Assembly (NCBI GenBank): GCA_012523035.1 | Contig: JAAYJH010000060.1 | Location: 1-32,772 of the forward strand | DNA: 32,772 bases | Source of the DNA: Fibrobacter sp. | Lineage (GTDB): Bacteria; Fibrobacterota; Fibrobacteria; Fibrobacterales; Fibrobacteraceae | Direction: 5' to 3' | Shown: positions 1-32,772 of the stretch, piece after piece | Layout: the number at the start of each line of letters is the position of its first letter | Position numbering within the stretch: position 1 is the stretch's first letter | The notes under the pieces: model-generated | Seen by the model: the letters and a program-made list of their open reading frames with translations, nothing else | Database searches by the model: none | What the model was told of the DNA's origin: nothing | Program-made: the position numbers and the translations under genes

Positions 1-297
1 GAGCGTGACGCGAAAATCATGCCAGAAATGCGGGGATGAGTGCTTGAAAATTGAGAGGAGCGTGATGCGAAAATCATGCCAGAAATGCGGGGATGCGTGC
101 TTGAAAATTGAGAAGTTAGAAGTGGTTAGTGTTAGAGATGTTATGCAAATTCAGAGGGAGACGGTGCGAAAAGTGCTACATTGAACCTGTCGAAATGTGC
201 TACACTGAGCCTGTCGAAGTGCGTGCCAGAATTTGGTGTTTATCTCTAAACACTAAGAAGTTCCCATTGAAAAACAGCCAGGCGTGTGTGAGACTTC
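1..297 (-). repeat. Intergenic repeat array, reverse orientation, cut by window edge
   Basis: No gene is seen here. Positions 1-57 and 58-114 are a tandem 57-bp duplication containing GCGAAAATCATGCCAG, the reverse complement of the CTGGCAC-ATTTTCGCA unit found in the other arrays of this window. Positions 180-223 hold two copies of a GACAGGCTCAGTGTAGCA-like element in reverse. The conserved end sequence (core TCTCACACACGCCTGGCT on the minus strand) closes the array at 276-297. Bases 223-297 match 27707-27781 on the opposite strand with two differences by eye. The array lies 87 bp beyond the stop codon of the minus-strand gene at 384. Confidence 0.85.
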
Positions 298-383
298 ATT
301 AAAAAAACTTTGGAGTGATGAAAGTCCAAGGTTTTAATTCAAATTCAAAAGGAGAAAAACAGAGTTTTAATGCTTCAAGGTTT

Positions 384-3300
384 TTAGATCCTTTTCATTG
401 CTTCTTTTTTTATGTTTTTAAAATCCCATTTTCCAGTACCCAATTTGGGGATTTCTTTTAATTGTATTGCTTTTCTTGGGATCATCAAAGGAGGCATCCC
501 TGATTTTTTAAGTGCAAGGCTCACTTGGTATGGGTCTAAATCTCCACTATAAAGCACCACTATGACTTCACCTTTGGCAATGTCTGGCACCGCTACCGAG
601 ACAAATTCAGCTCCATCTAAAATTTTAGTTTCTTGAATACGGAGGTCTACCGCCCCCAAGCTCACAGCTTCACCGCCTAGTTTTGCAAAACGGCTATATC
701 TATCCACGATAGTTAAAAAACCATCACGATTTATAAAGCCTTTATCTCCAGTTCTATACCAACGGTGAGAATTCATTTCTATCACAGCTTCCTTTGTTTT
801 TTCGGGTTCGTTATAATAGCCTTGCATGACTTGTGGACCAGCCACAAGCACCATTCCCTCTTCTTCGAGTTCTAGTTCTTGATGAGAATCGGGGTCTACA
901 ATCTTAATTTGAGTTCCAGGTATAGGCATACCCACAGTACCATATTGATTGCACTTTTCCATTGTCAAAAAGTCATCCAAAAGTACATTTGCTCCATTTA
1001 AGGTCGCCAAAGGAGAAGTTTCTGTGCACCCATAAGCTTCAAAAATTTCTTTTCCAAATTTAATCTTAAAAGCTTCTCTGAGTTCGGGGCGTACCTTTTC
1101 TGCACCAGAGAGCACAATCCTCACATGTTCTAAACACATGGGGTGCACCCAACGACTCAAATTAAAAGCCCTCACAAAAGTAGGTGTGGCCATAAACACG
1201 GTAGCCTTAAATTCTGCACAAACACGTGCTACTGTTTTAATATCAGTAGTATCGGGGCATGGAATACTGGGTGTGCCATTGATTAAACTCAATAAAATAT
1301 TAGCTGTCAAACCAAAAGAGTGAAACATAGGGACTTGAGACAATACGACATCACTTTCTCTAAGTCGAACCACCGAATCTACTTGTAAGATATTGCTTAA
1401 TATATTGTGTTGACTCAACATAATGCCCTTGGGTACACCTTCGGACCCAGAACTAAAAAGAATGGTCGCTGTATTTTTTAGTTTTTGTTTTTTTAAATAA
1501 GCCTGTTGAAGTAAAAAAGCAGGGGAAAAAACAGCTAGAGAGTAATAATAAACTTTACTTATGAAACTTCTATCTTGCAATAAATCATCTACAAAAATCA
1601 AGCGAACATCTAAACTAAGGTTTTTAAATTTTGCGTCTTTTTGACACAATTTGTCATAAAAAAACCTGGTGGTCATCACCGTTTTAAGTTCTAATTTTTG
1701 AATACAACTATAAACTATTTCTGCTGCATGACTGTAGTTTAAATTCACACTGATTTTAGCTCTGGCTACAATAGAAATAAAAGTAGAATAGCCTTCTAAT
1801 CCGGGAGGAAACATAAAGCCTATTTTTGATTGTGACCCAGTTTCTCTTTGAGTTTTCTTTATCATATACAAAGTTTTAGCCACAAAATCATATCCAGAGC
1901 TATGCTCCCCTAGCACACTATACACGGCCACATTGAAGCGTTTCTTTTGAATGGCTCGAAGCACTAAATCGGGAATAGATTTGTAATGTCTAATGCTTTG
2001 TTCCCACACCCGAACCGACAGATCACGAATAGCCTCTCGAATTTGATTTTCAGAAACACTTGCCTCTAATTGAGGAGCAAAACCCACCGAAACTAATCGT
2101 GCTGTTTTATTTGGAAGCATAAGTGCCTGCGAGTCATGACTGTACGCTGAACCCCACAAACCATAGATGTAAAAAGGGATGATTTGTGCGTGTGTCCCTT
2201 GAATAGCACTGGTATAATCAATAGAAAATCGACTAATAAAAGGAGATTTAGAAACTTCTCCTTCTGGAAAAATAACCACCGCTTTATTTTCTAAAAGGGC
2301 TTCTTTGATCTCTTCCATGGCAGAGCTTGGGTTTCTTCTATCAATGAAAATAATCCCTAATCGTTTTTTGAGAGGACTTAAAAACCAAAAATCATAACGA
2401 CTACGATTACTGGCAATCACCAAAGGGCGTGGAGAGGCCATTTGTAAGACCGCCCAGTCTATAAAACTATAATGAGAGCCTACCAACAATACAGGCCCCG
2501 TTTTGGGGATGTTTTTGACTCCAATTGGTTTTAATTTATATCTAAACACAAAAAAAGCCCGCAACATCGCTCTCAAAAGGGCTTGCGGTGCTTGATAAAG
2601 CAAATAAATAAAACCTATAAAACTAATCAGAGCTAGTGGTATAAAAAAATACTCTAAAGAGACAGGGACCAAAGATAATGCCAAAAATTGTAATATTAAA
2701 AAAGCAAACAAAAACAGCATTTGAATCATATTGGCCACCGCCATAATGCGACCAGCCGTTGCTGGTTTTGTGCTCAATAACAACAAAGATTTGACCAAGA
2801 CAAAAAACAGCCCCGCATTAAATCCCACCACTCCATAAAGCAAAGCTTGGAGCACTTCGTTAGTCACAAATGCAGCCAAAAACATAGTGAGAGCAGTGAC
2901 TAAGGCAGAAGTTGGGATCAACCCGGTTTCTATAAAGTTTCTAGAAGCCCTAGCAGCAGCAAAAAAACCAAAAATCAAACCAATCGCAGAAAACACCAGA
3001 GTATTACGAAGCATATTAGAGAAGTGTACTGCTGAAAAACCTTGAGAGAGTAGCACAAAAACCTGAGCCAAACCCCAATAAATAGCAAGTCCAATAATAC
3101 AGAACCTTAAAAAAGAATTAGACCAAGTGGCCTTCACAATCCTAGAGCCAGATCTCCATTGGACCTTTCTGGAAGTCACTTGCTTCAAAGGAATATTGTA
3201 CGCCGAAATGGTAGCGAAAACACCCAGCAACACAAAAATCCATGGCAACAAATCATAAGCAAAAAAAGAAGATTCCGAAGGTGACAAAGCCATAGTAAAA

Positions 3301-3818
3301 TATGATACAGCCACCACACCCAAAATCGAAAAAGCAGACTGGTATGCATTAGAAAGAGCAATTAAGTCTTCTCCAAAGAGTTCTTTTTGGATAGCGAGTT
3401 TTGCAGGGCTTTCGATAGCAGCAAAAATCGAAAATAAAAAAACTAAAGAATAAGAAACCCATACAAAACCCAAAGAAAAACTCCAGGCTATTAAACTAAG
3501 CACCACAGTCATCCACAGGGCTGTATTTGCCATCACCTTATTTTTTGGAAAGCGAGAAGAATAATAACTGGCACCAGATACCACCAAAATGTATGGAGAA
3601 AAAAGCAAGACCTGGAGCAAAACACTACGCCACAAAAGCTCATTTCCTGAAAAAGAAAAAGAGAGCCACCTTTGGAAAAAAATAAAAAGCCCCATTTGTA
3701 AAAAAGAAATGGCAAAAACAGAAAAAAAGTAAGGTATTGCGGCTTTCGCTTTCAAAATCACTCCAAAGTATGAACTAAAGTCATCGAATAAAATAAAAAG
3801 ATAACAAAACCAAAGCAA
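384..3818 (-). CDS. aas: LplT-like MFS + PlsC acyltransferase + acyl-ACP synthetase fusion (Aas type)
   Basis: A predicted inner-membrane protein of 1144 residues that would flip lysophospholipids and re-acylate them using acyl-ACP made by its own ligase domain. Residues 1 to about 420 are a polytopic MFS segment. A PlsC/LPLAT domain follows, with HYSFID (the HX4D motif, near residue 448) and FPEG (near 518). The C-terminal half is an AMP-forming ligase with FSSGSEGVPKG (near 789), YGCTETSP (near 930), YRTGDKG (near 1021) and KLGGEAVS. Fusions of these domains are known from other bacteria. The in-frame start is TTG at 3818 with no clear ribosome binding site. An ATG at 3831 is one base out of frame behind a run of six T, so the true N-terminus is uncertain. 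It is divergent from aspS and has no operon partner. The domain calls are firm; the lysophospholipid substrate is inferred from family. Confidence 0.88.
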   Translation of the reverse strand: MLWFCYLFILFDDFSSYFGVILKAKAAIPYFFSVFAISFLQMGLFIFFQRWLSFSFSGNELLWRSVLLQVLLFSPYILVVSGASYYSSRFPKNKVMANTALWMTVVLSLIAWSFSLGFVWVSYSLVFLFSIFAAIESPAKLAIQKELFGEDLIALSNAYQSAFSILGVVAVSYFTMALSPSESSFFAYDLLPWIFVLLGVFATISAYNIPLKQVTSRKVQWRSGSRIVKATWSNSFLRFCIIGLAIYWGLAQVFVLLSQGFSAVHFSNMLRNTLVFSAIGLIFGFFAAARASRNFIETGLIPTSALVTALTMFLAAFVTNEVLQALLYGVVGFNAGLFFVLVKSLLLLSTKPATAGRIMAVANMIQMLFLFAFLILQFLALSLVPVSLEYFFIPLALISFIGFIYLLYQAPQALLRAMLRAFFVFRYKLKPIGVKNIPKTGPVLLVGSHYSFIDWAVLQMASPRPLVIASNRSRYDFWFLSPLKKRLGIIFIDRRNPSSAMEEIKEALLENKAVVIFPEGEVSKSPFISRFSIDYTSAIQGTHAQIIPFYIYGLWGSAYSHDSQALMLPNKTARLVSVGFAPQLEASVSENQIREAIRDLSVRVWEQSIRHYKSIPDLVLRAIQKKRFNVAVYSVLGEHSSGYDFVAKTLYMIKKTQRETGSQSKIGFMFPPGLEGYSTFISIVARAKISVNLNYSHAAEIVYSCIQKLELKTVMTTRFFYDKLCQKDAKFKNLSLDVRLIFVDDLLQDRSFISKVYYYSLAVFSPAFLLQQAYLKKQKLKNTATILFSSGSEGVPKGIMLSQHNILSNILQVDSVVRLRESDVVLSQVPMFHSFGLTANILLSLINGTPSIPCPDTTDIKTVARVCAEFKATVFMATPTFVRAFNLSRWVHPMCLEHVRIVLSGAEKVRPELREAFKIKFGKEIFEAYGCTETSPLATLNGANVLLDDFLTMEKCNQYGTVGMPIPGTQIKIVDPDSHQELELEEEGMVLVAGPQVMQGYYNEPEKTKEAVIEMNSHRWYRTGDKGFINRDGFLTIVDRYSRFAKLGGEAVSLGAVDLRIQETKILDGAEFVSVAVPDIAKGEVIVVLYSGDLDPYQVSLALKKSGMPPLMIPRKAIQLKEIPKLGTGKWDFKNIKKEAMKRI

Positions 3819-3839
3819 AAAAGAAAAGCATTAAAAACT

Positions 3840-3852
3840 TAGGGAGTCCCTA
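3840..3852. promoter_or_regulatory. 13-bp inverted repeat in the divergent aas/aspS promoter region
   Basis: TAGGGA-G-TCCCTA, a perfect 6-bp inverted repeat around one central base, lies in the 122-bp space between two divergent genes. It could be an operator or a small hairpin. Nothing else in the sequence identifies a regulator. Confidence 0.3.
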
Positions 3853-3899
3853 GCTTTAATTCAAAAAATAAAATTCTCACATAATTTTATAGACTTTTT

Positions 3900-3932
3900 C
3901 TATATTTCACACAAAACTTCCTCATTTAAGGA
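3900..3932 (+). promoter_or_regulatory. Candidate -10 region and ribosome binding site of aspS
   Basis: CTATATTT at 3900-3907 is a plausible -10 region, and AAGGA at 3928-3932 lies 8 bases before the ATG at 3941. No good -35 box is visible. The same TTTTTCTATATTT string occurs upstream of glyS on the other strand. Confidence 0.4.
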
Positions 3933-3940
3933 CATTCAGC

Positions 3941-5725
3941 ATGAAACGAACTCACAATTGTGGTGCATTAGGCCTCAACGATATTGGTAACACCGTCTCT
4001 CTTTCTGGTTGGGTGGATCGTCGTCGTGATTTAGGCGGAGTTATATTCGTAGATTTAAGAGATAAACATGGAAAAACCCAAGTGGTATTTAACCCCGAAC
4101 ACAACACCAAAGTTCACCAAATTGCCGATCAACTTAGAAATGAATATGTGATTAGTATCAAAGGGGTGGTTCAAAAACGCCCAGAAGGGATGGAAAATCC
4201 AAAATTAAAAACAGGAATGATTGATGTTCGAGTGGATGAATTAGAAATATTGAACGAATCCGAAAACCCACCATTGGCTATCAACGACCCCAAAGAACTT
4301 GCTCGAGAAAACGATGAATTGCGGTTAAAGTATCGATATTTAGACCTCAGAAGGCCTTGGATTCAAAAGAACTTGTTCTTAAAAAGCCGTTTTTTAAAAG
4401 AAGTGCATCACTTTTTTAATAAAAATGAGTTCGAAGAGATAGAAACTCCTGTACTTTGTAAAAGCACACCCGAAGGAGCCAGAGACTACTTGGTCCCTTC
4501 TAGAGTCCATCCGGGTAAATTTTATGCTTTACCTCAAAGTCCACAACAATACAAGCAACTTTTAATGATTGCTGGTGTGGATCGTTATTATCAAATAGCA
4601 AAATGCTTTAGAGACGAAGACCTTAGAGCCGATCGACAGCCTGAATTTACTCAAATCGATGTAGAAATGTCTTTTGTAGATCAAAATGCTGTGATAGAAC
4701 TTTTTGACTCTTTTGTAACAGAAGTTATTGGTAAAGTGTGGGATTTTGAGCCACCAACTACTATCCGACGCATGCCTTATACAGAGGCCATGCTCAAATA
4801 TGGATCAGACAAGCCGGACCTTCGCTTTGATTTAGAAATCAAAGATGTGACCGAGCTTGCCGGTCACACTGATTTTGGCGTATTTAACAATGTGTATAAG
4901 TCTGGAGGCAAAATCAGAGGTCTCGCCGCCAAAGGCTGTGTGGATTTCACCCGTAAACAAATCGATGAACTCACAGAATATGTGGGTCGATATGGAGCCA
5001 AAGGCTTAGTTTGGATGCGCGTCAAAGAAGGTGGCGAAGTAGAAACTCAAGTGGCCAAATTTTTCACCCTCGAGCAACTCCATTCATTTAAAGAAGCCTT
5101 AGAAGCAGAAGCTTCTGATATGATGTTCTTTATCGCTGGTCCAGAAAAAATAGCGGCCACAGCCATGGGGCAACTCCGTTTAGAAATCGCTAGGATCAAA
5201 GGACTCCTCGACCCTAAAAAGAGAGAGTTTGTATGGATCACCGAATTCCCCATGTTTGAATACAGCGAATCAGAAGATCGTTATGTGAGCATGCACCATC
5301 CTTTTACAAGCCCCATGCCCGAACACCTAGAAGCTATGCTCAACGGAGATCTCAAAAACTGCAAAGCAGAAGCCTACGACTTGGTCCTCAATGGTGTCGA
5401 AATAGGCGGAGGCTCTATCCGTATTCACAAACCAGAAATACAAGAAAAAGTGTTTCGATTGCTAGGTCTCACAGCCGAACAAGTCCAAGAAAACTTTGGC
5501 TTTTTTGTAGATGCCTTTAAATATGGTGCCCCTCCGCATGGCGGTTTGGCCTTTGGTTTAGACCGAATCATTGCAAGCTTAGAAGGCCAAGAATCCATTA
5601 GAGATTTTATAGCTTTCCCCAAAAACACCAGTGCCTCTAGTCCCATGGATCACAGTCCCAGTGCTATAGACATTAGTCAATTGCAAGATTTGCACATCTC
5701 GATCAACGCTCCGTCTAAAAATTAA
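3941..5725 (+). CDS. aspS: Aspartyl-tRNA synthetase
   Basis: Charges tRNA-Asp with aspartate in the cytoplasm. At 594 residues it has the bacterial size. It has an N-terminal OB-fold anticodon-binding domain (residues 1-100; GWVDRRRDLGGVIFVDLRD), a class II catalytic core with motif 2 (CFRDEDLRADRQPEFTQID, near residue 225), the inserted GAD domain of bacterial AspRS (roughly 290-420), and motif 3 (AFGLDRIIASL, near 545). The start is supported by AAGGA 8 bases upstream. The segment after motif 3 reads FPKNTSASSPMDHSPS, a mild variant of the usual FPKTQSAxxxxxxAPS. Whether it also charges tRNA-Asn cannot be decided from this window. No T-box or other leader is visible. Confidence 0.97.
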   Translation: MKRTHNCGALGLNDIGNTVSLSGWVDRRRDLGGVIFVDLRDKHGKTQVVFNPEHNTKVHQIADQLRNEYVISIKGVVQKRPEGMENPKLKTGMIDVRVDELEILNESENPPLAINDPKELARENDELRLKYRYLDLRRPWIQKNLFLKSRFLKEVHHFFNKNEFEEIETPVLCKSTPEGARDYLVPSRVHPGKFYALPQSPQQYKQLLMIAGVDRYYQIAKCFRDEDLRADRQPEFTQIDVEMSFVDQNAVIELFDSFVTEVIGKVWDFEPPTTIRRMPYTEAMLKYGSDKPDLRFDLEIKDVTELAGHTDFGVFNNVYKSGGKIRGLAAKGCVDFTRKQIDELTEYVGRYGAKGLVWMRVKEGGEVETQVAKFFTLEQLHSFKEALEAEASDMMFFIAGPEKIAATAMGQLRLEIARIKGLLDPKKREFVWITEFPMFEYSESEDRYVSMHHPFTSPMPEHLEAMLNGDLKNCKAEAYDLVLNGVEIGGGSIRIHKPEIQEKVFRLLGLTAEQVQENFGFFVDAFKYGAPPHGGLAFGLDRIIASLEGQESIRDFIAFPKNTSASSPMDHSPSAIDISQLQDLHISINAPSKN

Positions 5726-5758
5726 ATAAAAAATTAAACAAAAACTTGCCTCTAAGGG

Positions 5759-5764
5759 TATAAT
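5759..5764 (+). promoter_or_regulatory. Candidate -10 box TATAAT before the small membrane ORF
   Basis: TATAAT lies 16 bases before the ATG at 5781, in the 55-bp gap after aspS. There is no matching -35 box at the usual spacing, so this is only a candidate start point for the small ORF and the MauE-like gene. Confidence 0.3.
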
Positions 5765-5780
5765 TTCATATTTTGCGCAT

Positions 5781-5951
5781 ATGAAAACAAAGTTTATAGA
5801 CTATTTAAAAAGTTTAAACTGGAAAATGCTCATCATTTTGGGCGTTTTCAGTTTTTTTCTAGCTGTAATCAACAATATCTTCACAGATAATTCTAAATCA
5901 GTGGAGTGGATTGGTTCTCAACCTGTTTTAGACGCCTCGGAACAACAATGA
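5781..5951 (+). CDS. Small single-pass membrane protein, 56 residues (possibly a truncated gene)
   Basis: An ORF of 56 codons with an N-terminal basic segment (MKTKFIDYLKSLNWK), one strongly hydrophobic helix (about residues 16-33, MLIILGVFSFFLAVINN) and a short polar tail ending WIGSQPVLDASEQQ. Its TGA stop overlaps the ATG of the next gene (ATGA, 5948-5951), the classic arrangement for translational coupling, which supports it being translated. No good ribosome binding site precedes its ATG. Proteins with a membrane anchor of this kind often carry a rhodanese or thioredoxin-like domain behind it. That domain is absent here, so this could be a shortened remnant. I do not recognise a function. 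Confidence 0.5.
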   Translation: MKTKFIDYLKSLNWKMLIILGVFSFFLAVINNIFTDNSKSVEWIGSQPVLDASEQQ

Positions 5952-6625
5952 TGATACTACCAGGAATTTTATTTTTTGTAGCCATACTTCTCACTGCATT
6001 TGGAATTGCAGAAATTTCATTTCCAGAAACTTTTTTAACTTTAACAGACAAAGAATTCTTCTTAAATATTTTTCCAAATGCATGGAAATACGGCATGCAT
6101 ATTGGGATTGTAGCCATTGTCATCGCCGCTATATTAATCATTCCTGCATGGAAACTCCACAAAACATTTTCTCAAAAAATGCTAGAAACTTTGCTTCGAC
6201 TAGGCCTTGGTGGAATGTTCATTGCAGCAAGTATATTTAAAATTCAGGATCCACACGAATTTGCCACTTTAGTAGCTCAATACCAATTTTTACCAAGTTT
6301 TATCAATAACTTTTTTGCTCTTATCTATCCACAATTTGAATTATGGTTTGGCTTGGCTCTCATTTTCACCCCATACACAAGAGAAGCAGGTTTGGCCATC
6401 TTCTTAATGTTCATCTCTTTTATAATTGCACTCTCATGGGCATTATTTCACGACCTAGACATTGTTTGTGGCTGTTTTCAAATCGAAGGATCCCAAAACA
6501 AAAACGAAGCTTGGACCTCTCTGATCCGAGATCTAGTATTGATTGGCCCTAACTTTTGGCTCATGCTCAGGCCCAACAAAAGCCTCATTGGATTATGGAA
6601 GCCTAGCACAAAAAATAAAATTTAA
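5948..6625 (+). CDS. MauE/DoxX-like integral membrane protein
   Basis: A 225-residue protein when started at the ATG at 5948, which overlaps the stop of the preceding small ORF. The longer reading from 5906 would lie inside that ORF. There is a hydrophobic N-terminal pair of helices (residues 1-75). The C-terminal 130 residues have the DoxX/MauE pattern: LLRLGLGGMFIAASIFKIQDP, then ALIYPQFELWFGLALIF, then the cysteine motif DIVCGCF and a terminal helix. MauE proteins have four membrane helices and are linked to periplasmic disulfide or redox maturation. The CGCF motif favours MauE over plain DoxX. The substrate is unknown. There is no terminator immediately downstream. Confidence 0.7.
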   Translation: MMILPGILFFVAILLTAFGIAEISFPETFLTLTDKEFFLNIFPNAWKYGMHIGIVAIVIAAILIIPAWKLHKTFSQKMLETLLRLGLGGMFIAASIFKIQDPHEFATLVAQYQFLPSFINNFFALIYPQFELWFGLALIFTPYTREAGLAIFLMFISFIIALSWALFHDLDIVCGCFQIEGSQNKNEAWTSLIRDLVLIGPNFWLMLRPNKSLIGLWKPSTKNKI

Positions 6626-7085
6626 TTTTACACTAGATAAGATAGAAATTATAAACCATTTGAATGATGATAAATTCTTTTTATCAATATCTGCTTAACA
6701 AGATTTCCAAAATTCTTTTATTAAAGCTTCACCCTTGTTACAGATTTTAAGCAAATAGAAAATTTTATAAAAAAAAGACCCATGAGCAGATCTTACGGGA
6801 TGCAACATAGGTTCCGTTATCCATAATATACATTCAATTTCGTATAATAAAACACTTTAAGTTAAGAAAAACATTTTTTATTTTATAAGAAAATGCAATT
6901 GCATTGGCAAAATGAACTCGTAACTTATTCATAAAAAAAGAAGCTTTTTGTGAAAAATGTTTAGAAATTTAAATGAAAATTCTAGCCACTCGCCAAATAA
7001 GATCCGCTTTTTCTTTAAAGTTTTTCATTGAAATTCCTTCTTGAGTACAATTTGGGTGGAAGTTAAAAGGTCTCCCCTCCCCTTT
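6626..7085. other. AT-rich convergent intergenic region, no gene seen
   Basis: 460 bp between the MauE-like gene (+) and the DUF218 gene (-). No ORF, RNA gene or strong terminator was found. The one notable item is a perfect 14-bp palindrome, AATGCAATTGCATT, at 6892-6905. It contains none of the CTGGCAC repeat units found in other gaps. Confidence 0.6.
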
Positions 7086-8006
7086 TTATTTGGTTTTGTG
7101 ACTTGAGGAGGGGTTTTGCTTGTCGGGGTTTTTGGAGCTGGTATCGGCTTCTGGTTTTGAGGTGTTTTTATCCAAAGGATCGAGTGTGGAGGGGCTTTGT
7201 TCCATTGGAATGCTGTCTTTTTCTGTTGGACTGACTTTGATTTTTGGTGTTTTAGTTTCGGGAGTTTTTTTTGGTTTTTCTATGCTGTTGATGAACTTTT
7301 TTTCTTTGACAGAATACACATTGGGTATTTTATTTTTGTCTACTTCTATTGGTTTTTCTCCCCACAAGTCTATATAAGAGTTAAGCAGGGCGAGCCAGCC
7401 TTTGAGCCATTCTTTTCTAGATTCTCGTTCAAAGATCCATCTATGGGCTCTAAAAGTATAGTGCTGGATATCTACAGTGATAAAGACGGGAGTTTTTCCA
7501 CTGAGTTTAGAAAATATTCTGTGCACTCGCTGGGTAGCAGGTGTACTGGTGACGAGTAATACGGTATCTATGTTTTTTTGTTGGAGCCATGGAATCAAAG
7601 ACCTAGCTTCTTCTATGGTAGATGGGTCATTGTGATGAAATAAAAATACACGACCGCTATCGATTTTTCCATCACTTAAAAACTCTTCGGCATAAAAATC
7701 AGCATTATTTTTGTTTTTGAAAACCCTTCTGCCTAAAAAAACGACTGAATCGACTTTGTGCTGGAGCATTTGTTCTTTTATATAGTCCGAGCGTTCTAAA
7801 GCAACCCCTTGACCATCTAAAACCACTGCCCAAGATACTTTTTCAAATGTGTCATTTTTCACTAGGATAAAAGCACTTTTAGAGATAAACCAATAAAAAA
7901 AGAGTATCAAAAAGACAAGCAGTACTGCTAGTAATGTATAGATTAACCTTTGGCGGCGTTGTTGTGTTTTTTTTAGATGTTTTAAGTTGTCAAAAATTCG
8001 ACTCAT
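7086..8006 (-). CDS. DUF218 (YdcF/ElyC/SanA-like) membrane-anchored protein
   Basis: 306 residues from the ATG at 8006. This start is preferred over the GTG at 8024 because AAAGGA lies at 8013-8018, six bases upstream. After a basic N-terminus there is one membrane helix (about residues 22-42), then a DUF218 domain with WAVVLDGQG, a central VVFLGRRVF segment and the signature VLLVTSTPATQRVHRIF (near residue 160). The last 90 residues are a low-complexity Pro/Lys/Ser/Thr tail without recognisable fold. DUF218 proteins such as ElyC and SanA act at the cell envelope in Gram-negative bacteria, but their biochemical role is unclear. It lies 40 bp downstream of the rimI-like gene on the same strand and is probably co-transcribed. 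Confidence 0.8.
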   Translation of the reverse strand: MSRIFDNLKHLKKTQQRRQRLIYTLLAVLLVFLILFFYWFISKSAFILVKNDTFEKVSWAVVLDGQGVALERSDYIKEQMLQHKVDSVVFLGRRVFKNKNNADFYAEEFLSDGKIDSGRVFLFHHNDPSTIEEARSLIPWLQQKNIDTVLLVTSTPATQRVHRIFSKLSGKTPVFITVDIQHYTFRAHRWIFERESRKEWLKGWLALLNSYIDLWGEKPIEVDKNKIPNVYSVKEKKFINSIEKPKKTPETKTPKIKVSPTEKDSIPMEQSPSTLDPLDKNTSKPEADTSSKNPDKQNPSSSHKTK

Positions 8007-8012
8007 GTGAAT

Positions 8013-8018
8013 TCCTTT
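8013..8018 (-). promoter_or_regulatory. Ribosome binding site deciding the DUF218 gene start
   Basis: AAAGGA on the minus strand, six bases before the ATG at 8006. It sits just inside the longer GTG-started reading and so argues for the shorter protein. Confidence 0.7.
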
Positions 8019-8046
8019 TCGCACGGTTTCTTTACAATTTAGAATT

Positions 8047-8469
8047 TCAAAATTTGAATTGCATCACTATTGCGTTTTCTTGGTTAGAATAATAGTTTTT
8101 CCGTTCGTAAATCTCTAAGAAACCATTTTTTTTGTAAAAAGATTGTGCTATTTTATTGGAAGCTCTAACTTCTAAATACACTTTTTGAATTTTTAAGTTT
8201 TCTAAATATTCTAAAGTTTTTTTCCATAATAAAGAGGCTATCCCCTGTTTTTGATAGTCTTTTTTAACAGCTATTGATAAAAGTTCGGCTTCATCTTGTA
8301 TTGGCATTAAAAAAGCATAGGCAAGGACGCTTTCTTTTTCTATTAAAAAACCTAAGCCAGATTTTATGCTGGATTCTAGCTGCGAAAGGCTCCAAGTTTG
8401 AAATTTCAATTCCTCTTGAATCTCAAAAATTGCTTCTATATCGATTATTTGTATTTTTCTAAATAGCAT
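8047..8469 (-). CDS. rimI: RimI-like GNAT N-acetyltransferase
   Basis: A 140-residue single-domain GNAT. The acetyl-CoA-binding motif A reads LLSIAVKKDYQKQGIASLL (Q-x-x-G-x-A near residue 75), followed by VYLEVRASNKIAQSFYKKNG and a Tyr-rich ending (KNYYSNQENAIVMQF), the normal RimI pattern. RimI acetylates the N-terminal alanine of ribosomal protein S18. The nearby tsaB and ddl genes match a common bacterial neighbourhood (tsaB-rimI). No Shine-Dalgarno sequence is visible before the ATG. A 389-bp gap separates it from tsaB upstream, so the two may not share a transcript. Other small-molecule GNATs cannot be excluded. Confidence 0.8.
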   Translation of the reverse strand: MLFRKIQIIDIEAIFEIQEELKFQTWSLSQLESSIKSGLGFLIEKESVLAYAFLMPIQDEAELLSIAVKKDYQKQGIASLLWKKTLEYLENLKIQKVYLEVRASNKIAQSFYKKNGFLEIYERKNYYSNQENAIVMQFKF

Positions 8470-8858
8470 ACAGATGTAAAACTACAAAACTTTTTGAAAT
8501 GCAGTCCAAAAAAGGAATTTCTTATAGAAAAAAATCAAAATTAAGCTTCTAAACGCTTCTTTTGGCTAGGCGCTTCTGGAACTTCATACAAAACCAGTGG
8601 AAACTTTGAAACAGCGAAGGCTTTTTTTTTAGAAGGATTTTAAGAATATGAATTTTCAAAAAGCAGAGTTTTTCCGATGGAAACAGGTTTAAAAAAGATG
8701 ATTTTTTCGATGGAAATTCGTTCTAAAAACAGAACTTTTATTTTTTAATGCTTCATAAATGTGTTTTTCAATGATGTGCTGGTTTTCAGTTTTGAATTTG
8801 TTTTGATGAAGGTTTCGATAGATTTTTTTGTTTTTGAAGTCTCACACACGCCTGGCTA
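8470..8858. other. Intergenic gap with 34-bp tandem repeat and an isolated repeat end
   Basis: 389 bp without a gene between rimI and tsaB, both on the minus strand. Positions 8657-8724 hold two imperfect 34-bp units (each with TTTTTCCGATGGAAA or TTTTTTCGATGGAAA) plus a partial third to 8739. At 8836-8857 is one copy of the conserved repeat end (core TCTCACACACGCCTGGCT), one base from the tsaB stop codon, with no array beside it. Confidence 0.6.
8836..8857 (+). repeat. Conserved repeat-end element, solitary copy
   Basis: A 22-bp match to the end element seen at 276-297, 16831-16852, 17549-17569, 25787-25808 and 27707-27728. Its CCTGGCT side, which elsewhere faces the array, here abuts the tsaB stop codon. 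This suggests either loss of the array or an independent insertion. Confidence 0.85.
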
Positions 8859-9485
8859 TTAAATTTGGGCATAAGAAGCTTGTATGTAGTTGGCTTCTTG
8901 CACCAATGAAGGGACTAAAGTGTCAAAAAAGACTCTGAATTTGGAGATGTTTTTGTCTTCGATGAGTTCAAAATGCTGTTGCTGTTGTGATATTTTGTTT
9001 TGGATTTCTGTTTGTGTTTGAGCGTGAAGGTCTCCCAAAATAGTCGTGCTTTGTGGGGCTTCGCTAAGTTTTTTTAAAAGTTCTGTGGTGGATAAAAAAG
9101 ATTCTTCGCCCTGCTTTCGTAGGTACCAATGCTCTGGTCTGGCTTTGATTATCACAAGGCTTTCTGCTGGATTTTTTGCTTGAGCCGAGAGGGCCTGGAG
9201 TGTGGAGACTCCATATAGTTCGCGTTTTCCAGAGAAGCACAAGCCCTGGGCATAGGCGATGCCATTCCTTAGTCCCGTAAATGAACCTGGCCCCAGAGTG
9301 ACCATGACCCTATGGATGTTTTCTAAGGAGGTGCTGGCTTGCAAAAGGAGCGTATCTAGTAGGCGATTCACAGACTCTCCCCGTGCTTCGTGGTCATAGA
9401 TTTCGTAGTTTTCTGCGTTTGAATATAGTCCCATTGCTATTCCAAGCCGAGAAGAATCTAAAATTAAATCGTATGTTTCGGCCAT
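8859..9485 (-). CDS. tsaB: tRNA threonylcarbamoyladenosine biosynthesis protein TsaB
   Basis: 208 residues. An ASKHA-fold protein that pairs with TsaD in the complex making t6A37 in ANN-decoding tRNAs. The N-terminal LDSSRLGIAMGLY strand and the hallmark VTLGPGSFTGLRNGIAYAQGL (residues 62-82) are clear. The C-terminal half is divergent, as is usual for TsaB. Its ATG overlaps the ddl stop codon by one base (TGATG), which indicates translational coupling. The conserved repeat-end element starts directly after its stop codon. Confidence 0.93.
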   Translation of the reverse strand: MAETYDLILDSSRLGIAMGLYSNAENYEIYDHEARGESVNRLLDTLLLQASTSLENIHRVMVTLGPGSFTGLRNGIAYAQGLCFSGKRELYGVSTLQALSAQAKNPAESLVIIKARPEHWYLRKQGEESFLSTTELLKKLSEAPQSTTILGDLHAQTQTEIQNKISQQQQHFELIEDKNISKFRVFFDTLVPSLVQEANYIQASYAQI

Positions 9486-10519
9486 CAGCGAGTCACCTTG
9501 AGGCTTTTCTGGATGATAATATCTATGAGTTCGCTATAAGAAATACCGTTATGAGCTGCTTGTTGTGGCAATATAGAAGTTGGGGTGAATCCAGGCAATG
9601 TATTGGTTTCTATAGCCCAAATTTTTTCACTAGAGTCCATTAAAAAATCGGTGCGACTGTAAACACTGGCCGATAAAGATTCGTGAGCCTTTTGAGTGAG
9701 TTTTTGAATTTGTTCAGTGAGCTCCGTTGTTAATGGAGCAGGAGTAATTTCTTCGCATTCGCCATTGTATTTGGCTTCGAAATCAAAAAACTTTCGAGTG
9801 GTCATGCGTAATTCTGTGGGAAACAAGGGTTTTTCACCTTCTATGTAGGCACAGCTAAATTCTCTTCCTTGAATATATTGTTCGCACAGCAAGGTGTTTG
9901 AGTTTTGGAATAATTCAGAAATGATCTTTTCGCTTTCTTCTAGGTCATTAGCGATACCCATGCCCAGACTAGAGCCGCCAGTTGGGTCTTTGATCACCAA
10001 AGGGAATTTTAATTCATCTGCTATAGAGACTAATTGATCACCACTAAAAGAATTTCTATGTAAAACTCGGTGGGCTGGTGTGGCAATCTTGTTGAAAGCA
10101 TAAATTTCTTTGCTTTTGATTTTGTCCATAGCAAGTGCAGAGGCCAAAACTCCACAGCCAGTGTAGGGGATTTTCCAGTTTTCTAAGAGTGCTTGGACGC
10201 GTCCGTCTTCTCCCCATTTGCCGTGCAAAGCCAAAAACGCAATGTCAGAATCGGGAAGTTCCGAAAGTGCAGGGTTCTTTTTTTTGCAGGCCGACTTCCC
10301 TTCTAATGCCAGAAAGTAATTTAAAGAAAAATTTTCTTTTTGATAAGGAGTGAGTTCTCTTGAAGACCAAATCCAAGTGCCATCTTTTTGTATTAAAACA
10401 GGGTGTACATTGTATTTTTTGGGGTGAATGGCTCGAATAATTCCTGTGCCACTGACTACAGAAACATCGTGTTCAGAAGAAAATCCACCCATCAACACCA
10501 AAACTCTTAAACGAGACAT
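9485..10519 (-). CDS. ddl: D-alanine--D-alanine ligase
   Basis: 344 residues, ATP-grasp fold. It joins two D-alanines for peptidoglycan precursors in the cytoplasm. Visible family features are MGGFSSEHDVSVVSG at the N-terminus, the ATP-binding strand FPLVIKDPTGGSSLGMGIA (near residue 175), CEQYIQGREFSCAYI, and the C-terminal SRTDFLM...IWAIETNTLPGFTPTS metal-binding segment. The length is normal. GGTGG precedes the ATG by a few bases. It is first in a ddl-tsaB pair with a one-base overlap. Upstream is a 235-bp divergent promoter region shared with the SDR gene at 10755, in which I see no strong promoter match. Confidence 0.96.
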   Translation of the reverse strand: MSRLRVLVLMGGFSSEHDVSVVSGTGIIRAIHPKKYNVHPVLIQKDGTWIWSSRELTPYQKENFSLNYFLALEGKSACKKKNPALSELPDSDIAFLALHGKWGEDGRVQALLENWKIPYTGCGVLASALAMDKIKSKEIYAFNKIATPAHRVLHRNSFSGDQLVSIADELKFPLVIKDPTGGSSLGMGIANDLEESEKIISELFQNSNTLLCEQYIQGREFSCAYIEGEKPLFPTELRMTTRKFFDFEAKYNGECEEITPAPLTTELTEQIQKLTQKAHESLSASVYSRTDFLMDSSEKIWAIETNTLPGFTPTSILPQQAAHNGISYSELIDIIIQKSLKVTR

Positions 10520-10754
10520 TTTACCACCTATTCAATTGATTAAAACCCAATTTACAAATACAAGTATAGATATTTGCAAGATAATCTGCTAGAATCACAT
10601 GAAAACAATGTTGAATTTTATAACTTAAAAAAAAACACTGTCCTTTAGATGTAAAAAATACTATTTTAATGATGAGTGTTTCGACTTTTGTTGGATTGGT
10701 CTGTTCCTCTATCAGTACAAAAGTTTATGGTTTAATATATTCATAGGTTTTATT

Positions 10755-11675
10755 ATGCGAGTATTCTTAACTGGCGGTACAGGTTTTATTGGCCACTATG
10801 TGGCAAAAGAACTCTTAGATAAAGGGCACGAATTAGTGATAGCCACTAGACACCCCGATAAAATCCCCTCTCTAAAAGAACACGATAAAGTCACTATGAT
10901 AGAATCATCGCTTTTGGACTTTGAATCTTTGGCCAAAGGTTTAGAAGGAGCAGATGCTTGTATACACATTGCTCTTGGTTGGGGTGAGACTCCTTTGTCG
11001 ATGCTCGAAAATGACACTCGTGCTACCGTAAAACTTTTAGAACTCGCAGCTCTTGCTGGTTGTCAAAAATTCATCTATACTTCGAGTACCGCCGCTATGG
11101 GCAAAATGCGTTCTGTGATGAATGAAACCATTGCGAATTTACCTATCGATCTTTATGGAGCCACCAAATCGGCTGGTGAGGCTTTTGTTTTGGGCTTTAA
11201 ACAAGGTTATGGTAAACACTTCCCTCAAGTCCAAATGACTAGAAATGTGATTCGACCAGGTTATACTTTTGGCAATCCTGCTTTTGAAGATGGCTGCACT
11301 CAACCTGACCGCCGTTTTTTGAATATAGCAAGGGCTTTTAAAGAAAATAAAGATATCGAAATCATTAAAAACGACGGCACTCAATTTATACACGCTTCTC
11401 AACAAGCAAAATTGTATTTGAGTATTTTAGAATCCGATTTAAACGAAGAAGTGTTTTTGGGCTTGAGTACCGAGTGGGTGGGTTGGAAACAAATTGCAGA
11501 AAAAATGCGTGAATATTATCCCAATTCTACTTCTAAAATTATAGAAACTGACTTGGGTTGGTCCGATAAGCCCATGCTCTATTCTGTAGAAAAAATAGCT
11601 CGAATTTTTAACTTGAGTTTTGATAACTCTTCTTTTATAAACGAGCACATCCGTTACTGGACCGAAATTATTTAA
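10755..11675 (+). CDS. Extended SDR family NAD(P)-dependent epimerase/dehydratase-like protein
   Basis: 306 residues. The Rossmann motif TGGTGFIGHYVAKELL (residues 6-21) binds NAD(P), CIHIALGWGETP sits where extended SDRs have the NAxxxxx segment, and YGATKSAGEAF (near residue 136) is the catalytic YxxxK. Substrate specificity cannot be read from sequence; nucleoside-sugar or flavonoid-reductase-like relatives are equally possible. The 25-codon ORF upstream (10669-10746) has no ribosome binding site and was not called. The stop codon overlaps the stop of the convergent PIN-like gene (11672-11675). Confidence 0.85.
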   Translation: MRVFLTGGTGFIGHYVAKELLDKGHELVIATRHPDKIPSLKEHDKVTMIESSLLDFESLAKGLEGADACIHIALGWGETPLSMLENDTRATVKLLELAALAGCQKFIYTSSTAAMGKMRSVMNETIANLPIDLYGATKSAGEAFVLGFKQGYGKHFPQVQMTRNVIRPGYTFGNPAFEDGCTQPDRRFLNIARAFKENKDIEIIKNDGTQFIHASQQAKLYLSILESDLNEEVFLGLSTEWVGWKQIAEKMREYYPNSTSKIIETDLGWSDKPMLYSVEKIARIFNLSFDNSSFINEHIRYWTEII

Positions 11676-12106
11676 ATTTCACTTAAAAGAAACACCGGTA
11701 CTTCTGCAACTGACTTCCAGGCGGAGTGCATGCTTAGGACTGTGTCGGCAGCACTCACATAAGCCGAGGCTAATTGTAAAGAGTCTTGAATTTTAAGACC
11801 GTACTTAGATCTAAACTCTGCACTTTTAAAAGCGACTTCGGCATCTATATTTTGAATGTGGAAGTTTTTGGAGTGAGTGAAAAAAGCTTTGTATTGCCTG
11901 GCTAAAATCTCTTGCCCTTGAGAAAAAGCACTTTTGGCTAATTCTTCTAGGCTGAGTGTAGAGGCATAAATTTGAATCTTTTTTTGATAAGCAAAATCCA
12001 GAGCTTGTGAAATCTTTGGATAATCAGAGTGATTCAAATCTAAAAGGATTTCTATGACTGATAAATCCAGATACAATATTTTACATGTTTCTAAAACTTT
12101 CAACAT
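11672..12106 (-). CDS. PIN-like domain protein
   Basis: 144 residues. The pattern fits a PIN-fold nuclease: an N-terminal strand with acid (LYLDLSVIEILLD, residues 12-24), a central TLSLEELAKSAF with the second acid, and KIQDSLQLASAYVSAAD (near residue 110) with the third. The usual final TND/TRD is replaced by SMHSAW, so the fourth acidic position may be missing. It is coupled to the upstream secreted hypothetical by a TAATG one-base overlap. No antitoxin-like gene is adjacent, so an ordinary VapC toxin role is doubtful. Whether it cuts RNA is unknown. Confidence 0.6.
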   Translation of the reverse strand: MLKVLETCKILYLDLSVIEILLDLNHSDYPKISQALDFAYQKKIQIYASTLSLEELAKSAFSQGQEILARQYKAFFTHSKNFHIQNIDAEVAFKSAEFRSKYGLKIQDSLQLASAYVSAADTVLSMHSAWKSVAEVPVFLLSEI

Positions 12107-13113
12107 TATTCAAATACTTCGGTGTAAGCTGCATCGGGCCTGGTCCCAGCTCGTACCATTTTAAATCGTTTGGCTTTGGGGTAATAAGACCAAATCATCC
12201 ATTCACTAGACATATCGGTTCGCTTAGTTTTGAGCATGATGGGTTTTTCGCCTTTATAAAACTCGGATTTATTGGGGATAATTCGTTCGTAAGGTCTGTA
12301 AACATGGCTGTGCTTTCCGGCTTTTCTTTCGATAAAGCCATTTCCATCTAAACTCCAAGTGATAGTGACTTTGCCATTTTCATCTTTGGTGTGTTCGCAA
12401 GAGTCAGGTCCTTCTGGACACCAAAAAAACTTTTTATAGGTGAATTTTATTTCTGGAAATTGAAAAACCTCTGCTTCTCTTAAGGTCTCGGTATAAGTAA
12501 AATATTCTCCTGCTAAACTAAAATTAGGAGTACTGTAATCTTTACAGCCTTTTTCTACAACCTTTAATTGCCAGTTGAATAAATCTATGTTTAATTGACA
12601 CCCTGGCTCTTGAAAAGTAAAACGATGATGACCTTTCATGCGTTTGACACTTAAATCACTCGCCTCAAACTCTGCCCTATCCAATTCTGGCCCATTTAAA
12701 ATAATGATTGTAAACAACCCGGGATTATTAGGTGATTTTTTTAAAACCACAGAGCCCGTACTAGAAGAATATGTGCCACTAATATCTGCTTTTCTTTCTA
12801 AATATCGAGCTAAATCGGCCCGTTTAGCATAGTTTGAACCAAATTTTGATTTAATAGGTACAAATTGAGGCGGTTCTTTGGGGACTAGAGTCTCGTATTT
12901 TACTCTTTTTACTCTTTTTCCCTTTTTATCTTTCACAAAATATGTTTTTTTGACTTTTTTTTCTGGAATAGGCATCTCGGTCAACCAGTCAGAATGATTG
13001 AGTTCTCCTAGAATGGGAGATTGAGGATCGGGTTTTTTATATACACTTAAAACTTGTGAATGTGAAAAAAAGCACAATAAAAGAACAAATATGAGGTTAT
13101 TTTTGAAAAACAT
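12106..13113 (-). CDS. Secreted hypothetical protein with four cysteines
   Basis: 335 residues with a clear signal peptide (KNNLIFVLLLCFFSHSQVLS). The N-terminal part (VYKKPDPQSPILGEL) looks like the start of an SH3b-type strand pattern. A Lys/Pro-rich segment follows, then a mostly beta domain with four cysteines arranged as two pairs (CQLN/GCKD and WCPEG/SCEH), which would suit periplasmic disulfides. I do not recognise a family. It overlaps the PIN-like gene by one base and is divergent from the outer-membrane barrel gene at 13246. No ribosome binding site is evident before its ATG. Confidence 0.7.
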   Translation of the reverse strand: MFFKNNLIFVLLLCFFSHSQVLSVYKKPDPQSPILGELNHSDWLTEMPIPEKKVKKTYFVKDKKGKRVKRVKYETLVPKEPPQFVPIKSKFGSNYAKRADLARYLERKADISGTYSSSTGSVVLKKSPNNPGLFTIIILNGPELDRAEFEASDLSVKRMKGHHRFTFQEPGCQLNIDLFNWQLKVVEKGCKDYSTPNFSLAGEYFTYTETLREAEVFQFPEIKFTYKKFFWCPEGPDSCEHTKDENGKVTITWSLDGNGFIERKAGKHSHVYRPYERIIPNKSEFYKGEKPIMLKTKRTDMSSEWMIWSYYPKAKRFKMVRAGTRPDAAYTEVFE

Positions 13114-13245
13114 GGTTAGAACATAATATTTTTATAAAATTTGATACTTAATATTATAATTTTTTACTAAAATTTACAATAGTATGTGGTTTAAACTCTA
13201 TAACGAAGTTTAAATACAAGTGGATCAAAATTCAGGAGACTCTTT

Positions 13246-14673
13246 ATGAACCGTTTATTATTCATTTTACTTTTGACTGCTAGTTTTATTTTTGCAGCCG
13301 AAACAGTAAAAACAACAGACGCTTCTGCTCAAAAAAACACCGAATCTAAAACAGAGGTAAAAGTAGAGGCAAAAGAAGCCAAAGCCGAAGCCCCTAAAAC
13401 AGAGGTGAAAGCAGAAGCAAAAGAAGCCAAAGCCGAAGCCCCTAAAACTGAGGTGAAAGCAGAAGCAAAAGAAGCCAAAGCCGAAGCCCCTAAAAAAGAG
13501 GTGAAAGCAGAAGCAAAAGAAGCCAAAGCCGATGCCCCTAAAAAAGAGGTGAAAGCAGAAGCAAAAGAAACCAAAGCCGAAGCAGAGCTAGAAGACACTC
13601 AAGATGTTCTCGATAGCGAGCTAGCAAGCTCTGAAGCTAGTGCTTCTACTACAAAAGAAAAAAAAGAAAAAATCCAAGTTAAATTTGGTTCTAATTTTGA
13701 AATCCAAGCTGGTAAAGTTTTTTGGTCTTCCGAAGACGATTTAAATGGTCATAACTTGGAAGAGTGGTTTGGACGCGCCAACTTGTCTTTATTGACTAAA
13801 ACAGATCGTTTTATTGGTAAATTATTTTTCTCTGTTTACCCAGGTGATTTGGTAGTGAACCCTACTTATGTTTACACAGAAGATAAAAACACCGAATTAG
13901 AGTACCGAGATATTTTAGAACTAAGAGAAGCTTCTGCTTTACAACGCACCAAATACTTTAACTTTAAATTGGGTCGTTGGGAAAACACCGACAAACACGG
14001 AGACTATTTTGGTGGCTACATAGACGGGTATAAGATTGGTTTCAAGTCCACTCAAAAAGCCGAAAACATGATGCAATTTGGATTCACTCCAAGCGAAAAT
14101 CTAGCCCTTGAGTTTGCTTTCATTAGCACAGGTCCATACTTAAATACCGGTGACTTCCGTGGTTTGGCTCAATTTAGAGACCTTCCTTCTTTAGAAGCGA
14201 TAGAGGTTGATTTGGCTTTTAGAACCAATATTTTTGACAAAGTCTATTCCAGTAAATCCGATGTAAAAACAAATGTTTCTTTAAAGGCAAAACTCAATTT
14301 AATCGATGATAAACTTGCTCTTTTTGGAGAAGTAGCCATGTTAGACTTAGGCTCTGATTCTACAGAGACATATATCGATGAAAAAGGTTACAAACATTCA
14401 AGGACTGTGGTTGTAGATTGGAAAATGCCTTTGACCGGCGGGATCCTTTTCACTCCTGGTGTCATTGACAAAATCGTACTTGAAGCAGAATACCTTGCCG
14501 ACAGACACGAGACTGTGTATAAAACCAATAGTAAAAAGATCAAAGATGTCTTAGGTGCATTCTATATTGAAAAATCTTTAACCGATCGTTTCACTTTGTC
14601 TGCTGGTTTCCATAGTTATGGCAGTTCCAGAGACTTTGTATTGAACGGCAACCTCATTGGTCGAATTTACTAA
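13246..14673 (+). CDS. Outer-membrane beta-barrel (porin-like) protein with Lys/Glu/Ala repeat segment
   Basis: 475 residues. Signal peptide NRLLFILLLTASFIFA, cleaved before AETV. Residues 35-113 are five near-identical 16-residue repeats (KTEVKAEAKEAKAEAP), highly charged and probably extended or helical, spanning periplasm or peptidoglycan. From about residue 145 the sequence alternates polar and aromatic residues typical of an outer-membrane barrel (FGSNFEIQAGKVFWSSEDD, LGRWENTDKHGDYFGGYIDG, LIGRIY), and it ends close to an aromatic residue (Y), as barrels usually do. Charged repeat plus barrel recalls OmpA-like proteins turned around, but I see no OmpA peptidoglycan-binding domain. AGGAGA lies before the ATG, and a strong terminator follows. 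Pore specificity is unknown. Confidence 0.75.
   Translation: MNRLLFILLLTASFIFAAETVKTTDASAQKNTESKTEVKVEAKEAKAEAPKTEVKAEAKEAKAEAPKTEVKAEAKEAKAEAPKKEVKAEAKEAKADAPKKEVKAEAKETKAEAELEDTQDVLDSELASSEASASTTKEKKEKIQVKFGSNFEIQAGKVFWSSEDDLNGHNLEEWFGRANLSLLTKTDRFIGKLFFSVYPGDLVVNPTYVYTEDKNTELEYRDILELREASALQRTKYFNFKLGRWENTDKHGDYFGGYIDGYKIGFKSTQKAENMMQFGFTPSENLALEFAFISTGPYLNTGDFRGLAQFRDLPSLEAIEVDLAFRTNIFDKVYSSKSDVKTNVSLKAKLNLIDDKLALFGEVAMLDLGSDSTETYIDEKGYKHSRTVVVDWKMPLTGGILFTPGVIDKIVLEAEYLADRHETVYKTNSKKIKDVLGAFYIEKSLTDRFTLSAGFHSYGSSRDFVLNGNLIGRIY
13348..13582 (+). repeat. 48-bp in-frame tandem repeat, five copies
   Basis: Units begin at 13348, 13396, 13444, 13492 and 13540, the last being partial. Each encodes the 16-residue K(T/K)EVKAEAKEAKAEAP block of the barrel protein. 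The middle copies are almost identical at DNA level, so copy number could vary between strains. The open antisense frame over it is a by-product of the repeat. Confidence 0.93.
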
Positions 14674-14698
14674 GTCATAGTTTAGAATAAATAAAATT

Positions 14699-14733
14699 AG
14701 AACCTCTAAAACATTTAGGGGTTCTTTTTTTTT
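14699..14733 (+). terminator. Rho-independent terminator of the barrel gene
   Basis: A 12-bp stem (AGAACCTCTAAA / TTTAGGGGTTCT, one G-T pair) with a three-base loop, followed by nine T. It lies 26 bp after the barrel stop codon and 26 bp before metG, so metG must use its own promoter or read-through. Confidence 0.93.
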
Positions 14734-14758
14734 GAAATTATTTTTATAAATTTAGTGA

Positions 14759-16801
14759 ATGAAAAACTTTTATATCACAACTCCCATTTACTATGTGAAC
14801 GACGCTCCTCATATTGGTCACGCTTATACCACTGTACTTGCCGACATCCTCACTCGATACCACCAACTTTTTGGATACGAAAGCTTTTTTTTAACAGGCA
14901 CCGACGAACACGGGCAAAAAGTCCAACAAGCGGCACAAAAACGAGGCGTTGATCCTCAAGCACATGTGGACGAGTACAATTTACATTTTAAAGAACTCTG
15001 GAATAAAATGGATATCCAATACGACCATTTTATACGCACCACGGATAGTGATCATAAAAAATTCGTTTCGGATTCTCTTCAAAAGCTTTGGGACAAGGGT
15101 GAAATTTATGCCAAAGAATACGAAGGCTGGTACTCTGTTGGCGAAGAACGATTTTTTGCAGAAGAAGAACTGGTGGATCAAAAAGACCCAATTGGGAATC
15201 GCCCTGTAGAGTGGATCAAAGAAAAAAACTACTTCTTTAAAATGGGAAAATACCAAGAAAAACTCATCCAGTATATCGAAGAAAATCCAAATTGGATCCT
15301 CCCAGATTTTAGAAAAAACGAAGTCTTGGGCTTTTTAAAACAAGAACTCACCGATTTATGCATCAGCAGACCCAAATCTCGATTAAGCTGGGGAATTCCC
15401 CTCCCTTTTGACACTGACTATGTGACCTATGTGTGGTTTGACGCCCTTATCAATTATGTGAGTGCGGTACAAAACAAAAACTTCAAAAACGGTGCTCCCC
15501 TTTGGCCAGCCTCGTACCATTTGATTGGAAAAGATATTTTAACTACACATGCTATTTATTGGCCCACTATGCTCATGGCTTTAGAGATTCCACTCCCCAC
15601 TCATATTTTAGCCCATGGATGGTGGCTTATCGATGGAAGCAAAATGAGCAAATCTAGCGGCACTGGAGTCAACCCCATTGACTATATGGATCAATACGGA
15701 GTGGATAGCTTTCGATACTTTTTAGCCCGAGAAATGGTGGTCGGTTTAGACAGCACCTTCAGTGACGACGCTTTCAAAAGACGCATCAACAGTGATTTAG
15801 CCAATGATTTAGGCAACCTTGCCAACAGAGTTTATAAATTAGTCGAGACACACTTTAATGGTGTATTGCCTGCTGCCACCCAAATAGATTCAGAAGCCCA
15901 AAAACTCATCGAATATTCTAAAGAATTGAAAAAGAAAGTTTATACAAACATAGAACAAGTGAAACTTTCTACACTCATAGAAGACATTATGAGTTTAGTA
16001 CGCATGGTCAATCGTTATTTAGAAATTAAAGCCCCATGGAAACTAGCCAAAGACACCAATCTACGCGAAGAACTGGGCACAGTACTTTTTATTTCGGCCG
16101 AAGCCCTTCGAATATCTCTTTGCTTTTTATCTCCAATTATCCCTAGTAAAGCTCAAGAAGCACTGCATATGCTTGGGAGCAAACTAGAATCTTTAGATGA
16201 TTTAAACTGGGGAAAACTAAAAGGTGGAGAAGTTTTTGGAAAAGCGTCTGTATTGTTTCCAAGAATAGAAATCACAAACACCTCAAAAACCCAAAACAGT
16301 ACACAAAAACCCCTCTTCGCCAAAGATGTTGCAGCGGCACTAGACCTTAGAGTAGCCAAAATATTGAGCGTCACCAACCACCCCAACGCAGACTCACTAT
16401 ATGTACTAAACATAGATGCTGGCGAAGCAGAGCCTCGAATCGTATGTTCGGGCATCAAATCCAGTTACAGCCCTCAAGAACTCGAAGGCCGTCTTGTCTT
16501 ACTATTTGCAAACCTCAAAGCCGCCCCCTTACGCGGTGTCATGAGCTCGGGCATGATTTTAGCAGGCGAAACAGAAAACAAAAAAACTTCTTTAGTCAGC
16601 GTACCCCCTGAATCTAAAATCGGAGAACGGGCATTCTTTCAAAACATAGAAGCATCAGAAAATCGAGAGCTCAAAATCAAAGATTTTCAAAAAATCCAAC
16701 TAGAAGTTCAAAACAAAAGCATCTTTTACCTTGATAACCGATTAGAAATCAACCAAAAACCCCTCACTTGCGAAGCCCCCGACGGATCCACCATCCATTA
16801 A
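14759..16801 (+). CDS. metG: Methionyl-tRNA synthetase with C-terminal tRNA-binding domain
   Basis: 680 residues. It charges initiator and elongator tRNA-Met. The class I signature is visible: TTPIYYVNDAPHIGHAYTT (HIGH near residue 20) and KMSKSSG (near residue 298). The connective peptide reads EGWYSVGEERFFAEEEL where zinc-binding MetRS has cysteines, so this is the zinc-free form. Residues 520-630 are an EMAP-II/Trbp111-like OB domain (DLRVAKILSVTNHPNADSLY) that aids dimerisation and tRNA binding. A further 50-residue tail (after about 630) follows it and is not a family feature I recognise. The Shine-Dalgarno sequence is weak. The gene is flanked by a terminator upstream and the bounded repeat block downstream. 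Confidence 0.96.
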   Translation: MKNFYITTPIYYVNDAPHIGHAYTTVLADILTRYHQLFGYESFFLTGTDEHGQKVQQAAQKRGVDPQAHVDEYNLHFKELWNKMDIQYDHFIRTTDSDHKKFVSDSLQKLWDKGEIYAKEYEGWYSVGEERFFAEEELVDQKDPIGNRPVEWIKEKNYFFKMGKYQEKLIQYIEENPNWILPDFRKNEVLGFLKQELTDLCISRPKSRLSWGIPLPFDTDYVTYVWFDALINYVSAVQNKNFKNGAPLWPASYHLIGKDILTTHAIYWPTMLMALEIPLPTHILAHGWWLIDGSKMSKSSGTGVNPIDYMDQYGVDSFRYFLAREMVVGLDSTFSDDAFKRRINSDLANDLGNLANRVYKLVETHFNGVLPAATQIDSEAQKLIEYSKELKKKVYTNIEQVKLSTLIEDIMSLVRMVNRYLEIKAPWKLAKDTNLREELGTVLFISAEALRISLCFLSPIIPSKAQEALHMLGSKLESLDDLNWGKLKGGEVFGKASVLFPRIEITNTSKTQNSTQKPLFAKDVAAALDLRVAKILSVTNHPNADSLYVLNIDAGEAEPRIVCSGIKSSYSPQELEGRLVLLFANLKAAPLRGVMSSGMILAGETENKKTSLVSVPPESKIGERAFFQNIEASENRELKIKDFQKIQLEVQNKSIFYLDNRLEINQKPLTCEAPDGSTIH

Positions 16802-16830
16802 ACAAAAAATTAAATCACTATTTATTGATG

Positions 16831-17569
16831 GAAGTTTCACACACGCCTGGCTTTTTGAAGTAGAAAGTGAGAAGTGAGAAGTATTTAAAGATTAACAGCT
16901 AATTTGGAAATTCAATTCGTTTTCTGGCACGATTTTCGCACAGTACCTCTGTCGCGCATCCCAGCATTTCTGGCATGCACTTCGACAGGCTCAGTGTAGC
17001 ACTTTTCGCAGCATATCACATCCTACTTTTCGCACCGTCCCCTCTGATTTCCGCAAAACATCTCTAACACTAACCACTAATCTGGCACAATTTTCGCAAA
17101 GCAATCACCCTTCATTTCTGGCACAATTTTCGCAGAATATCGCATCCCAATTTCCAGATACGTATCCCAGCGTTTCTGGCACGATTTTCGCACAGTACCT
17201 CTGTCACGCATCCCAGTATTTCTGGCACAATTTTCGCAGAGTATCGCATCCCAATTTCCAGACACGCATCCCAGCGTTTCTGGCACGATTTTCGCACAGT
17301 ACCTCTGTCGCGCATCCCAGCGTTTCTGGCATGCACTTCGACAGGCTCAATGTAGCACTTTTCGCAGCATATCACATCCTACTTTTCGCACCGTCCCCTC
17401 TGATTTCCGCAAAACATCTCTAACACTAACCACTAATCTGGCACAAATTTCGCAAAGCAATCACCCTTCATTTCTGGCACAATTTTCGCAGAATATCGCA
17501 TCCCAATTTCCAGACACGCATCCCAGCTTTTATGGCACGCTTTTCAGAAGCCAGGCGTGTGTGAGACTT
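16831..17569. repeat. Repeat block bounded by inverted copies of the conserved end element
   Basis: The whole gap between metG (+) and the acetylesterase (-) is a repeat block. The end element lies at 16831-16852 (one mismatch) and inverted at 17549-17569. Inside the left end are AGTGAGA-type heptamers (16859-16879). The body holds eight copies of CTGGCAC(G/A)A(T/A)TTTCGCA, starting near 16924, 17082, 17118, 17176, 17222, 17280, 17438 and 17474. Positions 16919-17174 recur at 17275-17530 (offset 356) with about five differences, around a shorter 100-bp copy. No CDS is credible here, and no clear target-site duplication is seen. Confidence 0.88.
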
Positions 17570-17607
17570 TATTCTCTATCGTTAGAGTGTTAAACTGTAT
17601 TAGTTCA

Positions 17608-18834
17608 TTAAAACATTGAAATTTTATAGGCTTTTTTATCGACTTCTATAATATAATGGCCAGGTTTAGAGATTTGGATTTGATTTTGAGCTTTATTCAA
17701 TAAGCCACGAGATAACAAGTTCCCTTGGAGGTCAAAAAGCTTGTAGCTGTGGTGGAGATTGTTTTCAATCCATATGGAGCGGCCCACAATATGCATTTGT
17801 AGTTGATTTATTTGGAGTGGAGATAGTGCACCTTTTTTCTGAAAAGAAAGTGAGGAGTCATCTAAAGGGATTTGACTGGAAGACGACCAATTGTTGCCCC
17901 AAGGGTTTTGACTCGAAGATGACCAATTGTTGCCCCAAGGATTTTGACTCGATGAAGAAGAATTGCCCCATGGATTCTGACTGGAAGAGGAAAATACAGA
18001 ACTAGAAGAGGGTGTTTCAGCGGAGCTAATGGGTCTTAGTTTTAAATAAGCTTCTGCATAGCGTTTCCCCATCTCTCGGTAAGAGGGTGTGTCAAAATGA
18101 TATTGATCCTTCATCCCTGTTAAACCGTTGGCAGAAACTACGGCCGAATTTGGAATTTTACTTGGAATTTGTGCGATCACATTGTTATGGAGTTTGCAAC
18201 ATCCATTGTAAGGCAATTCTCCTGCTAAAAAAGGCACATCTTCGTTTAGATTCAAATCATTTTTTAAGTCCGAAACTATTTTTGACACTCGAGTGACCCA
18301 TGTATTGCTTCCATTGTCAGATTCTCCTTGATGCAACAATATGCCTTGGAGTTTTCCTTTTTTTAGTGCATTTTGTAAGCGTTCTAAAACCCATGGGTAT
18401 AAATTTCGGCTAGGATAATTGCCCACCGCCGATGGAGGGTTGTATTGAAATGACTGCATGTTGTAATAAGAACCTTTTACAAATATATCGATGCTTGCAC
18501 CAGCTATGGCCACAGGCACAAGAGCAATGGTGTCTTTGTAGCCTTTTTCAATGAGAGTTTTTGCAAACCAATCACCTGGACCCACACCTTCGTTACAGTC
18601 ATGAAGAGGTGGAACCGCTGTGTACCACTGCCCATCTTTTCTATTTAAGTTATTGCAATCCCTAAAAGCCATCACCTTCACTTGTTCGTTCGAAGCACGA
18701 TCTTCGCTTTGGATAGAGCCTTGTCCAGACATATTGGATTGTCCAATGAGCAAAAACACACTCCAATCTGCAAAGCTTAAAGAAGAGAAAAAGATGAGAA
18801 ATAAGCAAATACGCTTTAAATTGCCGCTATTCAT
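17608..18834 (-). CDS. Secreted SGNH/SASA-family acetylesterase (CE6-like) with Ser-rich repeat linker
   Basis: 408 residues. Signal peptide to about Ala22, then the SASA/CE6-type block LLIGQSNMSG with nucleophile Ser33, HQGESD near residue 170, and DQYHFDTPSYREMG near 245 carrying the Asp/His pair. CE6 enzymes remove acetyl groups from xylan. After the domain (about 265) comes a linker of 12-13 residue repeats (SSSSQNPWGNNW), typical of Fibrobacter enzymes. The last 75 residues (YKLFDLQGNLLSRG...GHYIIEVDKKAYKISMF) resemble type IX secretion-type C-terminal sorting domains. A good AAAGGAG lies 5 bases before the ATG. No operon partner is coupled. Acetylxylan as the substrate is inferred. Confidence 0.82.
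   Translation of the reverse strand: MNSGNLKRICLFLIFFSSLSFADWSVFLLIGQSNMSGQGSIQSEDRASNEQVKVMAFRDCNNLNRKDGQWYTAVPPLHDCNEGVGPGDWFAKTLIEKGYKDTIALVPVAIAGASIDIFVKGSYYNMQSFQYNPPSAVGNYPSRNLYPWVLERLQNALKKGKLQGILLHQGESDNGSNTWVTRVSKIVSDLKNDLNLNEDVPFLAGELPYNGCCKLHNNVIAQIPSKIPNSAVVSANGLTGMKDQYHFDTPSYREMGKRYAEAYLKLRPISSAETPSSSSVFSSSSQNPWGNSSSSSQNPWGNNWSSSSQNPWGNNWSSSSQIPLDDSSLSFQKKGALSPLQINQLQMHIVGRSIWIENNLHHSYKLFDLQGNLLSRGLLNKAQNQIQISKPGHYIIEVDKKAYKISMF
17859..17998 (-). repeat. In-frame 36-39 bp repeats encoding the Ser-rich linker
   Basis: Three clear and one degenerate copy of a unit encoding SSSSQNPWGNNW-like peptide. Such linkers separate catalytic and sorting modules in fibrobacterial secreted enzymes. 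Confidence 0.8.
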
Positions 18835-18839
18835 AAAGA

Positions 18840-18846
18840 CTCCTTT
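18840..18846 (-). promoter_or_regulatory. Strong ribosome binding site of the acetylesterase gene
   Basis: AAAGGAG on the minus strand, correctly spaced before the ATG at 18834. It fixes the start directly in front of the signal peptide. Confidence 0.75.
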
Positions 18847-18984
18847 CGACTATGGCTTAAAATTTCTTCTAAAAACTTAAAAAAGAGGAAACAAAATTTT
18901 TAGAAGATTTATATCCATAATTTAAATAGAAAGATCGTCTTTTTATGTGCTTATATATATTTCTGTTGTAGGATAAAACAACAC

Positions 18985-19467
18985 TTAAACCATAGCTGCC
19001 GTTAAAGAAGCACTGGAAACCATTTCTTCGCCTTTGTATATTTCTCCATCAAAAAACAAAATCCCTCTTCTAAAGTTTTTTAATACCACCTTAATAGTCA
19101 AGACATCTCCAGGAACTACCGGTTTTTTGAAACGACATTTATCTACACCCATAAAAGCGGGTCTTTTTCCTTCAACTTCGGCTTCGTGTCTTAGAATGCC
19201 TAAAATACAGCCTGCTTGTGCCATGGCTTCTACTTGAAGCACTCCAGGCATGATAGGCTCCGAAGGAAAATGTCCTTTAAAGTAATATTCATCGGCGTGC
19301 ACTTCTTTAACAGCAATAATTTCTGGAAATTCTGCCTCTAGGTTCATTTCTTTTACATAACTAATAAATCTAAAAGGGTCTCTTTGTGGTAAAATATCCA
19401 TCACTACAGACTCATCGTATAAAACACCTGGAGTAGAAGATTTTGGAAGTGTATCTAATAAAGACAT
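18985..19467 (-). CDS. fabZ: 3-hydroxyacyl-[ACP] dehydratase FabZ
   Basis: 160 residues, hot-dog fold. It dehydrates 3-hydroxyacyl-ACP in fatty acid elongation and competes with LpxA/LpxD for the same substrate. The active-site helix is intact: FKGHFPSEPIMPGVLQVEAMAQAG with catalytic His (near residue 74) and Glu (near residue 88). The N-terminus is about 15 residues longer than in the E. coli protein. AGAGG lies six bases before the ATG, inside lpxC. The two coding regions overlap by 13 bases, which supports co-translation. It is the last gene of the lipid operon. Only a weak hairpin follows it. Confidence 0.95.
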   Translation of the reverse strand: MSLLDTLPKSSTPGVLYDESVVMDILPQRDPFRFISYVKEMNLEAEFPEIIAVKEVHADEYYFKGHFPSEPIMPGVLQVEAMAQAGCILGILRHEAEVEGKRPAFMGVDKCRFKKPVVPGDVLTIKVVLKNFRRGILFFDGEIYKGEEMVSSASLTAAMV

Positions 19468-20258
19468 AGTAACCTCTGTAAAATTTGATGATGGCTGGTA
19501 TGGCCACCATTGTGAATTTGAATCTTTAATTTAGGTAAAAATGTGGTATGGAGACAAATATCTCCTATTAAATCTAAGATTTTATGGTAAAGAATCTCTT
19601 GAGGGTGTCGCAAAGGAGCTCCATGAAGTAGATTTATGGGCTCTAAAAGGCTAGACTCTAATAAAAGACCGTTTTGGTGAGTGCTACCTTTTAATAAACC
19701 AGCTTTTTTTGCTTTTTGATAGTCTTCTAAGAAAATAAAACTCCTAGCCTGTAAAATAGGGTATAAATCTTCGGGACCATATATAGAAACCAGTGAAGAG
19801 TCTTTAAAATAATAATTGTCTAATGAATACTCTACTTCAAAAGTATCATTTTCTCTGATTTTGACAAAACCACCAGGAATTTCCCACTCTTCGTGTAGAG
19901 GGACATCGTAAAAACCAAGTGCTTGAGGAGTTTTAGCCATGGATCGAATGGCGTGAAACCACGCTAATGCACTGCCATCTAACATGGGGACTTCATCTTG
20001 CTCCAAATGAATATCAAAAGAATATTGATTCCAAAGAGCAAAGACAGGGGCCAAATGCTCGGGAGAAGCGATGCTTGTGGTTTTAGAAGATAAAATAGTG
20101 GTCCTTTTAACGGAGCTATGAAGTTTTTTAAATGCGTCTACATTGCCCGTTTGCCACAAAAGTTCACCTTGATGATACCAAGAAACCATGGCTCGGTGCC
20201 TTTTCACAAGCTCTACACTTGCTTTTGCAAGAGGATAAGACAAAGAAGCTGATTCCAT
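19455..20258 (-). CDS. lpxC: UDP-3-O-acyl-N-acetylglucosamine deacetylase LpxC, divergent
   Basis: 267 residues from the ATG at 20258, eight bases after the lpxD stop; a longer reading from 20315 would overlap lpxD by 49 bases. It performs the committed, zinc-dependent step of lipid A synthesis. Recognisable parts are SPEHLAPVFALW (Glu/His near residues 78-79 in E. coli), EVPMLDGSALAWF, LQARSFIFLEDYQKAKKAGL, YHKILDLIGD (the HxxxD zinc ligands) and GGHTSHH (catalytic His). The N-terminal glycine-rich GVGLHSG motif of typical LpxC is not recognisable, and the protein is about 40 residues shorter than usual. The catalytic residues appear intact, so I call it functional but divergent. Confidence 0.85.
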   Translation of the reverse strand: MESASLSYPLAKASVELVKRHRAMVSWYHQGELLWQTGNVDAFKKLHSSVKRTTILSSKTTSIASPEHLAPVFALWNQYSFDIHLEQDEVPMLDGSALAWFHAIRSMAKTPQALGFYDVPLHEEWEIPGGFVKIRENDTFEVEYSLDNYYFKDSSLVSIYGPEDLYPILQARSFIFLEDYQKAKKAGLLKGSTHQNGLLLESSLLEPINLLHGAPLRHPQEILYHKILDLIGDICLHTTFLPKLKIQIHNGGHTSHHQILQRLLCLY

Positions 20259-20266
20259 TGAAATCT

Positions 20267-21274
20267 TCACAAAGAAGCTCCTAAATTTCGAAGGGCAATC
20301 ATCTGTTTTCGCCATTTTTTAATTTCTATGGCTGGGAAACCCGCCACCATTGCATGGCTTGCGATATTCTTTGTGACCCCTGCTTTGGCTGCTATGATTG
20401 CATTTTTGCCTATGCTCAAATGCCCTGCCACTTGTGCACCCCCAGCAATTTTCACTCCAGAACCCACTATAGTCGAACCCCCTAAGCCCGATTGAGAGGC
20501 CATAAAAATATGATCGCTTAGCCAACAATTATGAGCAATTTGCACAAAAGAATCAAAATGACAGTGATCCCCGATAAAAGTAGGTGATAAAAATCCAGAA
20601 GCAATCACCGAATTGGCTCCAATTTCACAGTTTTTACCTATACGCACCCCGGCACAATGAGGTACCTTGTACGATTTCCCTTGATTTTCATAAAAGCCAA
20701 AACCTCTGCTCCCTAGTACAGCCCCTGCTTGCAAAACCGTGTTCTCACCAATTTCTACATCTGAATAAACCGTGTTGTTCGCTTCCAAGACGCATCGCTC
20801 CCCTATCACAGAACCTGGAGCTACAAAGCAATGAGGCCCAATAGTAGCATGGCCTTTGACTTCTCCTTCTACCACTGCGGTGGGGTGTATTTTTGCTGTG
20901 GATGCAATTTTAGGGGCTGCGTATTTTCTTTTAGCTATGTAAAAATGTTCTAAAAACTGCACCATTGCATGATAAGGGTTTTCACAATGGATCCAGGCCC
21001 TGATTTTATGAGAGGAGGGTATAAAATCTAGGGGAACCAATAAAAGGCCAAAATCTATGTGATGGTATTGTTTGGGCAATTTGGACTCGGTCCAAAATGA
21101 AATAGCACTTGCATTGGCATGTGCTATGGCCGAAAAACCATCGACATAAAGGTCCTTCTCTTGTTTTTTGGCTTCTAACAAAAAAAAAGCTTCTATTTCA
21201 GAGAGGTGGATAGGATTTATCTTAGAGACTAAGGATTTGTGCTTGACTTCCATATTCAATAATGATTTTTTCAC
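20267..21274 (-). CDS. lpxD: UDP-3-O-acylglucosamine N-acyltransferase LpxD
   Basis: 335 residues from a GTG at 21274. An ATG at 21253 is an alternative, and both overlap the end of the lipid kinase gene. It adds the N-linked hydroxyacyl chain in lipid A synthesis. The N-terminal 110 residues are the loosely conserved uridine-binding domain. A left-handed beta-helix of hexapeptide repeats follows (ASTAKIHPTAVVEGEVKGHA onward), with the catalytic histidine in VQIAHNCWLSDH (near residue 250) and the normal VAGFPAIEIKKWRKQM C-terminus. It sits between the lipid kinase and lpxC in one overlapping operon. Confidence 0.94.
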   Translation of the reverse strand: MKKSLLNMEVKHKSLVSKINPIHLSEIEAFFLLEAKKQEKDLYVDGFSAIAHANASAISFWTESKLPKQYHHIDFGLLLVPLDFIPSSHKIRAWIHCENPYHAMVQFLEHFYIAKRKYAAPKIASTAKIHPTAVVEGEVKGHATIGPHCFVAPGSVIGERCVLEANNTVYSDVEIGENTVLQAGAVLGSRGFGFYENQGKSYKVPHCAGVRIGKNCEIGANSVIASGFLSPTFIGDHCHFDSFVQIAHNCWLSDHIFMASQSGLGGSTIVGSGVKIAGGAQVAGHLSIGKNAIIAAKAGVTKNIASHAMVAGFPAIEIKKWRKQMIALRNLGASL

Positions 21275-22181
21275 CTAATTTTTGACTCATATCTTCGCCA
21301 TCTAACTGATGAAACTCACTGGGTTCGAGTTCCAATTCAATAGCACTGGCTTTGATACTCTTTAAAAAATATTTTTTGTATAAAACGCCCAAAAATGGAA
21401 TGTTGCCTAATAAAATAGCCCCTACAAAAGAAAATAAATTGGGAACCATCACCACTTCTAAAACTTTGTCTGATTTATTGGATTTATAAAACGGATTAGA
21501 GCCACTTGCAAAACTAGGGATATTTCCAATGATAATAGTCCTATAACCTTTTAGAGGGTAAGATTTTTTCAATTGAGTGCATGGATTGGTGATAGTCACC
21601 TTGCCTTCTTTTAAAAAATAGTGTCTGTCTTTAATAAATCTTTTTACATAATGCATTTTATTGGCCACAATAGAAGTCGAATTGATGAGTCCTAATTTTC
21701 TTGCTTTATTAAAATCATGAGCAATCCTTGCATCAATTCCACTCGAAAAATAGTTCACCAAAGCGTATTGACCATTGACTTTCCAAATATCCAAAGGGCT
21801 TGTATTTGCAGAAACCAAATTTCTAAATAAAAACAACAAACCTTTATTTAAAAAGTTCTTGTATAAATTTAAGACTCGGGCTAAATCATTGCCTGTACCC
21901 AAGGGCACGAGCCCTATTTTAAGCTTAGGAGACGAATTAGCTTCTAAAAATTTTGAAAAAATATGCGAAATGGTACCATCTCCACCCACTGCAATCAAAG
22001 TTTCAGTAGAATCTAAAGCCTTTTGAATTTGATTGTCTAAATCTTCTACCTGAGTAAACTCAGCGTGCCATTCATTTTCTTTAAAATGCATGGAACTCAT
22101 AATCTCTGGTATAAAATCGTATATGAATTTTCCTTGTCCACCCCCGCTAATTGGATTGATTAAGAAAAAAAAATGATACAT
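21222..22181 (-). CDS. Diacylglycerol/lipid kinase with eukaryote-like accessory domain motifs
   Basis: 319 residues. The catalytic half has INPISGGGQG, VGGDGTISHIF (GGDGT at residues 66-70) and VPLGTGNDLARVL, the diacylglycerol kinase fold. The second half reads VNYFSSGIDARIAHDFNKARK, then NIPSFASGSNPFY and HQLDGEDMS. These closely follow the accessory-domain pattern of eukaryotic DGKs (NYFSxGxDA, NIPSxxxGxxPW, QxDGE) rather than the YegS/DgkB type. It probably phosphorylates diacylglycerol or a related lipid on the inner face of the membrane. Its ATG overlaps the stop of the gamma-carbonic anhydrase-like gene (TAATG), and its end overlaps lpxD. Substrate is inferred. Confidence 0.88.
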   Translation of the reverse strand: MYHFFFLINPISGGGQGKFIYDFIPEIMSSMHFKENEWHAEFTQVEDLDNQIQKALDSTETLIAVGGDGTISHIFSKFLEANSSPKLKIGLVPLGTGNDLARVLNLYKNFLNKGLLFLFRNLVSANTSPLDIWKVNGQYALVNYFSSGIDARIAHDFNKARKLGLINSTSIVANKMHYVKRFIKDRHYFLKEGKVTITNPCTQLKKSYPLKGYRTIIIGNIPSFASGSNPFYKSNKSDKVLEVVMVPNLFSFVGAILLGNIPFLGVLYKKYFLKSIKASAIELELEPSEFHQLDGEDMSQKLGEKIIIEYGSQAQILSL

Positions 22182-22702
22182 TATTCAAACCCTTCAATAT
22201 ATTTGTTTTTTAAATCCACATAAGCATAGTTATTACGAGCTGTGATTTGCATCTCTTCGACAGTCAAAGATCGAAGTACTCTAGCAGGGACACCCACAAT
22301 CAGTGAAGCTTCGGGGTATTCTTTTCCCGCAGGGACCAATGCCCCCGCCGCCACAATAGAGTTTTTTCGAATATGAGCCCCATCCATGATGATAGAACCC
22401 ATGCCAATCAGACAAAAATCTTCAATAGTGCAAGCGTGCAAAATAGCATTGTGCCCCACAGTCACATTGTCACCCACACTAACCCCTAAGTCATGAGATA
22501 AATGCACCGACACATTGTCTTGAATATTAGTTTGTTTTCCAATCGATATCGAAGCAATGTCTGCCCTTAAAACAGAATTAAAAAAAACAGAAGAATCATC
22601 TCCTATTTTAACATCACCAATCAAACGAGCACCATCTGCAATGAACACTCGCTCACCTATTTGAGGCTTTTTAGAAGCTATACTTATAATCGATTTATTC
22701 AT
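22181..22702 (-). CDS. Gamma-carbonic anhydrase-like hexapeptide protein
   Basis: 173 residues of left-handed beta-helix. The metal-site pattern of gamma-class carbonic anhydrases is present: NIQDNVSVHLSHD for the first histidine and VTVGHNAILHAC for the other two, followed by GMGSIIMDGAHI. The C-terminal VGVPARVLRSLT is the usual family ending. Many such proteins (YrdA/PaaY type) have unproven activity. It is first in the lipid operon, directly after the GH45 terminator, and overlaps the lipid kinase by one base. No Shine-Dalgarno sequence is visible. Confidence 0.88.
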   Translation of the reverse strand: MNKSIISIASKKPQIGERVFIADGARLIGDVKIGDDSSVFFNSVLRADIASISIGKQTNIQDNVSVHLSHDLGVSVGDNVTVGHNAILHACTIEDFCLIGMGSIIMDGAHIRKNSIVAAGALVPAGKEYPEASLIVGVPARVLRSLTVEEMQITARNNYAYVDLKNKYIEGFE

Positions 22703-22721
22703 AGTTTAAAACTACATAAAT

Positions 22722-22751
22722 AAAAAAAAATAGCACTATTTTGTGCTATTT
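22722..22751 (-). terminator. Rho-independent terminator after the GH45 gene
   Basis: On the minus strand, AAATAGCAC / GTGCTATTT forms a 9-bp stem with a six-base loop, followed by a run of T. It begins 11 bp after the GH45 stop codon and separates the glyS-GH45 unit from the lipid operon starting at 22702. Confidence 0.92.
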
Positions 22752-22761
22752 AATTGAAATT

Positions 22762-24231
22762 TTAAGGGCATCCAGTCTCATTACAGACTTGAGTTTCTAG
22801 CTCTCCGCCTTTATAAGTGGACCAATCATCTTGGTATTTAAAGTCATTGTGGCGAGTGAGATTGATGGTGGTAAGGTATTTGTCTAACAAATACTGAGGG
22901 CACTCCACTTCTTCCCAATTGTAGGTGGGGTTATCTGCAGCCATGTACCAATCGGCAAACCACATACAACCATTGAGTAAATTATCAAAACCAGTAAAAG
23001 CATCGGTGCATTTATTTCGAATACAAGTTTGAAAAGAAGACAAACTGGCATCATAACCCAAAGAATTTTGGCAAGCAGTTAAAAAACCACCATATTGTTC
23101 CCCCCAATCGATATCACTTCGAGAAACCATGATGGAGAGAGCATCAAAAATTCCTACCCCACCCCCAGGAACCATCACATCGAACTGCCCATCTTTGACA
23201 TCGTGGCCGATATTAGAGGACATTAAAATCAAATGCTTTCCTTTTAAAGCTTTGTGCGTGGCTTTGGGAGCATTGCTAGGGCCTACATCTTTAAAAGAAC
23301 CATCATATTGCATATGGTAACATTTACCACACACAGTCCCTGCTGGTCCAGCCCCAAAAGCATATGCCAAAGTATCATTCACAGCCACGGGAACCATATC
23401 AGTGCAAGTGAATGCACCCTTTTTACCAATTTCACAAGCACTAGGTACTCCCTCCCAACCAATCCAATATTGTTGGACTGCCTTGCTCAATGTAAAAGTG
23501 GGGATTTCAACATCATTGATATTACAATTTCTAACAGTAGTCATCGTCGCTTGGTAAGATTCTTCGGAGGTGGTATCTGCTCGGCCTTGATCTCCATTTC
23601 CAATCCAAGAGCAGTGTGGTTTACAAGCATCCCAATATCGAGTGTTCCAGCCTTTATTTGGATTAGAACTAATATCAGGGTAAGAAGCAACTGGATAAGA
23701 CTCTAAAGGTTTAGTAGGATCTGGTATGATCTCTTCGCTCGAAGATGAACTTTGGATTTCGGGCTCAAAATCACTAGATGAACTCAAATGGGTGTTTGAA
23801 TCTACAGGAAAAACTTCTGAAGAACTCCAAGGAATACTTGAACTACTACTTGGATCTACTGGAGGTAGCACTGGAAATACAGAATCTAATGGATTTGTAG
23901 GAGTAGAATCTGTTGGAACTTCGATATGAGTAGAATCAGAAGGGAGTGTAGGCTCTATAATAGGAGCAGTAGATAAATCCACAGCTTCTAGTATAATATT
24001 TCCATCTAAATCTCGAATCACTTGCTCTTCAAACGAATAGTTTCCAATCCATTGGTGGTCTAAATCGGTCACTCGCCCGTCGGCATAAATTAAATAGTCT
24101 TTGTAATGCCAAGCAGGCTCGGTCACAACAATATTTTGATTTTGATCTTTTGGGGACTTTGTGTCATCTCCACATGCCCAAAAAAGCAAAAAACTACTCA
24201 ATAGAACAATGAATGTGATACGGATACGCAT
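22762..24231 (-). CDS. GH45 endoglucanase, predicted lipoprotein
   Basis: 489 residues. It hydrolyses beta-1,4-glucan with inversion. The N-terminal lipoprotein signal ends in the lipobox LLFWAC (Cys20), so it is probably lipid-anchored. A short domain (about 35-95) of unknown function follows, then a Ser/Pro/Glu-rich linker (about 110-185). The GH45 domain starts near residue 195. It has the signature NTRYWDACKPHCSW with the catalytic base Asp, and GQFDVMVPGGGVGIFDAL (near 350) with the acid Asp. It is cysteine-rich, as in this family. A perfect AGGAGGT precedes the ATG and overlaps the glyS stop, with only eight bases between the two genes. A terminator follows. GH45 is mainly known from fungi and animals; the bacterial examples are few and include Fibrobacter. 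Confidence 0.92.
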   Translation of the reverse strand: MRIRITFIVLLSSFLLFWACGDDTKSPKDQNQNIVVTEPAWHYKDYLIYADGRVTDLDHQWIGNYSFEEQVIRDLDGNIILEAVDLSTAPIIEPTLPSDSTHIEVPTDSTPTNPLDSVFPVLPPVDPSSSSSIPWSSSEVFPVDSNTHLSSSSDFEPEIQSSSSSEEIIPDPTKPLESYPVASYPDISSNPNKGWNTRYWDACKPHCSWIGNGDQGRADTTSEESYQATMTTVRNCNINDVEIPTFTLSKAVQQYWIGWEGVPSACEIGKKGAFTCTDMVPVAVNDTLAYAFGAGPAGTVCGKCYHMQYDGSFKDVGPSNAPKATHKALKGKHLILMSSNIGHDVKDGQFDVMVPGGGVGIFDALSIMVSRSDIDWGEQYGGFLTACQNSLGYDASLSSFQTCIRNKCTDAFTGFDNLLNGCMWFADWYMAADNPTYNWEEVECPQYLLDKYLTTINLTRHNDFKYQDDWSTYKGGELETQVCNETGCP

Positions 24232-24234
24232 AAT

Positions 24235-24241
24235 ACCTCCT
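24235..24241 (-). promoter_or_regulatory. Strong ribosome binding site of GH45, overlapping the glyS stop codon
   Basis: AGGAGGT on the minus strand shares two bases with the TAG stop of glyS (24240-24242) and sits four bases before the GH45 ATG. It is the strongest Shine-Dalgarno sequence in the window. Confidence 0.85.
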
Positions 24242-25679
24242 ATGATCGAGCTATATTTTTAAACAACCATAACTCAAGATCTTCGATAGCCACTCGTTCT
24301 TGTTTCATAGAATCTCTTTCACGAACGGTTACCGTACCTTTTAACTCAGGATTCACATCGTCTCCTTCGCCAATAGTATCAAAATCTACAGTAATACAGT
24401 AAGGAGTACCCAATTCATCTTGACGACGGTATCTTTTACCAATAGATTGAGTCTCATCGTATTCTACATAAAAATGATTCAAAAGTTTTTTGTAAATATT
24501 TTGGGCTTCTTCTTTGACCTTCCCTTTTTTGACTAATGGAAGGATAGCCGCCTTGACTGGAGCCACAGCAGGGTGGAAACGAAGCACCACGCGGGTATCA
24601 TCGGGTTTAGAAGGGTCTTCACTTTTTAAAGTTTCTACCTCATAAGCATCGGCAAGCAAGACCAACAACAAACGATCCACGCCCAAAGAAGGCTCTACTA
24701 CATAAGGAATATATCGTTTATTTTGTGCAGCATCGAAATACTCTTGTTTCACTTTAGATTCATTTTGGTGTTGAGTCAAATCATAATCTGTACGGCTTGC
24801 TATCCCCCACAGCTCTCCCCAACCAAAAGGAAAAGCATATTCAATATCAGAAGTCCCGTTGGAATAGTGAGACAACTCTTCGGCAGTATGTTCTCTAAGG
24901 CGTAACTTTTCTTTAGTAACACCTAAATCATCGACCAACCAGTCCATACAAAACTGTTTCCAGTATTTATACCATTCGGCTTCGGTCCCTGGTTCGCAGA
25001 AAAACTCCACTTCCATTTGCTCAAACTCTCGAGTTCTAAAAATAAAGTTACCCGGAGTGATTTCGTTTCTAAAAGACTTTCCAATTTGGCCCACACCAAA
25101 AGGAATTTTAGGACGCACATTGTCCATAATATTTTTGAAATTAATAAAAATCCCTTGAGCAGTCTCTGGTCTTAGGTACACCATATTACCAGCACCCTCT
25201 ACAGCCCCCATCTCGGTCTTGAACATCAAGTTAAAAGCTCTGGGCTCTGTAAAATCCTTGGCCTTACACTTTGGACACTCAATCTCATTCTCGACAATCA
25301 TTTCTGCAATTTCTTTGAAATTTTTGCCCATAGTGCAGCCTTCGCCTAGCTTTTCCTCTAAAAGGTGATCGGCTCTAAAGCGTTCTCTACAAGACTTACA
25401 ATCCACCAAAGGATCCGAAAAATTACCCACATGACCAGAAGCTTGCCATACCTTTGGATTCAACAAAATAGAACTATCCAAACCCAACACATCAGAACGA
25501 CTTGTCACAAACTTTTTCCACCAAAGGTCTTTAATATTCCTTTTAAGCTCGCAACCGTATGGACCATAATCCCAAGTATTCGCTAAACCATCGTAGATTT
25601 CTGAACCAGGAAAAATAAAACCTCGTCTTTTACACAAAGAAACCAAATCTTTCAAAGCATCTTGCACTTTTTTTGCCAT
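24240..25679 (-). CDS. glyS: Glycyl-tRNA synthetase, homodimeric class II type
   Basis: 479 residues, single-chain alpha2 GlyRS (as in Gram-positives and eukaryotes), not the alpha2beta2 form. Motifs seen: FIFPGSEIYDGLANTWDYGPYG at the N-terminus, LRPETAQGIFINF, the motif 2 arginine in GKSFRNEITPGNFIFRTREFEQME, and motif 3 in YVVEPSLGVDRLLL. A C-terminal anticodon-binding domain follows (HPAVAPVKAAILPL). CKSCRERF and ECPKCKA suggest a zinc site in the insertion. AAAGGA (25686-25691) lies six bases before the ATG. A TATATT at 25718-25723 is a plausible -10. Directly followed by the GH45 gene. Confidence 0.97.
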   Translation of the reverse strand: MAKKVQDALKDLVSLCKRRGFIFPGSEIYDGLANTWDYGPYGCELKRNIKDLWWKKFVTSRSDVLGLDSSILLNPKVWQASGHVGNFSDPLVDCKSCRERFRADHLLEEKLGEGCTMGKNFKEIAEMIVENEIECPKCKAKDFTEPRAFNLMFKTEMGAVEGAGNMVYLRPETAQGIFINFKNIMDNVRPKIPFGVGQIGKSFRNEITPGNFIFRTREFEQMEVEFFCEPGTEAEWYKYWKQFCMDWLVDDLGVTKEKLRLREHTAEELSHYSNGTSDIEYAFPFGWGELWGIASRTDYDLTQHQNESKVKQEYFDAAQNKRYIPYVVEPSLGVDRLLLVLLADAYEVETLKSEDPSKPDDTRVVLRFHPAVAPVKAAILPLVKKGKVKEEAQNIYKKLLNHFYVEYDETQSIGKRYRRQDELGTPYCITVDFDTIGEGDDVNPELKGTVTVRERDSMKQERVAIEDLELWLFKNIARS

Positions 25680-25685
25680 CGTAAA

Positions 25686-25723
25686 TCCTTTAATTAGAAT
25701 CGTCTAAATCAACATTAAATATA
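25686..25723 (-). promoter_or_regulatory. Ribosome binding site and candidate -10 of glyS
   Basis: AAAGGA at 25686-25691 and TATATT at 25718-25723 on the minus strand. A TTGACC at 25745-25750 would be a -35, but the 21-base spacing is too long for a standard sigma-70 promoter, so the -35 is not claimed. Confidence 0.4.
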
Positions 25724-25786
25724 GAAAAAATAAAGCAAATAAAAGGTCAAAATTAAAAGACCCTCAAAAATACAAGCTCTTTTAAG

Positions 25787-26060
25787 GAAGTCTCACACAC
25801 GCCTGGCTTTTAAAGTAGGAAGTTGGAAGTGGGAAGTGGGAAGTATTTAAAGATTCAGAGCTAATTTGGAGATGAACAGCGTTTTCTGGCACACATTTCG
25901 CATGGATAACCGCATAATGAAGACTTGGGCGGTTCGTGGTTAGTACTTAAAGATAAACTGCGTTTTCTGGCACAAATTTCGCATAAACTCCGTGACACCC
26001 TGCATCTTTGGCACAATTTTCGCAGGGATTCCCTCGCAATGACGGTACATTCTTGGAATG
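25787..26060 (+). repeat. Intergenic repeat array with conserved end element and heptamers
   Basis: The end element at 25787-25808 is followed by four 7-bp units AGT(A/T/G)GGA (25814-25841). Three CTGGCAC-type units lie near 25886, 25966 and 26009, then a CGCAGGGATTCCCTCGCAAT element at 26021-26044 that recurs at 27909-27932. No inverted second end is visible. The array lies upstream of glyS (-) and beyond the 3' end of the recombinase gene (-). Confidence 0.82.
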
Positions 26061-26523
26061 CTTTTTGCAGACAGCTACATTTCACTTTTCAAGCACGCAT
26101 CCTATGATTTTCACAGATTTTGATAAAATGAACAAACAAAGAATTTTTCTTTAGTTTTAATAGTGCAAGAAGGCGAAATAGAATGGTGATTTTTAGATTG
26201 CATCTTCTAATAATCTTTCAGTTTTACCATCAAATACTTTTTATAAGTCCTTTTAATTCATAGATTTATAAAGATTTGCTCATAAATAATTTTACTAAAT
26301 TTTAGCCTTAGATAAACCACAAAGAAAAGCTTCAGCAGAAATAAAAATCTTCATGTAGCTTTTAAGTTTTAAGAACCTACTCACTCCAAAAGAATAGAAT
26401 CACTTAACCCCTCTAAAAACTTGTTAAGCATTTTCTTTAAGCTCATAATTTACAAGGACTTACAAATAATTTCTTACAAGATTGAACCAAAAATTTTAGT
26501 TGAATTTTAGGGCTTTTATTCAA
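26061..26523. other. AT-rich intergenic sequence, no gene seen
   Basis: About 460 bp between the repeat array and the recombinase 3' end. I find no convincing ORF, tRNA, terminator or repeat unit. Confidence 0.5.
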
Positions 26524-27414
26524 TCAAATCCCCCTTTCTCTGGGGTGGTGCAAGCGATGGGCTTCACGGATGAATTCTCTGTCGATATGGGTGTAAATCT
26601 GCGTTGTTGCAATGTCGGCATGCCCTAAAAGTTCTTGTAAAACTCGCAAATCCATGCCCGCTTCTATACAATGCGTGGCAAAAGAGTGTCTAAAAGTGTG
26701 TGGAGAAACATTTTTGGTCAGGTGCTGGGTGAAAGATTTTAGGATTTTCCATGCCCCCATTCGAGAAAGTTTTTGCCCTCGCCTGTTGAGAATCACAGTG
26801 TTGTGTTTTGGCTGGAGTAGGGGTCGTTCTTCTTGGATCCAGACTTTAAGTGTAGCTTTTGCTTTACTTCCCAAAGGGACTAACCTTTGTTTGTTGCCTT
26901 TTCCAATGGGCGTTATCCATTCATTGTCTAAATCCAGATCTTCTAACCTTAGCTGCAAAGCCTCTGAAATTCGAAGCCCTGCACTATAGAGCAACTCTAA
27001 TAAAGCTGTGTCTCGTATTGGACTTTTGGAGTGGCTTTGAATTTCTTCAAAGACACTATCCACCTCTTCTACCGACAAATAATCGGGCAAATAAGAGGCA
27101 ATTTTGGGCACCGCCAAAATGGATTCAGTAGAATGAGGATAATAAGACTCTTGTTGCATATACCTTAAAAAACCCTTTAAACTCGAAAAATGCCTAGCAA
27201 TCGAAGTCGGGCTATAGTCTCGTTCGGCAGACAAACTATTTAAAAACACATCTAAATCAGAAAGCTCTAAATCTTTTAACGCTGTATCTTTTTGATCTAG
27301 CCAAGCAATAAAATGTCGCAAATCCTCTTGATAACTCTGGATAGTTGCCGACGACAAATTGCGTTCTATCGCCAAATGGGATAAATAATATTCTAAAAGT
27401 TCAATATTGGTCAT
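26524..27414 (-). CDS. Tyrosine recombinase, XerC/XerD type
   Basis: 296 residues, the usual Xer size. An N-terminal SAM-like DNA-binding domain (residues 1-95, LSSATIQSYQEDLRHFIAWL) precedes the catalytic domain. Catalytic residues are visible: Arg in LYSAGLRISEALQL (near 148), HTFRHSFATH (His and second Arg, near 240), LGHADIATTQIYTH (His and the nucleophile Tyr, near 275). It is intact and probably resolves chromosome dimers. XerC and XerD cannot be separated by eye. It is a single gene without operon partners. No Shine-Dalgarno sequence precedes the ATG, and no dif site was recognised nearby. Confidence 0.9.
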   Translation of the reverse strand: MTNIELLEYYLSHLAIERNLSSATIQSYQEDLRHFIAWLDQKDTALKDLELSDLDVFLNSLSAERDYSPTSIARHFSSLKGFLRYMQQESYYPHSTESILAVPKIASYLPDYLSVEEVDSVFEEIQSHSKSPIRDTALLELLYSAGLRISEALQLRLEDLDLDNEWITPIGKGNKQRLVPLGSKAKATLKVWIQEERPLLQPKHNTVILNRRGQKLSRMGAWKILKSFTQHLTKNVSPHTFRHSFATHCIEAGMDLRVLQELLGHADIATTQIYTHIDREFIREAHRLHHPRERGI

Positions 27415-27519
27415 AAAGTATATACAAAGGACTAAGCTATTTTAAAATAATTAAAAAACAGCTTGAAAAATTCCCTAAGATGTTTTAATTTTGTCTTTAT
27501 CGTTTAAAAGTCCTATTAT

Positions 27520-27592
<73 letters not shown>

Positions 27593-27595
27593 TTG

Positions 27596-27629
27596 AAAAC
27601 CGATTTTCTTTGAATTTCGGTTTTTTTTA
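27596..27629 (+). terminator. Terminator of tRNA-Lys
   Basis: An 8-bp stem AAAACCGA / TCGGTTTT (27596-27603 with 27617-27624) with a 13-base loop, continuing into a T-run to 27628. It begins four bases after the tRNA. Confidence 0.85.
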
Positions 27630-27706
27630 TTTCTTGAACTCAAGCGACAAATCCAAGTTAAAACTCTAAATTCAATACACTAGGAAATTTCATAGCTTTT
27701 AAAAAT

Positions 27707-28385
27707 GAAGTCTCACACACGCCTGGCTGTTTTTCAATAGGAACTTCTTAGTGTTTAGAGATAAACACCAAATTCTAGCACAAATTTCGCATAAACTCCG
27801 TGATTCCCTACATCTTTGGCACGATTTTCGCAGCACAGTCCAGTCAAAGTGATTCGCACAGTTTCACCCACATTTCAAGCACGCATCCCTGTTTTCTGGC
27901 ACGATTTTCGCAGGGATTCCCTCGCAATGACGATAAAGACTTAGCATTCCTAAAAAAAAAGAAGTTTTCACCTCATCTTTGGCACGATTTTCGCAGCACA
28001 GTCCAGTCAAAGTGATTCGCACAGCCTCATCCCACTTTTATAGCACAAATTTCGCATAAACTCCGTGATTCCATACATCTTTGACACGCACTTTGACTGG
28101 CTCAGTGTAGCAATTTTCGCACAGTATCTTTGTCGCCATCCCGAAATTGCATAAAATCTCTAACACTAACCACTTCCCACTAATCTGGCACGATTTTCGC
28201 ACAATATTCTCTCATATTAAAAAAAAACCGCGTTTTGCACAGCTTCACCCACATTTCAAACTCGCATCCCTGTTTTCTGGCTCAATTTTCGCAGGGATTC
28301 CCTCGAAATGGCGAGGAGGAGACTATTTAGAGATGAACGGCTGCTTTTTTGGGGGGGATTCGGGTTAAGGAAGCTGTGCGAAATG
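27707..28385 (+). repeat. Long intergenic repeat array with conserved end element
   Basis: The end element is at 27707-27728; the 75 bases to 27781 match the reverse complement of 223-297 with two differences. The array then holds seven CTGGCAC(G/A)-TTTCGCA units (near 27777, 27816, 27896, 27980, 28039, 28183 and 28277), GCATAAACTCCGTGA twice, a CGCAGGGATTCCCTCGCAAT element (27909-27932, with a decayed copy near 28290), and a GGCTCAGTGTAGCA element near 28093. A reversed unit appears near 28376. No gene is credible here. It fills the space between the tRNA-Lys terminator and tgt. Confidence 0.85.
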
Positions 28386-28499
28386 TATGCCAGATTTGTG
28401 GGTATTTTTGATTGGGCTAAAGTTTTGGTATTCTGATTTTTATAGTGCTAAAGGCGCTTCTAACTACCCAAATCCTACGATTTAAGCTAAATTGCGTTT

Positions 28500-29636
28500 A
28501 TGAATCCTTTTGAATTGTTAAAAACTTCTGCGTCGTCAAAGGCAAGGCTCGGGCGATTGACTACGGCACACGGCGAGATTTCGACTCCTATTTTTATGCC
28601 TGTGGGTACTGCGGCAAGCGTGAAGGGGCTGAGCCCTCGAGACCTTAAAGAGATAGACGCTAAGATTATTTTGGCGAACACTTATCATTTGTATTTGCGT
28701 CCCGGTACTCCTTTGATTGCAAATGCTGGCGGGATTCACCGCTTTATGGCTTGGGATAGGCCTGTTTTGACGGATAGTGGGGGTTTTCAGGTGTGGAGTC
28801 TCAAGGAGCTTCGTAAAATTAGAGAAAATGGGGTCGAGTTTAGGAGTCATATCGATGGTTCTAAGCATTTTTTTAGTCCGCAAAGTGTGATGCAAGCTCA
28901 ACGAGAGATTGGAGCCGATATTATTATGGCTTTTGATGAGTGTACGCCTTATCCTAGTACTGTTCAAGAGGCTAAGCATTCTTTGAAATTTACTAAGCGA
29001 TGGACCCAAGAGGCTATGGATTATTTGAGGGAGCACCCTCCCCTGCATGGTTATCCCCAGTATTTTTTTGGGATTGCACAAGGTGGCATGCACCGAGATC
29101 TTAGAAAAGAGGCTATTGAGCAATTGATCGATTTGAATCCCGATGCTTATGCTTTGGGTGGGCTTTCGGTGGGAGAGCCTACTGATATTATGTATGAAAT
29201 TGCAGATTATAGTACCGATTTTTTGCCCAAAGATCGTGCTCGTTATGTGATGGGCGTTGGGACTCCTTGGAATTTGTTAGAGTTGATTTTGAAAGGCGTT
29301 GATATGTTTGATTGCGTGATGCCCACTAGAAATGCAAGGAACGGGATGCTTTTTACAAGTCAAGGGGTGCTTCACTACAAGGCAGCCCGATATGCTCAAA
29401 TGATCGAGGAAGCCATTGACCCTCATTGTGATTGTTATACTTGCCGCCATTTTAGTAAGGCTTATTTAAGGCACTTATTCAATGCCAAAGAGATTTTAGC
29501 CTTGTCTTTGTCGAGTATCCACAATTTGCATTTTTATTTGAGACTTATGGAACAAGCTCGAGAAAAGATTGAAAATGACTCTTTTGAAAGCTGGGCTCAC
29601 GAACAAATACAAGTTTTACAGCAAAAAGCACCTTAA
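28500..29636 (+). CDS. tgt: Queuine/preQ1 tRNA-guanine transglycosylase
   Basis: 378 residues. It exchanges guanine 34 for preQ1 in tRNAs with GUN anticodons, the first tRNA-level step of queuosine formation. Family motifs: LANTYHLYLRPG, VLTDSGGFQVWSL (Asp near residue 94), DIIMAFDECTPYP, GGLSVGEP, the nucleophile Asp in FDCVMPTRNARNG (near 268), and the zinc site CDCYTCRHF...IHNLHF. The length is normal. No clear Shine-Dalgarno sequence precedes the ATG. A small terminator separates it from the next gene. Confidence 0.97.
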   Translation: MNPFELLKTSASSKARLGRLTTAHGEISTPIFMPVGTAASVKGLSPRDLKEIDAKIILANTYHLYLRPGTPLIANAGGIHRFMAWDRPVLTDSGGFQVWSLKELRKIRENGVEFRSHIDGSKHFFSPQSVMQAQREIGADIIMAFDECTPYPSTVQEAKHSLKFTKRWTQEAMDYLREHPPLHGYPQYFFGIAQGGMHRDLRKEAIEQLIDLNPDAYALGGLSVGEPTDIMYEIADYSTDFLPKDRARYVMGVGTPWNLLELILKGVDMFDCVMPTRNARNGMLFTSQGVLHYKAARYAQMIEEAIDPHCDCYTCRHFSKAYLRHLFNAKEILALSLSSIHNLHFYLRLMEQAREKIENDSFESWAHEQIQVLQQKAP

Positions 29637-29720
29637 AATTACTATATTAAGACTCAAATTCACACCTTTTTGAATCTGTAAACCATAGCATTGTATTAAA
29701 TACACCAATGCACAAAAACC

Positions 29721-29740
29721 AAGCCTTTTAGGCTTTTTAA
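29721..29740 (+). terminator. Small terminator after tgt
   Basis: A 6-bp stem AAGCCT / AGGCTT with a three-base loop, followed by a T-run. It ends 14 bases before the next ATG. Confidence 0.7.
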
Positions 29741-29753
29741 TTTTGAGGAATAT

Positions 29754-30773
29754 ATGTCTCCTAAATTAAATTTAGAATTTGTGGACCCCAGCCCTTTGCG
29801 TTACGGCGAAAACGCCCACCAAAACGCCACATTTTACAAAGAAGCTCACTGTGACGAAGCCAACTTAGGCTCTGCCAAACAACTCCACGGCAAAGCACTC
29901 TCATTCAACAACATTGTCGATGGCGATGCCGCTCTAGAAATGGCCAAAGAATTTCACCAAGACACCGCCGTCGTTATTGTAAAACACATGAATCCATGTG
30001 GTCTAGCTACCGGTAAAACCTTAAAAGACGCCTTTGAAGCCGCGTGGGAAGGTGACCCTGTTTCTGCTTTTGGCTCTGTGATCGCCGTCACTCAAAATGT
30101 CGATTTAGAAGCAGCTCAATTTTTAAAAGGCCGTTTTGTAGAAATCTTAATAGCCCCTTCTTTTGACCCCGATGCCCTTGAGTTTTTACAAAACAAATCT
30201 AAAGATATTCGCTTATTAGAGGTAGGGAAATTAGAAGCGCCTATGCCGCGAAAAGTCTATAAGCATGTCATTGGCGGGCTTTTAGTCCAAGATCGCGATG
30301 CTAGCACCTGGGAAAAATTTGAATGTGTGACTCAAGCCCAATTCCCTCCTAACAAAGAAGCTCTCGCTCGTTTCACATGGATAGTCACCAAACACACCAA
30401 ATCCAATGCCATTGTCATGGGATACGAATACGAACCCGGATACTTTCAAATCTTGGGGCTTGGCCCAGGACAACCCAATCGTATCGATTCTAACCTAAGG
30501 CTTTGCCAGCCTCGAGTGCGAGACAATGTCGCTAGGATGCCCCTACCCCAAGGTGAAACTCTAGAATCTCTAGAAAAAAAGATCTTTTCAGAAGTCGTCA
30601 TGGGCTCCGATGCGTTTTTTCCATTCCCAGACAATATAGACGCTTGTGCACAAGCAGGGGTTCGATACATAGTACAACCCGGTGGCTCTGTCAAAGACCC
30701 CGAAGTGATCCAAGCTTGTGACCAACAAAATATAGCCATGGTGTTCACAGGGATGAGGCATTTTAGGCATTAA
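29754..30773 (+). CDS. purH: AICAR transformylase, stand-alone (PurH C-terminal half)
   Basis: 339 residues. It transfers the formyl group of 10-formyl-THF to AICAR, the penultimate step of purine synthesis. The protein starts where the AICAR transformylase part of PurH begins (LRYGENAHQNATFY). It keeps LSFNNIVDGDAALEM, the catalytic Lys-His of VIVKHMNPCG, GGLLVQDRD, VTKHTKSNAIVM, and the ending VMGSDAFFPFPDNID...MVFTGMRHFRH. The roughly 200-residue N-terminal IMP cyclohydrolase domain of bifunctional PurH is absent. No trace of it lies upstream, and a terminator sits there instead. GAGGA at 29745-29749 fixes the start. The canonical GQMSRVDS is GQPNRIDS here. Confidence 0.93.
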   Translation: MSPKLNLEFVDPSPLRYGENAHQNATFYKEAHCDEANLGSAKQLHGKALSFNNIVDGDAALEMAKEFHQDTAVVIVKHMNPCGLATGKTLKDAFEAAWEGDPVSAFGSVIAVTQNVDLEAAQFLKGRFVEILIAPSFDPDALEFLQNKSKDIRLLEVGKLEAPMPRKVYKHVIGGLLVQDRDASTWEKFECVTQAQFPPNKEALARFTWIVTKHTKSNAIVMGYEYEPGYFQILGLGPGQPNRIDSNLRLCQPRVRDNVARMPLPQGETLESLEKKIFSEVVMGSDAFFPFPDNIDACAQAGVRYIVQPGGSVKDPEVIQACDQQNIAMVFTGMRHFRH

Positions 30774-30776
30774 ACT

Positions 30777-31211
30777 ATGGAAAAACTATCTACCGACCAA
30801 CAACTATACAATACGGTGCTTCAATTTTTAAAAAACGCCCACAAAAAAAAGGGGGCAAACACCAAAGATTGGAACGAGCTCAAAAAAAAACTAAAACAAA
30901 TCGCACCGCATTCTAATCATTTATTGGCAATACACCTGTGGATCATGGAAAACATAGAACTTCACAACCCCTTAGAAATAGCCCCTAGGATACTCCACGA
31001 GTTCGAAAGTTTTTTTATATCCCCAAAATCTCATGGACTCTTTCTCGAAGCCCTTCACTACGGCATGATAAGCTCCAGACAAGGCGAATCTATCATCGAC
31101 GAGTTTATCAATCCCGAAGAGCTTGGTAAACTTCCAGAAATAGTGCAAAAGTCCATCACTCAAACTTGGAAAGGCAACACCCTTATCTATAGACAAGCAC
31201 GACTCAACTAA
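30777..31211 (+). CDS. Hypothetical protein, possibly Smg/DUF494 family
   Basis: 144 residues, helical, with a Lys-rich N-terminus. The second half (ILHEFESFFISPKSHGLFLEALHYGMISSRQGESIIDEFINPEE) follows the Smg/DUF494 pattern, in which a GFLxxLExxGxLxxxxRExVIxR segment precedes a terminal helix. Smg genes often stand beside topA and trmFO in other bacteria, and trmFO follows here, which supports the assignment without proving it. The gene starts three bases after the purH stop, so it is in the same transcript. Function is unknown. Confidence 0.5.
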   Translation: MEKLSTDQQLYNTVLQFLKNAHKKKGANTKDWNELKKKLKQIAPHSNHLLAIHLWIMENIELHNPLEIAPRILHEFESFFISPKSHGLFLEALHYGMISSRQGESIIDEFINPEELGKLPEIVQKSITQTWKGNTLIYRQARLN

Positions 31212-31236
31212 ACTTTGAACTCCTCACAGGTTCTTT

Positions 31237-32568
31237 ATGCTACAAAAAGTTAAAATCATAGGTGCAGGCTTGGCTGGCTCTGAGGCCGCCCTTCAGCTTG
31301 CCAATCAAGGCTTTTCGGTGCAACTCTACGAGATGCGTCCTCACCAAAGCACGGTGGCACACACCGGAGACAAGATAGCACAGCTTGTGTGTTCTAATAG
31401 CTTCAAAGGCCTAGGCAAAACCACCGCTCACGGCCTACTCAAAAACGAACTGGAACTCTTAGGTTCTTTTTTACTCTCCATAGCTCAAAAAGCCCGAGTC
31501 CCCGCAGGAGAATCCCTCACTGTCGATAGAGATTTATTTAGTGACTTGGTCGAAAAGAAAATCACTAGCACCCAGAACATTACACTGCACCGCGAAGAAG
31601 TTGTAGATTTTTCAGAAAACATCCCCACACTGGTAGCAGCAGGCCCTCTAGCTAGCGAAGCCCTAAGCCAAAGTATATTCAAAAGTTTAGGCTCAGAAAA
31701 GCTACACTTCTTTGATGCCATTGCTCCTGTCGTCGAAGCAGACAGCATCGATTTTAACCACGCTTATTACAAAAACCGTTGGGAAAGAGGCGAAACCGCT
31801 GATTTTATTAACTGTCCGCTAGATAAAGACACATACGAAAAAATCATAGACAAACTAGTCGAAGCAGACTCAGTAGAACCCAAACCCTTTGAAAAAAATG
31901 AACTTTTTGAAGGCTGTTTGCCTATCGAAGAAATGGCCAGGCGTGGCAGAGAAACACTTCGATATGGCCCCATGCGACCTGTAGGGCTTTATGACCCAGA
32001 GGGCAAACGCTGGCACGCGGTAGTACAACTCAGAGCCGAAAACGCTCAAAAAACACTCTTTAATATGGTTGGGTTTCAAACTAGACTCAAATGGGGCACT
32101 CAAAAAGAAGTATTCTCCATGATACCTGCCCTTAAAAACGCTCAATTTGTACGACTAGGCTGCATGCACCGCAACACCTTTATCGAAAGCCCCAAACTTT
32201 TGGACCCTTCACTACAGCTCAAAAGAGACATACAAACTCAAAGCAAACTCCCTCCCCTATGGTTTGCAGGACAAATCACCGGAGCCGAAGGTTACACCGA
32301 AGCCATAGCCACCGGCTGGTACGCCGCTTGGAATATGGCCAATATGCTCAAACACGGCAAAAACAACCTGCTCCCCCACCCCTCTTGCATACGCTCATTG
32401 GTCGATCACTTGGTAGCCCCCAACCCCGACTTTCAACCCATGAATTTTAACTTTGGCTTAGTCCCCAACTTAGAAGGATTCAAAAAGAAAGAGAAAAAAG
32501 AACGACAAGCCCAACTTGCCGAAGAATCGGTGCTAGAATGGATCCGAGAATCCAAAATTCACCAATAA
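31237..32568 (+). CDS. trmFO: Methylenetetrahydrofolate--tRNA-(uracil-5-)-methyltransferase TrmFO
   Basis: 443 residues. It makes m5U54 in the tRNA T loop using FAD and methylene-THF. The FAD motif IIGAGLAGSEAALQLA, then YEMRPHQST and QLVCSNSFKG (with a conserved Cys), GESLTVDRDLFS, FFDAIAPVVEADSID, FEGCLPIEEMARRGRETLRYGPMRPVGL and WFAGQITGAEGYTEAIATG are all typical. The length is normal. It lies 25 bp after the Smg-like gene and, with the upstream AICAR transformylase, links two folate-dependent steps. Only four bases separate its stop from the 3' end of the convergent tRNA-Arg. Confidence 0.97.
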   Translation: MLQKVKIIGAGLAGSEAALQLANQGFSVQLYEMRPHQSTVAHTGDKIAQLVCSNSFKGLGKTTAHGLLKNELELLGSFLLSIAQKARVPAGESLTVDRDLFSDLVEKKITSTQNITLHREEVVDFSENIPTLVAAGPLASEALSQSIFKSLGSEKLHFFDAIAPVVEADSIDFNHAYYKNRWERGETADFINCPLDKDTYEKIIDKLVEADSVEPKPFEKNELFEGCLPIEEMARRGRETLRYGPMRPVGLYDPEGKRWHAVVQLRAENAQKTLFNMVGFQTRLKWGTQKEVFSMIPALKNAQFVRLGCMHRNTFIESPKLLDPSLQLKRDIQTQSKLPPLWFAGQITGAEGYTEAIATGWYAAWNMANMLKHGKNNLLPHPSCIRSLVDHLVAPNPDFQPMNFNFGLVPNLEGFKKKEKKERQAQLAEESVLEWIRESKIHQ

Positions 32569-32572
32569 AAAA

Positions 32573-32645
32573 TACCCCCACCGCGATTCGAACGCAGGTT
32601 TCGCCCTTAGGAGGGGCGCGCTCTATCCAGCTGAGCTATGGGGGC
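32573..32645 (-). tRNA. tRNA-Arg, anticodon CCT
   Basis: 73 bases on the minus strand: acceptor GCCCCCA/TGGGGGT (first pair G-U), D stem GCTC/GAGC, anticodon stem CGCCC/GGGCG with loop CTCCTAA (anticodon CCT, Arg AGG), four-base variable loop, T arm CTGCG-TTCGAAT-CGCGG, discriminator A. CCA is not encoded. Confidence 0.95.
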
Positions 32646-32758
32646 ATTTAAAATGCGAAGATAGCATTATTTCAAAAACATGGCAACACAAAGTCAAACA
32701 AAAAAACAAAACGATACAATGCCGAGATGCGTGCCCGTGGCAATCCATACGATAGAAA

Positions 32759-32772
32759 AGTAGGAAGCGGGA
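32759..32772 (+). repeat. Start of a further heptamer/repeat array, cut by window edge
   Basis: Two 7-bp units AGTAGGA and AGCGGGA at the last bases, matching the heptamers next to the end element at 25814-25841. A GATGCGTGCCCGTGGCA string just before (near 32717) also resembles the array units. Another array probably continues beyond the window. Confidence 0.5.

Follow-up and report, generated by a model that had tools for sequence, protein, structure and literature searches.

A two-ended modular repeat block of Fibrobacter sp. and a one-sided composition ramp outside its end signal

Several kinds of short dispersed repeats are known from bacterial genomes. REP and REPIN sequences are short, high-copy, extragenic elements that occur singly or as inverted pairs and fall into several subfamilies. 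The DNA uptake sequences of the Neisseriaceae are found in many copies on both strands, are common inside genes, and go together with a strand preference in uptake. They have been described as forming dialects within the family, according to the available part of PMC12061091. A more complex organisation is that of the BrickBuilt MITE of Porphyromonas gingivalis, which is present in 19 copies in ATCC 33277 and for which the available part of the description gives no end-bearing leader or tail without repeats (PMC4596501). In the same part of that paper, the ends are likened to the terminal repeats of the IS5 family, and a target duplication is given for three of the four two-ended copies (PMC4596501).

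Here we describe a repeat block found in a 32,772-nt stretch of DNA from Fibrobacter sp. (contig JAAYJH010000060.1 of assembly GCA_012523035.1; below, the window), which is contig 16 of a 2.2-Mb genome in 125 contigs, together with the genome-wide family of end signals to which its ends belong.

The block between metG and an esterase-like gene

The block lies between the forward-strand metG, which ends at 16801, and a reverse-strand esterase-like ORF, which ends at 17608, and thus leaves only 29 and 38 nt of the gap on its two sides. An earlier sequence-only reading of this DNA had described a repeat block with inverted ends, filling a convergent gap and carrying a duplication offset by 356 bp, and the analysis bears out each of these points. 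The inverted arms (16832–16853 and 17548–17569) are 22 nt long and 95% complementary, and a direct repeat of 269 nt (16921–17189 and 17277–17545) shows 97% identity at a spacing of 356.

The left end signal (16831–16853, forward strand) has its outer edge toward metG and corresponds to dialect A, defined below, with one T. It is followed by a purine-rich leader (GAAGTAGAAAGTGAGAAGTGAGAAGT...TTTAAAGATTAACAGC; 16854–16919, forward), which has 84 nt in common with the end at 25788 and is common to other copies too. The modular array (16920–17547, forward) is a mosaic of short modules, all in one orientation, made up of eight CTGGCACRATTTTCGCA-like units (at most two mismatches), alternating CACGCATCCCAGC-like units and two CACTTCGACAGGCTCAGTGTAGCA modules. 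Both copies of the 269-nt duplication are on the forward strand of this array, as is a tandem duplication of 104 nt (17114–17321) with copies at 17114–17217 and 17218–17321 that are 95% identical and a third at 17470 with 76%; the 104-nt array is also reported by TRF. The right end signal (17548–17569, reverse) is an exact dialect A with its outer edge toward the esterase-like gene. No ORF of 120 aa or more is present in the block. In the three genomes with the closest MetG (70–71% identity) a different gene follows metG, so they offer no empty-site comparison. Elsewhere in the window, repeats of another kind lie in frame within coding sequence, namely 48-nt Lys/Ala/Glu repeats in one ORF (13346–13583) and 36-nt repeats in a Ser-rich linker of the esterase-like ORF (17871–17988).

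The sigma54 −24/−12 consensus is TGGCACG-N4-TTGCA, and the array unit CTGGCACGATTTTCGCA, of which there are eight between 16924 and 17490 and others in arrays elsewhere, matches it with one change. An RpoN family protein is encoded in the genome, and seven of its eight perfect TTGGCACGNNNNTTGCW sites lie either in the C41 array or no more than about 200 nt from a signal. The match is striking, but the next inward gene runs along the array in 16 copies and against it in 20, and a sigma54 promoter is kept here as no more than a lead.

Five sites in the window carry this end. Besides the block in the metG gap, they are an end signal at 276–297 (reverse), whose array runs off the contig start; two at 25787–25808 and 27707–27728 (both forward), with arrays to about 26110 and about 28400, respectively, and no second end seen; and a solo end signal at 8836–8857 (forward), which has no array and adjoins the stop codon of an ORF at 8859–9485. 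A second end was found at the metG gap only, so that the block is indeed the sole array among these five with two visible inverted ends. The accompanying view of the ends as array ends did not foresee the copy at 8836–8857, which lacks an array. Weaker signal-like copies with three mismatches occur at window position 8564 (reverse), C14:15431 and C102:2857; two of the three end in CGCCTAGCC, possibly a third dialect or chance.

The end signal and the dispersal of its blocks

The end signal comes in two dialects, AAGTCTCACACACGCCTGGCT and AAGTTTCAGAAGCGCCTGGCT, here called A and B. The end sequence TCTCACACACGCCTGGCT has 126 matches in the genome at up to two mismatches and its reversed pattern 0, and a degenerate pattern covering both dialects (up to three mismatches) finds 216 copies, 110 on one strand and 106 on the other, versus 4 for the reversal. 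Across 166 other genomes of the phylum the degenerate pattern matches 0–7 times each, the reversed control likewise 0–7 times, and dialect A at up to one mismatch is in none of them. Exact dialect A was not found in a scan of GTDB contigs, which may leave out records near the window's genome, and a degenerate scan gave at least one record elsewhere, close to the number that we estimate for chance. The signal was also absent from the viral contigs searched, and fragments of its letters were not found in the PMC papers searched. For the relative G003, 373 kb were inspected and no analogous dispersed signal was seen, only different arrays; these are intergenic arrays of its own (L261, L266, L268, L271 and L278), with modules TACCACAAGGGTATCACTCTCAC and AAAACCATTTCCGTCAACAA, some of them near contig ends.

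We read 176 of the roughly 216 copies (up to four mismatches; roughly 40 were left out), 110 of which are nearer to dialect A and 66 nearer to B, with 126 exact matches. The conserved stretch is near-invariant and has sharp edges. Four idealised end sequences fold no better than their shuffles, giving no stable hairpin. A coding reading of the signal was discarded on inspection, some copies holding in-frame stops.

Most copies stand alone. Of the copies with up to two mismatches, 160 had an inner flank long enough to be classified; an array follows the end on its inner side in 52 of them, and the other 108 are solo, a solo tally that varies with the rule used (107, 108 or 114). The array unit, looked for in 105 dialect-A-like copies, reads inward in 31 and lies outside the end in 4; in 12 it has the opposite direction, several of these copies being the second ends of two-ended blocks. 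Pairing has a direction as well: in a list of 189 copies, all 11 pairs of neighbours separated by less than 1 kb face inward, orientations being mixed beyond 2 kb, and a recount restricted to the copies read has 14 pairs facing inward and 3 facing outward below 1.5 kb. Of 44 copies lying no more than 800 bp from a contig end, 39 are oriented toward that end, so the assembly tends to break inside blocks. Of 14 pairs, 7 combine the two dialects, as assigned by script, in one block. Some ends are joined on their inner side to TGCTGTATAGCTCCA, at C36:25585, C43:19153, C78:11960 and C107:18218 (up to two mismatches) and more weakly at C9:15353, and this may be a submotif of right ends.

Placement relative to genes, which were called around the signals with a simple ORF script, bears on whether the block could be a bidirectional 3'-end (terminator) element for converging genes, a reading that had been left equally open at the outset. 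Its position between two converging genes suits such a role. However, 89 solos with both neighbours called occupy tandem (41), convergent (25) and divergent (23) gaps, and the signal has no strand bias relative to gene 3' ends: the outer gene is on the same strand in 46 and on the opposite strand in 56 of 105 copies, and solos within 60 nt of a 3' end share its strand in 18 of 33 cases. Nor is there a GC-rich hairpin with a T-run at the site; one terminator-like site was counted in the region versus 0.9 expected, and none at the ends. Because the ends have neither a stable hairpin nor an orientation bias with respect to genes, we find no support for the terminator reading and regard it as exceedingly improbable.

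Copies inside genes are few. Five of 114 solos (up to two mismatches) lie well inside a predicted gene, one of these being a doubtful ORF of just 68 codons. The in-gene or overlapping copies are L188 (C33:3875), L205 (C72:28396), L128 (C120:11468), L223 (C115:42505) and L089 (C62:11899), and their hosts are a ZnuA-type gene, a CE2-type esterase, an acyltransferase, a lipoprotein-like ORF and the end of an argH-like gene, whose last codons and stop are provided by the overlapping signal. For the CE2-type esterase, the signal falls where the best 3 of 7 PDB relatives run about six residues shorter. The ZnuA-type protein (PF01297) aligns across the signal without a gap to the best 3 of the 52 PDB relatives matched, and arrival by insertion is therefore not needed for every copy.

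Inner sequence is held in common with a copy elsewhere by 85 of 173 copies. The listed pairs with at least 60 nt in common from near the end number 51, and in these the adjoining outer 30 nt agree at only 3–17 positions; this stop of the inner homology at the outer edge of the end, with clean junctions, argues that blocks have spread as units. The same two-ended block is present at C65 and C73, with both signals and a long tail by the right end that is 88.6% identical over 245 nt, and the outer flanks of the two differ; a third copy of the tail is in the C70 array. The tail, about 220–250 nt (C65:12170–12420, C73:1121–1364, C70:13443–13661), contains a hairpin and then a T-run, and might represent cargo in the form of a small RNA gene or a terminator. 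Outer sequence is common to both members in two pairs. The dialect-B signals at C50:30105 and C50:32796, which are separated by 2.7 kb, have 75 nt of outer flank in common (84%), probably through a local duplication, and form an exception to the dissimilarity of outer flanks. The outer flank matches some inner flank in 30 copies, and in 8 of 176 once a copy's own neighbourhood is excluded, so outer flanks are not always free of repeats.

These features decide how far the block can be called MITE-like, as it had been on account of its inverted ends. Terminal inverted repeats do surround a short non-coding segment, ends pair inward, and units have dispersed with precise ends, as in the 51 listed pairs and at C65 and C73, where one block occupies two loci. 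The absence of a recognisable target-site duplication, already remarked on for this block, proved general: a script scan of 107 solos gave nothing systematic, and inspection of 14 inward pairs gave only a 4-nt match at C53. Nor does the preponderance of solos or the mixing of dialects fit that label. No transposase was recognised by eye between four inward pairs 1–2 kb apart, which enclose ordinary genes; in all, the inward pairs of 1–5 kb that were read, at C8, C15, C26, C120, C42 (in part), C19 and C70, hold ordinary genes as judged by eye, the pairs at C7 and C120:2681 (5.4 and 5.7 kb) lying outside this reading. An autonomous transposon in the C8, C15 and C26 pairs, which have a near-equal spacing of about 1.5 kb, was considered and rejected, the genes enclosed being ordinary ones such as ispD, gapA, prmA and rplM-rpsI (named by eye from translations). 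Y1_Tnp, the sole transposase family searched genome-wide, had 0 matches at E ≤ 0.01, and 6 of 14 control genomes were positive. We do not file the block as a MITE because of the missing target-site duplication; it belongs to a dispersed, non-autonomous family of modular repeats that is BOX- or BrickBuilt-like.

Composition outside the signal and what may cause it

The flanks outside the signal have a composition of their own. Read on the signal's strand, the outer 1.4 kb has a negative GC skew in 94 of 108 solos; for array copies the count is 42 of 53. On approach to the signal the mean GC skew reaches −0.17 in solos and −0.21 in array copies, and AT skew +0.15 and +0.21; on the inner side of solos the mean skew is near zero from 200 nt inward. 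The coding strand is unbiased (51 versus 63 loci). At fourfold-degenerate sites outside the end, the shift is to A and C on the end's strand in both gene orientations: A+C falls from 0.649 (0–250 nt) to 0.491 (1.75–2 kb) in same-strand genes, with 0.46–0.52 on the inner side, and from 0.685 to 0.556 in opposite-strand genes, with 0.51–0.55 on the inner side. The ramp fades over about 1.5 kb. Copy by copy, fourfold A+C is higher outside than inside in 75 of 96 (Wilcoxon 3e-10). For total composition, outer A+C exceeds 0.5 in 142 of 162 copies and, with non-overlapping flanks, in 140 of 160, the outer value being above the inner in 107 of 131. These counts omit copies whose flanks were short and use 162 of the 168 copies with up to two mismatches, 160 with non-overlapping flanks and 96 with both sides.

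Several controls bear on the specificity of the ramp. Dialect B, whose own A+C is 10 of 21, has it too. Permuted motifs lack the outer–inner step, yet partial matches to permuted A are still above 0.5 outside in 59% of cases, and the outer–inner difference is for this reason the better measure. Weak matches (up to seven mismatches) to dialect A have part of the step (0.526 versus 0.505, n=51), those to dialect B almost none (0.506 versus 0.502, n=100). The effect is weaker in the 20-kb stretches and the window, where the outer value exceeds 0.5 in 16 of 21 A copies and 13 of 15 B copies. The peak is 25–75 nt outside the signal and the values drop across it, the adjoining 25 nt having a composition of their own; just inside solos A+C is 0.535–0.545, then goes down to about 0.5. 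Two-ended blocks without a ramp on both sides exist (C38, C70 and C53 are near 0.5), and in-gene copies have little or none. More than 2 kb outward, a small negative GC skew is left (−0.02 to −0.08) and AT skew is about zero; a tie of signal orientation to the direction of replication, on which these values bear, is conceivable but not favoured.

At the block itself, A+C on the end's strand is 0.594 in the left outer flank (15832–16826, forward) and 0.547 in the right one (17575–18569, reverse). The last 500 nt of metG have 75 fourfold sites with A26 C30 G4 T15, compared with 8–9 G in the three closest MetG genes. A gradient in AT skew that runs to the 3' end is also seen in the metG of several more distant relatives, and metG is thus an illustration and not a proof; the case for the ramp rests on many loci and the inner-side control. 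Base frequencies imply G to A and T to C changes on the signal's strand, which equal C to T and A to G on the other. Among the papers listed on strand asymmetry with interspersed repeats, REP or uptake sequences, none describes such a ramp in its title or the opening of its abstract.

A plain decayed MITE family, with relic ends and a ramp that is a by-product of where insertions survive, would be consistent with copies that are mostly intergenic and nearer to gene 3' than 5' ends, solos within 60 nt of a gene being found at 33 3' ends versus 8 5' ends. Solo ends are nearly invariant, however, and so not decayed, and the ramp lies on one side only, can be seen at fourfold sites and does not follow the orientation of genes; we hold this explanation to be very doubtful.

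The reading we favour, tentatively and at a little under an even chance, is of a modular-repeat block whose end signals start an outward process, most likely outward transcription. Two inverted copies of the polar 22-nt signal bound the leader and the minisatellite-like array, and the signal is a free-standing chromosomal site as well. Most copies, solo or in blocks, would mark the start of a chronic one-way process running outward into the flanks, which, to judge from the ramp, would leave the complementary strand single-stranded for about 1–1.5 kb. Transcription would begin at a promoter made up of the signal together with the 25 nt next to it. In the window, this would send antisense transcripts outward from both ends of the block, into the 3' parts of metG and the esterase-like gene. 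Outward transcription is preferred because it fits the direction of the ramp, its offset of about 25 nt, its length scale and the promoter activity of BrickBuilt, which in E. coli is greatest outward across the leader end, according to the available part of PMC4596501. Sigma70-like hexamer pairs between 16600 and 17800 are not above chance (2 versus 2.3 expected), and the outer gene runs outward in 56 copies versus 46, which speaks against outer genes being driven by the signal. The 22 near-invariant positions exceed what a usual promoter keeps. The outward-terminator test of the transcription model has just three informative loci.

The main rival source of the exposed strand, which accounts for the direction of the ramp just as well and is possible though on the unlikely side, is that a transposase, recombinase or other strand-specific nuclease cuts the end signals, solos included. 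From the cut, and with the same somewhat unlikely standing, a polymerase would extend the 3' end outward and displace the complementary strand, or an exonuclease would remove one strand; the signal might then be, again as a lesser possibility, an authentic terminal repeat on which an enzyme acts in trans even now to serve a mobile family. Precise-ended dispersal of blocks agrees with this, as do a signal polarity that would suit an outward-pointing 3' end, a ramp independent of gene direction, and the changes implied for one strand, C to T together with A to G, a pattern like that left by strand displacement in mitochondria. The want of a recognised transposase in the inward pairs read, of a Y1 transposase in the genome and of a target-site duplication counts against it, and skew is highest about 25 nt off the signal and not at it, although base constraint could mask this.

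The ramp could also have been written from outside the cell, if the 22-nt motif were recognised in DNA uptake and one strand entered with fixed polarity. Deaminated single-stranded donor DNA would be recombined in, spreading the motif and the ramp with it, and arrays would hitchhike by one-sided homology. Both steps we judge improbable. Two dialects in both orientations, the motif without insertion in the ZnuA-type gene and a ComEC family protein (L301) are in keeping with uptake, but ComEC is found in 10 of 14 control genomes and its presence tells little. Moreover, just five of the 114 solos are well inside genes, plus the one over the argH-like gene end; inward pairing and one-sided arrays are left unexplained; and known uptake sequences measure 10–12 nt, as given in the available part of PMC12061091.

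Returning to the outward process at the ends, its broadest form would make the 22-nt signal a new kind of DNA-processing site, at most of roughly 200 places, from which a machine repeatedly opens or replaces one strand in one direction over about 1–1.5 kb, with directional mutation of neighbouring genes and arrays spreading on the protected side. We put this forward as a conceivable but rather doubtful reading. Interspersed repeats are usually described from sequence only, and here a repeat end has a measurable directional footprint on ordinary genes of either strand. If our reading is correct, the activity of an uncharacterised element is visible from genome sequence, and repeat ends can set gene composition locally, beyond the effects of replication or of a gene's own transcription. 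Fourfold-site composition would be a direct assay for such sites in other genomes.

Comparison with known repeat systems

Like REP and REPIN sequences, the end signals are short, high-copy and extragenic, occur singly or in inverted pairs and form subfamilies. Unlike them, they have no stable palindrome, and no Y1 (RAYT) transposase was found in the genome; an identity with REP or REPIN was rejected on both counts, and the block is accordingly not filed as a REP. With the uptake sequences of the Neisseriaceae the family has in common a short polar motif with dialects, from which it differs in a longer motif, a mostly intergenic position and arrays anchored on one side (compared with the available part of PMC12061091).

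The resemblance to the pneumococcal BOX element lies in two end modules around a variable number of internal modules and in interspersed copies (PMC3049150, available part). As described there, boxA and boxC are two distinct modules, about 50 nt each, for which an RNA fold is predicted (PMC3049150), whereas here one unstructured 22-nt signal is used twice; distinct boxA and boxC modules and a folded RNA were not found.

The closest published structure, as far as the available part of its description goes, is the BrickBuilt MITE, with which the family shares a leader, a tandem minisatellite and a tail, small inverted ends, intergenic location and multiple copies (PMC4596501). A further likeness is that some BrickBuilt copies are described there as only a leader or only a tail (PMC4596501). 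The differences from BrickBuilt, measured against the same part of its description, are that here no target duplication and no matching IS were found, that there are about 216 signals, that two-thirds of the classified copies are solo, and that a strand ramp is present. It is the many near-invariant solo ends and the strand ramp that set this family apart from a MITE with a minisatellite and from BOX.
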